From Thermodesulforhabdaceae bacterium (GTDB lineage: Bacteria; Desulfobacterota; Syntrophobacteria; Syntrophobacterales; Thermodesulforhabdaceae), in assembly GCA_037482015.1 (NCBI GenBank), contig JBBFKT010000001.1, positions 186,001 to 250,000 on the forward strand: DNA of 64,000 nucleotides, written 5' to 3'. Positions 1 through 64,000 of this stretch are shown here, in pieces (the stretch's first letter is position 1; every line of letters begins with the position of its first letter). The notes under the pieces were generated by a model. That model ran no database searches, was not told where the DNA came from, and worked only from the letters and a program-made list of their open reading frames with translations. The translations under genes and the position numbers were made by a program.

Positions 1-2
1 GC

Positions 3-323
3 TACGAAATCTTTGCCGGCGGGAGCCTTCTCTGGACAATAAAGATGGCAGGATTCTTCGGGGTTAGAACCTGGAAGGTTCTGGACAGACACGGTGAGAT
101 TGCAGGTCAGGTGAAATTTGCCAATCCCTTTATTGTAGGGCCTCAAAACGGTTGTGTTGTAAACGCTCGGGGTGAGGTCGTCTCCGAAATACAGTGGTCC
201 TCTCTGGGTATATTTTCTTCTCATCCGAAAGGCAGAGTCTTTCTATTTTCCACAGAGTCCGGAGATCGTATTCTCTCTGTAGGTGCATCACTGATTCGGC
301 TATGTGCTATTCAGCAACGCTAA
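3..323 (+). CDS. C-terminal part of an unrecognised protein (5' end outside window)
   Basis: The reading frame is open from base 3 without a stop, so the first internal ATG at 45 is probably not the start and this is the last ~106 codons of a gene that begins upstream. The visible protein is a run of short beta-strand-like segments with many Gly, Val and aromatic residues. It has no signal peptide, membrane segment or obvious catalytic motif. The strand-rich pattern loosely recalls LURP-one/scramblase-like barrels, but that is only an impression. No function is assigned. Confidence 0.55.
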   Translation, partial: YEIFAGGSLLWTIKMAGFFGVRTWKVLDRHGEIAGQVKFANPFIVGPQNGCVVNARGEVVSEIQWSSLGIFSSHPKGRVFLFSTESGDRILSVGASLIRLCAIQQR

Positions 324-504
324 AAGTAATTCCCCAGTTTATTCCATAGTGACCGATGCATTGTAAGTTTTATGGTTCTCCGTGGTCATATGAAGGTAAT
401 TTTTCGATATGAACGAAAAACAAAGCGAATTGTTAAAAACAGAAAAACGGACGGCGAGGACGCCGTCCCTCCAATGACAACCGCCAAACGCCCTCTACCA
501 CATC
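324..504. other. Intergenic region between the partial gene and rdgB
   Basis: This gap lies between two convergent genes. Apart from the rdgB terminator hairpin at 442-468, nothing supportable is seen. The short open frames here have no ribosome site and overlap the rdgB 3' end. Confidence 0.6.
442..468 (-). terminator. Rho-independent terminator of the resB-rdgB operon
   Basis: On the minus strand a perfect 8-bp GC stem (GGACGGCG / CGCCGTCC, 449-456 and 461-468, 4-base loop) is followed by GTTTTT. It lies about 37 bases beyond the rdgB stop codon and is the natural end of the minus-strand operon. Confidence 0.8.
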
Positions 505-1173
505 TTAACAATTGTGTTTTTCTTCGTGCCCGTATCCGAGCATACGGCGTTCTTCTTCCAGCCGCTGGCGGATCCAGATAAGCACTTTGTCAAATTCTTT
601 TTGAAGTTCTCTCAGTGCTCTCCCTCGATGGCTTACTGAACTCTTTTCTTCTATTGTCATTTCAGCAAAAGTTTTTCCAAGGGGTGGATAGAAAAAAAGA
701 GGATCATAGCCGAATCCCTGGGTTCCTCGAGGTTCTTCAAGTATTTCACCTTCGCAGTATCCTTCGTAGGTTAGAGCAAAACCCGTGGGCACAGCGATTG
801 AAATTACACAGCAGAATCTTGCCCTACGATTTTTTACGCCGGCCATTTCCATCAGTAACTTGCGGTTGTTTTCCTCGTCGGTTGCATTGGGACCTGCATA
901 GCGGGCGGACCACACACCGGGTGCTCCACCAAGAGCTTCCACTTCTAAACCGGAGTCATCTGCTAAAGCCGGAAGTCCCAGAACCTTTGCAGTAAACGAC
1001 GCCTTTTTGTATGCGTTTTCTTCAAAGGTTGATCCATCTTCAACTGGTTCAGGGATGGGTCCAAAATCGTTTAGATCTTTCAGTTCGACAGGAAAGTCTT
1101 TCAGAAGCGATCTAATTTCCCTTGTCTTTCCTTGATTTCTTGTGGCTACAACAAGAATGATCGGTTCTTTCAT
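505..1173 (-). CDS. rdgB: RdgB/HAM1 family XTP/dITP diphosphatase
   Basis: House-cleaning pyrophosphatase that hydrolyses non-canonical purine triphosphates (dITP, XTP) to the monophosphate, keeping them out of DNA. The N-terminal ATRNQGKTREI is the family nucleotide-binding signature, and DDSGLEVEALGGAPGVWSAR is the conserved acidic metal-binding core. GFGYDPLF and SHRGRAL follow in the usual order. At 222 residues it is ~20 longer than typical because of a charged C-terminal tail. It lies 12 bases downstream of tatC and is last in the operon, followed by a strong terminator. Confidence 0.93.
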   Translation of the reverse strand: MKEPIILVVATRNQGKTREIRSLLKDFPVELKDLNDFGPIPEPVEDGSTFEENAYKKASFTAKVLGLPALADDSGLEVEALGGAPGVWSARYAGPNATDEENNRKLLMEMAGVKNRRARFCCVISIAVPTGFALTYEGYCEGEILEEPRGTQGFGYDPLFFYPPLGKTFAEMTIEEKSSVSHRGRALRELQKEFDKVLIWIRQRLEEERRMLGYGHEEKHNC

Positions 1174-1185
1174 GGCGTTTCTCCA

Positions 1186-1971
1186 TCAGTTATCTTTTTT
1201 GACTGGTGTTTCCTCACTCGATGCTTTTTCTTGTGGCGGTTTTTTGCCAAAAGCATGTGCAACCCACACACTCAGTTCGTATAAGACCAGAAGAGGAATC
1301 GCCGTTATGATCTGGGAAAAGGCATCCGGCGGCGTAATAATGGCAGCGACAATGAAGATGATTAGAACGGCATAGCGACGGTATCGTTTAAGTATTTCGC
1401 TCTGGATTATTCCCAATCTTGCCATGAAGAAGACGATTACAGGAAGTTCGAATATGAGTCCAAAGGAGAAGAGAAGCTTCATTGTAAAAGAGAGGAATTC
1501 TCGAGTTGAAATGAAGGGCATGACGTATTCTGAAGCAAAAGAAGTAAAAAACATAAAGCCAAAAGGTAGAGCCACGAAATAAGCAAAGGCTACACCGCTT
1601 GCGAAGAAAAATATCGAAACCATAACAATCGGGAAGAGGTATTTTTTCTCATGTTCGTATAGCCCAGGAGCTACAAATCGCCAGAATTCAAAGACTATGA
1701 CCGGCATAGCCAGAAATATACCGGCGATAAAAGATACCTTCATGTAAACTAGAAAAGCTTCCTGTGGGGCGGTATAGATGAGATGCTGGGAATGTTCGGA
1801 TGGAAGAGCTTTTAATAGAGGAAGGACGAGTATTTTAAGAATTTGTTCTTTGAAGGAATAGCAAATAATAAAACCTACACCTATTGCCAGGAAGCATCGG
1901 ATAAGGCGAATTCTAAGTTCTTCCAGATGTTCTAAAAAGGGGGTCTTATCTTCAGGTTTCTTTACTGACAT
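1186..1971 (-). CDS. tatC: Sec-independent protein translocase TatC
   Basis: Core membrane subunit of the twin-arginine translocase, which exports folded, often cofactor-bearing proteins and binds the RR signal peptide. The 261 residues include the conserved N-terminal FLEHLEELRIRL, with the Glu used in signal recognition, and six hydrophobic segments. A charged Lys/Glu-rich tail ends the protein. The ATG lies inside the 3' end of tatB (20-base overlap), so translation is probably coupled. Its place beside cytochrome c maturation genes fits export of periplasmic redox enzymes. Confidence 0.95.
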   Translation of the reverse strand: MSVKKPEDKTPFLEHLEELRIRLIRCFLAIGVGFIICYSFKEQILKILVLPLLKALPSEHSQHLIYTAPQEAFLVYMKVSFIAGIFLAMPVIVFEFWRFVAPGLYEHEKKYLFPIVMVSIFFFASGVAFAYFVALPFGFMFFTSFASEYVMPFISTREFLSFTMKLLFSFGLIFELPVIVFFMARLGIIQSEILKRYRRYAVLIIFIVAAIITPPDAFSQIITAIPLLVLYELSVWVAHAFGKKPPQEKASSEETPVKKDN

Positions 1972-2350
1972 TTTTCTCAGTTTCTTCTAATTTTTTGCCA
2001 TTCTGCGCTGAAGGCAAAGCGCCTTCTTGAACCGGGAGAGTCTTTCGTTTTTCTTCAGAACCTTGATTGTCCCCGGGTTTTTCTTTTGAATCATCCTGTT
2101 TAGCCTGATGGGCTTCAGTGTATTCTTCCGGGATCTTTCTAATGCCACTTCGAGCTTTTTCGTATTCTTCCTTAAATTCCTTCACCACTTCGTTAGACTC
2201 AACAGCGTCTTTGACCTCAGCCATAGCTCTTCGAAATTCGGCAAAGGCTCTACCAAGAGCTCGCCCGACCTGGGGCAGATTCTTCGGTCCCACAACTATA
2301 AGAGCTACCAAAAGTATTACTATGATCTCTTGAAAGCCTATATCAAACAT
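1952..2350 (-). CDS. tatB: Sec-independent protein translocase TatB (TatA/B family)
   Basis: Single-span Tat component that forms the receptor with TatC. It starts MFDIGFQEIIVILLVALIVVGP, one short membrane helix followed by the conserved Gly-Pro hinge and an amphipathic helix (LPQVGRALGRAFAEFRRAMAEV). The remaining ~80 residues are hydrophilic, charged and low-complexity. The MFDIG start and 132-residue length favour TatB over TatA, although one TatA/B protein may do both jobs. No separate tatA is in the window. It lies 4 bases after ccsB and overlaps tatC. Confidence 0.88.
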   Translation of the reverse strand: MFDIGFQEIIVILLVALIVVGPKNLPQVGRALGRAFAEFRRAMAEVKDAVESNEVVKEFKEEYEKARSGIRKIPEEYTEAHQAKQDDSKEKPGDNQGSEEKRKTLPVQEGALPSAQNGKKLEETEKNVSKET

Positions 2351-2354
2351 GGGG

Positions 2355-3203
2355 TTACCTCGATCCGTAAGAGTGGAGACCGCTTAGCCAAAAGTTAACC
2401 CCGAAGTATGTGAAGAGCACACAACCGAACCCAACAACTGAAAGGATGGCTATCCTGCGGCTGGACCAGTTTTGAAGAGAGCGAGCGTGAAGGATAGCGG
2501 CATAAACGAGCCAGGTTATAAGAGACCATGTTTCCTTAGGGTCCCAGCTCCAGTAGCTTCCCCATGCGCTATTAGCCCAGACGGCTCCTGTAAGAATTCC
2601 TATTGTTAGCCATAGAAAACCAAAAATGATGACCTGGTGGTTGAACTTATCTAGGTTTTTTGCATCCGGAATAAATTTGAAAAGCCCACGATCTTCGTAT
2701 TTTGTTTTGACAATATATGCCATACTTGCACCGAAGGAGACCGCAAAGGCAGCGTAGCCGAGAAAGCAGGTAATTACATGAGCAGTAAGCCAGTTGCTTT
2801 TGAGAGCCGGTATAAGCGGTTGTATGCGGCTTTCCACGTTAGGTGAAAAAGATGCATAGGCCATTGCGAGAAAAGCCAGTAAAGAAGGAATAATTCCGAT
2901 TTCGATTATCCGCCATTTGCGTAAAAACAGGAGATACACGAACATAATCGACCATGAGCCAAAAACAAGAGATTCATAAAGGTTTGAAAGAGGGATATGA
3001 CCAATACCTAAATCGTAGGATTCCTTCCATCTGAGCATCATGCCTGCTAACTGGGCAATCAGCACTATGATAGATCCAATTACGGCAAGCTTTCCAAAAA
3101 AAATGCGTCTGAAGACCAGCAGTCCCATGTAAAGGATGCTACAAATAAGCCACCCATAAGTTGTAAGGCTCAAGATGAAGGAACTATTCATAACGTGTTT
3201 CAT
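2355..3203 (-). CDS. ccsB: Cytochrome c biogenesis protein CcsB (CcsA/ResC family)
   Basis: Haem-handling subunit of system II cytochrome c maturation. It is a 282-residue polytopic membrane protein with about eight hydrophobic segments. Near residue 215-235 it has the WWD-type motif WGSYWSWDPKETWSL that presents haem at the outer membrane face, with conserved His residues before and after. It follows resB by ~36 bases, and the two together form the haem translocation and ligation complex. Equivalent names are CcsA and ResC. Confidence 0.92.
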   Translation of the reverse strand: MKHVMNSSFILSLTTYGWLICSILYMGLLVFRRIFFGKLAVIGSIIVLIAQLAGMMLRWKESYDLGIGHIPLSNLYESLVFGSWSIMFVYLLFLRKWRIIEIGIIPSLLAFLAMAYASFSPNVESRIQPLIPALKSNWLTAHVITCFLGYAAFAVSFGASMAYIVKTKYEDRGLFKFIPDAKNLDKFNHQVIIFGFLWLTIGILTGAVWANSAWGSYWSWDPKETWSLITWLVYAAILHARSLQNWSSRRIAILSVVGFGCVLFTYFGVNFWLSGLHSYGSR

Positions 3204-3239
3204 CTCCCCGTTCGGCTCTGAAGAACTCTATCTCGCTTA

Positions 3240-4583
3240 TTATAGGATTTTTTCAATGCCGATACAAAAATTTGAAAAATTTTCATCAGTCAAACCGCTT
3301 TTGTTGCTTTTCATAGCAACATGAATTTTCGTGCTGTTCCCTGTCTCCTCCACGACGCACCAGACCTTTGTGGCCCTTCCATAAAATGTTGCCAGAATGA
3401 AAACCACCAACCCTAAGAAACCTATCAGCACAAGCCACACACCTGGGTCTCGCTTTACCTGTAAGCCTGTATAATATGTTGGTTCAACGTCCAGGACGGC
3501 CACTCTGTAATCTCCGATTCGGTTACCATGAAAGTTTGGATGTTTTACTAGAATCCAGCTTGCTTGAGGCTCTTTTCCTTCTTCAAGCATTCCTATTGCT
3601 ATAGCAGGTCCAAATCCTCCAAATTCTTCTCGATAATCCATAAGCTGAACAACTGCATTTTTGCCAGGAATGACTTCTTCGCTTTCTGTGGTTAGTTCAA
3701 GTTTTATCTCCTCGTTAGTTCTTTCATCAGTGAAGTTAACAATAGCTCGCTTGATGATAGTTCCATACGTAGCCTGGTAAAAACTGACATCTCGGTAGGT
3801 AAGAGGATCATTGACTTTAATAGCCGCTTTCCTGACTTCTTTCCCATCTTCAAGAATGGTCACTTCGGAAACATATTCGCTTGGCGTTCCATCCGGGTAG
3901 AACTGTATGTAAAATCTGTCGCACCGTATTTCAAAGGGAAGTATCATTATTTTGTCTTTACGCAAGAGATTTACAACGCTGGTTGAATCACCTTCAAGGA
4001 TAGCCATTGTGCCCTTAAAGCCGAGAACGGATCCTGCAAAAGCTCCAATTAAAATTAAAAGGACGGAAGCATGGACGCCATAAACGGAAAACAAAAAAAC
4101 TTGGCCTTTAGTAAAGACCCCAGCCCATCTTTGCTCTCGATTGATCTCCTTTAGCGTTTTCCAGCGGTTGATATTGAAAAAATTTTTCAGTTGAGATGTG
4201 ACTTCGTCGAGATTTTTCTGGCTGGTAAATTCTGAGAAGTTACTAAATTTTCTTAGCCTTTCGGGATGAAGGTCTTTATCTTCGTGGCTCCAAAGTTTAA
4301 GAGTTTTTGGAAAGCGCTCGGCGGTGCAAAGAGATATGTTAACAGCGAGAATTCCGATAAGGGCCTGGAACCATAAGGAATGATAAAGATCAGTAAGCCC
4401 GAGCAGAATAATTACTCGGGCTTTTAAGGATGTTTCTCCGTAGAGAGCCAAGATTCCTTCTTCTGTCATACCCTGAGGAAGAAGAGTTCCAAGAATGGAT
4501 GCTACTGCAAGCAAAAGCAGGATTATTACGGCACACCGAAGAGATGTCAGAAAGCGATAGCAACTGTTCAAAATCTGCTTCAT
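3240..4583 (-). CDS. resB: Cytochrome c biogenesis protein ResB/Ccs1
   Basis: Partner of CcsB in system II cytochrome c maturation. It is 447 residues with hydrophobic segments near 12-35, 65-85 and 165-190, then a ~200-residue periplasmic domain and a C-terminal membrane helix (GVWLVLIGFLGLVVFILATFY). The phrase ALIGILAVNISLCTAERFPKT is typical of ResB. It is the first gene of the run resB-ccsB-tatB-tatC-rdgB. A cytochrome c maturation pair together with tatBC is a plausible export-and-assembly unit for periplasmic electron carriers. Confidence 0.92.
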   Translation of the reverse strand: MKQILNSCYRFLTSLRCAVIILLLLAVASILGTLLPQGMTEEGILALYGETSLKARVIILLGLTDLYHSLWFQALIGILAVNISLCTAERFPKTLKLWSHEDKDLHPERLRKFSNFSEFTSQKNLDEVTSQLKNFFNINRWKTLKEINREQRWAGVFTKGQVFLFSVYGVHASVLLILIGAFAGSVLGFKGTMAILEGDSTSVVNLLRKDKIMILPFEIRCDRFYIQFYPDGTPSEYVSEVTILEDGKEVRKAAIKVNDPLTYRDVSFYQATYGTIIKRAIVNFTDERTNEEIKLELTTESEEVIPGKNAVVQLMDYREEFGGFGPAIAIGMLEEGKEPQASWILVKHPNFHGNRIGDYRVAVLDVEPTYYTGLQVKRDPGVWLVLIGFLGLVVFILATFYGRATKVWCVVEETGNSTKIHVAMKSNKSGLTDENFSNFCIGIEKIL

Positions 4584-4674
4584 GAAAGATTCTATCCCCT
4601 TTCCCCTGTTTCAACTTTTCAGAAGAATATCTTTTATGACTTTGCCATGCACGATAGCAACAAAATTCTTTGTC

Positions 4675-5580
4675 TCACGTGGATGAATTGCTTGAGAAAA
4701 CGAATTCTTTGAAGGTTTTTGCTATTGGAGAAAGGTGACGCTTTTTATGGGTTACGATGTAGAAAGGACGCTCAATGTGTAGTCCTTCAACATCCACTAT
4801 AGCAATAGAACCTCGCTCCACGTCTTCTGCAACCGCCCGATATGAAATGATAGACGCCCCAATACCGGCCTTGATGCCTTGTCGAACTGCTTCTGTGCTT
4901 CCAAGTTCAGCAACTATTCGGAGCTTTTCAATGTCTATATCGACTTTATCCAGCGCTTCTTCTGTTACTTTTCTTGTGCCGGAACCCTCTTCGCGAAGTA
5001 TAAGGTCAATCTCCTTGAGTTCTTCTAACTTGATGGAGCCTTTTTTTACGAAAGAACTGGACGGATGAACTGCAAGAACCAGGGTGTCTTTCCATATTTC
5101 TTGCCATTCTAGACGAACATCCTGCCAGATTGCCCCTGTGAAGCCCACTTCGATGCGCCCTTCAAGAAGCATGTTTACAATGTTTTTTGATCCTGAGATG
5201 GAAATTGTTGTAGAAATTGACGGAAAGGCATTGTGAAACCTGCCAACGATTCCTGGCAAAATGTAAGTTCCCGGTATGGTGCTTGCCCCAATTAGAAGGT
5301 TTCCTGAAAGTGCTCCTCGGAAGTGTTCGAGAGCCTGGATAGCTCTACGGCGTAAATCAAGCATCTTTCTAGCGTATTCGTATAAAATCATACCTGCTTG
5401 AGTTGGAGTAACTTCCCGACCTGTGCGGTTGATGAGCTTCTCTCCCACGGTTTCTTCAAGATAACGTATGTGCTCACTAACTGTGGGTTGAGACAGGAAC
5501 ATCATCTCTCCCGCCTTTGTAAAGCTTCCGGTTTCAATAACTTTGCACAAGACTTCCAGACGATGCAAATCAAGGTTCAT
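4675..5580 (-). CDS. LysR-family transcriptional regulator (selenium-metabolism-associated type)
   Basis: 301-residue LysR regulator with an N-terminal winged helix-turn-helix (residues 1-60, SFTKAGEMMFLSQPTVSEHI) and a CysB-like effector domain from ~91. The sequence through RTGREVTPTQAGMILYEYA and LLIGASTIPGTYILP resembles, from memory, the subgroup annotated as selenium-metabolism-associated LysR in anaerobes. selB in this window makes that plausible but does not prove it. The nearest possible target is the divergent or downstream resB run, 92 bases away. The effector is unknown. Confidence 0.85.
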   Translation of the reverse strand: MNLDLHRLEVLCKVIETGSFTKAGEMMFLSQPTVSEHIRYLEETVGEKLINRTGREVTPTQAGMILYEYARKMLDLRRRAIQALEHFRGALSGNLLIGASTIPGTYILPGIVGRFHNAFPSISTTISISGSKNIVNMLLEGRIEVGFTGAIWQDVRLEWQEIWKDTLVLAVHPSSSFVKKGSIKLEELKEIDLILREEGSGTRKVTEEALDKVDIDIEKLRIVAELGSTEAVRQGIKAGIGASIISYRAVAEDVERGSIAIVDVEGLHIERPFYIVTHKKRHLSPIAKTFKEFVFSSNSST

Positions 5581-5625
5581 GGGTTGCTTCCTCCTTCATT
5601 TTGTAATTTATCCACTCTTTGCACT

Positions 5626-6456
5626 TCACCTGGCCTTATCATAAGCCTTGGCAAAGAGGAAACAGAGTTTGGATACAATTTCCTCTGCCTTTTCCAAGTC
5701 TTCGGCATTCTGAAAGTTTGAACCCAGGCTTAAAAATATTCTGTGATAGGGAGATTTGTTTCGATTGAAGCTGGAGTAGGGGATTTCTATTTCGAAATAT
5801 TCTTCGCCTTTGAAAATATATTTTCCGAAGCTGTCTGTATTTTGAAGTCGGAAGGGCCATGATAGCTTTAGGTTCCAGAAGGACTGAATTATTCGCTTTA
5901 GGTTTTCGTGTTGGGCTACTACGAGAGGATCAATGGCTTCCCCGACCAGGTCTGAAAGAACCGTAAAAACACCTTTTACTAAATCTATGTCTGTTATGGT
6001 TAAACCGTAGAGATACCAATCTTCAACAGTTTCTATAACTAACCGCTGTTCGACGGCTGTAAGGTAGAAGTAGGAAAGGCAGTAATGATTTTCGCAGAGT
6101 TCTGCTCCGTAAAAGCTGTAGTCTCTTAGGTCCTTTCCAAAATGTTGGGATGGATGAAGAAGACACCCAACTTTTTGTTGATATTTATCTATAAACCCAG
6201 CAAATTCGCAATTGAAGATAGTAGTGAACAGCTTATCAGATCCGTTGTAGATATTTCGAGACCTTTCGGAATAACTTTCCAAAGCATTCCCATTAGGATT
6301 GGAATGGCTCAGGGTGATGATAGAAGCCGTGTTTTCCCGAAGTCTTTTTGTCACATCTTCTCTGTTGTTTCGGCGAAAGTTGTAGATGCCGCAACAGGCG
6401 GCGCAGGATTTTTTACCGTCCGGTTGACAAAGATGATAAGGAAATTTGCTTTCCAT
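5626..6456 (-). CDS. Hypothetical protein with N-terminal Cys cluster (YkgJ-like)
   Basis: 276-residue soluble protein. A Cys-rich N terminus (C10, C18, C21, C22 in KKSCAACCGIYNF) and further Cys around 83-120 (including CLLHPSQ and CENHYC) suggest a bound zinc or iron-sulfur site, as in the YkgJ family. The remainder has no recognised catalytic motif. It ends 46 bases before the LysR gene and is divergent from the DUF89 gene across a 92-base gap. A similar Cys layout is seen in uncharacterised anaerobe proteins, but the function is unknown. Confidence 0.65.
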   Translation of the reverse strand: MESKFPYHLCQPDGKKSCAACCGIYNFRRNNREDVTKRLRENTASIITLSHSNPNGNALESYSERSRNIYNGSDKLFTTIFNCEFAGFIDKYQQKVGCLLHPSQHFGKDLRDYSFYGAELCENHYCLSYFYLTAVEQRLVIETVEDWYLYGLTITDIDLVKGVFTVLSDLVGEAIDPLVVAQHENLKRIIQSFWNLKLSWPFRLQNTDSFGKYIFKGEEYFEIEIPYSSFNRNKSPYHRIFLSLGSNFQNAEDLEKAEEIVSKLCFLFAKAYDKAR

Positions 6457-6548
6457 GTTGTTCTTCGCTTTAGAATTTGTTATCCCTTAAGCCGATTTTT
6501 TGAAGTAGATCGATGGAAAATTTCCATAAGGATTGAGAAGAATGCAAT

Positions 6549-7472
6549 ATGAATTTGCATGATACTAAAAAGCTTTGGAAGACTTCTATTCCTGCATTTT
6601 GCGTCGGATGCCTTGAAAGGCTTGTAGAGCTTACCGTAAAAGAAGCCACTCAGGACGAATCTATCCGTAAACAAGCTTCAATAGCCGCCTATCAGGTTAT
6701 TCAGGAATTCCGAGCAATTCCTTCAATAACTCCCGCTCAAATTGCCAACCACTTTCATCCAATAATTAAGCAAATTTGCAAAAATGACGATCCTTTCAGG
6801 TTGCGCAAAGTTAAGGAAATGGCAACAGCTAGGGAACTAGTTAAAAAATATCCTCCAAAGAGCGATCGGCTTGACGATTTGATAGTTTACGCTCTTATGG
6901 GAAACAGCATAGACTTCTTTAGAGACCCGGATGAGCTTGAATTGTCCTTGCAAAGAGTTCCGAGAATTGCTTGTAACAATATTTCTTCGCTTGTGGAAAG
7001 AATTATAAAGGGGGACGTTTCCTGCATCATTGTGCTTGCGGACAATGCCGGGGAGGTTTATTTTGATATGCCGGTTCTTGGAAGCCTTGTATCTCGCGGA
7101 CTGAATATCTTCTACGCCGTAAAAGCCGCTCCCGTGCAGAACGATCTCAGCGTAGAAGATCTAGTTCGTGAGGGGCTTAAAGATAGACTTGATGAAATGG
7201 GAATACGAGTTATCAGTACTGGAATTGATTCGGTGGGGTTGGATTATAATCGGGTGTCGGCAGATTTCAGAAACATCTATGATAGGGCCGATGTTATTTT
7301 GGCAAAGGGCATGGGTCACTTTGAAACACTTGGTAAATTCCAGGATGAGCGGATCTTTTTCCTTTTTGAAGCCAAGTGTCCTACAGTTGCTGACACCATT
7401 GGGTTATCAATCGGTGATTTTGTGGCATGCTGGAAAAGTTCTTTAGACGAATTGATGAAATGGTCCCGATAA
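6549..7472 (+). CDS. DUF89 / ARMT1-like damage-control phosphatase
   Basis: 307-residue member of the DUF89 family of metal-dependent phosphatases, which remove damaged or surplus phosphometabolites. Visible signatures are the N-terminal CVGCLERLVEL Cys pair, DNAGE at about residues 165-169 (metal and substrate binding) and KGMGHFETL near 253. The shorter prokaryotic form with an N-terminal CxxC matches the length. It is first in a tight co-directional run with the genes at 7506, 7954 and 8581 (gaps of 33, 22 and 18 bases). The physiological substrate cannot be deduced. Confidence 0.85.
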   Translation: MNLHDTKKLWKTSIPAFCVGCLERLVELTVKEATQDESIRKQASIAAYQVIQEFRAIPSITPAQIANHFHPIIKQICKNDDPFRLRKVKEMATARELVKKYPPKSDRLDDLIVYALMGNSIDFFRDPDELELSLQRVPRIACNNISSLVERIIKGDVSCIIVLADNAGEVYFDMPVLGSLVSRGLNIFYAVKAAPVQNDLSVEDLVREGLKDRLDEMGIRVISTGIDSVGLDYNRVSADFRNIYDRADVILAKGMGHFETLGKFQDERIFFLFEAKCPTVADTIGLSIGDFVACWKSSLDELMKWSR

Positions 7473-7505
7473 AACTTGGCGTGGGGTTAAAAAGGGAAAA
7501 ACGAT

Positions 7506-7931
7506 ATGGATGAAATATTCAAAGACATAGAAGAAATCATCAGGATGTTTGTTTCAACTTGGGAATCTATCCCATCTTTTTACAGAAAAGACCAGACTAT
7601 AAAGAGAACTCTTCAGTGCAAGCTTTATTCTTACATGGCATCGAAAGGATTGGATGTTATTGCCGACTATTTTCCACCAAGAGTTTCCGATCGCCCTGTG
7701 GACATAATCGTTGTTGATAAGGCTGATCCTAAGAAAATACTATTAGCTATCTGTGTGGATGAATTAGTGACCCTTAATGCCGTTAAAAGTCTTTCTGCCT
7801 TTGATTCAGAACGAAAAATCATTTTCACCACTCATCCGCTTGAAAAAAAGGTTAAGGAAAGCACCTTTTTCCTTAGACCGGACATAGAACATTATCATAT
7901 AAAGGGACCTCAGCCCGCACAGCTTTTCTGA
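7506..7931 (+). CDS. Small hypothetical protein, possibly a degenerate nuclease-like fold
   Basis: 141-residue soluble protein, unrecognised. The central part, RPVDIIVVDK followed by ILLAICVDEL, has the alternating beta-strand and acidic-residue layout of PD-(D/E)xK-like folds, but the catalytic Lys after the second acid is missing, so any such relation would be to an inactive form. It lies between the DUF89 gene and the oxidoreductase gamma subunit with short gaps, so co-transcription is likely. Confidence 0.6.
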   Translation: MDEIFKDIEEIIRMFVSTWESIPSFYRKDQTIKRTLQCKLYSYMASKGLDVIADYFPPRVSDRPVDIIVVDKADPKKILLAICVDELVTLNAVKSLSAFDSERKIIFTTHPLEKKVKESTFFLRPDIEHYHIKGPQPAQLF

Positions 7932-7953
7932 ATAGGAGGGGGTAATTGTTAAA

Positions 7954-8562
7954 ATGGTAAGAACACAAATAGAAATCCGATGGCACGGTCGAGGGGGACA
8001 CGGAGCAGTAACCGGAGCAATGATCCTTGCTCAAGCAGCCTATTATGAGGGATACCGAGGAGTAACGGCGGCTCCGTTTTTTGGCGCAGAACGTCGAGGA
8101 GCACCAGTTATTGCTACAAATCGATTTGGGCCTAAACACATAAGAACTTTTTCTCTTGTAACCGAACCTGATATTGTGATCGTGCTTGATGAGACCCTTA
8201 TTGATATTGTTGACGTTACTTCCGGTCTCAGATCCGATGGAATTATAATTATCAATTCTCCAAAGAACCCAGAAGATTTTGATTTTATTGAGCGGTTCAA
8301 TGTTGCGACAACCGATGCTTTTCATTGTGCTATTGAAGCAGAACTTGTGGTAGCAGGAACGGTTTTATTCAACACGACAATCCTTGGAGGAGTTTCAAGG
8401 GCGACAGAACTTATCTCTATGAGCAGTATAGAGAAAGCATTTTCTCATTTCTTTAACGGTGATGCTCTTGAGAAAAACATCCACGGAGCCAGGCTTTCCT
8501 TTGATCGCACAAAGCTTTATAAACCATGCGGGCTTCGATGTGAACCTGACGTGAATTCATAA
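7954..8562 (+). CDS. 2-oxoacid:acceptor oxidoreductase, gamma subunit
   Basis: 202-residue gamma subunit of a pyruvate/2-oxoacid:ferredoxin oxidoreductase, the enzyme class that interconverts 2-oxoacids and acyl-CoA with ferredoxin. The diagnostic start IRWHGRGGHGAVTGAMILAQAA and the block AAPFFGAERRGAPV are the family signature for thiamine-enzyme docking. A purine-rich AGGAGGGGG lies ~14 bases before the ATG, rather far for a ribosome site. It is followed at 18 bases by the ferredoxin-like delta subunit, but alpha and beta subunits are absent (see findings). Confidence 0.9.
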   Translation: MVRTQIEIRWHGRGGHGAVTGAMILAQAAYYEGYRGVTAAPFFGAERRGAPVIATNRFGPKHIRTFSLVTEPDIVIVLDETLIDIVDVTSGLRSDGIIIINSPKNPEDFDFIERFNVATTDAFHCAIEAELVVAGTVLFNTTILGGVSRATELISMSSIEKAFSHFFNGDALEKNIHGARLSFDRTKLYKPCGLRCEPDVNS

Positions 8563-8580
8563 AATCGGGAGGAGAAAGAA

Positions 8581-8937
8581 ATGTCAGAAGATCTGAAAAA
8601 GTTTGATCCTTTTATCTTTGCTCACGGACGACTCTGCAAAGGAGAAGCTGGGAAAACAGGAACGTGGAGAAACTATCGTCCCATTATTGATCACTCGCTG
8701 TGCACACCAAGCAAAAATCAGCGTCCATCTTGTTTTCTTTGCTGGCTCTATTGTCCCGAGGGAGTTGTGACTCGAACCATTCCCGTCACAATAGACTACG
8801 ATTATTGCAAAGGATGCGGAATCTGCGCAGAAGAATGCCCAGCAAAGGCTATTCGGATGGTTGATGAACATTTAAATGAAGAAACTGGCGAGAAAAATGT
8901 TCAGACATCCAGCTGCAAGGAACAGGTAGCACGATAA
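8581..8937 (+). CDS. 2-oxoacid:acceptor oxidoreductase delta subunit, 4Fe-4S ferredoxin type
   Basis: 118-residue ferredoxin-like delta subunit, which passes electrons from the thiamine enzyme to ferredoxin. The second cluster motif is canonical (CKGCGICAEECP, about residues 79-90). The first is CFLCWLYCP with an earlier Cys, as in PorD proteins. A good ribosome site (GGGAGGAG) precedes the ATG. The last ~20 residues (after VDEHL) are unlike PorD and run into the convergent methyltransferase gene with a 37-base overlap, suggesting a rearranged 3' end. Confidence 0.87.
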   Translation: MSEDLKKFDPFIFAHGRLCKGEAGKTGTWRNYRPIIDHSLCTPSKNQRPSCFLCWLYCPEGVVTRTIPVTIDYDYCKGCGICAEECPAKAIRMVDEHLNEETGEKNVQTSSCKEQVAR

Positions 8938-9677
8938 AAAAGATTGTCGATAGGATCCTGCTCGTGGAAAGTTAGGGAGACGAAACCTGCTTCTCTCGCG
9001 ATGCTGTTAAGTTCTTCCTCTGTGATAGCGCCACCGATGCACCATACCCAGCTGGACTGCTCTGAAGATATTTCATGGGGAAGTTCCTTATAAGCAAACA
9101 GGTCGGAGATAAGAAGAATTCCGCCTGGTTTTAATACTCGAGCTACTTCTCCAAGCAGTTTTTCTTTCTCCGTGCAAATGTTGAATACTCCGTTCATCAT
9201 CACAACATCGAAAGTTTTCAACCTGAAGGGAATGGAAGATGCATTTGCGCAGATCCAGAAAAATTTTGCTTCTGCATCATGAAGCGATTCAGTTGTTTCG
9301 ATCCATTGCTTGGACTGAACGAGTGAAGAAAAAGCGATGTCGATGTTTATAACTACAAAGCTTTTGTCTAAATGAAGTGCCCCAAGATAGAATCCGTTTA
9401 GTCCAACCCCACTTCCGAGATCCAGGATTTTAGCTTCCGGAGAGATTGAAAGGTATTTTAAGGGACATCCGCAGGGATAAGCCAGATCCCATGGGAAGTC
9501 CCACAGCTTGCAAAGAATATCCTCTCGATACCCAAGTCTAACTAGTCGGGATATGCCCCCTATAGACACCGATGGCTTTATCCTGCCGCTATAAAGCTCT
9601 TCGTAAAACATTTTGGCCGATAAAGGGTTGATAGCTTTTTCCATGACATTTATAAGTGGTCTATTGAGAAATAGCAA
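8901..9677 (-). CDS. SAM-dependent class I methyltransferase
   Basis: 258-residue Rossmann-fold methyltransferase. Motif I is ILDLGSGVGLNGFYLG (about 83-98), motif II gives an acidic residue at VVINID, and the post-motif FDVVMMNGVFN plus RVLKPGGILLISD complete the fold. The N-terminal ~60 residues and the PCGCP segment recall arsenite/UbiE-type enzymes, but the three Cys of ArsM are not clearly present, so the substrate is open. It may start at the second Met (residue 12). Its 3' end overlaps the convergent ferredoxin gene. Confidence 0.8.
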   Translation of the reverse strand: MLFLNRPLINVMEKAINPLSAKMFYEELYSGRIKPSVSIGGISRLVRLGYREDILCKLWDFPWDLAYPCGCPLKYLSISPEAKILDLGSGVGLNGFYLGALHLDKSFVVINIDIAFSSLVQSKQWIETTESLHDAEAKFFWICANASSIPFRLKTFDVVMMNGVFNICTEKEKLLGEVARVLKPGGILLISDLFAYKELPHEISSEQSSWVWCIGGAITEEELNSIAREAGFVSLTFHEQDPIDNLFYRATCSLQLDV

Positions 9678-9743
9678 AAAACCCCTATTGCCCTAGCTTG
9701 GACAGAAAGATCTAAAAGATTTAATCTTTAACCGTTTAGGATC

Positions 9744-9950
9744 TTATTTTCTGTTATTCCATCGAGAATATTTTTTACGGCGGCGTGGTTTCAAAAAATC
9801 AACTCTAATAAATTCCTTTCCATTTACGAAAGACACATAAAGCGGATAGATGTTAAACTCGCGTTGAACTACCGACTGAATGGTTTTAAGATCGGAAGCT
9901 TTTGTGATGCCGTATTTCTTGTAATCTTCCGTTTTGATGTAAAGAGACAT
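9744..9950 (-). CDS. Small basic hypothetical protein
   Basis: 68-residue unrecognised protein with an alpha/beta-looking core (KTIQSVVQREFNIYPLYVSFVNGKEFIRVDF) and a strongly basic tail (KPRRRKKYSRWNNRK), so nucleic-acid contact is possible. A GAGGTAA element ~11 bases upstream of the ATG gives modest support for translation. It stands alone between the methyltransferase gene and the CRISPR operon promoter region. No function is proposed. Confidence 0.5.
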   Translation of the reverse strand: MSLYIKTEDYKKYGITKASDLKTIQSVVQREFNIYPLYVSFVNGKEFIRVDFLKPRRRKKYSRWNNRK

Positions 9951-10169
9951 ACTCGATAAATTACCTCGTCATATTGGTTTTTGTTATGACTATGTGCCTA
10001 ACCCGTATTTATTTTAGGCATATATTGGCGGCATGTCAAAAGAAAACGGGAATTGGGAAGACTGTGTGCCAGGATAATAATTAATGAGCCCTTGAGAAAC
10101 TTTGAAGTATCTGATGTTGAACCCAAGGCTTTAGCAGAGCCGATTTTTTAAAATTATTTTTTTAAGATT

Positions 10170-10199
10170 TTGAAAATTTCAATTTCGGAACCGTATAAC
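10170..10199 (+). promoter_or_regulatory. Sigma70-like promoter for the cas6-csm operon
   Basis: TTGAAA (10170-10175) and TATAAC (10194-10199) are each one mismatch from consensus, with 18-base spacing, 110 bases before the cas6 start. AT-rich sequence (A/T runs) lies directly upstream. No transcription data support it. Confidence 0.4.
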
Positions 10200-10208
10200 C
10201 ATTATGGT

Positions 10209-10232
10209 GGAGTTATAATGATCGTTAACTCC
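10209..10232. promoter_or_regulatory. Inverted repeat in the cas6 leader
   Basis: GGAGTTA and TAACTCC (7 bp, 10-base spacer) form a perfect inverted repeat just downstream of the putative -10 box, without a T-tract. It could be an operator or a 5' leader hairpin. Its function is unknown. Confidence 0.35.
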
Positions 10233-10309
10233 GGTTCATCCTGTTTTGTTTTAATGTGAAATTAGGCTTTGGTTGTAGATTGGTTTAGCAAACATATTAG
10301 GAGTGGTTT

Positions 10310-11272
10310 ATGGATTCAAAAGCTGAAAATTTTCCAATTCTGCGCCTTGCGATCGAAATAAAGGCCGACACACCCTTGGAAATTCCCCCCTATCCGGGTA
10401 GCACTTTGAGAGGTACTCTGGGAGGTGCCCTTAAAAAGATCTGTTGTATTTCAAAACAGCAAACCTGTGATGATTGTCTTATAAAGTCTTCTTGTATTTA
10501 CGTTTACGTATTTGAAACGCCCATGCTGACTGATTCTTCACTTGGGTTACGATTTCGTCATGCGCCTCATCCCTTTGTGTTAGATGTTCCAGTTGAAGAA
10601 ACAAAGGTCCTACTTAAGCCTGGCGATACCTGGTCCTTTGGTATAACGGTTTTCGGGCAGGCCATAACCTGGTTACCCTATGTTGTTGCTGCTGTTGAGA
10701 AAATGGGGCAGTTAGGTATCGGCAGAGGTCGAGGAAAATTCCAGGTTAACGAAATATGGTCTATTGATGAAAATGGCAAAACCACTGAATTGATATACAG
10801 CGATGGAACCTTTAAATTTCCAGAAAAAGTTCTGAATCTACAGGATCTGGGTAAAGGTAAGCAAAAGCTAGGAAACGGTAGATTTAGATTGACTTTTATG
10901 ACTCCGCTTAGACTTCAATTCAGAGGTGAACTGGTTAATGTTCCGGAATTTCACATATTGGTGGGAAATCTTTTGCAGCGTATAAGCCTTGTAGTCAAAG
11001 TGCATTCAGATATGGAGTTTCCCGATTTATCTAAAGAGTTCATCCCTATCGCTCGAGAAGTGAAAATTGTTGAAAACAATACCTCCTGGTATGACTGGAG
11101 GCGTTATTCTCACAGGCAAGGTAAAAAGATGCCTTTTGGCGGCATTATAGGTAGTGTCATTTATGAAGGCGATCCTTCCCTGTTTGAACCTTACCTGTCA
11201 GCTGGCACAATTTTCCATGTAGGGAAAAACACAGGCTTTGGCTTAGGCCGCTACGAATGGGAGTATGTCTGA
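10310..11272 (+). CDS. cas6: CRISPR precrRNA-processing endoribonuclease Cas6 (RAMP superfamily)
   Basis: 320-residue RAMP protein expected to cut CRISPR transcripts within repeats. The N-terminal half has STLRGTLGGALKKICC, a Cys-rich insertion (C in TCDDCLIKSSC) and MGQLGIGRGRGKF. The C-terminal half ends in the Gly-rich loop GTIFHVGKNTGFGLGRYEWE typical of Cas6. A second RAMP-like motif PFGGIIGSVIYEG precedes it. AGGAG sits just before the ATG. It is first in the operon, and its TGA overlaps the ATG of cas10 (TGATG), indicating coupled translation. No repeat array to process is in the window. Confidence 0.85.
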   Translation: MDSKAENFPILRLAIEIKADTPLEIPPYPGSTLRGTLGGALKKICCISKQQTCDDCLIKSSCIYVYVFETPMLTDSSLGLRFRHAPHPFVLDVPVEETKVLLKPGDTWSFGITVFGQAITWLPYVVAAVEKMGQLGIGRGRGKFQVNEIWSIDENGKTTELIYSDGTFKFPEKVLNLQDLGKGKQKLGNGRFRLTFMTPLRLQFRGELVNVPEFHILVGNLLQRISLVVKVHSDMEFPDLSKEFIPIAREVKIVENNTSWYDWRRYSHRQGKKMPFGGIIGSVIYEGDPSLFEPYLSAGTIFHVGKNTGFGLGRYEWEYV

Positions 11273-13767
11273 TGGGAAAAGAACAAATTCTCAGTGAAAG
11301 AACTAAATACTGCCTCATGGCTTTATTACATAACCTCTGGCAGTTTCGTGTAAGAGCTTTTCCTGAAGAAAAGGAAAAGCATGAAAATTTGGCATGGCAA
11401 TGGCTAAGGAAATACTACGATGAAGCTCTATTGAGAACCTTTTTTCAGCCTGAATCAGATAAGAATTTAAGGCACTTAAATGTTCATGCGATTTTTCTTG
11501 AAGCCATAAGATGTGTTGGTTCAGTTTCGCATGAAGATGTGAATAATGATGCCCTGGATGCTGAATTGCGGCTCTTAAATCCGTTCAGCCGGGTTCGTAA
11601 TCCTCAAGAACTCGACCCGTCCACCTTTCCCGATGCGACATATTTGCCCCTTCCAGTTATTCAAGACGGAGTTTTGAAGTTTGGCTGGCATGTGCCGGCG
11701 AAGGATAAAATAGGAAATAAAACCGAAGATTATCGTAAACTGTGGAGCTCTTTTGAGGATGAGCTGGAACACTTAAAAAATAGAGATCTTATTATGAACG
11801 TCGATGCGGTTTTGCATCTGCTTGATAAATACACTAGTTGCATACCTTCGAGTGGCACAATTGGCGTCATAGGAAGGGCTGATCAAGAAAAGATTGTCGA
11901 TATATCTTTATTTGATAATGCTCGGACTACCGCTGCCATTATGCTTTGCCTACTTGATTATTATTCTGAAAAGTATGGCGAAGATTTTAATAATAAGCCT
12001 CTCGATAGCGAAATTATAAGCGACGAAAATCAAGTCAAAGATATAGAGAAGCCTTTTCTTCTTGTTGGCGGTGACATCTCCGGTGTTCAGCGTTTCATAT
12101 ATACAATAACGTCTAAAGGAGCGCTGAAATCACTCAAAGGTCGATCCTTCTTTTTGGAACTTCTTCTTGAACATACCGTTGACCAACTTCTCGAAAAACT
12201 TGAGCTGTTCAGGTGTAATGTTGTTTTCACAGGAGGAGGTCATTTTTATCTGATTTGCCCGAATACAAAAAAAGCTCGTTCTGGAATTGAAGATGTTGCA
12301 GGGGATATTAACGATTTCTTGCGCAAAAATTTCGCTGCATCTCTGGAATTGTTCATTTGTTACGAACCTTTTAGCAAAGCTGAGTTAAAAAACGTTTCCC
12401 CGATTTGGCGCCGACTTTCTGAAAAACTTGAAGCAGTAAAAAAGAGACCCTGGGAGAAATATCTGGATCACTTTTTCTCTGCGCCTGAAGAGCCTCACCC
12501 GGATTGCTATACTGCAAAGTGCGATGTTTGCGGACGTGAAGATGTGCCTCTAATGAGTTTGAAGGAGGGAGTGATTGAAGAAGTTAAGGTTTGTAAAGGA
12601 TGCAAAGAACAGTTCTTGCTCGGAGAAAAGTTACATAAGGCATCACGTTCTAGAGGCAAACCAGTGATTTACCGCTGGGATAGTGAAGTCTCCGTTTATG
12701 ATTTGCAAATAGGTAACAGTTTCTACAAAATATCGGGAGATTACAGCGACGATGTTGGATCAAGCGCTTCAGTAGTTTATCACCTGAACGAATGGGATCT
12801 AAATGCTTTTCGCCATAATAAAAGCCGTCCCTTGTTAGCAGGAATTTACATTCCCCCTGATGAAAATATTACTGACCTGGAAACTATGGTTGACAAAAGT
12901 TACGGGATGGAACGCCTGGGCGTCCTCCGTATGGACGTGGATTATCTTGGAAGGATTTTCTCCAGATCTGTTCCTGAAAATGAAAGGAATTTTAGTCTTA
13001 TGGCGACACTTTCTTATAGACTCAGTCTGTTTTTCAAATACCACCTCAATGGAATACTTTCGGGTCGAGACAACTATCCTCCCAAAACGGTTCTTTTTCC
13101 TCGATCGGCTTCTTCCTGCCCGCATAGACTCGTTTCAATAGTTTACTCCGGTGGAGATGACCTTTTCCTTATAGGGCACTGGCTTGATGTGCTGGAAGCT
13201 GCCCTTGATGTCCAGAAAGCTTTCAGGGATTTCACTGCGAATCCCTTTATAACGCTTTCCGGCGGCTTTGTTTTTGGTTATTCCCATGATCCTGTTTATC
13301 GGCTTGCGGAACTGGCTGGGCGAGCTGAAGGAGAGGCAAAATCCGGCAGAAAAAATGGACAGGAAGATACTCGCAAATCTATTGCCATAACAGAAAACCA
13401 CGTTTTCCCCTGGAAGTCTCCCAAGGGTGGCGACGTTGAAGCTCTTCAGCAGATTATTTCATATCTTAGTCCCTTTATGAAGCCTGGTTCATCCGGCCGT
13501 AGTATGAGTCTTGTTGAGGGTGGACTTTCAATGGGATTTCTTTACCGTCTTCTGGATCTCATGAGAAGATGGCGCAATCTAAATAAATGGATACACCCAA
13601 AACTTGCCTATTTATTCGGTCGCACCAGAGTATCAGAAGATTTGAAAGGACACTTAAAGAACTTACAGGATTACGTTTTTTCAACAAAGATAGGAAACGG
13701 GGAGCATGTTGAGGTAGGACTGATGCTCTGTATTATGATGATTAGAAGGAGGAGTGATGAGCCATGA
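11272..13767 (+). CDS. csm1: Type III-A CRISPR Cas10/Csm1, GGDD-type palm, HD motif altered
   Basis: Large signature subunit of the Csm complex. Starting at the ATG that overlaps the cas6 stop (11272; an in-frame ORF runs 15 bases further up), it is 831 residues. Order: HD-like domain at the N terminus, first palm (LVGGDISGVQRFIYTITSKGALKSLKGRSFFLE), zinc ribbon with C417, C420 and a later CKGC, then a second palm with MDVDYLG and GGDD at 627-630. GGDD indicates synthesis of cyclic oligoadenylate on target RNA binding. The expected LLHD of the ssDNase is LLHN (H20, N21), so DNA cleavage is probably lost. Confidence 0.93.
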   Translation: MGKEQILSERTKYCLMALLHNLWQFRVRAFPEEKEKHENLAWQWLRKYYDEALLRTFFQPESDKNLRHLNVHAIFLEAIRCVGSVSHEDVNNDALDAELRLLNPFSRVRNPQELDPSTFPDATYLPLPVIQDGVLKFGWHVPAKDKIGNKTEDYRKLWSSFEDELEHLKNRDLIMNVDAVLHLLDKYTSCIPSSGTIGVIGRADQEKIVDISLFDNARTTAAIMLCLLDYYSEKYGEDFNNKPLDSEIISDENQVKDIEKPFLLVGGDISGVQRFIYTITSKGALKSLKGRSFFLELLLEHTVDQLLEKLELFRCNVVFTGGGHFYLICPNTKKARSGIEDVAGDINDFLRKNFAASLELFICYEPFSKAELKNVSPIWRRLSEKLEAVKKRPWEKYLDHFFSAPEEPHPDCYTAKCDVCGREDVPLMSLKEGVIEEVKVCKGCKEQFLLGEKLHKASRSRGKPVIYRWDSEVSVYDLQIGNSFYKISGDYSDDVGSSASVVYHLNEWDLNAFRHNKSRPLLAGIYIPPDENITDLETMVDKSYGMERLGVLRMDVDYLGRIFSRSVPENERNFSLMATLSYRLSLFFKYHLNGILSGRDNYPPKTVLFPRSASSCPHRLVSIVYSGGDDLFLIGHWLDVLEAALDVQKAFRDFTANPFITLSGGFVFGYSHDPVYRLAELAGRAEGEAKSGRKNGQEDTRKSIAITENHVFPWKSPKGGDVEALQQIISYLSPFMKPGSSGRSMSLVEGGLSMGFLYRLLDLMRRWRNLNKWIHPKLAYLFGRTRVSEDLKGHLKNLQDYVFSTKIGNGEHVEVGLMLCIMMIRRRSDEP

Positions 13768-14171
13768 ATAGCCCTCATAATGAGGATTTTTCGGGATTCA
13801 TCAATGAAGTTAAAGACTTATCAAAACTTAAAATCGAGAGACTGGTAGAAATTGCGGAAGAGGTAGGCAGAAGAATAAAAGAGAATGTTAGCGTTAATCA
13901 AATCAGGCGTTTTCTTGATGGAGCGAGGAAAATAGAGAGTTCCATAAGGAGGGGTGAAGATAAGGAGTGGGAGAAGATAAAAGCTGAAATTGTGCTCCTG
14001 AGGCCAAAGCTTGCTTACGCTGCGGGAAGGCATAATCAGGTAAAACCATTAGCAAAACTCCTGGATGCCGCTGTGAAATCTGCAGCGAATAGTAAAGAAA
14101 ACTTCTTCATATTTCTTAGGTTTGTTGAGTCTATATTTGCTTACCACAAGTTCTACGGAGGTAAGGACTAA
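13764..14171 (+). CDS. csm2: CRISPR type III-A small subunit Csm2
   Basis: 135-residue all-helical small subunit that lines the target-RNA groove of the Csm complex. The C-terminal half has the family pattern LLRPKLAYAAGRH...PLAKLLDAAVKSA...FFIFLRFVESIFAYHKFYGG. It overlaps cas10 by ATGA at its start and csm3 at its end (TAATG), so it lies within one translationally coupled operon. Confidence 0.9.
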   Translation: MNSPHNEDFSGFINEVKDLSKLKIERLVEIAEEVGRRIKENVSVNQIRRFLDGARKIESSIRRGEDKEWEKIKAEIVLLRPKLAYAAGRHNQVKPLAKLLDAAVKSAANSKENFFIFLRFVESIFAYHKFYGGKD

Positions 14172-14991
14172 TGGAACAGGTCAAATCTTCTAGAAAGATT
14201 CTGGGAAAAGTGGCCATAGAGGGCACTATTAGATGCATAACAGGTCTTCATATAGGTGCGTCAAAAGAAAACCTTGAAATAGGAACTGTAGATGGTCCTG
14301 TTGTCAGAGATCCAATAACAAAGGAGCCGTATATTCCCGGGTCTTCTCTCAAAGGAAAACTCCGAAGCCTGCTTGAAAAAGCATCTCCTGATTTATTACC
14401 AAACCGGGACGGTGGCTCTGGAATAAGTCGTCATGAATGTGATGGATGGGAAAGTGGAAGTCAGAAAAACAAGAACTATGGAAAAACATTTGAGTACCCC
14501 GGCGCTCTCCATTGTCCCGTATGTCGTATTTTCGGATCTTCTGGCACTAAAAATTATCTTCACGCCTTAAAGTTAGGGATGCCAAGCTTACCAAAGATTC
14601 CCGCAAATTGCTTGAAGATATAGATACAGGTCTTCTTTTTACTGAATGGAAATTTGAAAATAGCATAGACCGTGTTACTTCTGCAGCAAATCCAAGAAAC
14701 CTTGAACGCGTTCCTGCAGGATCTGAGTTTGAATTTCAAATGATTTACGATGTTGAGGATCTTGAGCAGATGAAGCAAGATCTAAAGAATCTTCAATTCG
14801 CTATGCGACTTCTTGAGGACGATACGCTAGGCGGGCATGGATCAAGAGGTTATGGTCATATTAAGTTCAACATCAGGAAGATTGAGGCTCGCCGCCTTGA
14901 GTTTTATCGTCAGGCTGGAAACGGAGTTAAATCATTCAACAGTCTTAACGAACAGGAACTGGACCATATAGCCCAATTTTTCGGGGAGTAA
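14171..14991 (+). CDS. csm3: CRISPR type III-A backbone RAMP Csm3, interrupted by a -1 frameshift
   Basis: Csm3 forms the multi-copy backbone and cuts target RNA. Two overlapping frames encode it. The first (14171-14623) carries GLHIGASKENLEIGTVDGPVVRDP with the presumed catalytic Asp (D41), IPGSSLKGKLRSLLE and CPVCRIFGSS. The second, ending at 14991, carries SRLKVRDAKLTKDSRKLLEDID, TEWKFENSIDRVTSAANPR and TLGGHGSRGYGHI. Joining them needs a -1 shift. Adding one A to the A5 run at 14549-14553 gives an uninterrupted ~273-residue Csm3. The downstream part has no ATG or ribosome site of its own. Confidence 0.85.
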
Positions 14992-14994
14992 GCA

Positions 14995-16035
14995 ATGAAG
15001 GCTTTCTTTTACCGTCTTAAATTTCCCTGGGGAGTCCATTTTGGGCAACATGGTATAGGTCTTGAGGAAAGTTCAATTGTTCTCAGTTCCGATTCTCTCA
15101 CTTCAGCTCTCGTTAATGCCTGTGCCGTTATTGGTAAAGCAGATGAAATTATAAATGCTCTTTCCAGCAATCCACCAGTTCTTACACTGAGTAGCCTTTT
15201 CCCCTATGGACCTGTTTTCGAAAATGGTCGTGCCAGGCAAGCTTATGCTTTTCCGAAACCTTTGGACAACCCCCCGCTGTCTGAAGATGCCCGGGAATAT
15301 CTTAGATCTAGCGGTAAAGATATAAAAAAGCTACGGTATATCGAGAGCAAAGACCTCATTATGTGGCTGGGGAAAGAACCTCTTTCTGCAAAAGATCTCA
15401 GCAACATTAAGAATAGAGGGATGGCATTAGCAAAACCTTATAATGCCGATGATAGGTCAGGCTGGTATGTAATAGAATTAAGACCCCGCGTGGCTTTAGA
15501 TCGCGATACCTGCAACAGTTCCATATGGTATTGCAGTATTGTGAGGTTTGTGGAAAGTGCAGGACTTTTCGGACTGGTAACTGTGGAAGATGATAAGCAC
15601 TTAAAGTTTCTGGAAAATGCCTTCATTTTGCTTGGTGAAATGGGCTTGGGAGGCGAAAGAACATACGGTATCGGTTCTTTCGAATTTCAGGGATTCGAGC
15701 CATTAGAAAATCTGTTACCTGAATTTACCACCCTTTTTTCTGATAGATACCTTCTACTTTCACGCTATTTTCCTCGAAAAGACGAAATAACAACACTTTC
15801 GGAACAGTTGCTTGCCTGGACTATAGAAGAAAATCGGGGATTCGTTTCTTCTGGTCGGTATGGAACTACCCTTAAACGGAAACGACTGTTTCTTTTTGCT
15901 GAAGGAACCGTTTCTCGGAAGCCTTTCCAGGGTTGCCTGGTTGATGTCACTCCGCAGATAGGCCCTTCAATGGGACTTGATCATAAAGTCTTCAGAAGCG
16001 GGCTGGGCTTTTGGTTTCCTTTGCCACGTTTATAA
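14995..16035 (+). CDS. csm4: CRISPR type III-A RAMP protein Csm4
   Basis: 346-residue RAMP that binds the crRNA 5' handle and contacts Cas10. It shows the Csm4 pattern: N-terminal ferredoxin-like strand KAFFYRLKFPWGVHFG, SSDSLTSALVNACAVIG, LSSLFPYGP followed by AYAFPKPL, the central Gly-rich loop LGEMGLGGERTYGIGSFEF, and a C-terminal GLGFWFPLP. The start codon is 3 bases after the csm3 stop with GGGGAG upstream. The frame is intact throughout. Confidence 0.9.
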   Translation: MKAFFYRLKFPWGVHFGQHGIGLEESSIVLSSDSLTSALVNACAVIGKADEIINALSSNPPVLTLSSLFPYGPVFENGRARQAYAFPKPLDNPPLSEDAREYLRSSGKDIKKLRYIESKDLIMWLGKEPLSAKDLSNIKNRGMALAKPYNADDRSGWYVIELRPRVALDRDTCNSSIWYCSIVRFVESAGLFGLVTVEDDKHLKFLENAFILLGEMGLGGERTYGIGSFEFQGFEPLENLLPEFTTLFSDRYLLLSRYFPRKDEITTLSEQLLAWTIEENRGFVSSGRYGTTLKRKRLFLFAEGTVSRKPFQGCLVDVTPQIGPSMGLDHKVFRSGLGFWFPLPRL

Positions 16036-16049
16036 AGACGAGGAAAACT

Positions 16050-17615
16050 ATGAAACCGAGCGAGTGTTTCGAAGTTGCCAGAATTAGACTAACTGTTATT
16101 ACTCCTGTTTTTATAGGTTCTCGCTTAGGCATCCTGTATCCCATGGAATTCTTTTTTTATCAGAACCAGGTTTACGTCGTTAATGAAGAGAAACTGGGAA
16201 GATTTCTAATAGAAAAAAATCTTATGGATAAGTTTATTAATGAGGCGTTTTCGGGGAATTTGAGGCGAGATGGGATCTTGCAGTTTATTCAGAAAAATAC
16301 AGGTGGAAGTAATCTGCCGAACCTCATGTCTTTGTCTTCCTACTCTGTTCCCGGAGGCAGTGCAAAGATGGGAGAATTTCGTCCCTTTATCAGGGACGGA
16401 TTAAATAGGATTTACATTCCTGGAACGTCCATAAAAGGTGTTATGAGAACTGCAGTTTTATATAACGTTGTCAAAAATAACATTGGATCATGGGAAAAAA
16501 AGATTGATGAGCAAATCAAAGAAGCTCGCAACCGGGAAAGAGGAAAGACCTTTTCCAGTGAAATGCAGAAGAGTTTTTTACAATCTTTTACCCTTGCTGG
16601 CTCGCCGGTAAATGATCAAAATAAAGACATTCTTAGATGCCTTATTGTTCGGGATGCTTATCCAATAGGAAAGCCAGAAGTTAAAGTTATTCCCATCAGG
16701 GTTCTCTGTAAGAGGAAAGAAGGGAATTTTTACTGGAGCACTGGTTCTTCACGAAATGGCGAGATTGTCATCTGGGTTGAGGCAGTAGTGGGCGGGATCT
16801 TTGAAACCGAAATTGTCTGGGATTACGCACTTTACCAGAAATTTTCTGAAAAAAATAGAACTTTGCCAGTAACATGTATAAAAGATGTGCTCAAGTGCGT
16901 GTCTCAAATGCAAACAGATGTTATGAAGCATGAAATTGAGTTCTTTAAAGTCAAAAAAAGCAGCGACATTGCCGATAGTGCCGCAAGTTCTTTAAGGAAC
17001 TGGTATCAAAATGCCCTGAATGGATCTTGGTTAAGAATTGGCTATGGCTCTGGCATGCTTTCAACAACGGTGGATTTACTCTGGAATGAGAGTCTGCGTC
17101 AGAAAATTAGAAACATTTGTGGTAAAGACCGAAGGGATGATCCTGCTCCCAAAAGCAGAAGAGTATGGCAAAGAAATGATGTTCAATGTTTTCCTGTGGG
17201 ATGGATGAAGCTGGAAGTTTCTTATGGTAAATCCGGTGAAAATTGGGAGATTGTCGAACCACCGGTGAAAGTTGAATTACCGCCTGGTGAAAGTGGTGAT
17301 AGTATCCAGAAACAGATTTCTGAAGATTCGGCCAGAGGAATTACAGCAAGTCTAAAGATTTCTTCTCGTGAATTGATTTCGGCTCAAACAAGCTCAAAAC
17401 CGGTTCAGAAGGGACAAACGCGACAGGGAATTTTAATTCGCGAGGGAGATAAATGGGTGGCAAGATTTGAAGGGGATGATAGGCTGGCTGAGATTGAAAA
17501 CCAGGGTAAAATTCCAGATGCGGCAAAATCAGAGAGTGTGGCTGAATTTTATATAGTAGCTCAAAGCAAGCAAAAGGGAATAATTGCAAGGTTTCAAAAG
17601 TTAATAAACAAATAA
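16050..17615 (+). CDS. csm5: CRISPR type III-A RAMP protein Csm5, with long C-terminal extension
   Basis: RAMP at the crRNA 3' end of the Csm complex. The ATG at 16050 is preferred because GAGG lies 6-7 bases before it; the frame is open back to 16011 inside csm4. It is 521 residues, long for Csm5. RAMP features are RIRLTVITPVFIGSRLG, RPFIRDGLNRIYIPGTSIKGVMRTAVLYN and WLRIGYGSGMLSTTVD. From about residue 440 a linker rich in Ser/Gln leads to a compact ~65-residue tail (RQGILIREGDKWVARFEG...IIARFQKLI) that looks like a small beta-barrel, perhaps OB-like. It is the last gene of the operon. Confidence 0.88.
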   Translation: MKPSECFEVARIRLTVITPVFIGSRLGILYPMEFFFYQNQVYVVNEEKLGRFLIEKNLMDKFINEAFSGNLRRDGILQFIQKNTGGSNLPNLMSLSSYSVPGGSAKMGEFRPFIRDGLNRIYIPGTSIKGVMRTAVLYNVVKNNIGSWEKKIDEQIKEARNRERGKTFSSEMQKSFLQSFTLAGSPVNDQNKDILRCLIVRDAYPIGKPEVKVIPIRVLCKRKEGNFYWSTGSSRNGEIVIWVEAVVGGIFETEIVWDYALYQKFSEKNRTLPVTCIKDVLKCVSQMQTDVMKHEIEFFKVKKSSDIADSAASSLRNWYQNALNGSWLRIGYGSGMLSTTVDLLWNESLRQKIRNICGKDRRDDPAPKSRRVWQRNDVQCFPVGWMKLEVSYGKSGENWEIVEPPVKVELPPGESGDSIQKQISEDSARGITASLKISSRELISAQTSSKPVQKGQTRQGILIREGDKWVARFEGDDRLAEIENQGKIPDAAKSESVAEFYIVAQSKQKGIIARFQKLINK

Positions 17616-17640
17616 TCTTAATGCTTGCAGATTACCTGGG

Positions 17641-17690
17641 GCCCTCCAGAATCATTTACCTCTGATTTTTGGAGGGCATCTATTTTTATG
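17641..17690 (+). terminator. Rho-independent terminator of the csm operon
   Basis: GCCCTCCA (17641-17648) pairs perfectly with TGGAGGGC (17670-17677), and the stem can extend inward through AATCA/TGATT. It is followed by ATCTATTTTTA. It starts 26 bases after the csm5 stop codon. Confidence 0.75.
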
Positions 17691-17818
17691 GGGAAATCTT
17701 AATAAGATTCTTTTCTATATCTCCAAATAGTTTTAACAAATAGTTGGACTGAAATTAGAAAATGAGAAACTAATTCAGTGAAGATTCGTAAGGTTTTCTA
17801 ATAGATAACGGTGTAATA

Positions 17819-20065
17819 ATGCTAGAGACTGTTCGAGGAGAAGTTGAGAGAATTACTTTTAGAAGCCCTGATGATGGCTATGCAGTGTTAAAGATTTTAC
17901 CTGCCAGGGGTAAAGAACCCATCGTTGTTGTCGGAAAATTCATGGATATAAACCCCGGCGAAACGATAGAAGTTAAGGGCAGGTGGCGTAACCATCCTCA
18001 ACATGGGATGCAGCTATACGCCGAATCTTACCGAACGCTCCTTCCCGCCAGCCATGAGGGTATAAGAAAGTATCTTGCTTCTGGGCTTATTAAAGGCATA
18101 GGTCCCGTTATTGCAGAAAGGATTGTGGAACGTTTCGGCGTTCAAACCTTTGATGTGATGGAAAACACTCCCGAAAGACTTCTCGAGGTTGAAGGTATTG
18201 GCAGCTTCCGGTTGGAGCAGATCAAGAAAGCATGGAGAGAACAAAAAGACATTCGGGAGCTTATGCAGTTTTTACAGGATCACGATATTCCCACAGGCTA
18301 TGCTCCACGAATCTTTAAACATTACGGCGACCTGTCAATTTCAATTCTAAAAGAAAATCCCTATAGAGTGGCAATGGAAGTAAGCGGGATAGGCTTTCTG
18401 ACAGCTGATGCTATAGCGAGAAAGCTTGGTATTCCTGAAGATTCTCCCTTGAGAGCTCAGGGAGCCATATTTTATATGCTTCAAAAGCTTGCATCAGAGG
18501 GAGGACACACCTGTTTTCCGGAGGACGAGCTTATTTCAATAATAGAGGATCAGTTAAAAATCCCGCGGGAGGTTCTGATTCCAGTTGTTAATGAAATGAT
18601 CCATCGAGAAAGTCTCGTGCGAGACTGGAGTAAAGAATCCGGGACCGAGAGGGCTCTTTTATATCTTCCCGGGCTTTATACTTGCGAGGTGATGGCAACA
18701 AAAAGGCTCTTAGAACTCAGAAAACACGTGCTTCGCCTTTTGTTGCCTCAGGACTTTTTCGATAGAGTAGAAGAAAAGCTTTCTTTTAAGCTGGATGAAG
18801 ATCAGCGAAAGGCTCTCATTACAGCACTTACCAGCAAGATTACAATCATCACGGGAGGACCCGGCACCGGTAAAACGACTCTGGTCAAGGCGATCACCAT
18901 AGCCTGCAACTTGTTAGGGCTTCGTGTGCTTCTTGCTTCGCCCACGGGTCGAGCAGCAAAAAGGCTTGAAGAGGTTACTCGTAATCGAGCCGCTACTATT
19001 CATCGTTTGTTAGAGTTTAGCCCTAGAGGAAAAGCTTCTAGAGAAGATCTGCCAGAAAAAAAACAACCTAACGGGAAAATAAGCAAGGCTAAAGAAGGTG
19101 GTTTCCTCAAGAATGCATCTTCTCCATTGAAAGGGGATATGCTGATCCTGGATGAAACTTCAATGATAGACCTTCCTCTCCTTCACCATCTTCTTAAAGC
19201 TGTGCCCAACAACATGTCTGTTGTTTTCGTTGGAGATGTCGATCAATTGCCATCTGTTGGGCCAGGCAACGTGCTTCGAGATCTTATTGAATCCGGGCTT
19301 TTTACTGTTGTGAGACTTTCAACTATACATCGTCAGGCGAAGCATAGTCAGATAGTTGTGAATGCACACCGAGTTATTGAAGGGAAAATGCCAATAACTC
19401 CTTCTGTAAAAGATCAAAAACAGCAGAAAAGCGATTTCTACTTCATCTATCGTGAAAACCCAGAAGAAATAGCCAGTCTGATTGTAAGACTTTACTGCGA
19501 TCGCATCCCAAAAGGTTTCGGTTTTGAGCCCATCCATGACATTCAAGTTATTACCCCGATGAATAAGGGAGTTCTTGGATCGTCAAATTTGAACCGCCTT
19601 TTACAGGATGCGCTCAATCCCCGCGGGTTTCAAATAGAAAGGGGAGGGCAAAGATTCCGGGTAAACGATAAGGTCATGCAGACAAAAAATAACTATGACA
19701 AAGATGTTTATAATGGTGACATGGGCATCATAAAGCTTGTTGATCTTGAGAATCAGGAAGTCACCGTGGATTTCTACGGAAGAAAAATTAAATACGATTT
19801 TTCTGAACTTGATGAATTAACCTTAGCTTACGCCATAAGTGTTCACAAATCACAGGGAAGTGAATATCCGGCTGTTATCATTCCTGTGGTGACACAGCAC
19901 TACGTTATGCTTCAAAGGAACCTTCTTTATACAGCGATTACTAGAGGGAAAAAACTGGTTGTTCTGGTGGGAACTCATAAAGCTACAGCTATAGCGGTTA
20001 GGAACTCTTCTATTCAGAGGCGCTTTTCTTTGTTTAAAGAACGATTGAAAAGCCAGCTTGTTTGA
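17819..20065 (+). CDS. recD2: SF1B helicase RecD2 (RecD/TraA family)
   Basis: 748-residue 5'-3' DNA helicase of the RecD2 type, found in bacteria without RecBCD and linked to replication-fork and mismatch repair. Order: N-terminal OB-like domain (1-75), helix-hairpin-helix region (IKGIGPVIAERIVERFG and VEGIGSFRLEQIKKAW), Walker A GGPGTGKTTLVKA (about 345), Walker B MLILDETSMIDL, GDVDQLPSVGPGNVLRDL, and C-terminal UvrD-like YAISVHKSQGSEYPAVIIP. The ribosome site is poor. It stands alone between the csm terminator and the accessory region. Confidence 0.92.
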   Translation: MLETVRGEVERITFRSPDDGYAVLKILPARGKEPIVVVGKFMDINPGETIEVKGRWRNHPQHGMQLYAESYRTLLPASHEGIRKYLASGLIKGIGPVIAERIVERFGVQTFDVMENTPERLLEVEGIGSFRLEQIKKAWREQKDIRELMQFLQDHDIPTGYAPRIFKHYGDLSISILKENPYRVAMEVSGIGFLTADAIARKLGIPEDSPLRAQGAIFYMLQKLASEGGHTCFPEDELISIIEDQLKIPREVLIPVVNEMIHRESLVRDWSKESGTERALLYLPGLYTCEVMATKRLLELRKHVLRLLLPQDFFDRVEEKLSFKLDEDQRKALITALTSKITIITGGPGTGKTTLVKAITIACNLLGLRVLLASPTGRAAKRLEEVTRNRAATIHRLLEFSPRGKASREDLPEKKQPNGKISKAKEGGFLKNASSPLKGDMLILDETSMIDLPLLHHLLKAVPNNMSVVFVGDVDQLPSVGPGNVLRDLIESGLFTVVRLSTIHRQAKHSQIVVNAHRVIEGKMPITPSVKDQKQQKSDFYFIYRENPEEIASLIVRLYCDRIPKGFGFEPIHDIQVITPMNKGVLGSSNLNRLLQDALNPRGFQIERGGQRFRVNDKVMQTKNNYDKDVYNGDMGIIKLVDLENQEVTVDFYGRKIKYDFSELDELTLAYAISVHKSQGSEYPAVIIPVVTQHYVMLQRNLLYTAITRGKKLVVLVGTHKATAIAVRNSSIQRRFSLFKERLKSQLV

Positions 20066-20161
20066 TGAAGTGTTCTATTTTTATCGTAGGGGATGTGACT
20101 GAACCAGTGTGAGATTAGTTTGGCACTATTGTATATACGCCATCAGACCATACATCTTATG

Positions 20162-20461
20162 TCATCCTTTCGTGTTACCCCGTCTCGCCCGGCTGTCACG
20201 CCATGCGTCATACAGCGCCCCAGCAAGCAGCAGGGGAAGCGATACGAGAAAAACGATAAACGGCAAAACCCCGAACGCTGTGGCGGTAAGCAGTCCAAAT
20301 GTCCCAATGACGACTACAGCACCAACCACCGACATGGGGTAACTTGTGCTTGTTCGCCCCCAGCGCAATGTTCTCCTGGTGCGAGGGTTCAAAACTAAAT
20401 ACCCAATTACGCACGTGAGTGCGAGCAATAACCAAGCGATGGACGGATAATCCTGCCCCAT
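20162..20461 (-). CDS. Small membrane protein in a cassette-like context
   Basis: 99-residue unrecognised protein with hydrophobic segments at about 8-24, 45-65 and 68-86, Arg-rich between and after them. Base composition is GC-richer than the flanking genes. The start codon lies 9 bases after the GTTAGGC end of an attC-like palindrome on the same strand, the usual place for a gene-cassette ORF. No second attC is seen after the stop codon, so the last cassette boundary appears lost. Function unknown. Confidence 0.55.
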   Translation of the reverse strand: MGQDYPSIAWLLLALTCVIGYLVLNPRTRRTLRWGRTSTSYPMSVVGAVVVIGTFGLLTATAFGVLPFIVFLVSLPLLLAGALYDAWRDSRARRGNTKG

Positions 20462-20470
20462 CTTCTCTCT

Positions 20471-20538
20471 GCCTAACGATGAAATCAGCTACCACAAGAC
20501 CGCAGGCCTTGTGGTCAAGCTGCATTGACTTGTTAGCA
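20471..20538 (-). other. attC-like integron recombination site
   Basis: 68-base imperfect palindrome. Read on the minus strand it begins with TGCTAAC AAGTC and ends CGTTAGGC, where GTTAGGC fits the GTTRRRY core exactly. Internal paired boxes are AGCTG/CAGCT and a perfect 8-bp arm CTTGTGGT/ACCACAAG around a 9-base loop. The left core keeps AAC but deviates from RYYYAAC. The next ORF starts 9 bases beyond the GTTAGGC core, as in cassette arrays. Confidence 0.6.
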
Positions 20539-20558
20539 GCAAGTGACTCTGTGGCTCT

Positions 20559-21086
20559 GGGGTCAGATCTTGAAATATCACTTTCTATCTTTTGCTCTCA
20601 TCCTTTTTGCTCTTAATCAGACTTTTTATCTGCTCAATAAATTTTTTGCCGCCAGGGTATATTTGTCCCTTTATATCTTTCTATGGAGCCTCCACCTTTA
20701 ATCCTGCCCGGACAAACTCCATGAATCGCTTTTCCGCTATTTTACTTTCTTTACCAAACTGAAGCAGGATCGAGTCATCAGTTAAACAAGGAATGCCAGG
20801 ATCAAGCCCTGCCAGTGCCCTGAAACTACCCCAGTTCCATTCTTCCGGCCTGCTCACAAGACCGGCTCTTACAGGGTTCAAAGCTATTACCTGCCTCGAT
20901 GTTATGTGGTAAAAGGCACCTGGAATTTCAATCCGTAATGGTCTTGCCATGATTTAGAGCATCGTATGTTACATGATCTTTAGATTGCAGGACCTGACCT
21001 CTAAACTTTTATTATATTTTATACTACTGAAAAAGAGTTTTTAAAAGTATAGAGCCCGTTTTTGTTATATCGCAAGATCTGACCCC
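20559..21086. mobile_element. Non-autonomous RAYT-type transposable element with 14-bp terminal inverted repeats
   Basis: GGGGTCAGATCTTG at 20559-20572 and its perfect reverse complement at 21073-21086 bound a 528-base unit; the match extends to 18 of 20 bases inward. A third, diverged copy of the end sequence lies at about 20985-20998 (11 of 14). The unit contains a transposase ORF with its catalytic middle deleted, so it would need a transposase in trans. It sits between the thioesterase-like gene and the attC-like site at 20471. Confidence 0.65.
20681..20950 (-). pseudogene. Internally deleted REP-associated tyrosine transposase (Y1/RAYT)
   Basis: The 89 codons join the conserved transposase N terminus MARPLRIEIPGAFYHITSR directly to the C-terminal block IALNPVRAGLVSRPEEWNWGSFRAL...PCLTDDSILLQFG. 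The ~120-residue centre with the HUH metal motif and catalytic Tyr is missing. The frame is kept across the junction (about residue 19-20), but the product cannot be catalytic. It is enclosed by the 14-bp inverted repeats. Confidence 0.75.
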
Positions 21087-21169
21087 TACTCCTATAGCTT
21101 GGAATGAGAAATAACCCTGTAAACAAATCTACCTTATAAGGATGTAAAGCCTACAACAGGAACATCTCC

Positions 21170-23008
21170 TCAGTCACACCGCAATTCCCGGAGGATGAAT
21201 TCTATGACCTTTGGCCAGGAATCTGATGCAGCTTTTGCAGCTGATTCAGCTGTACCGCCCAGCCCTTCCCAGACCTGGATTGTGGGCAGATAGAACTTAC
21301 GCATGGTAGTTGGATAATATGGATACGGGACCAGCATGTGCCCACCTTGATCGTAGGACAAAATCTCAAAGGAGCGGGGATGATTGTGAGCCTTGAGGCG
21401 ATCAATTGTTATCTTGGATAATATCTGAGATGGCCAGACTCCATCGTTAGGGTTGCCTATCAACAAAAACGCCGCTTTGGAATTCTCCACGGGAATCGTT
21501 GCGCTCTGGATACGAGACTCCTGCATTTTAAGACTATAGAGAAATGAAGGTTCGGTAAAATAAGTCGTGCCTTTTGCTTTGGCCTCAAGAAATAATCTCT
21601 GTGACTCATCATCGGTCAAAAACAACAGATACGGAAATGGATGCCCTCTAAATGTCCACGCCGGTGCCGGTTTGGAGCCAATTCCCTGCCAGATAACACC
21701 GCTTGGCGTATATCCTACAACAGCTTTAATCTGGTGAAAAATGGAGGCGGATAAAATGGCCAGTTCCCCTCCTCGGGACGCACCGATAATGCCAAAACAG
21801 TCCTTCGCTACGAAAGGCTGCTGGTTCAGCCATTGCAAAGCCTTTTCAATAGTTTCCAGAGGGATATTCTCCAAGGTAGCAGGCAAGCCTTCGAAACCAA
21901 AGTAAGCAAGTGCCAGGGTCGGAAGGCGTGTTTTGGAAGCGATAACTGCTGCCCATCCCTGATTATACCCGCCCTCAGAGCCACCTAAAACAATAAGGGC
22001 AGGTGTGGGCCGGCTGAGCTCCCGCGGTCTAAAAAAGACCCCGACGATAGGCTCGGTCAACTCCTGGCTGTCAAGTTCCACACGGGATACGCGCTCAATA
22101 ACCTGGCTAACTTTTTCCTGCCCGTTTGCTATCAAGGTTATGGTGATACTGGGCATTATGGGAAAGGGAGAAACCATTTCTCTCGCCTGCTGGCATGTCA
22201 TGGACCAGAAGAGTCCAGCCTGATCCTTCCCCTGATAGGAACCTTCAACAGGCGCATCCCGCGATGTGTCTATTGTACCCGCCCCATCAGCTTTGAAAGA
22301 TGCCTGCGAGGACCAGATATTCCCGAACTGGTCGGCCCCGGACACTACAATAGACCCTGTCTGTCCGGGCTGCAAGCCGCTGACTCTTATGTGGATCGGG
22401 TCGCCAATCAGTACTCGTTTCGGTAACACCTCAAGTTTTAACTCCATGTCTTTCCCCCCTGTTTGTGCAAGGCAGGTTGCGGGCAAGCCTACAGATAGAC
22501 AAAAAATGAATACCATGATCGGAAGGGACTTTGCCAGATGACGCAATACAAGAAGAACAATTAGAAAGAGCGGATATAGAATATCCCACCAGAAAACATA
22601 TCCGGCATTCCCGGGAGCAAAGTTCTTGTGTTTGACCATATGGCGGATGTGGCCCCCAGCGCATCCCCAAAGATAAATGGTCGCTATAATGACTGTGGCA
22701 AGCTGGAATTCATTTCCATAATATGGGGCTAAAAGGCCCAGAACGGCGATCGCCAGAGCTGCCATTCCCACCTCAAACTGAAAAGGACTGCCTTTTTCCC
22801 AGCCAATATGCTCTGCGATTGCATCACCGAAAAAAAGGTGGCCAATTGCAAAGCCGAGCATCTGGCACCCCAACCCATAGAAAAAAGCATTGTCCAGAAG
22901 CATAGACAACCAATTCGACCATCCTTGCTGCAAGCCATCCGTAATAGTAAAGACAAAAACGCACAATAGGGGAATAGCGACGGAATAACGCATGATGAAT
23001 TTTTTCAT
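21170..23008 (-). CDS. Membrane-anchored BAAT/acyl-CoA thioesterase-like hydrolase with DUF6790-like N terminus
   Basis: 612-residue fusion. Residues 1-165 form about five membrane segments (DNAFFYGLGCQMLGFAIGHLFFGD, CAGGHIRHMVKHKNFAPGNAG) resembling DUF6790 proteins. After a further hydrophobic segment there is an immunoglobulin-like acyl-CoA thioesterase/BAAT N domain (~200-340), then an alpha/beta hydrolase: nucleophile Ser in GASRGGE (S411), Asp in GNPNDGVW, His in GGHMLVPY. The ATG at 23008 follows GGGAG by ~10 bases; an in-frame TTG at 23023 is less likely. GC-rich relative to neighbours and framed by attC-like sites. The substrate is unknown. Confidence 0.75.
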   Translation of the reverse strand: MKKFIMRYSVAIPLLCVFVFTITDGLQQGWSNWLSMLLDNAFFYGLGCQMLGFAIGHLFFGDAIAEHIGWEKGSPFQFEVGMAALAIAVLGLLAPYYGNEFQLATVIIATIYLWGCAGGHIRHMVKHKNFAPGNAGYVFWWDILYPLFLIVLLVLRHLAKSLPIMVFIFCLSVGLPATCLAQTGGKDMELKLEVLPKRVLIGDPIHIRVSGLQPGQTGSIVVSGADQFGNIWSSQASFKADGAGTIDTSRDAPVEGSYQGKDQAGLFWSMTCQQAREMVSPFPIMPSITITLIANGQEKVSQVIERVSRVELDSQELTEPIVGVFFRPRELSRPTPALIVLGGSEGGYNQGWAAVIASKTRLPTLALAYFGFEGLPATLENIPLETIEKALQWLNQQPFVAKDCFGIIGASRGGELAILSASIFHQIKAVVGYTPSGVIWQGIGSKPAPAWTFRGHPFPYLLFLTDDESQRLFLEAKAKGTTYFTEPSFLYSLKMQESRIQSATIPVENSKAAFLLIGNPNDGVWPSQILSKITIDRLKAHNHPRSFEILSYDQGGHMLVPYPYYPTTMRKFYLPTIQVWEGLGGTAESAAKAASDSWPKVIEFILRELRCD

Positions 23009-23017
23009 GTTTTCTTC

Positions 23018-23089
23018 TCCCAATGTTCAAGCTCACCGGCGGGGGTGGAGCGAAGTGGAATCCCTGTCCGGTGCAGTGTCTGGTTGCGT
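23018..23089 (-). other. Degenerate attC-like site
   Basis: On the minus strand the 72-base stretch begins CGCAACCAGACACTGCACCGG and ends CCGGTGAGCTTGAACATTGGGA. A perfect 6-bp arm (CACCGG/CCGGTG) and the flanking boxes resemble many attC sites, but the final core reads ATTGGGA rather than GTTRRRY. It lies between the stop of the upstream membrane-protein gene (23123) and the ATG at 23008, exactly where a cassette junction would be. Confidence 0.42.
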
Positions 23090-23122
23090 GTCTGATTCCG
23101 CCCATCTCTTATTGCTCAAAAA

Positions 23123-23457
23123 TCAAAACGGGCTGAGAGCGGGTAGAAGCCAAAGCAAATTCCACCAGTTGAACCCTATAACCTCGATGCCACCAAATGA
23201 CCAGACTGCCCAGGCAGCAGCAATGAAAAATAAGCCATAGGGTGCAAGCATTAGTTTCCAATATGGTGTTGACGGATGCCGCCATGGCGGATAGTACAAT
23301 ACCGCGACAACGGCAGCCCCGGTCAAGGCTATCCCCACGACACCTTGCCCAAATTTTTGCCGGTAAAAAAATAGGCCTGCCAGGATAAGAACCCAAAAAA
23401 ATCCCCCTCCCCAACCGGCAATCCATCCAGCCTTTTCCCCTGTTCTTTTTTGGTCAT
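23123..23457 (-). pseudogene. Small membrane protein, frameshifted just after its start
   Basis: The conserved-looking part reads EKAGWIAGWGGGFFWVLILAGLFFY...WWNLLWLLPALSPF, with three or four hydrophobic segments. The open frame extends upstream only into IS3 end sequence. A natural ATG at 23457 (MTKK...) is in another frame. One extra A in the A6 run (T6 at 23446-23451 on the plus strand) would join them into MTKKRTGEKAGWIAGW. The IS remnant abuts the ATG. Probably a non-functional cassette gene, though a sequencing indel is possible. Function unknown. Confidence 0.5.
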
Positions 23458-23713
23458 TGAACTGCTCCCCAAAAATGAGACACCAATTATGTAGCATTTT
23501 AAAGGCATAAATAAGGAGGCGAAATGTATGAGACCTAATAAGTTTTCAGTTGACCAGATAATCAAGATCATTGCAGAAGCGGATCTGCCTGGCAGTTCTA
23601 TAAACTCTATTGCAAGAAAGTATGGAATTAGTCCTAACACCATATATCGATGGAGGCAGAAATACAAAGGCATATCAATCACCCCAATATCTATACCAGC
23701 TTTTGTTATATGA
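23458..23713 (+). mobile_element. IS3-family left-end remnant with truncated orfA
   Basis: A left-end-like sequence (TGCTCCCCAAAAATGAGACA, about 23462-23481) is followed by AAGGAGG and an ORF at 23528 encoding an OrfA helix-turn-helix (KFSVDQIIKIIAEADLPGSSINSIARKYGISPNTIYRWRQKYKG). After KYKG (about 23670) the reading diverges and stops, so the leucine zipper, orfB and right end are gone. The remnant separates two genes of the accessory region. Confidence 0.65.
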
Positions 23714-23718
23714 CTTTA

Positions 23719-24432
23719 TCATAACCATGTTTTCAATAAATTTGCTGTTCGTAATAGTTCTCCTGCCTCCTGTTCCCATGTTTCTGTTACATGGATTGAA
23801 AGCCTCTCAACTAAAGTAATGGATTCTGTTGATCGGAGGATGATGTTCCCACATTGTGGAAGCAGATTAATAAACTCATCTCTAAAGAAAGGCATCGGGT
23901 CACCACTCTTAACATAAAGCTCACAGTTTGTGGCTGATTTGCCTGATATGCCTGACTCCACTTTTTCTAAATTAGAAGATGAAAGGGAAAACCCGAAAAG
24001 CTTTCGGATAAAATTTCCGCTCATGCCCTTTATGCCAGGAAGATGAAGCATAACCCATGTTCCATTTTTATCCATTTTCGGAATTGCTGCGACAAGATGG
24101 TTGGTGGTGCCGTGAGAATCAGTAAGCCAGCATACGGTGAGGTCATCTCCCACCCTTCTATAAACCTGTTCTATAAAGATACCATAAGTAGTAAGGCTGT
24201 AAGCATCTCTGATTGATTTAATAACGGGATCAGAAGAATCTACAGGTGTAAATCCCTGTGATGTCAGAAAGTTACTGAGTGGAATAGCAATTGTTGGGTT
24301 GGGCTTTCTCTTCCAGAACAGGATAACTAAAAGAAAAACAAGAAAAGCTACCAAGATACCAACAATGCCTGCAATCATATTTCTACTCCATGATTTTGTT
24401 TTGATGGTTTCTTCATTATCCCAACATTGCAT
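23719..24432 (-). CDS. Membrane-anchored hypothetical protein
   Basis: 237 residues with one strong membrane helix near the N terminus (MIAGIVGILVAFLVFLLVILFW, about 19-40) followed by a soluble domain with strand-rich segments (YGIFIEQVYRRVGDDLTVCWLTDS, TWVMLHLPGIKG). No family was recognised. The first ATG overlaps GTTAGATG, a cassette-like core, but the matching palindrome is not convincing. Translation may start at Met 19. It points the same way as the other genes of the accessory region. Confidence 0.5.
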   Translation of the reverse strand: MQCWDNEETIKTKSWSRNMIAGIVGILVAFLVFLLVILFWKRKPNPTIAIPLSNFLTSQGFTPVDSSDPVIKSIRDAYSLTTYGIFIEQVYRRVGDDLTVCWLTDSHGTTNHLVAAIPKMDKNGTWVMLHLPGIKGMSGNFIRKLFGFSLSSSNLEKVESGISGKSATNCELYVKSGDPMPFFRDEFINLLPQCGNIILRSTESITLVERLSIHVTETWEQEAGELLRTANLLKTWL

Positions 24433-24461
24433 CTAACCGTGTCTGTTTGACAGGCGTATAA

Positions 24462-24680
24462 CAAGGGATGTTCAGCAGGAGGCTTCACTTGGTTTATTAA
24501 GGCTCTACGGGGACGGTGGGGCCATCCGAAATGAGATGTCCGAGAAAGTCTTCTCGTATTGCACGAGTGGCGAAGGACGGCACAAAGAACAAGCCATCAG
24601 GAATCGGTTCCAGAAAGGCTTTGAGCAGGATCTTTAAGGGATCGCCGAAACTCTAATGCGTTATTCTGGAGAAGATTTCT
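24462..24680 (+). pseudogene. Transposase remnant (DDE type, IS4/IS1634-like)
   Basis: One frame reads QQEASLGLLRLYGDGGA...EMSEKVFSYCTSGEGRHKEQAIRNRFQKGFEQDL, then a TAA, then in the same frame GIAETLM. The KVFSYCTSGEGRHKEQAIRNRF stretch is of the kind found in DDE transposases. Neither terminal repeats nor the catalytic triad are present. The family assignment is from memory and uncertain. Confidence 0.45.
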
Positions 24681-24874
24681 CGAATAACTCTGAATCCTTA
24701 CAAAATGCTCACCCATGTGGAAGATCCCTTTCAAAGCCTTAAAAATATGGGCTCTACTTGCGCCTAGTATATAGTTCATAAAATTCCGTTGCATCACGTA
24801 TTTGGGACATGGTAGAGTTGGCAAAAATGAAAGGCTAAATACTTATCTCATTCTGCAAGTCACGAAAATTATCA

Positions 24875-24904
24875 TGTAGGGGTGAAAAATTTTTCACCCC
24901 TACA
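24875..24904. terminator. 30-bp perfect palindrome, likely bidirectional terminator/repeat
   Basis: A perfect 15-bp arm palindrome reading TGTAGGGGTGAAAAA then its complement. It lies 27 bases after the stop of the minus-strand chemotaxis gene and can end transcription from that side. Its outer TGTAGGGG/CCCCTACA arms match other dispersed palindromes in the window. Confidence 0.6.
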
Positions 24905-24930
24905 CACTTAATAATTTGTTTAAGGGATCT

Positions 24931-26847
24931 TCACTCTAAAGGAATAATTTCGTCCGGTTTTATTTCTTTAGATTCATCAGCCTTTGTAATTTGGAGTTTT
25001 GGTATGTCCTTATTCTTTGTTATTGCTGGTAAAGTTTCTACAGCAACAGATCTTTCTGTGCTTCCGTAAACCATAACCACCAAGCCATCAATGAGTTCCT
25101 GAATGGATCTTATTTCTTGAAGCACTAAATTTGCCGCACTGGCCAATTCTTCTGAATGTGCTGCACTTTGTTGAACTATAATATTTACTTCAGAAATCGC
25201 TTTGTTGATTTGAACAACTCCATCGGCCTGCTCGGATGATGCAGAAGATATTTCCTTCGCTAAGGATTCTACCTTTGTAGCCATTTCTGCGAGCTGAATG
25301 AAGGCTTTATGGGTTTCTTGGACAAAATTTGAGCCTTCCTTCACTCTGGATATAGTGGTTTCTATCAAATGAGCCGTTTGTTTAGCCGCTTCAGCTGCCC
25401 TCATTGCTAGAGCTCTTACCTCATCAGCCACAACTGCAAAACCAGCCCCCGCTTCCCCTGCTCGAGCCGCTTCCACTGCTGCATTCAGAGCTAGAAGATT
25501 GGTTTGAAAAGCTATTTCATCTATAGTCTTAATGATTTTTGATGTTTCTTCACTGGCTTTTGAAATGTCTTCCATAGAGTTTATAAGTCTTTCCATGGCG
25601 GTGTTGGCTTCTTTCACGACAGAATTGGTTTCGGTAATAAGATGTTCTGCTTCTCGGGCATTCTCGGCATTTTGCCTTGTCATGGCGGACATTTGTTCAA
25701 GGGATGATGAAGTTTCCTCAATGGCTGACGCCTGTTTTGTGGTTCCCTCCGCGAGATCTCTGCTTGATTCGGATACCTGCATTACTGCCGAGGTTATCTC
25801 CACCAATCCGTCATCCACAGCCTTTGCTAGCCTTTTCACAGGAACTGTAATAGAACGACTTATCAAAAAGCTACTGATAATCATAATGGCTATAGCTACA
25901 GCAACTATAGTCAACCCTGTAAGCGTGTTTGTCTTCTTGCTTGTATTAAGAGCTTTGCTGATCTCTTCAGAGGTTTCAGCACCCAGAACAAGCAGTTTTT
26001 CTCTGATCTCTTCAAGTTCCTTGCTCAGTCTGGCCTGCTCCTTCCACTCTTTGTGAATGTTTGAGACCAGAGATTCGTATTCAGGGGCAACCTTCAGCAT
26101 ATATTCAAGATAGGCTTCAAACACTTCAAGGCTGCTGTCTTTTTTTCCCGTTTTTAAGGATTTTAAGTTTTTAATTATTCCTTCTAAATTTTTGATCTCT
26201 TTTTTTACATCCTCATAGTTTTGAGAAAATGTGGTTTGAAATTCCTCTTCTTTGCCATACATTATGAGATCGTCGCTTAGAGACATGAAGATAGTGTTTA
26301 ATCCATTTATGATGGTTTTGTTAGATACTGCAATTGATGAGTATTCAATAGGTGCTTCTCCCTGAGTGATGTATGCCATGGATATGAGTCCTTCAATGGT
26401 CTTTGTCATGTCCAGTGATTTCTTATTCATGTCTGAAAGCAGAGACCGAAGGCTATTCTGTTCTCCCACAATTTTTTCGGCTACAGCCTGTGTGCTAGTG
26501 AAAACTTCTTCATATTTTTTGAGAATATCCTCCAGCCTGGCTATGCGATCTGAATAATCTGAGGATTTCGCTTTTAAAGCACTTATGAACTCCTTCAGAT
26601 TTTTGACTTTTGAAACGACAAGTTCGGCGACATCCCCTTTGTAGGTTCTCAAGTAGTCCTTTTCACTCACTATGACGTTTAGCAGCTTCCCTTGAAATTT
26701 ATAAACATCGCTGGTGAGATCATATTGGCTGTAAATCTTAGTGCTGAAGTACTGAGAAGAGGCGAAAGCCACTATATATAACAGGACAGCTGACAGAAGC
26801 TGTATGGTCAGTTTTGTGGATATTCTCATTTTTTGAAAAACCTCCAA
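24931..26847 (-). CDS. Methyl-accepting chemotaxis protein, helical-bundle sensor
   Basis: 638-residue transmembrane chemoreceptor. A membrane helix at ~12-30 is followed by a ~270-residue, mostly helical periplasmic domain (HBM/4-helix-like). A second helix is near 308-330 ([20 protein letters not shown]). The cytoplasmic signalling hairpin tip reads [40 protein letters not shown]. There is no C-terminal CheR-docking pentapeptide. GGAGG precedes the ATG. It lies downstream of a secreted Cache protein, from which it is separated by a terminator. Confidence 0.92.
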
Positions 26848-26864
26848 CCTCTTTGATCATGGTA

Positions 26865-26911
26865 AAAAAGATGGAGCAAGTAGCATGCTGTCGCTTGCAA
26901 ACCTGCTCCAT
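26865..26911 (-). terminator. Rho-independent terminator after the secreted Cache gene
   Basis: On the minus strand ATGGAGCA pairs with TGCTCCAT (plus 26904-26911 and 26871-26878) and is followed by CTTTTTTACC. It lies between the Cache gene and the chemoreceptor gene, so read-through rather than a shared full-length message would be needed for co-expression. Confidence 0.7.
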
Positions 26912-26940
26912 CATATGTTCTTGTTAAGCTTGCTTTTTTC

Positions 26941-27447
26941 TCATTTGAGGGATTTGTTCAGGTCTTCCACAGAAGACTGATCATCATAGATGCCCGCTAC
27001 AACTGCGTGATTTGTTCCTTCCACGTTGAGGGAATATGACAGCTTTCTTGAAGGAGTTTGCTCACCTGGCTTGGGCCACCAGTATTCAACCCACCCTCCC
27101 TTGGGATTTTTGGCAGCCTCACAGATCTCACTGGAAAAAAGCTTACCCTTCGCATCCTTTATGGCTATCACGTTTTTCCCAATGAGCTGGGGCTGCATCG
27201 GATGGGCTAGGACTGTCGCCTGAGCACAGTCAACCACGTAGATGTAACTGTCCTTCCAAACCCATTTTCCGTCCTTTTTGTTGAACTCTTCCAGTGCTTT
27301 GTTGCCTTCTTTAGCCAGGAACTGAGCTGCTTCTCTCACTTTCTGAACCACTTCCTCTGGTGGGGCTTTTTCCCCGGCAAAGAGAGCGGAAACAGACAAC
27401 AATGAGAGGAATAACCCAATGACCATCAAGAAACTCAGTTTTTTCAT
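26941..27447 (-). CDS. Secreted single-Cache-domain protein
   Basis: 168 residues: a signal peptide (MKKLSFLMVIGLFLSLLSVSALFAG) followed by one Cache_2-type ligand-binding domain (KDSYIYVVDCAQATVLAHPMQPQLIGKNV and GGWVEYWWPKPGEQTPSRKLSYSLNVEGTNHAVVAGIYDD). There is no membrane anchor or output domain, so it is probably a free periplasmic small-molecule binder. The ATG at 27447 follows GGAGGGG by 7-8 bases and is preferred over the upstream extension to 27510. Its place just before a chemoreceptor gene suggests a ligand-presenting role, which is inference. Confidence 0.82.
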   Translation of the reverse strand: MKKLSFLMVIGLFLSLLSVSALFAGEKAPPEEVVQKVREAAQFLAKEGNKALEEFNKKDGKWVWKDSYIYVVDCAQATVLAHPMQPQLIGKNVIAIKDAKGKLFSSEICEAAKNPKGGWVEYWWPKPGEQTPSRKLSYSLNVEGTNHAVVAGIYDDQSSVEDLNKSLK

Positions 27448-27510
27448 GATAAACCCCTCCTTTGATTTTGTGTAATTCTTTTGATTGTAAAAAACAAAGC
27501 TTTTCCTCAT

Positions 27511-27905
27511 GGTCCCCCATGGGCGGGGCTATATAAATTCTATCGTTATATTTTGTCAATGTGAAAAAGGTGATACCTTAAAATTGAGGATTTTTAGAGA
27601 CTTATGGTATAAATTTATGGGCAGGTTGGGACATCTCGTTACCGAGGTGCACTCCGTGGTCATCTCGCTGTCGGATCCAGGTTAGAACAGCCATTGTCAA
27701 CAATGAAGGTCAACTTATTCATGTTCGGTACACATCCGAGCCTGAGCAACTTCATGTAACAATTTACCAGTATCTTAATCTTTTCTTGAGACCCCTCAAA
27801 ACTGTGAGAAAAATCAATTAAGTCAAAATCCGTAGTGTCGAGAGAAGATGATTTATCAAGCTATTGCAGTAACCCACACGAAAGAATGATAAACTTATTT
27901 TAACT
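27511..27905. other. Intergenic region with a short unexplained coding remnant
   Basis: Mostly featureless AT-rich DNA. On the plus strand at 27672-27821 one frame reads RCRIQVRTAIVNNEGQ and onward for ~45 codons to a TAA. It looks like a degraded coding sequence, perhaps from a mobile element, but the family is not recognised. Confidence 0.3.
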
Positions 27906-28805
27906 TTAAGGGGCTATACTTACACGATTTCTGCCTTCGGCTTTACTTCGGTATAGTTCTTGGTCAGCCCTGTTTACTACCTCCTCGAAAGACTCGCCAG
28001 GTTTTGATAATGCTCCACCTAAAGAAACGGTCACGGCAATCTTTTCCCCATCATGATCAAACCAGCTTTTTTCTACAAGCATTCGAATAAGCTCTGCCGT
28101 AGCACGTAGTTCCTCTACCGATACGTTACGGCAGACAACCAAAAATTCTTCTCCCCCCCAACGGCAGGGTGCATTCTGTTTTCTAACGACCCCAGTTAAG
28201 ACATTAGCGACCATTCGCAACACCTTATCGCCCACTCCATGACCCCACCTATCATTAACAGCTTTAAAATGATCAATATCCAAGAAAAGAATCCCATATG
28301 GCATTCCGTATTCCCTTTCATCCCTTTCACATTCCTTCAATCGGATTTCTGCAAAGCGCCTGTTGCCAATGCCCGTTAGGGGATCTGTGAGCGCCTCTTT
28401 ACGAAGCATTTGAATTTCTTCCAAGATATTGAAATTCTCGTTGATAGTGTTGAAGACTTCCACTGCTCCTATGATATTTCCTGAGAGGTCTTTCATAGAC
28501 ATGGTTCGTATGTGAACAGGTAGTCTGTGCCCAAACTTGTGGTGAAGATATATTCTTGCCTCATGCATTCGCTCATCTTGGATCGCCTCCATAAGGGGAC
28601 ATCCTTCTTTACAAAGCTCCTTTCCAGATTCGTCCACATGCCTGAGGATATTGTCTGAGCATGATTTTCCTATAACTTCCTTAGCCGTATAACCTGTAAT
28701 GCGCTCTGCTGATTTGTTCCAGAAAGTGATTCGACGATCGACGTTAACGAAATACACCCCATCTGCCATAAAATCTAAGAGTTTCTTGTAAAAAGACTCA
28801 TCCAT
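27906..28805 (-). CDS. PAS-GGDEF diguanylate cyclase
   Basis: 299-residue soluble enzyme that makes the second messenger c-di-GMP from GTP. A PAS sensor domain (1-125, DGVYFVNVDRRITFWNKSAERITGYTAKEVIGKSC) precedes a GGDEF domain with GTP-binding DPLTGIGNRR, FLDIDHFKAVND and the active-site motif RWGGEEF at about 212-217. The RxxD inhibitory site before the motif is absent. GGAGGAGG precedes the ATG. It lies next to the polysaccharide locus whose synthase carries a predicted c-di-GMP-binding domain, so it may supply that signal. Confidence 0.92.
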   Translation of the reverse strand: MDESFYKKLLDFMADGVYFVNVDRRITFWNKSAERITGYTAKEVIGKSCSDNILRHVDESGKELCKEGCPLMEAIQDERMHEARIYLHHKFGHRLPVHIRTMSMKDLSGNIIGAVEVFNTINENFNILEEIQMLRKEALTDPLTGIGNRRFAEIRLKECERDEREYGMPYGILFLDIDHFKAVNDRWGHGVGDKVLRMVANVLTGVVRKQNAPCRWGGEEFLVVCRNVSVEELRATAELIRMLVEKSWFDHDGEKIAVTVSLGGALSKPGESFEEVVNRADQELYRSKAEGRNRVSIAP

Positions 28806-28970
28806 GATAAAACCTCCTCCAAACTAACTGCTAAGCTTATAAATCAAACTGAAAATGCAAACGGATTCTTTTAGAATTTCCAATGTTATTAACTTTGCCA
28901 TTTTATAAAAAAGTAAATAAGATTGACTTATTAAACTGTAGCAACCTTACTTTTAATAAGATTTCAGTGT

Positions 28971-30488
28971 CTAAAAGCTAACTCTTTTGAATGGATATTC
29001 GGTTCTTTCATAAAGCATGAAGTATCCATAGCGCCCAGCTAACTTAAACCTGGGAAGATAGCCAAAAACCGCCTCAGGCCATCTCCCCGCTATACGATCT
29101 TCCGATGGAGTTTTTCCCTTGCCAGCATACACAACCACATAGTCCACAAATAAATGGGGGGACGATAGAACCGTCTCGTATTCATACTGATAGGGCAAAA
29201 CAAACCTTCTGGCATCTCCTTCAATGAAGACCACTGGAAAGCCTTTTGTATCATCTATCAGAACGGAAGTTCCTGGACGAATATGTTTTACAATAGCTCG
29301 AGCATGTCCCACGGTTGAATTTTCCAAAGGCTTGACTAATGCTTGCTTGAAAGCCTGTTCCTCGGGGTGTTGGTTTCCTAGCAGAGTCCAGTTAAAGATT
29401 AAAGACATAATCATGCTTGCCGCAAAAAGCCTATCTATCCAGGGCAGTTTTGCCTCGCCCGGAAAATTTACCCAGAAAGATAAAGCTGCAACCAAAAACA
29501 AAATGGAATAACTCATGGAATGCTCATGAGTCGCACCAATCAACGCATCTGCCCATATGAGAATAAACGGTGCGGCAAGAATGGAAGGGGTTACTCTGCA
29601 TTTTTGAAATCCAATTTTCCACTGTCTTATAAACGCAACAAAGATGGGCAAAACGAAGGGAAGCAGGACTTTTGTGCGTTCAAAAAGATAGATCGTAGCG
29701 CCTTTAAGATCTCCGGCAGGATTCCACCCAGATGTTGCTCCCATGGAACTTAGCCAGGCTCTGAAAAAATAAAGTGGATCCTTCATGAACACCCAGTTGA
29801 GATAACTCCACCCACCAAGAAAGAAAAGCGATGGGAAGAAAGCAATTATGGCAACGGACATCTTTTGTCCAATATCCTGTTTTTCTTTGGTTATTATGAA
29901 GGGCAGGATAAGAACCGGAATAAGAAACATTGCCTGAAACCGAAGAAAAAACAGAAAAGCCGTCATCATGCCAAAGAGAAGAAGATCTATGGTGTAGTGA
30001 AATCGACAATAGCGATATAGATGATGAACTAATTGCAAGAACACGCCTATAAAAAGGCAGAAACTTTGGTGTTCTGACAGAAGGAAAAGGGATGCCGGGG
30101 AAGCCAGAACATACAGGAGCACAACCAAGGCAATGCTCAATGGAATGCGCCCTATAGAGTGCGCCTTAAAGGTGAAAAATAGAAGTAAACTCGCTGAAAG
30201 AGCTCCCACGAAAGCTGAAGAAATAAATGGATTTTGAAATATTAGAACGAATACGTATATCAAAGGAGGATACACGAAGCCGAGGTTTTCTAAACGAGGC
30301 GGATAGCCGTGAAATACAAGCATAGCCTTTTCGCCTAGCATGAGAAGCTCGCCGTAAGCATAGTTATTTCTAAAAGCGGTTGTGTTGAGAAGCAGCAGAA
30401 ATAGAAATAAACTCAGAAATACGCAAATCCCCAGAAAAATCCTGGTGGCTTTATGTGGAAGGGGTGGTTTTGACTTTTGTAATTCCAT
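28971..30488 (-). CDS. Polytopic membrane glycosyltransferase-like protein (GT39/ArnT-like topology)
   Basis: 505-residue integral membrane protein with about 11-12 hydrophobic segments and a C-terminal ~100-residue soluble domain (SVLIDDTKGFPVVFIEGDARRFVLPYQYE). A Pro/Tyr-rich first loop (YGELLMLGEKAMLVFHGYPPRLENLGFVYPPLIY) resembles lipid-linked sugar transferases of the GT-C class, though no diagnostic catalytic Asp-Glu pair can be assigned with confidence. It overlaps the 3' end of the synthase gene by 38 bases and is last in the polysaccharide operon. A sugar-donor or modification role is inferred. Confidence 0.65.
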   Translation of the reverse strand: MELQKSKPPLPHKATRIFLGICVFLSLFLFLLLLNTTAFRNNYAYGELLMLGEKAMLVFHGYPPRLENLGFVYPPLIYVFVLIFQNPFISSAFVGALSASLLLFFTFKAHSIGRIPLSIALVVLLYVLASPASLFLLSEHQSFCLFIGVFLQLVHHLYRYCRFHYTIDLLLFGMMTAFLFFLRFQAMFLIPVLILPFIITKEKQDIGQKMSVAIIAFFPSLFFLGGWSYLNWVFMKDPLYFFRAWLSSMGATSGWNPAGDLKGATIYLFERTKVLLPFVLPIFVAFIRQWKIGFQKCRVTPSILAAPFILIWADALIGATHEHSMSYSILFLVAALSFWVNFPGEAKLPWIDRLFAASMIMSLIFNWTLLGNQHPEEQAFKQALVKPLENSTVGHARAIVKHIRPGTSVLIDDTKGFPVVFIEGDARRFVLPYQYEYETVLSSPHLFVDYVVVYAGKGKTPSEDRIAGRWPEAVFGYLPRFKLAGRYGYFMLYERTEYPFKRVSF

Positions 30489-32394
30489 GTTGCGTTTTTT
30501 CCCAGTAGAAGGGTTTTGAGAAAAGTTGCCATAAAGCTTTGTAGGCGGCTAAGGAATGAAAGAATAACCAGTAAAAGGGGTTTATTAAACTGTAGGGCAT
30601 GAGATGATGGAGTTTTCGCCTGAAGACTGCGATCATGTTAAGATATACACCAAGGAAGTTTCCACCCAGTAAGTTAAAAAGTCCCCAGTAGACAATTATA
30701 GGTGGTAAGAATGGATCAAAGATCTTAGTCTGAGTACATATCCAGTAGATGAAAACACTCCATACAATGGGAACTGATAGAAACATAAGTGGGGTGCCTG
30801 TCACAAAGAGTTGGAAACTCATCCATTTTGTAAATCCCAGGGTTTTGAGCATACGAAGGGGGTGTCTGTTATAAACCAGGGATGTTTGCATGTAACCTTT
30901 GATCCATCTGGATCTTTGTCGTATCCAGTTCCAGTAGCGAGAATTGGCTTCTTCGTATGTCGTTGAGTTAATTACTCCGACGGTCATCCCGTGAGCAGTT
31001 GCTCGGATGCCTAGATCTGCATCTTCCGTGACATTAAAAGGATCCCATCCCCCAAGAAGTCTTAAATATTCTACCTTGAAGTGATTGCTTGTTCCCCCTA
31101 AAGGTATTGGAAGTTTCAAACGATCGAGCCCCGGAAGAAGATAATCAAACCAGTAGGAGTACTCCAGCGTAAACATACGTGTTATGAAGTTTTCCGTAGC
31201 GTTAAAGTAATTTAGAGCAGCTTGAATACATATACAGGATGGGTCGTTCTTGGAAAATCCAACAATGGCTTTTTTTAGCTGATCTGGATCCGGTATGTCT
31301 TCTGCATCGTAAATGGTAAGATAGGTCCCTCGAGCGAAAAACAACCCATAATTGCAGGCTTTAGGTTTTGTTTTGGGAATGGCGTGAGGAATTATAAGAA
31401 ATCGCCAGTTACCGGGGGGTTTTGCTTTCTTTGCCGCTTCCAGAGTAGCTTTGTCGTCTTCTTCCAGGAGAAGGATGATGTCTAGTTTGTTTGGGGGGTA
31501 GTCCATCGCCTTTAGGGCTTTTACAAGATGTCCTATAACCTCTGGCTCTTTGTAAACAGGCACAAGGATTGTGTAAACAGGTAGATTTTCGTCTTTTAGA
31601 CTTTCTACCTCTTCTTTACTTACCGGCTCTGATATTTCATGTTTTGCCCCCACCAGGCTGAGGACGGTTTTGAACAATATAAGAACAGAAAAGGTTGTCT
31701 GTATTATTCCGAATATAGAAGCTACGAGTGATTTAATATCTAAGTAACACCATATGAGAACCAGATACAGGAAAATCCCCATAGCAATTACTTGGTTGCG
31801 ACTAAAAACCTTTATGGCAGATTCTTCAGGATTTCTATAAAAAAGGCCGTATATAGCCAGATCCGCCAGCTCGGTGTTCCATATGTGTTGAACCAGTCTG
31901 GTAAAATCCAGATCTGTTATTAACCACGGAACTATTTTTCTGACGTCTAATTTATCCTTGATTATGTTAAGCGCTTCATCAAATTTTTCACCCGGATAAT
32001 CCGTTAAGATAACAACTTCATCGGGCAGCGTCTTGAAGAAAGGTATTATGTGATATTGTATTGCTTCGGAAGAATCTAATTGCTTTATGAGACTTTTATC
32101 GGCTCTTTCGTCAAATTCTTGTGTTGTAAAGTTCCAGAAAGGCATTCTGTAATGTTCTGCTAAAGCCTGGAAAAGCTCCAGGCGTGTTATCCAGCCGAGA
32201 GTCAGCAAAATCCATCCCAGCCGTCCTCCCCGCTCTTTCTGGATATTAAGAGCTTCAGTGAGTTGGTCCTCTGTTATGAGACCCCGTTTCAGTAGAATCT
32301 GTCCTACGGGTTCATGTGTTGAGGACGGCTTAGTATGAGACCCAGAATGAGCCGTAAAGCCCGCCTCCTGCACCTGTATCTTCTCCCCATGCAT
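30451..32394 (-). CDS. Family 2 glycan synthase with N-terminal MshEN c-di-GMP-binding domain
   Basis: 647-residue processive-type glycosyltransferase. Residues 29-97 form an MshEN (T2SSE_N) domain with two tandem motifs (PVGQILLKRGLITEDQL and RLGWILLTLGWITRLELFQAL), known to bind c-di-GMP in MshE and NfrB. Membrane helices follow at ~208-258. The GT2 domain has ILVPVYKEPEVIG (~286), IYDAEDIPDP (373-376), TEDADLG (466-471) and RQRSRW (502-507). Further membrane helices follow, with no PilZ domain. The ATG overlaps the barrel gene by 65 bases; a GTG at 32373 with GGGGAG ~9 bases upstream is a good alternative start. Confidence 0.9.
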   Translation of the reverse strand: MHGEKIQVQEAGFTAHSGSHTKPSSTHEPVGQILLKRGLITEDQLTEALNIQKERGGRLGWILLTLGWITRLELFQALAEHYRMPFWNFTTQEFDERADKSLIKQLDSSEAIQYHIIPFFKTLPDEVVILTDYPGEKFDEALNIIKDKLDVRKIVPWLITDLDFTRLVQHIWNTELADLAIYGLFYRNPEESAIKVFSRNQVIAMGIFLYLVLIWCYLDIKSLVASIFGIIQTTFSVLILFKTVLSLVGAKHEISEPVSKEEVESLKDENLPVYTILVPVYKEPEVIGHLVKALKAMDYPPNKLDIILLLEEDDKATLEAAKKAKPPGNWRFLIIPHAIPKTKPKACNYGLFFARGTYLTIYDAEDIPDPDQLKKAIVGFSKNDPSCICIQAALNYFNATENFITRMFTLEYSYWFDYLLPGLDRLKLPIPLGGTSNHFKVEYLRLLGGWDPFNVTEDADLGIRATAHGMTVGVINSTTYEEANSRYWNWIRQRSRWIKGYMQTSLVYNRHPLRMLKTLGFTKWMSFQLFVTGTPLMFLSVPIVWSVFIYWICTQTKIFDPFLPPIIVYWGLFNLLGGNFLGVYLNMIAVFRRKLHHLMPYSLINPFYWLFFHSLAAYKALWQLFSKPFYWEKTQHGITKVKTTPST

Positions 32395-33163
32395 GAGAAT
32401 ATGCTGTAACTACAAAGGAAAGATGAGAAGAAAGTCTGAAACGACCGGATACAGAAAGTTTCAAAAGTTTGTAGTCGGGCGTAAGAGTAATATTCTCGCC
32501 TATGTATTTGGTTGATCCGTTACCAAGACCCCAGTGAAGTTCGGCTCCCCCTATGAGTTGCAAAAAATCCAGGACGTCATAACCTGCACTGAGCTTCGCT
32601 CGAATTTGGTCCGATGGATAGCCAATGTAAAATCTGGGTCCTCCTGCCAGATCAATGAAGCCGTATCGATCTAAGAAGCGAAAGGAAGTTCCGTATTGAA
32701 GAAGCCCTTCCAAAGCATATCTTCCATACCCAAGCCTTGGGTTATCTTCAATATCATAACCCAGAGGAACCACAACCATTAGCTGGGACGAAACAACCTG
32801 AGTTCCATCAGTCCATAGAAGATGCCGCCACCCCGCTTCAAGGTCGGTTAGTCCGTCATTTGTGGCGGACTTGATTCCCTGATCGTCATCAAGCCAATCG
32901 TAGAATACGTTTAAAACCAGAGTATCAGTGGATGTTAAACCATACTCTAGATACGGATTGAGTTCCACCTTAGTAAAGGTTCCTCCACGCTTTCTTTCAT
33001 TTCCATTACTGTCGAAGTAATGATTTGTCTTATAGTAGTAAAGTATCGTAGAGAAGAAGAAGCTTCCTTTTGGTTGTAACCATGCACCAGCCCATACGTT
33101 GCAAGAAAATACCCATATGACAAGAAACATACAAAAACCGATGCTAATCTTACGCCACTTCAC
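32330..33163 (-). CDS. Outer-membrane beta-barrel protein of the polysaccharide locus
   Basis: 277 residues with a signal peptide (KISIGFCMFLVIWVFSCNVWAG) and alternating-strand sequence rich in Tyr/Trp/Gly ending in aromatic SFWVSY, typical of an outer-membrane barrel. Phrases such as LEYGLTSTDTLVLNVFYDW and DGLTDLEAGWRHLL fit the transporter/MetA-pathway barrel group. It lies 21 bases after the BcsB-like gene and overlaps the synthase gene, so it is a candidate export pore in place of a BcsC-type protein. That role is inference. Confidence 0.8.
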   Translation of the reverse strand: MKWRKISIGFCMFLVIWVFSCNVWAGAWLQPKGSFFFSTILYYYKTNHYFDSNGNERKRGGTFTKVELNPYLEYGLTSTDTLVLNVFYDWLDDDQGIKSATNDGLTDLEAGWRHLLWTDGTQVVSSQLMVVVPLGYDIEDNPRLGYGRYALEGLLQYGTSFRFLDRYGFIDLAGGPRFYIGYPSDQIRAKLSAGYDVLDFLQLIGGAELHWGLGNGSTKYIGENITLTPDYKLLKLSVSGRFRLSSHLSFVVTAYSHAWGEDTGAGGGLYGSFWVSY

Positions 33164-33184
33164 TTTAATTCTCCTTGTTAAAGT

Positions 33185-35323
33185 TTAGGTAAGTTTTCTG
33201 TAAACATACCAGAGGAACAGAAACAGCAAAACACCCAAAATTAAGAAGCCATAAACCCTGTACTTAGTCCAGTAGTAGGAAATGCCTTTTTTGCCTGGCA
33301 TGACAACCTGCATCTTTTCACCGACTTCAAAATTTCTCCATTCTGACCCCGAACAATTTCCGTCGAAACATATAGAACTTACTTGTGTCCACACGGCAAC
33401 ATTGGCACTTCCTTCCATGCGTAGCCCCTTCAAGAATTCTGTCGGTGATATTGAATTTGCTATCGAATCAGATATTGAGAGCATCCCCACGATTGTCTTA
33501 TTTTTCCCTCGAAAGACCTGCCACACACCCACGTTATCGTTTGTGTTTACATCAAGGATTGTTTGCCCGGTTTGGGGATTTTTAATCAGGAATTGCTCGG
33601 AAGTATTTACAAGAGGATCGAAAATGGCCGTTTGAGATGCCTTAAGAACAGCTATTGTAAAGGGAGTTACTGAATTTTCAGAGAAATTGTCCAGTGTTAT
33701 GGCTCTAACGAATAAAGGTTTTTGCCTTAGTTTTCCAAGTTTTTCCGTTAGTTCCATAGCTAGATTAACGAAGTTAGAGCTTGATTCTCCAAGAATCATC
33801 AAGCCTTCTCCAGAAAGAAGTCCCGGGAATGTGTCGAAATTTTCTTGAACGAAAGATGTTCCTATTACTGTGAAAAATGAATCCGGAGAGACGGATACCT
33901 CCATATCGGGAAAGCTTCCTTTGCATTCTCCTCGGTTGGTAAAGTAGGAAAAAGTAACGTCCAAGGTATTTCTCGTTTGTAAAAACCTCGATGGGAGCTC
34001 AAAAGAAAAGCTCTCTTCTTTTGATTCCCCCGAAGTAATAAGCTTCGAAGCCACAAGAACTCCATTAAGCCTTACTTTTATGAAGGCTCTGTCTTCTTTA
34101 GCAATAGGTGTATGATGGTAAATAATCGTCACCATTACTCTCGACGGAAAGTTGCCAAAAGAAGCTATGGAAAATGGGATGGAAAATTGCAAATCCCCAA
34201 TGCCACGAAGAATAGGGGGAATTATTCCCAGATCAGAAAATTTAATTTCTTTTTCTGGCGCGGTTTTGTCTTTTTCATCTTGTAAGACCTGAACCTTATT
34301 CCAGTTAGAAAGAGACATGGAAGGAGAACTGAAATTCCTGGCCATAGTAGAAAGTCCCTGCGGAGAAATCACAATATCTCTTCCTATTATTTTTGCGTCC
34401 TCTGCGCCTTCTTTCAGGATGATGTTGGGACTTTTCAGTGAGTAACCACCGGAAGTAAACATACTATCAGTTCTGTAAGAGTGGATAGCTCCAATGAGAG
34501 ATGCGAAGTTGAACAGTCCCGTTAGTTCCTCATGTTTAATTTGTCCTGATGGTAGAAACAGGTTTAATCTTTCGAGAGGATTTTTTAAAGCATCGTAAAA
34601 ACTACCGATAACGGGGTAATAAAGTATCTCGAAGAAGCTGGTTGGTTCCAGAATGATCCATGCGTTACCCGTTTGATCATCAACGCATTTGTCGCCTGTG
34701 ATGGTTATAGAAGTGGTAAGAGTTATATCCAGAAAGTCTCCTATATTGGCATTGTCAATTTCGGGGAAATCAACGATCAGGGGAGACTTGAATGTCTGAT
34801 CTAAAGCCACAACCTTGATGGGTCTGTTTTCAACATAGACGGTAAGCGTTGACGGTTTTTGAAAAATACCTTGCGGAAAGGTTATGTAGAAAACCCCCTT
34901 TGAGTTTTTCAATGACATATTCTGAGTCCAGGGAATGTGAATTCTTGTCGTTCCCTGAATGCCTCGAATCTGAATGGGAAGACGGTATCCCAAGTCGGCA
35001 AGCGTCATACTTTTAGCTACCGGAATAAAAACAGCGTCGCTTGGATATGAGTCAAGCTGTTGTGGTGTTGCCGAATCGTCTAATTTCTTGAGTTCCCCCA
35101 GAGCATTTTCCATGATTTTTTGATCATCAAAAATCCCAAAGAATAGCAAGTCCTTAGAAGAAACTTTTTTAGGTTTCCACAGTCCATATATATAAAGTGC
35201 TTTGTTTATCGTTTCTGAATTTACTCTGATAGTCCACACATTTCTATGTTCTGGAGCTTCGGCAAATGCGTTTAATGTCACAAGAAAGAGCAACAATAAA
35301 CCGCATATTCTTATTTTTTGCAC
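33185..35323 (-). CDS. BcsB-like periplasmic polysaccharide synthase subunit
   Basis: 712 residues: signal peptide (KIRICGLLLLFLVTLNAFA), a large beta-rich periplasmic domain with BcsB features (TLADLGYRLPIQIRG, GVFYITFPQGIFQKPSTLTVYVENRPIKVVAL, GDKCVDDQTGNAWIILEPTS), and a C-terminal membrane helix (VYGFLILGVLLFLFLWYVYRKLT). The start is GTG at 35323, because GGAGGT lies 7 bases before it; the frame is open to 35386 but without a ribosome site. In cellulose synthesis BcsB guides the emerging glucan. Here it heads an operon with a barrel protein and an MshEN synthase. Confidence 0.85.
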   Translation of the reverse strand: MQKIRICGLLLLFLVTLNAFAEAPEHRNVWTIRVNSETINKALYIYGLWKPKKVSSKDLLFFGIFDDQKIMENALGELKKLDDSATPQQLDSYPSDAVFIPVAKSMTLADLGYRLPIQIRGIQGTTRIHIPWTQNMSLKNSKGVFYITFPQGIFQKPSTLTVYVENRPIKVVALDQTFKSPLIVDFPEIDNANIGDFLDITLTTSITITGDKCVDDQTGNAWIILEPTSFFEILYYPVIGSFYDALKNPLERLNLFLPSGQIKHEELTGLFNFASLIGAIHSYRTDSMFTSGGYSLKSPNIILKEGAEDAKIIGRDIVISPQGLSTMARNFSSPSMSLSNWNKVQVLQDEKDKTAPEKEIKFSDLGIIPPILRGIGDLQFSIPFSIASFGNFPSRVMVTIIYHHTPIAKEDRAFIKVRLNGVLVASKLITSGESKEESFSFELPSRFLQTRNTLDVTFSYFTNRGECKGSFPDMEVSVSPDSFFTVIGTSFVQENFDTFPGLLSGEGLMILGESSSNFVNLAMELTEKLGKLRQKPLFVRAITLDNFSENSVTPFTIAVLKASQTAIFDPLVNTSEQFLIKNPQTGQTILDVNTNDNVGVWQVFRGKNKTIVGMLSISDSIANSISPTEFLKGLRMEGSANVAVWTQVSSICFDGNCSGSEWRNFEVGEKMQVVMPGKKGISYYWTKYRVYGFLILGVLLFLFLWYVYRKLT

Positions 35324-35480
35324 AGTTCTTACCTCCGATGCAGACATTCTTGCCATCGTTTGATCTGCCAAAGTATCATGAATCAAATTTTATTTACGCT
35401 GTCTTAATTGACTTTTTACTATGAGTTTTCAACTGAGATATTTTAATAAAATCAAAAGAGAGATTTTCAGTCATGCGAAG

Positions 35481-37262
35481 TTAATCCTCCCCAATGGCTA
35501 TTATGTCGAGATCCTTAACTATTGTGGAAATTCCTATTGACTGATGCCTGGTTTGTTCGGCTATAGCTGCTAATTCCTCGGACTTTGCAGCCACTTCTTG
35601 AGTTGTCAAATCGATTTGGATAACAGCTTCTCTGAGTTGCGCTATGCCCTGTGCCTGTTCATTAGAAGCAGTAGATATTTGATTAACTAATTCCACCGCA
35701 TTACCCAGTTTATCAGACATGTGAGAAAAATTAGCATTAATTTCTTCAACAAACATTTTCCCATTTTTAGCTTTCTCGATCATAGCTTCAATTGTTTCTG
35801 ATATGCTCTTTGCCGATTCAGCGGCGTTCATGGCAAGCTTTCTTACTTCGTCTGCGACAACGGCAAAACCAACTCCCGCATCTCCTGCTCTGGCAGCTTC
35901 TACGGCTGCGTTGAGAGCCAGCAAGTTAGTTTGAAAGGCAATTTTGTCAATAATCTTTATAACATCAGCAATCTTATCGCTTGCCTCATTTATGTCTGAC
36001 ATGTTCGTTGTAAGTTTGCGTATCTCTTTTTTGAAATTATCTACTATCAATTTTATTTCTTGCATTAACTTATCTGCATCTATGGCGTTAGAAGCGTTCT
36101 GTTTGGCCATAGAAGATATTTCCTCTAAGGATGCCGACATCTCTTCCAGCGCAGAAGCCTGATCAGTGGCTCCTTTTGAAAGCGAGCGACTGGAAGAAGA
36201 AAGCTCTTCGGCGTATTCGTTCAAACTTGAGGAATGTTGGTTCAAGTCTTTGGTTATTCGGATAATTGGGTTAATTATCATCCTTTTTAGGGCAAAACCT
36301 ATTGCTGCAATAAGAATGAAAGCTAGTACTCCTGCAATAAGGCTGGAAGTTACAAGGGATGATTTGATCATTTGTTGTTCCAGCTTAGGAACAGCAATTA
36401 ATAATGAAAAATCTTTTACCTCATTACCCAGAACCTTAAGACTGAATTCTTTTGCAATAAAAGAATTTTTCCCGCTTTTTAAATCTCTCGCCTCTTTTCC
36501 ATTAAAACTCATAAACTTGTCTACATCATCATGGGAAAGGGTAGAACCATATACCAGCAATTTTTGATTTTGATAATAACGTGCATCTACCTGATATTTT
36601 TTCTTTATCGAATCATCAATATCTTTATCTTTCTTCATTAAAACTGCAACGTCGGCATCTAAAAGTTTCTTTAATTCTAAAAGGTTTTCGGACTTGGGAT
36701 AGATTCCAACTTTTACAAGTCCAGCAAACCGATTCTCAAAAAAGATCGGAGCTACTGCGTCAAGGCTTAGCAATCCAGTAGAAGTGGATACATCTATATT
36801 TGCCTTAGGTTTTTTTGTATTTAAGACTTCTCCGAATATTTGTGTTTTTGACTTATCATCCCCATAAAAGTCGGGATTGTGTGCTCGAAGGACAATAATG
36901 CCTTTATCGTTGGTGACTTCCACAGTGTTGACATCTTTATCCTGATTTTTAAGTTTCTCGTAGATGGGGATCAAAACCATTTTTAGGGCTTCTCGGTCAC
37001 CTGTAAGAAGGGCTCTACCAATGTTTGGATCTTCGTCAATTTGAGTTGAATATCTACTGAGTTTTGATAATTTCTCTGCAAAAAAGAACTCTGACATTTC
37101 CTTCATTCTTGGTAGTCTTTCGTTGTAAATCTTAAAATAGGTTTTCGATGTCAAAAAATATATAACAACTTGATTAAGTGCGAATAAAACCAGCAGGCAC
37201 GCCGTGAAGATAACCAGAAGCTTGGCTTGGAGAGATTTTTTGGAGATAGAAAAACCAATCAT
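35481..37262 (-). CDS. Methyl-accepting chemotaxis protein with Cache-like periplasmic sensor
   Basis: 593-residue chemoreceptor. Membrane helix ~13-36; periplasmic domain with Cache-type strands (NTVEVTNDKGIIVLRAHNPDFYGDD, LLSLDAVAPIFFENRFAGLVKVGIYP); second helix near 303-328; signalling hairpin with [40 protein letters not shown]. No CheR-docking pentapeptide. It is separated from the polysaccharide operon by ~150 AT-rich bases, so a separate promoter is likely. The ligand is unknown. Confidence 0.92.
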   Translation of the reverse strand: MIGFSISKKSLQAKLLVIFTACLLVLFALNQVVIYFLTSKTYFKIYNERLPRMKEMSEFFFAEKLSKLSRYSTQIDEDPNIGRALLTGDREALKMVLIPIYEKLKNQDKDVNTVEVTNDKGIIVLRAHNPDFYGDDKSKTQIFGEVLNTKKPKANIDVSTSTGLLSLDAVAPIFFENRFAGLVKVGIYPKSENLLELKKLLDADVAVLMKKDKDIDDSIKKKYQVDARYYQNQKLLVYGSTLSHDDVDKFMSFNGKEARDLKSGKNSFIAKEFSLKVLGNEVKDFSLLIAVPKLEQQMIKSSLVTSSLIAGVLAFILIAAIGFALKRMIINPIIRITKDLNQHSSSLNEYAEELSSSSRSLSKGATDQASALEEMSASLEEISSMAKQNASNAIDADKLMQEIKLIVDNFKKEIRKLTTNMSDINEASDKIADVIKIIDKIAFQTNLLALNAAVEAARAGDAGVGFAVVADEVRKLAMNAAESAKSISETIEAMIEKAKNGKMFVEEINANFSHMSDKLGNAVELVNQISTASNEQAQGIAQLREAVIQIDLTTQEVAAKSEELAAIAEQTRHQSIGISTIVKDLDIIAIGED

Positions 37263-37592
37263 TTGTCCCTCCCATGTTTACGATGTCCTAGTAAATAGGG
37301 CTTAATATTCTCCTAAAAATCATTAATTGAACCAGTGTTGTTTGTGTTTTAATGATGACCCCAAAATTTATATAAACCAAGTCAACTTTTAGCAAAAATG
37401 ATGATTTTTTTCAACTTTATAAAGAAGGTTATAAAATTCCTGTTATTGGGTTAGTTTGCAAATTTTTTTTCCCTGTCGAACCCAACTTCTATAACCGCTC
37501 GATGTGGACTCGCATGACGGGTGGTGTGGGAGAGATTCGGTCAGTCAAACTGGCCGCCCCCACCATCCCAATATGGTCAATTTTAGGTGTTG
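37263..37592. other. Intergenic region between two chemoreceptor genes
   Basis: 330 bases, AT-rich to 37470 with nothing visible, then the structured segment at 37485-37575 (see separate entry). Confidence 0.5.
37485..37575 (+). other. Structured segment, possible 3'-end remnant of a group II intron
   Basis: The stretch CTCGATGTGGACTCGCATGA followed by CGGGTGGTGTGGGAG and a CGGTCAGT-CAA-ACTGGCCG hairpin resembles domain V/VI and 3' ends of bacterial group II introns. The outer arms GGTGGTGTGGG and CCCCCACCATCC can pair. No reverse transcriptase gene is near. It could equally be a terminator for the chemoreceptor gene at 37593 read on the minus strand. Recognition is from memory. Confidence 0.3.
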
Positions 37593-39776
37593 TTATCTAT
37601 AAGCTTTTATTTTTACCGAGCAGTTTACGTAATTAGCATAAGAGGAATATCCTTTAGAGTTTTGTGAGTAATCCGTTGTTAAATATTTTGGAACAGGGAT
37701 GACAAAAGGTGTTTTTTCTTGTGGGAGTTGATGATAATAATCGCCGGAGTTGTTAGAGTCTGACGAATCTACCGCAGTGATGATATGTTTTGATTTACCG
37801 TTTTTTGTTATTGATTTGATTCCGTTAACGAAAAGTACTAATTCATAAACAATGCTTTTTATTTCTTTAACATGATTTGAAGCGTCTTTTGATGTGTCTG
37901 CTAGCACTTCTGCGCTGGAGGCAGTATTCTGAATTATTTCATTTAACTGATTAAAGGCTGTAGTCATATAGGAAATATTGCGACTGACTTCCTCCACTGC
38001 TCGCACAACATTACTAATGCTACTACCTATATTCTTTGCATTACCGGCAACTGTTTTGAAATTATCATATAATTCTTTAACAGTATCTACTGTCTTTGAT
38101 AGATTTGCAATATTAGCTTCAAGTTTCCTTTGGGTAATAGATGCAGCCTCCGTGGTCTTGATCGCCAAATTTCTTACTTCATTAGCTACCACCGCAAACC
38201 CCGCTCCTGATTCTCCTGCTCTTGCTGCTTCTATGGTAGCGTTAATGGCAAGAAGATTGGTCTGAAAAGCTATTTCATCTATGACCTTAACAATTTTTAC
38301 CATTTCATCTTCATCGGATCCAACTCTGATCATTAGTTGTGTTACTTCTTCCAGAGATTTCAGGGAGTTTTCTATTTCCTGGATACTGGATAAGACCTCT
38401 TTGCCGACTTCTTTGCTCAAGTTCTCTATATTCTTAGAATTAGATGCAATATCTTGTAATGATGCAGTCAATTCTTCCATACTTGATGCCTGTTCACTGG
38501 CACTATCTGCCATGGATTGAGCGGTTTGATAAACTTGTTCCGAAGCAATAGCAATGTCCTTCGCACCTGTTTCAAGCCGTCTAGAAACTGAATCGATCAT
38601 TTTGTTAATTCTCCTGTAGAATAATAGTGAAACAAATAGAGAGATAAGCGTTACAACGAAAATTAATATGGTGGTATTGCGAGTAACCTTTTTCGACATT
38701 GCCTCAATTTTAGCTGGAACCATAAGAAATTCATCTTCGTAGGCTCCTGCAATAATTATCCAATCCCAGGGAGCAAAGTATGTAATGAGGCTTACTTTTT
38801 TCCGTGGAGCTGATTCCCCTGGATTTTGCCAAAAATAGCTATATTCTCCAGTTTCCCCTTCTTTCAAAGAATGAGCAATTTTGACTATATCTTGAATTAC
38901 CAGATTTCCTTTGTGGTCTTTGACGTTCCATATGTTCTCTCCGTCTCGCTTGCCGTCCTTAGAAATTATATAATTACCCTTTGAGTCAATCACTGCCACA
39001 TAACCTGTTTTTCCTATTTTTATATTCATAATAAAACTACGCAGTTTTTTTACATTTTCTTCCGGAATTCCAAAATATAAAGCTCCTATGACTTTTCCGC
39101 TTTCATCGAATATTGGATCGTAAGCTGTAGTATACCAGCTGTTAACTACCCAGGCTCCTCCGACATACCTTTTTCCAGCAAGTATAGTAGAAACCACCTT
39201 GTTTGGAGTGCCATCAGGCATTTTTGCAGGAATGTGAGTGCCTACAGCTCTTTCTCTTTTCGATGTCATTACGTTAGTTGCTACTCTCAGCATGTCACCC
39301 TGGTCGTTCATCCGTTGAAATATAGTACAGGTTCCACCTATCATTTCTCTGACTTCATCTACTAAGGGGGTTGGAGTCCCTGGATCAACGTTGTAAGGTA
39401 TTGGACTGCCTCCAAGTAACACTTTGGGTAGTGTAACCGTCTGAATATGACCGGTAAATTGATTTTTAGTTTGCCATGTAACGTATTCATTTGAAGAAGA
39501 TGATAAAATTCCTTTATTTTTCATTATTAACTTGGCGACATTTAAACCTGCTTCGACTTGTTTCTGAAGAACCTCCTGTTGAACAGAGATTGCATTGTAA
39601 ACACCCTGGATAATGTGGTCTAAGTCAGATTTGGTGATAGCTACACTTTCTTCTTTTGCTAGTTTTGTAATGTGTTTAATTTCCGAATTAGCATACCAGC
39701 CAATTATTACCAAAGGGATTGATGTTAATAATATACTGACAATCATCAATTTAGTTTTTAGTGATAGGGTTTTCAT
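37593..39776 (-). CDS. Methyl-accepting chemotaxis protein with double Cache sensor
   Basis: 727-residue chemoreceptor. Membrane helix ~10-28. The periplasmic domain has a membrane-distal Cache_3-type part ([55 protein letters not shown]) and a proximal Cache_2-type part ([29 protein letters not shown]...[16 protein letters not shown]). The second helix is near 375-393. The signalling hairpin reads [40 protein letters not shown]. The proximal Cache half is similar in style to the secreted Cache protein at 26941. The ligand is unknown; dCache receptors often sense organic acids or amino acids. Confidence 0.92.
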
Positions 39777-40006
39777 AAACCTATCTCCTTTGCATTATTT
39801 GTGTAACTGGTTAAGGCCATTTTAGTGGCTCTAAATAATAAGTTGGCTGAACATTTTCAGTTAAAATAAGTTCTATGATTTTGCACTTAGTGTTTTTACT
39901 TCTTATATGACTTTTTGATATGTTTGGCTTTGAGTTGTTATTTATTTATATTCACCTCCCATTTTAGTAAAGATTTTCATAAAATTGAACGGATGATTAT
40001 TTTGAT

Positions 40007-41827
40007 CTAGTTGCGGGTCTGTCTTCTATCCATTACTATTGAAGATTGACCTGTTAGAGTCGATTCCAGTTTTGCAAATTTTTTGACTTCTGTAGCGATA
40101 GAAGCAAGTTGACCAAAGGACTTTATATTGTGCTTTTTCGTAGAAACAATCCCTATAGAAATAGAAAGGAGCTTGAACATTTCCTCTTCATTCTTTCTAT
40201 TTTTTGCTGTGTAGTATCCATTCTTAAGTTCTTCTGGATTGTGAAATTCACAAATTTTTTCTTTGAAAGCTGAAATTATACGTTCGCATGTAGAAATAGA
40301 GATATCACAAGGAGTTATTACTATAAAGTCGTCGCCCCCTATATGTCCTGCGAAGATAGAGGTGGGTTCACAGTTGTTTGCTACATTGCTAATTATAGAT
40401 CCCAGGGTCTTGATAACCATGTCACCTTTTTCAAAACCGTAGTGATCATTGTAGGGTTTAAAATTATTTATGTCTATGTAGCAGACATCGAAATCTATAT
40501 TTTGAGCAAGTCTCTTGTTTATTTCTCGTTGAATGAACTCATTTCCAGGAAGACCCGTTAAAGGATTTGCATTTTTGGCGAGTATAATGCTTTTTTCCGT
40601 GATAGCCTTCAGAAGCACGTTTACTGGCACCATACCGTAATATCTGCCAGCTTCGGTGACGCATATGTCGTCGTATATTAAGTCAAAATGGCGATTCTGA
40701 AGTCTTTGAGAAACTTCCTCTATTGAAACGTTTGCCTCAACTATGAGTGAAGGCTCCTCCATAAGGCTTTTTATTAGTTTTCTTGAATTAAGATGTATTC
40801 CATAACCTAATCTGCCAAAGACTTGATTTTCCAGAAACCTATTTCTGTGAAGTATACCCACAATTCTTTCATCTTCAACTACTGGTATACTTCTCAGGAT
40901 GTAGTTGGTCATAAACCTGTTGACAGCCTCTGTTATAGGAGCCTCAGGGGATATTGGCTCGATTTTACTGGCAATATCACCCACAAAATAAACTTCTTCA
41001 TAATGACAGTTGTTATGAATTTCAGACCAAAGTAGCGCCTTAAATGGAGTAAATCTGGGAAGTGGTTCTGGTCTGCCCAGGTAGTAGCCCTGGAAAAAGT
41101 CTATACCCATGTCCTTTAAAACTCTGAGTTCAGTTTCATCTTCTATACCTTCAGCCACCACCCTTATGCCAATTTTATGACAAACAGTAAGAACAGATTC
41201 AATTAAATTGTATTTTATTTTTGATTTGTCCACTTTAGAAACAAAATAACGATCTATTTTCAAAAAGTCGGGTTCTACCATGGAGAGCATTTTAAGCCCT
41301 CCATAGCCAACTCCAAAGTCATCTATTGCTATCTTGTAACCTCTTTTTTTGTAGTATAATATTGCATCTAAGAATAAACCATAATTTCTTATAGTAGCTT
41401 CTTCGGTTATTTCAAATACAATTTTTTCTTTCGATATATCAAATTCTTCGGCGAGTTTATCTGTTATTCCAGGGCTATGTGAGGGATCTGCAAGAGTTTC
41501 AGGACATACGTTAATAAATAAATAAGATCCATTAGATTTTATGCTTAGAGAAGACGCCAGTTTTATAGCTTCTTCTCTACACTTCAAGTCCAGGAATGAA
41601 ATAGTTCCGGTTAATATGGCTTGTTTAAACAGCCTCTCAATACTGACTTTGATAGTATCCTGCCCCTTTATTCTTGCTAAAGCTTCATGCCCAAAAACTG
41701 TACCGTCCTTTGATGAAAATATTGGTTGGAAATGGACTGTAAGCAAATTATTATCAATAACTTCTAATATAGTTTCTCTATTCGTTTCTCTCAAATCAAA
41801 AGTTAATTTTTCTCTACTTATACTCAT
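40007..41827 (-). CDS. EAL-CBS-CBS-GGDEF c-di-GMP signalling protein
   Basis: 606-residue cytoplasmic protein. The EAL phosphodiesterase domain comes first (1-265) with EALARI, IAIDDFGVGYGGLKML, LKIDRYFV and VVAEGIED/ELRVLKDMGIDFFQGYYLGRPEP, consistent with an active c-di-GMP hydrolase. Two CBS repeats follow (~280-400; RSIPVVEDERIVGILHR, YYGMVPVNVLLKAI), usually adenine-nucleotide sensors. A GGDEF domain ends it with LTGLPGN and GGDDF in place of GGDEF; cyclase activity is uncertain. With the PAS-GGDEF protein it frames the polysaccharide locus as a c-di-GMP module. Confidence 0.92.
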   Translation of the reverse strand: MSISREKLTFDLRETNRETILEVIDNNLLTVHFQPIFSSKDGTVFGHEALARIKGQDTIKVSIERLFKQAILTGTISFLDLKCREEAIKLASSLSIKSNGSYLFINVCPETLADPSHSPGITDKLAEEFDISKEKIVFEITEEATIRNYGLFLDAILYYKKRGYKIAIDDFGVGYGGLKMLSMVEPDFLKIDRYFVSKVDKSKIKYNLIESVLTVCHKIGIRVVAEGIEDETELRVLKDMGIDFFQGYYLGRPEPLPRFTPFKALLWSEIHNNCHYEEVYFVGDIASKIEPISPEAPITEAVNRFMTNYILRSIPVVEDERIVGILHRNRFLENQVFGRLGYGIHLNSRKLIKSLMEEPSLIVEANVSIEEVSQRLQNRHFDLIYDDICVTEAGRYYGMVPVNVLLKAITEKSIILAKNANPLTGLPGNEFIQREINKRLAQNIDFDVCYIDINNFKPYNDHYGFEKGDMVIKTLGSIISNVANNCEPTSIFAGHIGGDDFIVITPCDISISTCERIISAFKEKICEFHNPEELKNGYYTAKNRKNEEEMFKLLSISIGIVSTKKHNIKSFGQLASIATEVKKFAKLESTLTGQSSIVMDRRQTRN

Positions 41828-42257
41828 TTTTCTTACCTTATTGTTATGATATCCAAGCTGAGCCGTTTATCTCAAGGTATCTTCTAGAAGGTAATTTTTT
41901 CAAAAATATGAAGAACATGTGTATTTTTTCAGACAAATCAACAATAAGGTCTTGTTATAGACGATCTTAATCTTATCAAGGGCACTCACACACAATCTTT
42001 TATCTTGTTCAAATATCGTGGTTCGTCATGGGGGGTGTCCTGTAGAGGTAACCTCCGGTGCGGAACTCTCGAAAGCCTCTCTCGTTTGGGTATTTTAAAA
42101 TTTCCCCTGATGAAGATATGGACATTTGATGATATTTGGAAATTTTTCCTCATCTGAGGTTACTCTGGTGGGCTGTTCCTGTATTTACAGTGACCTGATA
42201 ATGTTCAGAATTTTATCAGAGACTTTTCTAATACCCTCTTTTGTTTATGAGGGGATT

Positions 42258-42442
42258 CTGAAAAACTCCGTAATAGAATTGCAGGGGCGACACGTGCACC
42301 GCCCCTGCAGTTATGCGGTGAATCATGATTGAGGTCGTTTTTAGCTACCTGGGTCTGGGAAGCTCTTCCAGGCTGAGTTTCGTCCCTGCCTTTTCTATAT
42401 TTCGCCACCCCATAGGAGAAGTTTTAGAACACTCTCTTTCGT
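42258..42442. repeat. Dispersed ~185-bp intergenic repeat, copy A
   Basis: Aligns with 50329-50511 at roughly 80% identity by eye. Shared landmarks in order: AAAAACTCCGTAATA, a GC palindrome, TTATG(C/T)GGTGAAT, TTAGCTACCTG, TCTGGGAA, AGTTTCGTCCCTGCCTTT, TTTCGCCAC and CCATA. The palindrome here is GCAGGGGCG/CGCCCCTGC (42281-42289, 42300-42308). No coding potential. Confidence 0.75.
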
Positions 42443-42542
42443 TTATTGACATGACGGGATCGTTAATTTAACATCTCTATGGAGTTATCTCCGCTGTAAG
42501 TTTCTGGTGTTTTTTCTGTGAGTTATGTCAGGCTCATAATGG

Positions 42543-42582
42543 AGCCACCCAGACTCACGGTTGGTCTGGGTGGCTTTGGTTT
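42543..42582 (+). terminator. Strong intrinsic terminator in the pabA leader
   Basis: AGCCACCCAGAC pairs with GTCTGGGTGGCT (12 bp, 9-base loop) and is followed by TTGGTTTTTT, ending 20 bases before the pabA start. No plus-strand gene ends before it. An overlapping small stem GGCTC/GAGCC (42531-42546) could compete with its 5' arm, which would suit attenuation of pabABC, or it may end a small RNA. Confidence 0.75.
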
Positions 42583-42601
42583 TTTATGGGGGTGAGATGT
42601 T

Positions 42602-43168
42602 ATGAAGAAACTTCTCATGATAGACAACTATGATTCTTTCACATTTAATCTTTTTCAGTTATTTGCTTCGCTTGGAGTGTCGGTTGAAGTCTTCCGGCAT
42701 GATGAAATTACAATTGATGAAATTATCAAAAAGCGTCCAGACTGGATTTGTATCTCCCCTGGACCTAAGGCTCCTTCTCAAGCGGGTATAAGTAAGGATG
42801 TAATCCGTAATTTTTTTACTCAAATTCCCATTCTTGGTGTATGTCTTGGGATGCAGGCTATAAACGAGGTTTTTGATGGTTATACCGTTCATGCTCCTGT
42901 GCCCGTTCATGGTAAAAAGGATCTCATTTATCACAGTGGATTTGGAATCTTCAAAGGACTACCATCACCTTTCTGGGCAGCTCGCTATCATTCGCTTTGT
43001 GTAAAACCTGTGACCGAAGAACTTGTTATAACTGCATGGAGTAGTGATGGAGTTATTATGGGCTTGCAGCATAAACATTATCCCTTATATGGGGTTCAGT
43101 TTCACCCGGAATCATTTATGACTGAGTATGGAAAAGAACTGGTTCTTAATTTTCTTGCAGAGGGGTAG
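42602..43168 (+). CDS. pabA: Aminodeoxychorismate synthase glutamine amidotransferase (PabA/TrpG family)
   Basis: 188-residue class I glutaminase that supplies ammonia to the chorismate-aminating subunit. Triad: Cys81 (ILGVCLGMQ), His168 and Glu170 (GVQFHPESFM). The start MIDNYDSFTFNL and SPGPKAP (where most have SPGPGxP) are family features. Because the adjacent synthase is PabB-like and pabC follows, the folate (p-aminobenzoate) pathway is favoured over tryptophan. pabB starts 3 bases after the stop. Confidence 0.9.
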   Translation: MKKLLMIDNYDSFTFNLFQLFASLGVSVEVFRHDEITIDEIIKKRPDWICISPGPKAPSQAGISKDVIRNFFTQIPILGVCLGMQAINEVFDGYTVHAPVPVHGKKDLIYHSGFGIFKGLPSPFWAARYHSLCVKPVTEELVITAWSSDGVIMGLQHKHYPLYGVQFHPESFMTEYGKELVLNFLAEG

Positions 43169-43171
43169 GGT

Positions 43172-44578
43172 ATGAGTGCTCAATGGCGCCTCCGATTTAT
43201 AAAATTGCTTGAGCAGAATGTTTCCGATGAGCGATTCATAGAATACTCAAGATCTGTGGCTCGATTTTTTCCTGCGCTTGTTCTCCTGAGCGGAAGCGAT
43301 CACGACTCGGCAATGCATTCTTTAGCTATGTGGAATCCCTATGCCATTTTTACGGCTAAAGGCTTTGTTTGTCGTTTCCAGGATTTCAACAATTATAGGG
43401 TCTGGTATGGTAAGCCACTTGAGGAACTTGATCGAATAATGGAGGCTTTTTTGCCTTGTTACCCTCTGGAAATTCCCCCCTTTGTCGGAGGCGCTGTTGG
43501 ATATATTGCCTACGAGGCAAAGAATACAATTGAAAAGCTTCCTCAGCAGGCTCAGGACGATCTCTTACTTCCAGATCTGTTTTTCTTCTTTCCTCAGGAA
43601 TTGCTGATTCATCATCGTCAGACTAAGGAACTCTTTTACGTTGTTGTAAGCCCTGCCGAAGACTTTGAACCTTTGACATTGATAAAGCCCACCTCAGTTA
43701 ATGCCTCGGGTGGTGTTAAGAAAGTTACCAATTGGCGCAGTAATTTTTCGAGGGAAGGCTACATTAGAGCGGTCAACAGGATAATTGACTACATAAGAGA
43801 TGGACACGTGTATCAGGTAAATCTATCTCAAAGATATGCCTTTGAACTTGAGGGAGACCTTTTCGAACTCTGGATAAAACTTTTCCACATAAATCCTGCG
43901 CCTTTTTACGCTTTCCTAAACGGTGGAGGCTATTATATCCTTTCAACATCCATGGAACGATTCCTTTTCCTCAAAGATGGGGTTATAGAGACTCGCCCTA
44001 TTAAGGGAACTCGCCCTAGAGGTAAAACACCGGAAGAAGATTCATTACTTGTGCGCGAGCTTTTGACTCATCCAAAGGACGATGCTGAACTTTCAATGAT
44101 AGTTGATCTTTTAAGGAATGATCTTGGTAAAATCTGCTGTCCCGGATCCGTCCATGTCGCGGAACATAAACGTATAGAAAGCTACCAGAATGTCCACCAT
44201 CTTATCTCAATAGTTAAGGGGAGCCTTAAAGATGATGTTTCTTATGGAAAAATCTTTGATGCGACTTTTCCCGGGGGATCCATAACCGGGTGTCCAAAGA
44301 TTCGAGCCATGGAAATTATTGATGAGCTGGAACCTAACTGTCGCCATGTCTATACCGGATCCATAGGTTACCTTGGTTTCCACGGTAATATGGATGTGAA
44401 TATCGCTATTAGAACAATGATTGCCATTAAAAGATTTCCGCTCGATGGAGAGTCCTATCATGGTTTTCTTTCGGTAGGAGGTGGAGTTGTCTATGATTCC
44501 GACCCGGAACTCGAGTATGAGGAAACTCTCCATAAAGGTAAAACCTTTTTCGGAGTGCTGAGGAACATTTGCTCTTAA
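43172..44578 (+). CDS. pabB: Aminodeoxychorismate synthase component I
   Basis: 468-residue chorismate-binding enzyme that makes 4-amino-4-deoxychorismate for folate synthesis. The catalytic motif is PIKGTRPRG with Lys278; anthranilate synthases have PIAGT here, so PabB is favoured. Other conserved blocks are SREGYIRAVNRIIDYIRDGHVYQVNLSQR, MIVDLLRNDLGKIC, SYQNVHHLIS, ATFPGGSITGCPKIRAMEII and SVGGGVVYDSDPE(L)EYEET. The N-terminal ~150 residues have the FVGGAVGYIAYEA loop. It is coupled to pabA. Confidence 0.9.
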   Translation: MSAQWRLRFIKLLEQNVSDERFIEYSRSVARFFPALVLLSGSDHDSAMHSLAMWNPYAIFTAKGFVCRFQDFNNYRVWYGKPLEELDRIMEAFLPCYPLEIPPFVGGAVGYIAYEAKNTIEKLPQQAQDDLLLPDLFFFFPQELLIHHRQTKELFYVVVSPAEDFEPLTLIKPTSVNASGGVKKVTNWRSNFSREGYIRAVNRIIDYIRDGHVYQVNLSQRYAFELEGDLFELWIKLFHINPAPFYAFLNGGGYYILSTSMERFLFLKDGVIETRPIKGTRPRGKTPEEDSLLVRELLTHPKDDAELSMIVDLLRNDLGKICCPGSVHVAEHKRIESYQNVHHLISIVKGSLKDDVSYGKIFDATFPGGSITGCPKIRAMEIIDELEPNCRHVYTGSIGYLGFHGNMDVNIAIRTMIAIKRFPLDGESYHGFLSVGGGVVYDSDPELEYEETLHKGKTFFGVLRNICS

Positions 44579-44700
44579 AGGAATCGACTCGATATATAGG
44601 CACAAAATTAAAAGATTTTGGCGCCTTAATTCTTTTTCTTTTGTTGTACGAAAAGGTTATGCGCTGGTTGGGAATAGAAAGAAAAGGTGGATTTTAGATC

Positions 44701-45588
44701 ATGATAGAAACAGTGTGGTGGAACGGCTCTTTATGTCCTGTTGACTCGGTTAAAATAAGCCCTCTCGATAGGGGGTTTCTATATGGGGATGGGCTCTTTG
44801 AGACCATAAGACTCCAGAATGGAAAGCCTCTGTGGCTTTCGGAACATCTGGAGCGTCTCAGGAGAGGGCTTTTATTTCTCAATATGGGAAGCGTTGTTGA
44901 GTTTTTCACCATAAGTCGCACAAGTGAAATTATTGATGAACTCTATCGATCAAATCCTCATCTCGGAAAAATAGCTCGTTTGAAGATAATAGTAACAAGA
45001 GGAACTGTATCATCTCTGGGACTTCCTGAGCCGGCTTTCAAGGGCGATTTTACTGAACAGAGTTCCGAAAAGAGTGTCCCAACAGTTCTATTTATGGTTA
45101 CGCCTTATGTCCCGCCGTCGGATGAGGATTATAACAAAGGGTGGACTGCTGTCATTCTTAAGGAGCCTTATGCCCCGCCTATGGGGACTCATAAGACTTT
45201 GAATTATCTATTTTTCCTCTGGGCGAAGGAGCAGGCAAAGCGAGAGGGCTTTCATGAAGCCATTATTGAAGACATAGACGGACATATCGCTGAAGCTTCC
45301 ACAGCAAGTCTTGCGGTGTTATTGAATGGCGTTTGGGTTTTTCCTCAAAGCCGTTGGAAGCTTGCAGGTGTTACAGAACGCCTTGTTTTGCGATTGCTAA
45401 AAGATAATGACGAGAGCGTAGAATCAAGGGCTCTTTTTAAGGAAGAACTTTTTCAGGCAGATGCAGTATGGCTTCTTAACTCAATGATAGGTATTATGCC
45501 AGTTCGCCAGATAGATAATCGTGTCGTGCCTGAAACTATGGCTGAATACGCATCAGAGCTTCGGCAAAGGTTGTTTACCAGATCATAA
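44701..45588 (+). CDS. pabC: Aminodeoxychorismate lyase (class IV PLP enzyme)
   Basis: 295-residue PLP enzyme of the PabC/BCAT fold, expected to release p-aminobenzoate and pyruvate. Seen: ISPLDRGFLYGDGLFETIRLQNG at the N terminus, the PLP Lys within MGTHKTLNYLFFLWAKEQA, Glu in EAIIEDIDGHIAEASTASLAVL, and a phosphate-binding LAGVTERLVLRL. Branched-chain or D-amino-acid transaminase activity cannot be excluded from sequence alone, but the pabA-pabB context supports PabC. A 122-base gap separates it from pabB. Confidence 0.85.
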   Translation: MIETVWWNGSLCPVDSVKISPLDRGFLYGDGLFETIRLQNGKPLWLSEHLERLRRGLLFLNMGSVVEFFTISRTSEIIDELYRSNPHLGKIARLKIIVTRGTVSSLGLPEPAFKGDFTEQSSEKSVPTVLFMVTPYVPPSDEDYNKGWTAVILKEPYAPPMGTHKTLNYLFFLWAKEQAKREGFHEAIIEDIDGHIAEASTASLAVLLNGVWVFPQSRWKLAGVTERLVLRLLKDNDESVESRALFKEELFQADAVWLLNSMIGIMPVRQIDNRVVPETMAEYASELRQRLFTRS

Positions 45589-45722
45589 GACAGATAAACG
45601 AAATTAAGCCTTATCATTGTAAATTGTTAAAGCTTGATGATTTTGCCTTCTCTTTGTTATTGTAACTTCCCTGGTAAAACCATACGCATAAAGAAGCGGG
45701 CTAAATGCGAGAAAGGCTTGCC

Positions 45723-47636
45723 ATGAGACAGATTATCCTTGGAACAGCAGGACACATTGATCACGGCAAAACATCCCTTATCCGCGCTCTGACCGGTATA
45801 GATACAGATCGTCTCAAAGAAGAAAAAGAGCGTGGGATAACTATAGAATTGGGATTTGCCCATTTTACTTTGCCTAATGGCATCCGTTTAGGCATTGTTG
45901 ATGTTCCCGGCCATGAACGTTTTGTGCATCACATGGTTGCGGGAGCAACAGGAATGGACATTGTTGCTCTCGTTGTTGCCGCTGACGAAGGTGTCATGCC
46001 CCAGACTCGAGAACATCTCGACATTTGCAAAATCCTGCGCATTCCCCGTGGTTTGATCGTTCTTACTAAGATCGACCTTGTTGAGGATTCAGACTGGCTT
46101 GAATTGGTTGAAGAGGATATTCGTGAGGTAGTGCGCGGCACTTTTCTGGAGAATGCTCCTATTGTGAGAGTATCATCCGCAACTGGCGAAGGAATGGAGC
46201 AATTGATCGCCGTTCTCTCTGAAATCGCTCAAACAGTGCCTGATAGAGATAAAAATGGTCCTTTCAGGCTTCCCATAGATAGAGTTTTCACCATAAAAGG
46301 TTTTGGAACCATTGTCACAGGAACCAGTGCTTCAGGGATAGTGAAACTTGCTGATCCTCTGGTGGTGTATCCTTCCGGACATGCTACTCGAGCAAGGAGC
46401 CTTCAGGTGCATGGAGAATCAGTTGAAGAAGCTGGACCAGGGCAGAGAGTAGCAATAAACCTTCAAGGACTTGAAAAAAACGAAGTGCAAAGGGGTGAAG
46501 TTGTAGCCACCCCGGAATCTCTTATTCCGTCAAAAACACTGGATGTGTATGTTGAACTCTTACCGGACGAAAAGCACCCTGTAAAACACGGATCCGTTCT
46601 TCGCTTTCATACCGGAACGGCTGAACACCTTGGTCGGATGTTCCTATTAGAAGGTATGGAGGCTATGCCGGGGGATCACTTCTTTGCCCAAATACATTTA
46701 GAACACCCTGTGCCGGTGATTCGAGGTGATCGTTTCGTCTTGAGGTCTTACTCACCAGTTATGACCATTGGCGGTGGAGTGATTGTGGATCCGCTTCCAA
46801 AACGATACCGAAGGCGCATGAGGCTGGAAGCTGCAGCGATGTTGCAAAATCTATTTGTGGCTGATGAGGAAGAAATTGTTCGGATGCAAATATCTAAAAG
46901 CGGAGAAAAGGGTATTTCTTTCAAAGAATTGCAGGTTAAAACCGGTATTTATGGAAAGCAGCTTGAAAATATCGTATCCACCCTTGAAGAACGCAGGGAA
47001 GTTTTTAATTTCGATAAGGATTTGAAGTGTTACGTTTGTAAGGAGTCCTGTGAAGAACTCGAGAAGGCAATACTTGAGAGGTTAGCGGCTTATCATCGCG
47101 ATAATCCTCTGAAACATGGAATGTCGAAAGATCTTTTATATTATCAAGTCGCAAAGAATTACCCTCAGAAGGTCTTTGTTCTGGTGCTTGATCAGCTTGT
47201 TAGTAGAAAAGCTATTGTTATTCGACAGGAACTTGTTGCTCTAGCGACTCATTCTGTAAAGCTCGGTGATAAAGAACGCAAGGCAAGCGATGCTATTGAT
47301 CGGATTTATCTTGAGGCTGGTTACCAGCCTCCTGCTTTTAAAGATGTGGTTCCTCAACTTGGTGTGGCGGAAAATGTAGCCGAAACGGTTTTTGCCTGGA
47401 TGGTGGACGAAGGTATTCTTGTTCGAGTAAAAGAAGACCTTGTGTTTCACTCAAAGGTTCTTGAGAAGCTAAAAAACCGAGTTGTGGAATTTCTGAAATC
47501 TCATGGTGAGATCTCACCCACCCAGTTTAAGGAATTGATCGGGGCAAGCAGAAAGTACGCAATTCCTTTGCTTGAATATTGTGACCGTGAAAAGATAACG
47601 CTTCGAGTTGGTGATGTAAGGCGTCTTAGGGAATAG
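45723..47636 (+). CDS. selB: Selenocysteine-specific elongation factor SelB
   Basis: 637-residue GTPase that delivers Sec-tRNA(Sec) to UGA codons with a SECIS hairpin. P-loop [16 protein letters not shown], switch region [23 protein letters not shown] and TKIDL, then domains 2-3 ([11 protein letters not shown]) and four C-terminal winged helices (from ~365 to the end, [25 protein letters not shown]). The ATG at 45723 is preferred since GAAAGG lies ~7 bases upstream; the frame also opens at 45705. It implies selenoproteins in the genome; selA and tRNA-Sec are not in this window. Confidence 0.94.
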
Positions 47637-47654
47637 CAAAGAGGAGAAAGAAAG

Positions 47655-47945
47655 ATGATCAAACATGTTATTGTTATCAAGTTTAAGTCTGATGTGTCTG
47701 AAGATGAAAAAAGACGGTTTGAAGAAATGCTTGGCAAGCTTCCTTCCATCATTCCCGAAATAAAAGGGTTCTTATTCGGGCGAGATGTAGTGAGATCTGA
47801 ACGGTCTTACGATTTTGCACTCGTCTCGGATTTTCAAGATTTAGAAGCACTTGAGCGGTATCGAGTCCATCCTGATCACATAAAGGTTCTTCAGCAGGTT
47901 CGAGCCATTGCGGAGCAAATCATAGCGGTAGATTTTGAGTTTTAG
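47655..47945 (+). CDS. Dabb-domain (stress-responsive A/B barrel) protein
   Basis: 96-residue single-domain dimeric alpha-beta barrel protein. The N-terminal MIKHVIVIKFKSDVSEDEKRRFEEMLGKLPSIIPEIKGFLFGRDV and the C-terminal DLEALERYRVHPDHIKVLQQVRAI are typical. GAGGAGAAAG precedes the ATG, 18 bases after selB. The biochemical role is unknown for most members. A link with SelB is only positional. Confidence 0.87.
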   Translation: MIKHVIVIKFKSDVSEDEKRRFEEMLGKLPSIIPEIKGFLFGRDVVRSERSYDFALVSDFQDLEALERYRVHPDHIKVLQQVRAIAEQIIAVDFEF

Positions 47946-48037
47946 TGCCGCTGTTCTTATGACGTAGATTGGACGGGACATTTTCTTCTTTACAACAATT
48001 GCAAAATAAGGCTATATTAAAAAGGCTTTCAGCCGGT

Positions 48038-48114
48038 AGGCCAGTAGCTCGAACGGCTAGAGCACCGGACTCCAAATCCGGGGGTTGGGGGTTCGAATCC
48101 CTCCTGGCCTGCCA
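48038..48114 (+). tRNA. tRNA-Trp (anticodon CCA)
   Basis: A cloverleaf with acceptor AGGCCAG/CTGGCCT, D arm GCTCGAACGGCTAGAGC, anticodon stem CCGGA/TCCGG with loop CTCCAAA (anticodon CCA at 48072-48074), T arm GGGGGTTCGAATCCCTC, discriminator G and encoded CCA. Confidence 0.93.
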
Positions 48115-48130
48115 GATTGGAAGTCGTGGC

Positions 48131-48209
48131 GGTGAGTGTAGCTCAACACGGTCAGAGCACTGGGTTGTGGCCCCAGGGGTTGGCGGTTCAAGTCCGCTCA
48201 CTCACCCCA
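48131..48209 (+). tRNA. tRNA-His (anticodon GTG)
   Basis: The acceptor GTGAGTG/CACTCAC carries the extra G-1 (48131) opposite C73 that marks tRNA-His, and CCA is encoded. Anticodon stem CTGGG/CCCAG with loop TTGTGGC (GTG at 48167-48169), T loop TTCAAGT. It lies 16 bases after tRNA-Trp, so both probably share a transcript ended by the next terminator. Confidence 0.93.
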
Positions 48210-48231
48210 TAATTACCAAGAAGAATTGCCT

Positions 48232-48268
48232 ATAGGAGCGACCCATAAATCGCTCCTATTTTTATTTT
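48232..48268 (+). terminator. Rho-independent terminator of the tRNA pair
   Basis: ATAGGAGCGA pairs with TCGCTCCTAT (10 bp, 8-base loop) and is followed by TTTTTATTTT, 22 bases after the tRNA-His 3' end. Confidence 0.85.
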
Positions 48269-48416
48269 GCCATGTGTGTATTGCTATGAAAGACGTCCTT
48301 AATTATAGCCCTTGCTTGACCGGCCGTTGATAGATGTTTATAGACCTTGATGAATATAAAATATCGGAAGCGATTATTATTTTTCTCAGTTTATCAAAAC
48401 AGGAGGGGAATAAATC

Positions 48417-48950
48417 ATGGAAAATAAGCGTCGTAACGGCTGGAGCCCATATCTGGCTGGGGCTCTTGTTGGCATTCTTGCCATTGTATCGGCTATAGCA
48501 ACTACTCACCTTCTTGGGAAAACAACCTATCTTGGATCATCAACAACCTTCGTAAGAGCTGCGGGGTTAGTTGAAAAATCTATTTCGCCGGAGCACGTTG
48601 CAACTAATGAGTATTTCAAAAAAGAAAAAGTAAAAGTTGATTGGCAATTTATGTTGATTGTTGGCATTTTTTTAGGAGCGTTTTTTGCGTCTTTTGCAGA
48701 TGGGAGCTTTAAAGTCGAGCTTGTTCCCCCAACATGGGCTGAACGTTTTGGTCCTTCGGTTTTAAAAAGAGCCATTGCTGCTTTTATCGGGGGAATAATT
48801 GCAATGATTGGAGCCAGGATGGCTGATGGTTGTCCAAGTGGTCACGGCCTTAGCGGGATGATGCAGCTTTCTGCAAGCGCTTTCGTAGCACTTACGATGT
48901 TTTTCCTTTTTGGTGTCATAGTTGCTAACATTATCTACAGGAGGAAATAG
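48417..48950 (+). CDS. YeeE/YedE family sulfur-compound transporter, first half-protein
   Basis: 177-residue membrane protein of the YeeE/YedE (PF04143-type) family, linked to thiosulfate or related sulfur/selenium compound uptake. Four hydrophobic segments. The key Cys-bearing loop is MADGCPSGHGLSGMMQLSASA at ~140-160, the usual substrate-relay motif. AGGAGGGG precedes the ATG. It is followed 2 bases later by a second half-size member, so the pair probably makes one functional two-repeat transporter (PmpA/PmpB-like). The substrate is not deducible. Confidence 0.87.
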   Translation: MENKRRNGWSPYLAGALVGILAIVSAIATTHLLGKTTYLGSSTTFVRAAGLVEKSISPEHVATNEYFKKEKVKVDWQFMLIVGIFLGAFFASFADGSFKVELVPPTWAERFGPSVLKRAIAAFIGGIIAMIGARMADGCPSGHGLSGMMQLSASAFVALTMFFLFGVIVANIIYRRK

Positions 48951-48952
48951 CC

Positions 48953-49483
48953 ATGGAAAAGGAACTCTGGCTCGGGTTGGCTACGGGTGTTATTTTTGGA
49001 TTTTTGCTTCAAAAAGGAAGAGTGTTACGATTTGACAAGCAGATAGCCGCGATGCTTTTTAAGGACATGACTATACTTAAATTCATGCTTTCAGCTATTA
49101 TGGTGGGATCGGTAGGTATCACTTTGCTATCTCAGCAGGGTATTATAACCTTGAATCATAAGCCAATGAACCTGGGAGCTGTCCTGATCGGTGGAAGTCT
49201 CTTCGGAATCGGTTGGGGTATAATGGGGTTTTGCCCCGGTACATCCATAGGTGCTATTGCTGAAGGCCGGTTACACGCTATATTTGCAGTTATAGGCATG
49301 ATAGTGGGGGCGGCCATTTATGCCGAGCTTTTTCCTGTCTTTAAAACCACGATCCTGGCGTGGAAAGATTTTGGTAAAATAGGACTACCCGAGGTGCTGA
49401 ACGTTTCTCCCTGGGTTGTAGTTATTGCAATCTGGGTTATTTCCCTGGGACTTTTTGCATGGTTTGAGAAAAAGGGCATATGA
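48953..49483 (+). CDS. YeeE/YedE family sulfur-compound transporter, second half-protein
   Basis: 176-residue partner of the preceding gene with the second family motif WGIMGFCPGTSIGAIAEGRLHA (Cys near residue 91) and five hydrophobic segments. It starts 2 bases after the first half; the last four bases overlap the ATG of the amidohydrolase gene (ATGA). All three genes are probably one operon. Single-chain versions of this family are ~350 residues, so the two ORFs add up to one transporter. Confidence 0.87.
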   Translation: MEKELWLGLATGVIFGFLLQKGRVLRFDKQIAAMLFKDMTILKFMLSAIMVGSVGITLLSQQGIITLNHKPMNLGAVLIGGSLFGIGWGIMGFCPGTSIGAIAEGRLHAIFAVIGMIVGAAIYAELFPVFKTTILAWKDFGKIGLPEVLNVSPWVVVIAIWVISLGLFAWFEKKGI

Positions 49484-50247
49484 ATTTGCAAGTAATAGAT
49501 TCTCACATTCACTGCGGCATCCAGGATAAATTTCCTCCGCAGGATATAGAATCCTATAGGGCGGCTTGTAAGGGAACACCTATAGGGGGCGTGGTGGCTT
49601 TTCCACCAGTTAGCGAGGTTTACGATAGATACGATCCTTTATTTGTTGATTCGCCTGAATGGCAGGTAGTAAGACGTCGAGCTCATGATTACCTTCTGGC
49701 TCTTGCTTCATCTATGAAAGATTTTATTGTTTATCCCTTTCTTTTTGTATGGAACGACTTTGCCTGGAAAGAACTTGATCGAGGATTTAAGGGTATTAAA
49801 TGGCACCGCCACGCCGACGAACCGAGATACAATTATGATGATCCCGAATGTAAAATAATGATTGATGAAATTTGCAAACGTTCAATGCCTGTGGTGCTGG
49901 AAGAAGAATTTACCGAAACAGTGGCTTTTGTTCGGGAACGTGCCGCAGGAGTGAAGGTTATTATTCCTCATCTTGGGCTGCTTAATGGAGGTTACGGCAG
50001 GATAAAAAGCGAAGGATTATGGGATCTCCCTAATGTTTACGCCGATACAGCTCTTGCCGATAGATTCACCATTGAAGATTACGTAAGAAATTACGGCGTA
50101 GAGAGACTTCTTTTTGGATCGGATTTTCCTTTCGGGAATCCAAAAAGGGAACTTCGTAAGATAATGGACCTTCCCATTTCTGAATTAGAAAAGGATAAGA
50201 TAGTGCGTGAGAATGTCTTGAATTTGTTAAGGCAAGTTCGAGAATAA
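49480..50247 (+). CDS. Amidohydrolase (amidohydrolase_2 family TIM-barrel hydrolase)
   Basis: 255-residue metal-dependent hydrolase or decarboxylase fold. The N-terminal IDSHIHCG is the HxH metal site. KGIKWHRHADEPR, VIIPHLG (metal His) and LLFGSDFPFGNPKRELRKI (Asp) follow in the expected order. It is translationally coupled to the YeeE/YedE pair, but a biochemical link to sulfur uptake is not evident. A strong terminator follows. Confidence 0.83.
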   Translation: MNLQVIDSHIHCGIQDKFPPQDIESYRAACKGTPIGGVVAFPPVSEVYDRYDPLFVDSPEWQVVRRRAHDYLLALASSMKDFIVYPFLFVWNDFAWKELDRGFKGIKWHRHADEPRYNYDDPECKIMIDEICKRSMPVVLEEEFTETVAFVRERAAGVKVIIPHLGLLNGGYGRIKSEGLWDLPNVYADTALADRFTIEDYVRNYGVERLLFGSDFPFGNPKRELRKIMDLPISELEKDKIVRENVLNLLRQVRE

Positions 50248-50280
50248 AGACTTTACTGAGCAACTTGGTTGGTGGGAAAG

Positions 50281-50318
50281 GGAAGGGGCGAATAGTTTCG
50301 CCCCTTCCAGTTTCTATC
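50281..50318 (+). terminator. Rho-independent terminator after the amidohydrolase gene
   Basis: GGAAGGGGCGAA (50281-50292) pairs perfectly with TTCGCCCCTTCC (50297-50308) around a 4-base loop, then AGTTTCT. It ends the YeeE/YedE-amidohydrolase operon 34 bases after the stop codon. Confidence 0.75.
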
Positions 50319-50328
50319 GCGAGAGAGT

Positions 50329-50511
50329 TCTAAAAAACTCCGTAATAAATTGTAGGGGCGACGCATGCGTCGCCCTTACCGTTATGTGGTGAATTATATA
50401 TTGAGGTAATTTTTTAGCTACCTGAATCTGGGAATGTCTTCCAAGCTAAGTTTCGTCCCTGCCTTTCCTGTGTTTCGCCACTCCATAAGGGAAGTTTTTA
50501 TAACATCTTCG
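50329..50511. repeat. Dispersed ~185-bp intergenic repeat, copy B
   Basis: Second copy of the element at 42258-42442. Here the core palindrome is a perfect 20-bp one (50356-50375), extended by GTA/TAC arms to 50352-50379. It lies between the amidohydrolase terminator and the end of alaS, non-coding, both times in a gap at a gene end. Confidence 0.75.
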
Positions 50512-50514
50512 TTT

Positions 50515-53193
50515 CTATCGCGCCATATTGGCTATAAGTTCTTTAGCTTTTTCTAAGGCATCGGGGAGTTTTTCAGGTTGAGTTCCCCCGGCCTGTGCCA
50601 TATCAGCTCGTCCTCCACCGCGCCCTCCAACAATTTCAGCAAGTTCCTTTATCATGTTTCCAGCGTGGCATGTTTTAGTAAAGTCTTGTGAAACCCCCAC
50701 CAGAAGCAGTGCCTTTCCTTCATGACGGCTTCCCAATACAAGCACGCTTCTTTCTAGATATTTTTCTTTAAATCTATCGTATATTTCGCGTAGTCTTTTG
50801 GGATCTTCAACATCCACTTCGGCAATGATAGCTGTAATGTTTCCGATCTGCTGAGGCTGCTCTAGAATATCTTGAGATTTAGTTGCAATAAGGCTTTGCT
50901 TTAGACGTTCTATTTCCTTTTCAAGTAGCTTTTGATGTTCCATGAGCTTTTCGATACGACTGGGTACATCATCTAACCTGCTTTTTACAAGATTTGCGGT
51001 TTCTTTAAGAAGTTTTCTCCAGTTTCTAGCAGTTTCGATGGCCCTTCTACCTGCGACTGCTTCTATTCTCCGAACCCCCGCAGCAACGCTTGTTTCTTCT
51101 AGAATAAAGAACATGCCTATGTCAGATGTCCTGCCTGTATGTGTGCCGCCGCAGAGTTCTTTGCTTAGTTCGGCAATTTCCACAAGTCTTACACGATCAC
51201 CATACTTTTCCTCAAAAAGTGCAATAGCTCCTGACGAAAGTGCCTCATCGAATGCCATTTCTCTAACGCTGACAGGTCTATCTCTTTGGATTTCTTCATT
51301 TACGAGATCTTCAATTAATTGAAGTTCTTCTTCCGTGAGAGCCTTAAAATGGGTAAAGTCGAACCGGAATCGTTCCGGCGCAACCAAAGATCCAGCCTGG
51401 CGGACGTGATCTCCCAACACTTTTCTTAGCACGGCATGTAGAATGTGAGTTGCAGTATGGTGTCGAGCCGTATCACGGCGCAAATCTTCATAAACGATAA
51501 GATCAACTTCATCTCCAACTTTTATCTGACCTTCTCGAATTTGAGCAATGTGAACAATTAAATCACCCGGTAGCTTTTTCGTGTCGTTTACGTCAACGAT
51601 GCCTTTTGGTCCTCCAATAGTTCCTCTGTCTCCAACCTGTCCGCCCGATTCTCCATAAAAGGGGGTTTCCCGAGTTACAATTTCAACCTGTTCGCCGGCT
51701 GAAGCTTCTTCAATCATTTGTCCATTGCAGACGATAGCCATAATGCGGCTTCGGGCTTTAGTGGTTGTGTAACCAAGGAAGATCGTTGATCCATGTTCGG
51801 TAACAAATTCTCTGTAAGCCTCAGCGGGTAACTGTTCTCCGCTCCCCTTCCACGATTTTCTGGATTGCTCTCGCTGAATAGTCATAAGTTCTTCGTAACG
51901 TGCAAGGTTTACAGAGAAGTTCAGTTGTTTTGCCATGTCGGTTACTATATCGGTTGGGAATCCGTAAGTATCGTATAGTTTGAAAACAAGTTCCCCGGGG
52001 ATTTCTTTTTGTCCGGCATCCTGTAGGCGTTCAATTTCTTGGTGAAGGAGTTTTAGTCCAAAGTCTAGAGTCTCACTGAATCTTTTTTCTTCGTGGGAGA
52101 TAACTTCCTGAATGTAAGAAAGATTTTCCACAACTTCGGGATACGCATCAGCCATAGTTTCTGCTACAGCCGGGGCGACATCGTAAAGGAACGGTCTGTC
52201 AAGTCCCAGGAATCGTCCATGCCTTAGAGCTCGGCGGATGACTCTACGTAAAACATAACCCCGACCTTCGTTAGATGGAAGGACTCCATCGTTTATCAGA
52301 AAAGTGGCAGCTCGAGCATGATCAGCGATAACCTTTATAGAAACATCGTGGCGCTTATCGGTTCCATAGGCATGTCCGCTTATTTCTTCAATCCTGGCCA
52401 TGATAGGGGCAAAAAGGTCGGTATCGTAGTTAGACGGCATACCTTGCACCACGGCGGCTATTCGCTCAAGTCCCATACCGGTATCTATGCTGGGTTTGGG
52501 TAAAGGTTCTAGGGAGCCGTCTGATTTTCGATTAAATTGCATGAAAACAAGGTTCCACAATTCAAGATAGCGGTCGCAATCACAGCCGGGCTTGCAATCC
52601 GGATTGCCACAACCGTAGGCTTCACCCTGATCTATGATGATTTCTGAGCAGGGACCGCACGGTCCAGTATCACCCATCATCCAGAAGTTATCTTTTGTAG
52701 GAAAGGCGAGGATCCTGTTTTCGGGAAGATAACGAGCCCACAGTTTACGAGCTTCTTCATCGGGACCTATACCCATAATCTGATCGCCTTCGTGCACTGT
52801 GGCATATAGTTTGTCTTTTGGAAGTCCAAGATTTTCTGTGAGGAAATGCCAGGCAAATTCTATAGCTTCTTTTTTGAAGTAGTCTCCAAAAGAGAAGTTC
52901 CCAAGCATCTCAAAAAAAGTATGGTGGCGAGCTGTATAACCAACATTTTCAAGGTCGTTGTGTTTCCCACCCGCTCTCATACATTTTTGGCTGGATGTTG
53001 CTCTGGTGTAAGAGCGTTTCTCTTCGCCCAAAAAACATCTTTTGAACTGCACCATGCCGGCATTTGTAAAAAGAAGAGTTGGGTCATCTTTTGGGATAAG
53101 TGAGGAACTCTTTACAACCGTGTGTCCTCTCTCCCTGAAAAAATCCAAAAATTCTGCTCGAATTTTCCTCGCCTTTTTTCTTTCCATGCCCAT
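50515..53193 (-). CDS. alaS: Alanyl-tRNA synthetase
   Basis: 892-residue class II synthetase charging tRNA-Ala. Aminoacylation core at the N terminus (LTFTNAGMVQFK-type motif as LLFTNAGMVQFKRCFLGEE; RHHTFFEMLGNFSFGDYF; GMGLERIAAV), a Cys cluster CGNPDCKPGCDCDRYLELWN, editing domain with the HTATH zinc motif (RHHTATHILHAVL, CGGTHTGRTSDIG), and C-terminal GGRGGGRADMAQAGG. Full length and intact. It follows recA with a 15-base gap, as in many bacteria. Confidence 0.97.
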   Translation of the reverse strand: MGMERKKARKIRAEFLDFFRERGHTVVKSSSLIPKDDPTLLFTNAGMVQFKRCFLGEEKRSYTRATSSQKCMRAGGKHNDLENVGYTARHHTFFEMLGNFSFGDYFKKEAIEFAWHFLTENLGLPKDKLYATVHEGDQIMGIGPDEEARKLWARYLPENRILAFPTKDNFWMMGDTGPCGPCSEIIIDQGEAYGCGNPDCKPGCDCDRYLELWNLVFMQFNRKSDGSLEPLPKPSIDTGMGLERIAAVVQGMPSNYDTDLFAPIMARIEEISGHAYGTDKRHDVSIKVIADHARAATFLINDGVLPSNEGRGYVLRRVIRRALRHGRFLGLDRPFLYDVAPAVAETMADAYPEVVENLSYIQEVISHEEKRFSETLDFGLKLLHQEIERLQDAGQKEIPGELVFKLYDTYGFPTDIVTDMAKQLNFSVNLARYEELMTIQREQSRKSWKGSGEQLPAEAYREFVTEHGSTIFLGYTTTKARSRIMAIVCNGQMIEEASAGEQVEIVTRETPFYGESGGQVGDRGTIGGPKGIVDVNDTKKLPGDLIVHIAQIREGQIKVGDEVDLIVYEDLRRDTARHHTATHILHAVLRKVLGDHVRQAGSLVAPERFRFDFTHFKALTEEELQLIEDLVNEEIQRDRPVSVREMAFDEALSSGAIALFEEKYGDRVRLVEIAELSKELCGGTHTGRTSDIGMFFILEETSVAAGVRRIEAVAGRRAIETARNWRKLLKETANLVKSRLDDVPSRIEKLMEHQKLLEKEIERLKQSLIATKSQDILEQPQQIGNITAIIAEVDVEDPKRLREIYDRFKEKYLERSVLVLGSRHEGKALLLVGVSQDFTKTCHAGNMIKELAEIVGGRGGGRADMAQAGGTQPEKLPDALEKAKELIANMAR

Positions 53194-53208
53194 CCCTCTG
53201 ACGTGGTT

Positions 53209-54261
53209 TTACTCCTCTTCAACGGCTTCCAGACTGTTTGAACTCGTGCTACCTATGATTGTAAAAGCTGACGGAAGCGATCGTATGGATCGAACCTTGC
53301 CTTCAATTTCTTCAAGAATGTCTTTACGCTCTTTTAAGAACTTTCGAGCATTTTCACGACCCTGGCCGAGTCTGGTTTCACCATAGGAATACCATGCGCC
53401 TGATTTATTAACTATGCCGAGACTGGTTGCAAGGTCAAGTATGTCAGCTTCTTTTGATATGCCTTCCTGAAAGAGAATATCAAATTCTGTTTCTCTAAAT
53501 GGAGGTGCAAGTTTGTTTTTAGCTACCTTAACTCGGACTCTGTTTCCAATAATATCATTTCCTTCCTTTACGGATCCTACACGTCTGATATCAAGCCGAA
53601 TTGATGCGTAGAATTTTAGAGCGTTTCCTCCAGTGGTGGTTTCAGAAGGACCATAGGTTACCCCGATTTTTTGCCGTATTTGATTTATGAAGACCACACA
53701 GGTTTTTGAACGGTTAATTGATGCCACTAGTTTTCTTAGAGCTTGACTCATGAGTCGTGCTTGAAGCCCAACATGGCTCTCGCCCATATCGCCTTCTATT
53801 TCTGCTTGCGGAACAAGAGCTGCCACCGAATCTATTACGATGACATCTATGGCATTGCTTCTGACAAGTATCTCTGCTATCTCAAGAGCCTGTTCTCCAT
53901 AGTCGGGCTGGCTGATGAGGAGATCCTCAACATTTACTCCAAGCCGTTTAGCATAATTAACGTCAAGCGCATGCTCGGCGTCAACAAAAGCTGCGACCCC
54001 ACCCTGTTTTTGGGCTTCCGCTATGATGTGAAGAGCAAGGGTAGTTTTTCCTGAAGATTCTGGTCCATAGATTTCTACAATGCGTCCTCGAGGAACTCCA
54101 CCAGTTCCCAGAGCAAGATCCAGAGAAAGCGCTCCGGTTGGTATTACAGAAATGCTCGCGTCATGGGCTTTTTCACCAAGGCGCATGATTGTGCCCTTGC
54201 CGTATTGTTTTTCTATCTGCGACAAGGCTGCGTCAATGACTTTCTGCCGATCGTCTGACAT
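53209..54261 (-). CDS. recA: Recombinase RecA
   Basis: 350-residue strand-exchange ATPase and SOS co-protease. Walker [10 protein letters not shown], Walker [14 protein letters not shown]1/L2 loops ([49 protein letters not shown]), C-terminal domain [17 protein letters not shown]. The acidic tail is short. No recX gene lies between recA and alaS. Confidence 0.97.
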
Positions 54262-54359
54262 GTTTTATTAATGCCTCCCAGGATTCAGGTTAGTCTGCAC
54301 AAATAGCCCGCCTTACTCTACCATCTATTTGTTTCTATGACAAGGATGGGGGAATCTGT

Positions 54360-54950
54360 TCAAATATTTTTGTCATGCGAGCTTGGGAGATCGAAACTAG
54401 CGGATGAAAGTTTTTGGTAAATTGCTCTGGAAGGAGTGAGCGTGCTCTTAAAAAGGACAATTTCATCAACGACAAATGGGGATGATTTGAAAGTTGTAAA
54501 CTTAGCTAGTGTCTGGCTAAGTTTTTCACTTCGAGAAATGTTTTTGGCCCTTCCTATCGTGAGATGTGGGGTAAATTCCCGATTTTCTCTGGCAAATCCA
54601 AGGTGTTCAAGTCTTTCTTCAATTTCTGCATAAAGAGCCTTGAGAGGATCTAAATCGCCTACCAGCCCTACCCATATAACCCTTATAGATTTCCAGGAAG
54701 GGAAAACTCCACAACCCTGAGGCGTAAGTTCGAAAGGTTTATGTTGCTTTGAAATATCGGCGATAACCGCTTCAATTTCCGATATGCGATTTAACTCCAC
54801 GTCGCCAAGAAACTTCAGAGTAAGGTGAATACCTTCCGGGTTTACCCATCGAATTTCTTTGGTGGCAGAAGGTATTAGAGAATTTTGGAGAGTTTTTAGA
54901 TCTTTCTTGACGCTTTCCGGAAGGTCAATGGCTATAAAAGTTCGTATCAT
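54360..54950 (-). CDS. thpR: RNA 2',3'-cyclic phosphodiesterase
   Basis: 196-residue 2H phosphoesterase. The two catalytic HxT motifs are HLTLKFLG (~43) and HLTIGRA (~124); the N terminus is MIRTFIAIDLPESVKKDL. The ATG at 54950 is chosen because it overlaps the TGA of cinA (ATGA). The family hydrolyses 2',3'-cyclic phosphate RNA ends in vitro; its role in the cell is poorly known. Order cinA-thpR-recA-alaS. Confidence 0.9.
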   Translation of the reverse strand: MIRTFIAIDLPESVKKDLKTLQNSLIPSATKEIRWVNPEGIHLTLKFLGDVELNRISEIEAVIADISKQHKPFELTPQGCGVFPSWKSIRVIWVGLVGDLDPLKALYAEIEERLEHLGFARENREFTPHLTIGRAKNISRSEKLSQTLAKFTTFKSSPFVVDEIVLFKSTLTPSRAIYQKLSSASFDLPSSHDKNI

Positions 54951-55450
54951 GTTTGAATTTCTTCCCATAGTAGCACCAATGCTGCTTCAACCGATTGGCG
55001 GCGAATTTCTTCGCGGTTTCCGTCAAATTTAAAGTGTTTAACCTTAACGCCTTCTGGAATTGCACAGGCGATATAAACAGTGCCCACAGGTTTATGGGGG
55101 GTGCCCCCTGTGGGGCCAGCTATTCCTGTTATGCTAATGCTTACATTGGCTCGTGAATGCTTTAGAGCTCCCTCAGCCATTTCTCGAGCCACTACATCGC
55201 TTACAGCTCCGAAAGTCTCAATGGCTTGAGCTGATACGCCAAGAAGCTCAATTTTGGCTTCATTACTGTAAGTTATAAAACCTCGGTCAAAATAATCAGA
55301 TGCTCCAGAAATGGATGTAATAAATCCTCCAAGCAACCCTCCTGTGCACGACTCGGCTATACAAAGCTTCCATCCCCTGGCTTTTAGCAAATTTCCAATT
55401 TTTCCTACTAGTGTGGAAAGTGTCTCCATATGACTTTTTTCAATTATCAA
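54947..55450 (-). CDS. pncC: CinA-type nicotinamide-nucleotide amidohydrolase (PncC domain only)
   Basis: 167-residue protein equal to the C-terminal deamidase domain of CinA, which converts NMN to nicotinate mononucleotide. Signature: CIAESCTGGLLGGFITSISGASDYFDRGFITYSNEAK, GAVSDVVAREMAEGAL and SITGIAGPTGGTPHKPVGTVYIA. The N-terminal COG1058 domain of full CinA is absent. Start: TTG at 55450 overlapping the previous stop, or ATG at 55429; neither has a strong ribosome site. Confidence 0.9.
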   Translation of the reverse strand: MIIEKSHMETLSTLVGKIGNLLKARGWKLCIAESCTGGLLGGFITSISGASDYFDRGFITYSNEAKIELLGVSAQAIETFGAVSDVVAREMAEGALKHSRANVSISITGIAGPTGGTPHKPVGTVYIACAIPEGVKVKHFKFDGNREEIRRQSVEAALVLLWEEIQT

Positions 55451-55938
55451 ACAGTTGCACCGCCAGTTGTGGCTATTTCAAAAATCCCGCGGGAACTTTT
55501 AGCAAGAATGCCTTTTTGCAAGAATTCTCTTATAATCATATCGGCTTTCTGTGTGATGGTTGTTTCTTTATACAGATCCTTAAATCGCTCCTTAAGAAAA
55601 TCCATTAGTTCTTTTCTTTCTGATTTTCCTTTTTCTTCAAAAAATTTCTGAATGGCGACTTTCATTTCGCTAGTTCCATCTGCAACACGAGCCCTCTGTC
55701 TTTTGGCTCTTTTCTGGGGCATCTGTTGCTTAAGTTCTAGCGGCTTTAATTCAGATCCCTTTTTAATTGTGGTCTCTTTTGTAAGTGTATTTATACTAAC
55801 ACTTACGCTATCAACTCCAAGTTTAGTAGCTTTTTGTAAAATTTCCCCTGCAAAAGAGTTTATCGATTCTAGGTCTCTTGAACTGATAGTAATTTTAAAC
55901 TCGTATAAAAGCTTAGTTACCATTTCTTGAGTATCCAT
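55447..55938 (-). CDS. Hypothetical protein with predicted C-terminal winged-helix-like region
   Basis: 163-residue soluble protein, unrecognised. The N-terminal half is mixed (VTKLLYEFKITISSRDLESINSFAGEILQKA), there is a basic linker (PQKRAKRQRARV), and the C-terminal half (KVAIQKFFEEKGKSERKELMDFLKERFKD...ADMIIREFLQKGILAKSSRGIFEIA) has the helix-helix-turn-helix-strand rhythm of a winged helix. A DNA-binding role is possible. AGGAGGGCAAG precedes the ATG. It is upstream of and overlapping cinA. Confidence 0.6.
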   Translation of the reverse strand: MDTQEMVTKLLYEFKITISSRDLESINSFAGEILQKATKLGVDSVSVSINTLTKETTIKKGSELKPLELKQQMPQKRAKRQRARVADGTSEMKVAIQKFFEEKGKSERKELMDFLKERFKDLYKETTITQKADMIIREFLQKGILAKSSRGIFEIATTGGATV

Positions 55939-56105
55939 AGTGTCTTGCCCTCCTTATGATGTTTGGTTTTTATCATAACCATTTATCAACAAGTTTAATA
56001 TAGAATTGTTTTTTAAGATTTTCCATAGAAAAATTTGTTGACACAGATACTTGGTTTAATTAATAGGCTGACGGTAAAAATTTTACAATCAGGAGGGGGT
56101 ATATT

Positions 56106-56552
56106 ATGGAAGAAAAAGAAAAAACAGGGTGCACTTTCATTTGTGCGAGAGATACCTATGACGGTGCAATTCCTCCTCTTATTCTTTCAATTAATGCTCG
56201 TCGTCTTGGTATGGACGCTACCGTCTTTTTTACTTTCATGGGTATTAATGTAATCAAAAAAAATGGTGCTAAAAAATGTAAATTTATTCCCCCTGGTTTT
56301 ATGGGAGCCATTCCAGGCATGGCAGCTATAGCTACCAAGATGATGAAGAAAAAAATGGATGCAGCAGGCATACCATCTCTTGAAGAGTTAATTGAAATGG
56401 CTCAGATGGAAGGTGTTAAGTTTGTTGCTTGTAAGATGACGGTTGATATGATGGAGTTAAAAGAAAGTGATTTTATTGATGGAGTAAGTATTCAAACTGC
56501 CGAAGAATATTTAAAACACGCAAGTAAGTGTCAAATTAACATGTTTATTTAA
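56106..56552 (+). CDS. DsrE/DsrF-like family protein
   Basis: 148-residue single-domain protein of the DsrE/F/H superfamily, DsrE2-like subgroup, small proteins often tied to sulfur transfer. N-terminal FICARDTYDGAIPPLILSINARRLGMDATVFFTFMGI, central FIPPGFMGAIPGMAAIATKMMKKKM, and C-terminal VKFVACKMTVDMMELKESDFIDGV, where Cys in ACKM is the conserved candidate sulfur carrier. AGGAGGGGG lies ~8 bases before the ATG. Stands alone. A sulfur-metabolism role is inferred from the family. Confidence 0.82.
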   Translation: MEEKEKTGCTFICARDTYDGAIPPLILSINARRLGMDATVFFTFMGINVIKKNGAKKCKFIPPGFMGAIPGMAAIATKMMKKKMDAAGIPSLEELIEMAQMEGVKFVACKMTVDMMELKESDFIDGVSIQTAEEYLKHASKCQINMFI

Positions 56553-56607
56553 TGATTCACTAAGGGACAGGGACATGAGCGAGTCTGATGCTCGCCCATG
56601 TCCTGTC

Positions 56608-56835
56608 TCAAACTGATGATTTCTTTGATAAATTACTGATGTCATCAGAATCTTCTTGATCGCAATCAGAGCAAAGATCCTTTTTTATAGGGCACAATTT
56701 CATATATGCTATTTTTTTCTCCATTTCCTCCTGAGTTCTAAAAACCCATAGAGATGGTTTAGTATAACAATACACTGCATAATCGCAATCACGACATTTC
56801 TCGTGATTGACCTGCCCTATCTTGAGCCGTTCCAT
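56608..56835 (-). CDS. Small cysteine-rich protein
   Basis: 75 residues from the ATG at 56835, chosen because AAAGG lies ~9 bases upstream. The frame is open to 56940, but that part is antisense-like and overlaps the HNH gene more. Cys pattern C-x2-C-x5-C (CRDCDYAVYC), then CPI and CSDCD, compatible with a zinc or iron-sulfur site. It overlaps the 3' end of the HNH gene by ~47 bases. No family recognised. Confidence 0.5.
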   Translation of the reverse strand: MERLKIGQVNHEKCRDCDYAVYCYTKPSLWVFRTQEEMEKKIAYMKLCPIKKDLCSDCDQEDSDDISNLSKKSSV

Positions 56836-57151
56836 TTTCATGAACCTTTTTCGCTTGCGTTGTGTTTGACAAATAATCTTCCCATTCACAGGGTAACCAA
56901 TATTTCTTTTTGTTGTTACAGCTTTTGCAGGCTGGCACAATATTGGACTTGGTTGAACGTCCTCCCCTAACTAATGGGACAATGTGATCCATCGTCAATT
57001 CATTTGGTGGGACAGCGGCACCGCAGTAGTAGCAATGTCCTTTAGATATCTTGCGCTGCCACCATCTTGTCTTTCTTAAAGCTCTAGCCTTTTCTTTTTC
57101 CTTTTTTATAAACTCGGGTGTAACACTTACAAGAAAGTAATATTCACTCAT
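56789..57151 (-). CDS. HNH endonuclease family protein
   Basis: 120-residue protein with an HNH nuclease core: Cys pair C40/C43 (HCYYCGA), the catalytic DHIVPLVRGG (D55, H56), Asn70, and the second Cys pair C75/C78 (ACKSCNNKK). The N terminus is highly basic (KKEKEKARALRKTRWWQRK). The start codon overlaps the stop of the chalcone-isomerase-like gene (ATGA). There are no restriction-methylation genes or phage genes around it, so its target is unknown. Confidence 0.83.
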   Translation of the reverse strand: MSEYYFLVSVTPEFIKKEKEKARALRKTRWWQRKISKGHCYYCGAAVPPNELTMDHIVPLVRGGRSTKSNIVPACKSCNNKKKYWLPCEWEDYLSNTTQAKKVHENGTAQDRAGQSREMS

Positions 57152-57735
57152 TTCGACTCACCTAACATACCAGCTTTTAACTCTGCTGAGGCGGGTTTAT
57201 CTCCAAACCATATGCCCCATAGAGCTTGCATAAATTCTTTTCCTAGTAATACTCCCTTGGATTTCCCTTTTATTATAATCTCGGTTCCTTTCGCGGGATC
57301 ATAACTTATTAAAATCTGCTCTCCCTTTTTTATTGGTTCATTAAAGAATCCAATAAATTGTTCGATTTGCTTTTTAAGTTCACCTTGTGCCTGAGGTGCC
57401 GTAATGGCAAAACCTTCTTTCCAACCTTCTTGCCACTTGTCGGCGGGGATTTCCTTATAAACCACATGAATCAAAACGGCCTTAGGTTCGTCGGATGATA
57501 TAACTTCCTTAGCGTTTTTACTGGGGGTTTTGATGTATAAGCCTGCGTAGTATCCTTCGATCATCATCTTTTTTCTTATGCCGACTCCGTTAAGCAGGCA
57601 TGTCTCATTTCCTATTTTTATGGAGTCAGGAAAATTTACACCTTTAAATTCTTTAGCTACTGCCAGTGAAAAGGCGAAAAGTAGTGTTCCGATGATAATC
57701 GTAAGAACAATTTGAACGTCAATTACTCTTTTCAT
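57148..57735 (-). CDS. Chalcone isomerase-like (CHI) domain protein, exported
   Basis: 195 residues from the ATG at 57735, which has GGAGGG 8 bases upstream; the longer frame to 57774 overlaps htrA. A signal-type helix (VQIVLTIIIGTLLFAFSLAVA) precedes a chalcone-isomerase-like domain (INGVGIRKKMMIEGYYAGLYIKTP-type block; VVYKEIPADKWQEGWKEGF; GKEFMQALWGIWFGDKPASAELKAGML). Bacterial members of this group are mostly fatty-acid-binding-like or of unknown role, not flavonoid enzymes. It follows htrA and is probably co-transcribed. Confidence 0.85.
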   Translation of the reverse strand: MKRVIDVQIVLTIIIGTLLFAFSLAVAKEFKGVNFPDSIKIGNETCLLNGVGIRKKMMIEGYYAGLYIKTPSKNAKEVISSDEPKAVLIHVVYKEIPADKWQEGWKEGFAITAPQAQGELKKQIEQFIGFFNEPIKKGEQILISYDPAKGTEIIIKGKSKGVLLGKEFMQALWGIWFGDKPASAELKAGMLGESK

Positions 57736-57757
57736 AGGTTTTGCCCTCCTTGACTTT

Positions 57758-59200
57758 TTATTTTTGTGACTCAAAAGGTGGTAATACTACATAGAAAGTG
57801 TGATCTCCTCTCTTGACAAGCAACACAAGACTTTCTGTCTTTTTAGCACTATCGATAGCCTGTTTAAAATCACGCACATTTTGAATCTTACGTCGATTTA
57901 TTTCTTTGATGAGATCCCCAGGTCTTAGCTTAGATTCTTCGGCCGGACTTCCTTCTTCAATTCCTGTAACTACAACGCCTGTTTCTAATTCATTCCATCC
58001 AAATTGTCTGGCAATTTCTGGAGTAATATTTTGCACAGAAATTCCCCATCCTTTTACCTTGTCTCCCAGGGGGGATTCCTTTTCAGAAAGTTTGACTTCA
58101 CCCTCGGGCATCGTTCCAATTGTGACTTCGACAGTTTTAATCTGTTTATCCCTTACCAACTGTATCTTCACCTTTGTGCCAGGTGGAGTGTTGGCCACCA
58201 TTCTCGAAAAGGCGTGGTAGTCCTCAACTTCGTTACCATTGTAGTTTGTTATTATGTCACCTCTTTGAATACCAGCCTTATCTGCTGGTCCGTTGGAAAT
58301 TACGTCAGCAACGAGAGCTCCTTTAGGGGTTTCAAGGCCAAAGGATTTGGCGATTTCGGGTGTAACATCCTGGATCATAACGCCTATCCAGCCTCGGATA
58401 ACCTTTCCCTTTTTAAGTTGCGGGAGAAGGTCTTTGGCCATATTAATCGGGATAGCAAAGCCAATTCCTTGACCTCTAGCAACAATGGCAGTGTTTATGC
58501 CTATAACTTCTCCTTTCATGTTGAAAAGAGGTCCGCCGCTATTTCCAGGATTGATAGCAGCATCGGTTTGGATGAAATCATCATAGGGGCCTGCTCCAAT
58601 TATACGTCCTTTCGCACTGATGATACCCGCAGTTACCGTATGCCCCAACCCAAAGGGGTTTCCAACCGCGATAACCCAATCCCCTACTCGAATAGTATTT
58701 GAATCGCCTAAAACAGCCGGTTCTGGAAAATCCTTGTCGGGTTTTACTTGCAAAAGGGCAATATCTGTTTTTGGATCTTTACCCACAACCTTTGCTTCAT
58801 ACTCTTTGCCGTTTTCTAGCTTTATTTTTATTTCCTGAGCTTTTTCAACAACGTGATTGTTGGTTAAAATATAACCTTCAGAACTTATTACAAAACCTGA
58901 GCCTAGAGAGTGGGTTTTGAAAGTTTGTTTTGGCATATCCCCAAAAAATCGTTTGAAAAAATCATCACCAAAGAAATCTCTAAACGGTGAGTCGGGACCA
59001 AAAAAAGGCTGAAGAGGATGGTCTTTAATTACCTGGGTAGTGGATATGTTAACAACTGACTTTCTAACTTTTTCTACTAGGTCAGCAAAAGAAGCTGGAG
59101 CCTGTGAGCCGCCGGCAAAGGGCCAGGAACAATTGCCTTTAAGCGGTAGGATCCATGTCAGAATCCCTATACACATTCCTACCAAAACTTTTTTTATCAT
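57758..59200 (-). CDS. degP: Periplasmic serine protease, HtrA/DegP (Do) family
   Basis: 480-residue envelope quality-control protease and chaperone. N-terminal hydrophobic export segment, trypsin-like domain with triad His116 (TNNHVV), Asp146 (KTDIALL), Ser221 (NPGNSGGPL), then two PDZ domains (from ~270 and ~385; GALVADVISNGPADKAGIQRGDII, GVVVTGIEEGSPAEESKLRPGDLI). A Phe-rich LA-loop region (PFFGPDSPFRDFFGDDFFKRFFG) is typical. GGAGG is just before the ATG. Downstream genes are the CHI-like and HNH genes. Confidence 0.94.
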   Translation of the reverse strand: MIKKVLVGMCIGILTWILPLKGNCSWPFAGGSQAPASFADLVEKVRKSVVNISTTQVIKDHPLQPFFGPDSPFRDFFGDDFFKRFFGDMPKQTFKTHSLGSGFVISSEGYILTNNHVVEKAQEIKIKLENGKEYEAKVVGKDPKTDIALLQVKPDKDFPEPAVLGDSNTIRVGDWVIAVGNPFGLGHTVTAGIISAKGRIIGAGPYDDFIQTDAAINPGNSGGPLFNMKGEVIGINTAIVARGQGIGFAIPINMAKDLLPQLKKGKVIRGWIGVMIQDVTPEIAKSFGLETPKGALVADVISNGPADKAGIQRGDIITNYNGNEVEDYHAFSRMVANTPPGTKVKIQLVRDKQIKTVEVTIGTMPEGEVKLSEKESPLGDKVKGWGISVQNITPEIARQFGWNELETGVVVTGIEEGSPAEESKLRPGDLIKEINRRKIQNVRDFKQAIDSAKKTESLVLLVKRGDHTFYVVLPPFESQK

Positions 59201-59611
59201 TTACCAACCTCCTTCAAAGGTTTGTGCCCGAATTAGTAATTTAATAGCTTTAGGCACCCACTTCCCATTCCCGCGAGCCTCGCGGTAGAGCAGGCTTAAG
59301 AGCCTGCCAGGCTACGTTTTAGGTTTAGAGAGCATAAAAGGCAAGATATTTTTCAACTGCTAACACCCTACAGCCTTAGTCTGCCACCCCATTTTTTATT
59401 CTAGCTTTGAAAGTGTCCAAAAAAGCAGTGGGGTATAACTCTCACATGAGTATTATATTGTTATGCTCAAGGCACTTCCACGCCCATACATGTCTTACCC
59501 TTTTCAGAGTTTCTAAATGTTTGCAAAACTCAAACTCTATATTAAATCTGTTATTGTTTGGGGTGTTGCTATTTGAAACCACCAATTCTGGAAAAAACTT
59601 TACTTTTAAAA
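59201..59611. other. Intergenic region between nfi and degP
   Basis: 411 bases. A hairpin at 59290-59307 (GCAGGCT/AGCCTGC) is the only clear structure. The opposite-strand short ORFs here lack ribosome sites and family features and are not reported. The degP promoter should lie here but is not obvious. Confidence 0.5.
59290..59307. terminator. Small GC hairpin between nfi and degP
   Basis: GCAGGCT-TAAG-AGCCTGC, a 7-bp perfect stem; on the plus strand CGTTTT follows some bases later. It could be a weak terminator or the base of a leader structure. Confidence 0.35.
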
Positions 59612-60292
59612 TCATGCTTTGGTTAAAGCATGAGCTCTTCTCAGGGGGTCCGGAATTCTGTATTTTCCAAGGCACATCTCAACAAGTGCTATGCTGGATG
59701 GGATGTCTATGAGATGTCCAGGTGATATATAAATTGGCTTTACACCGGTTTTGGATCTGTAAACGACCCCTAGGGTTTGCCCTTCGTGCAAAAGATCGAC
59801 CCATGATCCTTTGGCGGTTGGTAATAAAGCGTGAGTTCCACATAGTTTGTTTTTCGCACATCCAACAGAAGGTTTTTTAAGGATAACGCCGAGATGGCTT
59901 GCCAGTCCAATTCTTCTAGGGTGAGCGATTCCTTGCCCATCACATAATATTACATCGGGTGAAACGGTAAGTTTTTTAAATGCCTGTAAAAGGGGTGGAA
60001 TTTCTCTGAAGGAAAGAAAACCTGGCACGTAAGGAAAGCGAATAGACTTGGCATCACCTACATGAACAGTTTCTTCAACTAGATTCAGTTTAGGCGATCT
60101 GTCAGGGTGTATGGTTAATTCATATACGGCTATCGCCGCAGTAAAAGAGTCTTTGCGAATGCCCAAATCTGTTGCTGCGATTAAAAGTGAGGAAGGCGAT
60201 TTTGCGCTTGGGTATGTCAGCTTTTCAAAAGGACATATGATAACCTTTTTAGCAAGTTTTTGCTGAAGTTTCAGAGCGAGCGCCAGGCGCAT
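59612..60292 (-). CDS. nfi: Endonuclease V (deoxyinosine 3' endonuclease)
   Basis: 226-residue DNA repair enzyme that nicks next to deoxyinosine. Conserved blocks: ATDLGIRKDSFTAAIAVYEL (first catalytic Asp region), RFPYVPGFLSFREIP (the signature Y-x-PGFLSFRE with the catalytic Glu), LCDGQGIAHPRRIGLASHLGV (Asp), KKPSVGCAKNKL, VKPIYISPGHLIDIPSS. Length and order match bacterial Nfi. It is separated from nrdJ upstream by ~50 bases containing a hairpin. Confidence 0.92.
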   Translation of the reverse strand: MRLALALKLQQKLAKKVIICPFEKLTYPSAKSPSSLLIAATDLGIRKDSFTAAIAVYELTIHPDRSPKLNLVEETVHVGDAKSIRFPYVPGFLSFREIPPLLQAFKKLTVSPDVILCDGQGIAHPRRIGLASHLGVILKKPSVGCAKNKLCGTHALLPTAKGSWVDLLHEGQTLGVVYRSKTGVKPIYISPGHLIDIPSSIALVEMCLGKYRIPDPLRRAHALTKA

Positions 60293-60310
60293 TTTGAAAA
60301 TCCGCTTACA

Positions 60311-60337
60311 TAAGGGCAGTTTGTCAACCTGCCCCTA
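60311..60337. terminator. Palindrome/terminator between nrdJ and nfi
   Basis: GGGCAG (60314-60319) pairs with CTGCCC (60329-60334), with outer TA/TA arms. Read on the minus strand it begins TAGGGGCAG, like the other dispersed palindromes. It lies just after the nrdJ stop codon and may act as its terminator although no T-tract follows directly. Confidence 0.5.
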
Positions 60338-60342
60338 CATTA

Positions 60343-62775
60343 TTAGTCACATCTTGAGAATCCACAGGATCTGCAAACTATACATCCTCCTTCGTGTTCG
60401 ACAGCCCCGCCGCATTCAGGACATGCACCCATTTGCTCGCTTGGGCATCGTCCTTTACTAATTATTTCGTATGTCAACAGGGATATGGAGTTTTCATCTA
60501 AAAGCATATTGCTATCGCTCACCGTAGTGTGTGAGAGACAGCCTATTTTACTGGACGCTTCTTGAATTCCTGCGATCTTTTGTCTGGTCTTTCCCTCTAC
60601 ATATTCTCTGAGAGCTCTGGCAATAGCGTCCGAGCACGACAATACACTGCTACCATTTTGCCAAGCCGGTGAAGGGCAACGGATACCCATTAGCTGCTTA
60701 ATAATAGATTCAACCTTTACACCAGAACGCAAAGCAAGAGAAATAAGCCTTCCTGTGGCTTCTATCTGAGAATAGGCGCATCCACCAGCTTTGCCCATCT
60801 GAGCAAACACTTCACAGATGCCGTATTCGTCTTCATTAATGGTGACGTAGAGTTTGCCACAGCCTGTATTGATTCTAACTGTAACGCCTTGAGTGACCTC
60901 TGGTCTGGGACGAGGTTCAACTTGAATAGGTCCACATTGGACTGTGGTTTTAGGGGTTGATTCCTGTTTTTTGCCCGCGGAAAGCACCTGTTGTTCACGG
61001 CTACCATCTCTGTAAACTGTAATTCCCTTACAGCCTAGAGAGTAGGCCAGAAGATAGGCTTTTCTCACATCATCCACTGTAGCCGTGTTTCGGAAATTGA
61101 TGGTTTTCGACACAGCATTGTCTACGTGACGCTGAAAGGCTGCTTGAATACGCACGTGCCATTCGGGTGATATGTCATGAGCTGTTTTGAAGATAAGTCT
61201 AGTGTCATCCGGCACTTCTACATCTTCCAGGCGTCCTGTTTCGGCAATTTTTCGCATGAGTTCCTCGGTGTAAAATCCGCGCTCTTTCGCAATTCGTTCG
61301 AAGTGTTCATTTACCTCCACAAGCTCCGTCCCGTCCAGAACCCTTCTTACGAAAGCTACGGCAAATATAGGCTCAATGCCGCTGGAGCATCCTGCAATGA
61401 TTGAAATGGAACCAGTTGGGGCTATGGTGGTAGTAGTAGCGTTTCTCATGTAAGGCGTCTCAGGGTTATCCCATATGGAGCCTTTATAGCTCGGGAAATT
61501 ACCTCGCTCCTTTGCTAGCTCTGCAGAAGCCTTCTTGGACTCCGTCTGAATAAAACTCATCACTTCTTCAGCGAGCTTTTCGGCTTCAGGAGAATCGTAG
61601 GGTATTTCCAGCTGAATAAGAAGATCAGCCCAGCCCATTACCCCCAGTCCAATTTTTCGATTCATAAGAGTCATGCGTTCGATTTCGGGTAGAGGGTATT
61701 TGTTGACGTCGATGACGTTATCCAGGAAATGAACCGCATCCCAGACTACGTTACGTAACCTATCATAATCAACAACCATTTTGTCGCCTTTACGCTTGCA
61801 CATTTTGGCGAGATTTATGGACCCAAGATTGCAGGACTCGTATGGAAAAAGCGGCTGTTCGCCGCATGGATTTGTTGACTCAATTTGTCCTAGATGTGGA
61901 GTGGGATTTGACTTATTTACGCGATCTATGAACACAACACCGGGTTCTCCATTTCGCCAGGCAGCTTCCACAATACGGTCGAAAATTTCTCTTGCTTTTA
62001 ATTCTTTTACCCTTTCCCCAGTTCTAGGGTTTACTAGGCTGTAAAAGCCGTCTGATTCCAATGCCGCCATGAATTCATCGGTTATAGCAACTGATATGTT
62101 GAAATTGGTAAAACGGCTGTTGTCTTCCTTGCAGGTGATAAATTCTTCAATATCTGGATGATCCACCCGAAGGATGCCCATATTGGCACCTCGGCGACGT
62201 CCTCCCTGTTTGATAACTTCTGTAGCAGTGTCGAAAACCATCATGAAGGAAACAGGACCTGAAGCGACTCCGGACGTTGAACCAACAATATCTCCTTTGG
62301 GACGAAGACGAGAGAAGCTAAAACCGGTTCCACCACCAGATTTGTGGATTAATGCGGCACATTTTACGGCATCAAAAATGCCCTCCATAGAATCTTCTAC
62401 AGGCAGAACAAAGCATGCTGAAAGCTGCCCAAGGCTTCGCCCAGCATTCATAAGAGTTGGAGAATTGGGAAGAAAGTAGCCTTTTGTCATTAAAGCATAA
62501 AATTTAGCTTCGGTTTTAGCAATTTCGGTTTTGGACTTTCCATAAATGGCGTCAGCTTTTGCAATGGAGCGGGCTACACGCCAGAAAAGTTCTTCGGGCG
62601 TTTCGATGATTTCACCCTGTTCGTTTTTGGCTAGATAGCGTTTTTTGAGCACGACAAGAGCGTTAGAGGATAGACTTACAGATGTCGGCATTGGTTCAAG
62701 ATAAGATGGCAGAAGCGATTTATTGTGCGTCATCGTGTTTGTGGACAAGCTATCTTTTGCCGTCGTTACTGCCAC
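60343..62775 (-). CDS. nrdJ: Adenosylcobalamin-dependent (class II) ribonucleotide reductase
   Basis: 810-residue B12-dependent reductase that makes deoxyribonucleotides without oxygen. Seen: LMNAGRSLGQLSACFVLPV (first active Cys), GGGTGFSFSRLRP, QGGRRRGANMGIL, STNPCGEQPLFPYESCNLGSINLAKM (the Asn-Cys-Glu catalytic trio), ATTTIAPTGSISIIAGCSSGIEP, and a C-terminal zinc-ribbon tail (CPECGGAVEHEGGCIVCRSCG). GGAGGGC precedes the ATG. No cobalamin riboswitch was recognised upstream. Confidence 0.95.
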   Translation of the reverse strand: MAVTTAKDSLSTNTMTHNKSLLPSYLEPMPTSVSLSSNALVVLKKRYLAKNEQGEIIETPEELFWRVARSIAKADAIYGKSKTEIAKTEAKFYALMTKGYFLPNSPTLMNAGRSLGQLSACFVLPVEDSMEGIFDAVKCAALIHKSGGGTGFSFSRLRPKGDIVGSTSGVASGPVSFMMVFDTATEVIKQGGRRRGANMGILRVDHPDIEEFITCKEDNSRFTNFNISVAITDEFMAALESDGFYSLVNPRTGERVKELKAREIFDRIVEAAWRNGEPGVVFIDRVNKSNPTPHLGQIESTNPCGEQPLFPYESCNLGSINLAKMCKRKGDKMVVDYDRLRNVVWDAVHFLDNVIDVNKYPLPEIERMTLMNRKIGLGVMGWADLLIQLEIPYDSPEAEKLAEEVMSFIQTESKKASAELAKERGNFPSYKGSIWDNPETPYMRNATTTTIAPTGSISIIAGCSSGIEPIFAVAFVRRVLDGTELVEVNEHFERIAKERGFYTEELMRKIAETGRLEDVEVPDDTRLIFKTAHDISPEWHVRIQAAFQRHVDNAVSKTINFRNTATVDDVRKAYLLAYSLGCKGITVYRDGSREQQVLSAGKKQESTPKTTVQCGPIQVEPRPRPEVTQGVTVRINTGCGKLYVTINEDEYGICEVFAQMGKAGGCAYSQIEATGRLISLALRSGVKVESIIKQLMGIRCPSPAWQNGSSVLSCSDAIARALREYVEGKTRQKIAGIQEASSKIGCLSHTTVSDSNMLLDENSISLLTYEIISKGRCPSEQMGACPECGGAVEHEGGCIVCRSCGFSRCD

Positions 62776-63299
62776 GTTGCCCTCCCTTATGGTGAGTAAC
62801 AGTGGGCTTTAATATCCCCGTCTCTTACCCCCAATTAGCTTATAGTTCCTTTTCAATTACTTTTACCAAAGCTAATCCAAAGCGGCTATTCGCTCGTCTT
62901 TTTAAACTACCTAAATGCTAGAATAACCACCACCTCTATGGAATTTGAGTACTTGGAAGCTCTTCCCGGATGTTCAGGAGGCTACTACCCTAGACTCAGC
63001 TTTCCGATATTTAAATCAGGGAATCCGACTCCGTCAAAAACGATTTTAGTGATTTTTATACTTAATATTTTCATTTCAAATCATCTAGGAACTCCAGAAA
63101 GTTAGAAAGATAAAAGAAGTAACTTTTTATGTCGCCACAGCTTTTTAGAAGTGAAAAATTATCATGTAAATGAGGGCTTAGCGGATTTTTGAAAGGTAAA
63201 ATAGGATTAAGTTACGAGTAAATCTCTTTCAAAGGCGTTTTTTCTTAGAAAAACAAATTATCGGTAGATTCAGATTTGAAACCTGCCCCTATCGAGAGT
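62776..63299. other. Intergenic region upstream of nrdJ
   Basis: 524 bases of AT-rich DNA with no believable ORF. A 12-base GGAAGCTCTTCC at about 62957 recalls the central part of the ~185-bp repeat, so this may be a decayed copy. The nrdJ promoter should lie near 62800-62900 but no clear -35/-10 pair was chosen. Confidence 0.45.
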
Positions 63300-63375
63300 T
63301 GAGCCCCTAAATCCCCCGTCGGCTGGGGGATTTCTTCCCCCTCCCCGTTGACGGGGAGGGCTGGGGTGGGGCTCA
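63300..63375. repeat. 76-bp palindromic repeat predicted to form a three-way junction
   Basis: Outer arms TGAGCCCC (63300-63307) and GGGGCTCA (63368-63375) enclose two perfect hairpins: AAATCCCCC/GGGGGATTT (63309-63317, 63325-63333) and CCCTCCCCGT/ACGGGGAGGG (63339-63348, 63351-63360). It lies 12 bases after the stop of the gene at 63387 and may also act as its terminator. Confidence 0.8.
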
Positions 63376-63386
63376 CTCTATAGGCT

Positions 63387-64000
63387 CTAGACTTCTTTTT
63401 TCTTGGATGCTTTCATCTCAAGACCTAATCCTCCAAACAAGAAGTAAATAGCATACCCCCACCACATTGTGTAAATTACGTAGAAGATAAGAGCAAATGT
63501 AGCAATACCAGCCTTTTCTTTTATGCTCTTTGCGGTGATGCCGTAGAAGTTATATCCTACTTCAACAGCTTTTGTTATGACATCGTTCATTACTTTTGCC
63601 TGGGCGAATTGCTTTTGTTCCATAAGAGCTTTTTGAGCTCCTTTTAGGAAATTCCACCAGGCAAACATGGCTTCTTTTTCTGGAATTCCATATAGAGATC
63701 TTATCGAATCGCTTTTGTTGTTATACATTATCTCAGAGTCATCTATGGCATATTGAAGTAAAAGTCCGACATCGCCGGAAACCTTTATTTGATCCTTGGA
63801 TCTGGTGACGATGAAATTCCGGGCAACGAGTATTTTTTCAACGTTTTGAGCAAGTTGTTCGGAAGGAAGCTTCACATTGAGGGACATTTCCTGACCTTTT
63901 AAGGTTTTTGCTTTTTCCGCTATTTCCTTCATGTAATATGCCGATCCTTTAGCTATGGAATTGAAAAGATCGTCAGCGGCCTGAAGCCCGTTCTTTCCTC
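63387..64000 (-). CDS. C-terminal part of an unrecognised protein with a membrane tail (5' end outside window)
   Basis: The minus-strand frame is open to the window edge (…NGLQAADDLFNSIAKGSAYYMKEIAEKAK), so the ATG at 63932 is probably internal and the gene is cut by the window end. About 204 codons are visible: a soluble region with helical stretches (SEQLAQNVEKILVARNFIVTRSKDQIKVSGDVGLLLQYAIDDSEI) and a C-terminal pair of hydrophobic segments (AGIATFALIFYVIYTMWWGYAIYFLFGGLGLEM) with a Lys-rich end. No family recognised. Confidence 0.6.
   Translation of the reverse strand, partial: GKNGLQAADDLFNSIAKGSAYYMKEIAEKAKTLKGQEMSLNVKLPSEQLAQNVEKILVARNFIVTRSKDQIKVSGDVGLLLQYAIDDSEIMYNNKSDSIRSLYGIPEKEAMFAWWNFLKGAQKALMEQKQFAQAKVMNDVITKAVEVGYNFYGITAKSIKEKAGIATFALIFYVIYTMWWGYAIYFLFGGLGLEMKASKKKEV

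Follow-up and report, generated by a model that had tools for sequence, protein, structure and literature searches.

The locus considered here raises the question of how a polysaccharide synthase that carries no PilZ domain might be placed under the control of c-di-GMP. It lies in the window, by which we mean the whole stretch of 64,000 nucleotides that was analysed, taken from positions 186001-250000 of contig 1 in the 2.7 Mb genome of a sulfate-reducer-like bacterium whose nearest named relatives, among the matches listed, are MAGs of Syntrophobacterales. In our reading, the four genes form a synthase-dependent machine for exopolysaccharide that would be switched on by c-di-GMP through an MshEN domain, a proposal to which we give a probability of roughly 0.78 from sequence, structural models and analogy with known systems. 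The proposal as a whole is supported by the retained contact residues, the match of the fold, the gene order, the confinement of the barrel to diderms and the decay of the contacts where GGDEF proteins are scarce. A synthase gated in this way had been put forward in a sequence-only reading of this DNA; the domain, its contacts and its fold stand, and the gating itself is what we infer from them. None of the three outcomes that this earlier reading had named as counting against it was seen, since a profile search finds the domain, the contact residues are retained in a model that superposes on c-di-GMP-bound structures, and relatives keep the order of the genes. The features of the region are listed in Table 1.

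Table 1. Features of the locus and of its surroundings in the window, with residue ranges for the synthase
Feature	Position	Strand	Description
PAS-GGDEF diguanylate cyclase gene	27906..28805	-	299 aa; PF00990 E 2.8e-42
GT-C-fold polytopic glycosyltransferase gene	28971..30488	-	505 aa
MshEN-GT2 synthase gene	30451..32394	-	647 aa
Synthase, regions			residues 1-24 disordered; MshEN 27-172; TM helices from 199; GT-A core about 270-500
Synthase, C-terminal part			TM/interface helices to 626; ends WEKTQHG
Predicted c-di-GMP-binding unit	32152..32310	-	53 residues, 29-81: motif 29-52, spacer, motif 58-81
Predicted c-di-GMP-binding unit, sequence			PVGQILLKRGLITEDQLTEALNIQ / KERGG / RLGWILLTLGWITRLELFQALAEH
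Small outer-membrane beta-barrel gene	32330..33163	-	277 aa; without TPR domain
bcsB-like gene	33185..35386	-	733 aa from TTG; N-terminal signal; C-terminal TM helix
EAL-CBS-GGDEF gene	40007..41827	-	606 aa; PF00563 E 1.3e-51, PF00571, PF00990

The anatomy of the locus as a four-gene synthase machine is real and well supported. All four genes that the sequence-only reading had placed here on the minus strand are present, in the order bcsB-like, barrel, GT2 synthase and GT-C, the first being read from a TTG start in place of the GTG at 35323 chosen earlier. The barrel gene overlaps the start of the synthase gene by 65 nt and the GT-C gene overlaps its end by 38 nt, as would be expected of one operon. 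The assignment of the BcsB-like protein is corroborated by a Pfam search (PF03170, E 1.5e-17, 63.7 bits against a curated cut-off of 21) and by a profile built from 33 members of the BcsB-like family, which finds solved BcsB with an E of 2.5e-21. The barrel protein has a signal peptide, as judged by eye, and matched no family in the Pfam search; the profile of its own family gives a weak match to the MetA-like barrel 4rl8 (E 0.002).

The catalytic part of the synthase (PF13632, E 2e-22) appears, from its sequence and AF2 model (pLDDT 90.8), to be a processive GT2 core of the BcsA/HAS type, with DxD-type, TED and QxxRW motifs and membrane helices. These motifs, present as DAED, TED (TEDAD) and QRSRW, are nearly invariant in about 80 relatives, and model residues 213-643 match BcsA, with Z 23.7 over 388 residues for 4p00 and Z 26.1 for the E. 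coli protein, and also fit hyaluronan synthase (HAS), in the same Z range of 23-26. The protein was rejected as a BcsA, having no C-terminal PilZ domain and scoring 57 bits with TIGR03030 against a cut-off of 699, and as an NfrB, its MshEN domain being N-terminal and NF008411 giving 46.7 bits against a cut-off of 1170.

The fourth protein matched no family in the Pfam search. Its AF2 model (pLDDT 91.5, pTM 0.91) resembles ALG3 (Z 15.1), Pmt4 (Z 14.8) and ArnT (Z 14.0), and the best 47 VIA rows, with Z from 15.1 to 6.6, each belong to a GT-C enzyme or to a fragment of an oligosaccharyltransferase, the first unrelated row standing at 3.9. By its predicted structure the protein is a true GT-C fold, which bears out its earlier description as a "GT-C-like" membrane protein. 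The PMT_2 profile matches 5 of 41 homologues, and a homologue from Geobacillus is annotated as "glycosyltransferase family 39". In the first outer loop, E53 occurs in 24 and E67 in 29 of the 41 homologues, so that neither is invariant. The modelled fold suggests that the enzyme probably has a polyprenyl-phosphate sugar as its donor, at the outer membrane face of the cytoplasmic side's opposite, the outer face. The polyprenyl-linked donor implied by a GT-C fold would also suit a different arrangement, in which the GT2 protein is a single-sugar transferase to a lipid carrier, in the style of dolichol-phosphate-mannose synthase, and the GT-C enzyme uses its product to glycosylate surface proteins or lipids. 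It is consistent with this arrangement that PcManGT, which carries the annotation of a mannosyltransferase, gives the best single VIA structure match of the core (Z 28.4), and that the GT2 and GT-C genes adjoin in most loci, even where no bcsB was found. We nevertheless consider it unlikely, because QxxRW, TED and the BcsA/HAS-like interface and TM helices mark processive synthases, and because the BcsB partner and, in diderms, the barrel fit the export of a polymer.

Ahead of the core, the model of the synthase is that of a full MshEN domain, joined to the BcsA/HAS-like part by a long helix (161-187). Residues 30-80 are recognised by NF053729, the NCBIfam model of a c-di-GMP-binding MshE-related domain, with an E of 1.8e-17 and 62.9 bits, where the cut-off is 38. 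PF05157 alone stays below its Pfam cut-off in the window synthase (17.6 against 23.1) and matches 43 of 50 members of the synthase family, with a best E of 6e-20. Two tandem motifs had been placed at about residues 29-97; two are present, with their extent revised to 24 residues each (29-52 and 58-81) around a canonical 5-residue spacer (53-57), and with a C-subdomain that continues to about residue 172. The first motif begins with P in place of R, and the last position (24) of the second is H in place of Q; the first MshEN motif of E. coli NfrB, a protein that binds c-di-GMP (PMC8669469), likewise begins with P. In structure comparison the fold is that of MshEN, with a 4-helix N-subdomain and an alpha/beta C-subdomain, and model residues 27-172 superpose on c-di-GMP-bound MshE (5htl chain B; Z 18.2, 2.0 Å, 138 aligned) and on c-di-GMP-bound Thermus PilF (Z 17.7). 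Fusions of MshEN to glycosyltransferases have been noted before, and the c-di-GMP contacts defined (Wang et al. 2016, PMC5013675); the window synthase keeps the contact residues, namely both glycines and the leucine cluster. In agreement with the earlier reading, a profile search found no PilZ in the window synthase, and none in 50 family members either.

A scan of named genomes gave at least 525 relatives; the family is widespread, and its members are mostly annotated simply as "glycosyltransferase". The 80 loci that were kept represent over 15 phyla, among them Thermodesulfobacteriota, Aquificota, Nitrospinota, Chloroflexota, Thermomicrobiota, Bacillota, Deinococcota, Cyanobacteriota, Bacteroidota, Actinomycetota, Synergistota and Atribacterota. 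Around them, 57 bcsB ORFs and 70 GT-C homologues were recognised, and this neighbourhood survey finds the gene order conserved in most relatives, bcsB lying directly before and the GT-C gene directly after the synthase gene. Within the window's own order the distribution is patchy, with a full homologue of more than 60% identity in only 4 of 60 relatives. The barrel family occurs in 28 of the 80 loci, with adjacent homologues only in diderm phyla and none in the loci of Chloroflexota, Thermomicrobiota, Actinomycetota and Bacillota, which is to be expected of an outer-membrane pore.

Lineages poor in GGDEF proteins provide a natural experiment on the decay of a receptor site. The glycines of the MshEN motifs are intact in 56 of the 80 loci and broken in 24. 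When the 80 source genomes were searched for GGDEF, many of them being MAGs in which absences are soft, none was found in 10 of the 24 with a broken site and in 1 of the 56 with an intact one (Fisher p 1e-5), the median number of GGDEF genes per genome being 1 and 7, respectively. The identity of the contact residues to the consensus falls from 75% in GGDEF-rich to 20% in GGDEF-poor genomes, compared with 42% to 28% for the other positions of the N-domain and 78% to 70% for the catalytic part; if the Bacteroidota clade is left out, contact identity still drops to 26% in GGDEF-poor genomes. In genomes that encode GGDEF proteins the contact residues are thus retained, and in those with none or one they decay; exceptions are some cyanobacteria and Acaryochloris, in which the first motif is broken despite 4-17 GGDEF genes. 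The loss of the site and of GGDEF could not be accepted as linked independent evolutionary events: the direction is right, with 2-3 of 5 independent pairs as expected and 0 opposite, but the tree holds only about 7 site changes, too few for significance.

These data also bear on the possibility that the N-terminal domain derives from the N-domain of a secretion ATPase, has been left as a relic with a structural or docking role, and does not sense c-di-GMP, the synthase being constitutive or controlled at the level of transcription. Domains without contact residues do persist, in Bacteroidota and Ignavibacteria among others, MshEN domains that have degenerated, like that of XpsE, do not bind (PMC5013675), and an EpsE-like reading has been published (PMC8250860). 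However, the losses of the XpsE type are absent in the window synthase, in which the Pfam search found no ATPase domain, and the contact residues are selectively conserved in GGDEF-bearing genomes; a relic therefore seems a rather doubtful explanation. The N-domain is retained, though decayed, in most GGDEF-poor lineages and may thus have an additional role.

Under the proposed c-di-GMP gate, a diguanylate cyclase would raise c-di-GMP, which would bind between the two motifs in the N-terminal, cytoplasmic part of the synthase. The resulting movement could be passed along the long helix into the first TM helix and thereby open or order the processive active site; the presumed effect is activation and not inhibition. 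The polymer would emerge from the membrane next to the BcsB-like protein, which is tail-anchored, and then pass the outer membrane by way of the small barrel, and at the outer face the GT-C enzyme may transfer sugars from its polyprenyl-phosphate donor onto either the polymer or its anchor. Sequence and fold predict that c-di-GMP binds but do not tell the sign of the effect, and the MshEN domain lies at the opposite end from the PilZ domain of BcsA and the MshEN domain of NfrB; the synthase could be a c-di-GMP receptor in which binding inhibits, or only positions the enzyme by cyclase or pilus machinery. We regard such an outcome as quite improbable, since, to our knowledge, all characterised polysaccharide synthases bound by c-di-GMP (BcsA, PgaCD, Alg44/Alg8 and NfrB) are activated by it.

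The combination of genes, which the sequence-only reading did not know from a characterised system, has an in silico precedent in the published sfz/xag-like candidate cluster: in iron oxidisers, a bcsB-like gene, an xagB-like GT2 gene and a gene for a protein of ~505 aa form a candidate stalk cluster (Kato 2015, PMC4643136; Koeksoy 2021, PMC8250860). In the sfz/sfb cluster of stalk-forming Zeta- and Betaproteobacteria, the BcsB-like sfz1 is followed by the GT2 gene sfz2, with an N-terminal T2SSE/MshEN-type IPR007831 domain, and then by the function-unassigned sfz3 of 1499-1535 bp, whose counterpart here by position and length would be the GT-C gene. Judged by the published description, the window locus resembles the cluster in gene order, in lengths and in motif spacing, the distance from TED to QxxRW being 37 in both synthases (486/523 in Sfz2; 456/493 here). 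Sfz2 is, however, ~40 aa longer, sfz4 (GH10-like) and sfz5-6 are absent at the window locus, and a barrel between bcsB and the synthase gene is not reported in the sfz cluster. Neither a c-di-GMP-binding MshEN gate nor a GT-C enzyme is named in the sfz papers; the IPR007831 domain of Sfz2 was read as EpsE-like and c-di-GMP motifs were sought elsewhere (Koeksoy 2021, PMC8250860), and a 2025 paper treats sfz1-4 as stalk markers with no further mechanism. The gene combination is hence known, and what is new here is that the N-terminal domain is read as a gate and the fourth protein assigned to GT-C, together with the breadth across phyla with an envelope-dependent barrel, and the co-decay with GGDEF. 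It is suggested that sfz2 and sfz3, candidate genes for the twisted iron stalk, encode a c-di-GMP-gated synthase and a GT-C enzyme, and the window locus gives a widespread family a testable mechanism. It can further be hypothesised, at about even odds, that these systems form a phylum-spanning c-di-GMP-gated class that includes the iron-oxidising stalk makers. In this class a BcsA-like synthase would carry MshEN at its N-terminus in place of PilZ, its polymer would be decorated outside the membrane by a GT-C enzyme, and the gate would decay in lineages that lack c-di-GMP signalling while the synthase stays. The xagABC(D) genes share an xagB-like GT2, their kinship to the window locus resting on the naming by Kato et al.; in Xanthomonas, xag genes have a part in the biofilm of an rpfG mutant (PMC3609779).

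NfrBA-YbcH of E. coli likewise combines a GT2 fused to a c-di-GMP-binding MshEN with an outer-membrane export partner, and there MshEN activates the GT2 and its mutation hampers function (PMC8669469). The two MshEN domains are 33% identical over 128 aa, and a W-x-K-T-x-H motif is common to both proteins. In contrast to the window locus, the TED-QxxRW spacing of NfrB differs, NfrA carries TPRs, and the system has neither a BcsB-like protein nor a GT-C gene. Since the MshEN of NfrB is C-terminal and the GT cores are only 23% identical, the sequences suggest two separate fusions of MshEN to GT2. BcsAB shares the GT2 core, the TM/interface arrangement, TED and QxxRW, and the BcsB partner; it differs in that PilZ lies at the other end from the MshEN of the window synthase, in the TPR scaffold of BcsC, and in being a system for cellulose without a GT-C enzyme. 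Leptothrix lthB was rejected as a relative, being described as a GT8 protein, as was the single MshEN protein of Leptospira, which is GspE and not a glycosyltransferase.

The two c-di-GMP genes reported near the locus are present, the PAS-GGDEF gene directly downstream at 166 bp and the EAL-CBS-GGDEF gene 4.6 kb upstream (given as ~5 kb), with two MCP (chemotaxis receptor) genes between the latter and the locus. In the first product GGEEF is intact and the I-site (RxxN) degenerate; the second has intact EAL motifs and GGDDF. Of the 7 GGDEF matches in the host genome, two lie near the locus. The neighbouring PAS-GGDEF cyclase is a possible partner of the synthase that is not conserved in place, no GGDEF gene lying beside the locus in the nearest relatives (L025 and L026), a same-genus relative included. 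A dedicated operon-linked cyclase was rejected as a conserved feature on the evidence of that relative, and the closest relatives do not show the conservation that would support a dedicated partnership with the adjoining GGDEF and EAL genes. Across such loci, GGDEF genes were observed nearby in 8 against 1.8 expected, a modest excess that includes sister taxa.

A search of viral contigs returned one 40-residue fragment only, and no viral version was seen among them. The search of plasmids gave 11 records, mostly annotated with a bare "glycosyltransferase". One copy of the locus is carried by a conjugative plasmid of Geobacillus, with transposase and integrase genes on either side, which indicates that the module can move.

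Near its C-terminus the synthase carries W-E-K-T-x-H-G (residues 631-637; window 30484-30504), a motif nearly invariant across its family, and the comparable WDKTTH of E. coli NfrB lies immediately ahead of the MshEN domain; the motif of the synthase may be the equivalent of the gating loop.

The cyanobacterial synthases at loci L063, L064, L068 and L073 have an extended N-terminus (764-795 aa) and a first MshEN motif that is variant or broken, yet several GGDEF proteins are encoded per genome, and the receptor arrangement is possibly of another kind. In an actinobacterial (Schumannella) MAG, an MshEN-like GT2 and GT-C pair occurs twice in tandem (L087:7947-14173), both GT2s with broken sites and with no bcsB recognised. 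A conjugative Geobacillus stearothermophilus plasmid carries bcsB, MshEN-GT2, GT39 and sugar nucleotidyltransferase genes (L111, CP128455.1:33746-40483), bordered by transposase and integrase genes.

The three chemotaxis receptors flanking the window locus differ in their sensor parts.

Genes beside the window locus
Feature	Window position	Strand
Chemotaxis receptor	24931-26847	same as locus
Secreted single-Cache protein	26941-27510	same as locus
Chemotaxis receptor	35481-37262	same as locus
Chemotaxis receptor	37593-39776	same as locus
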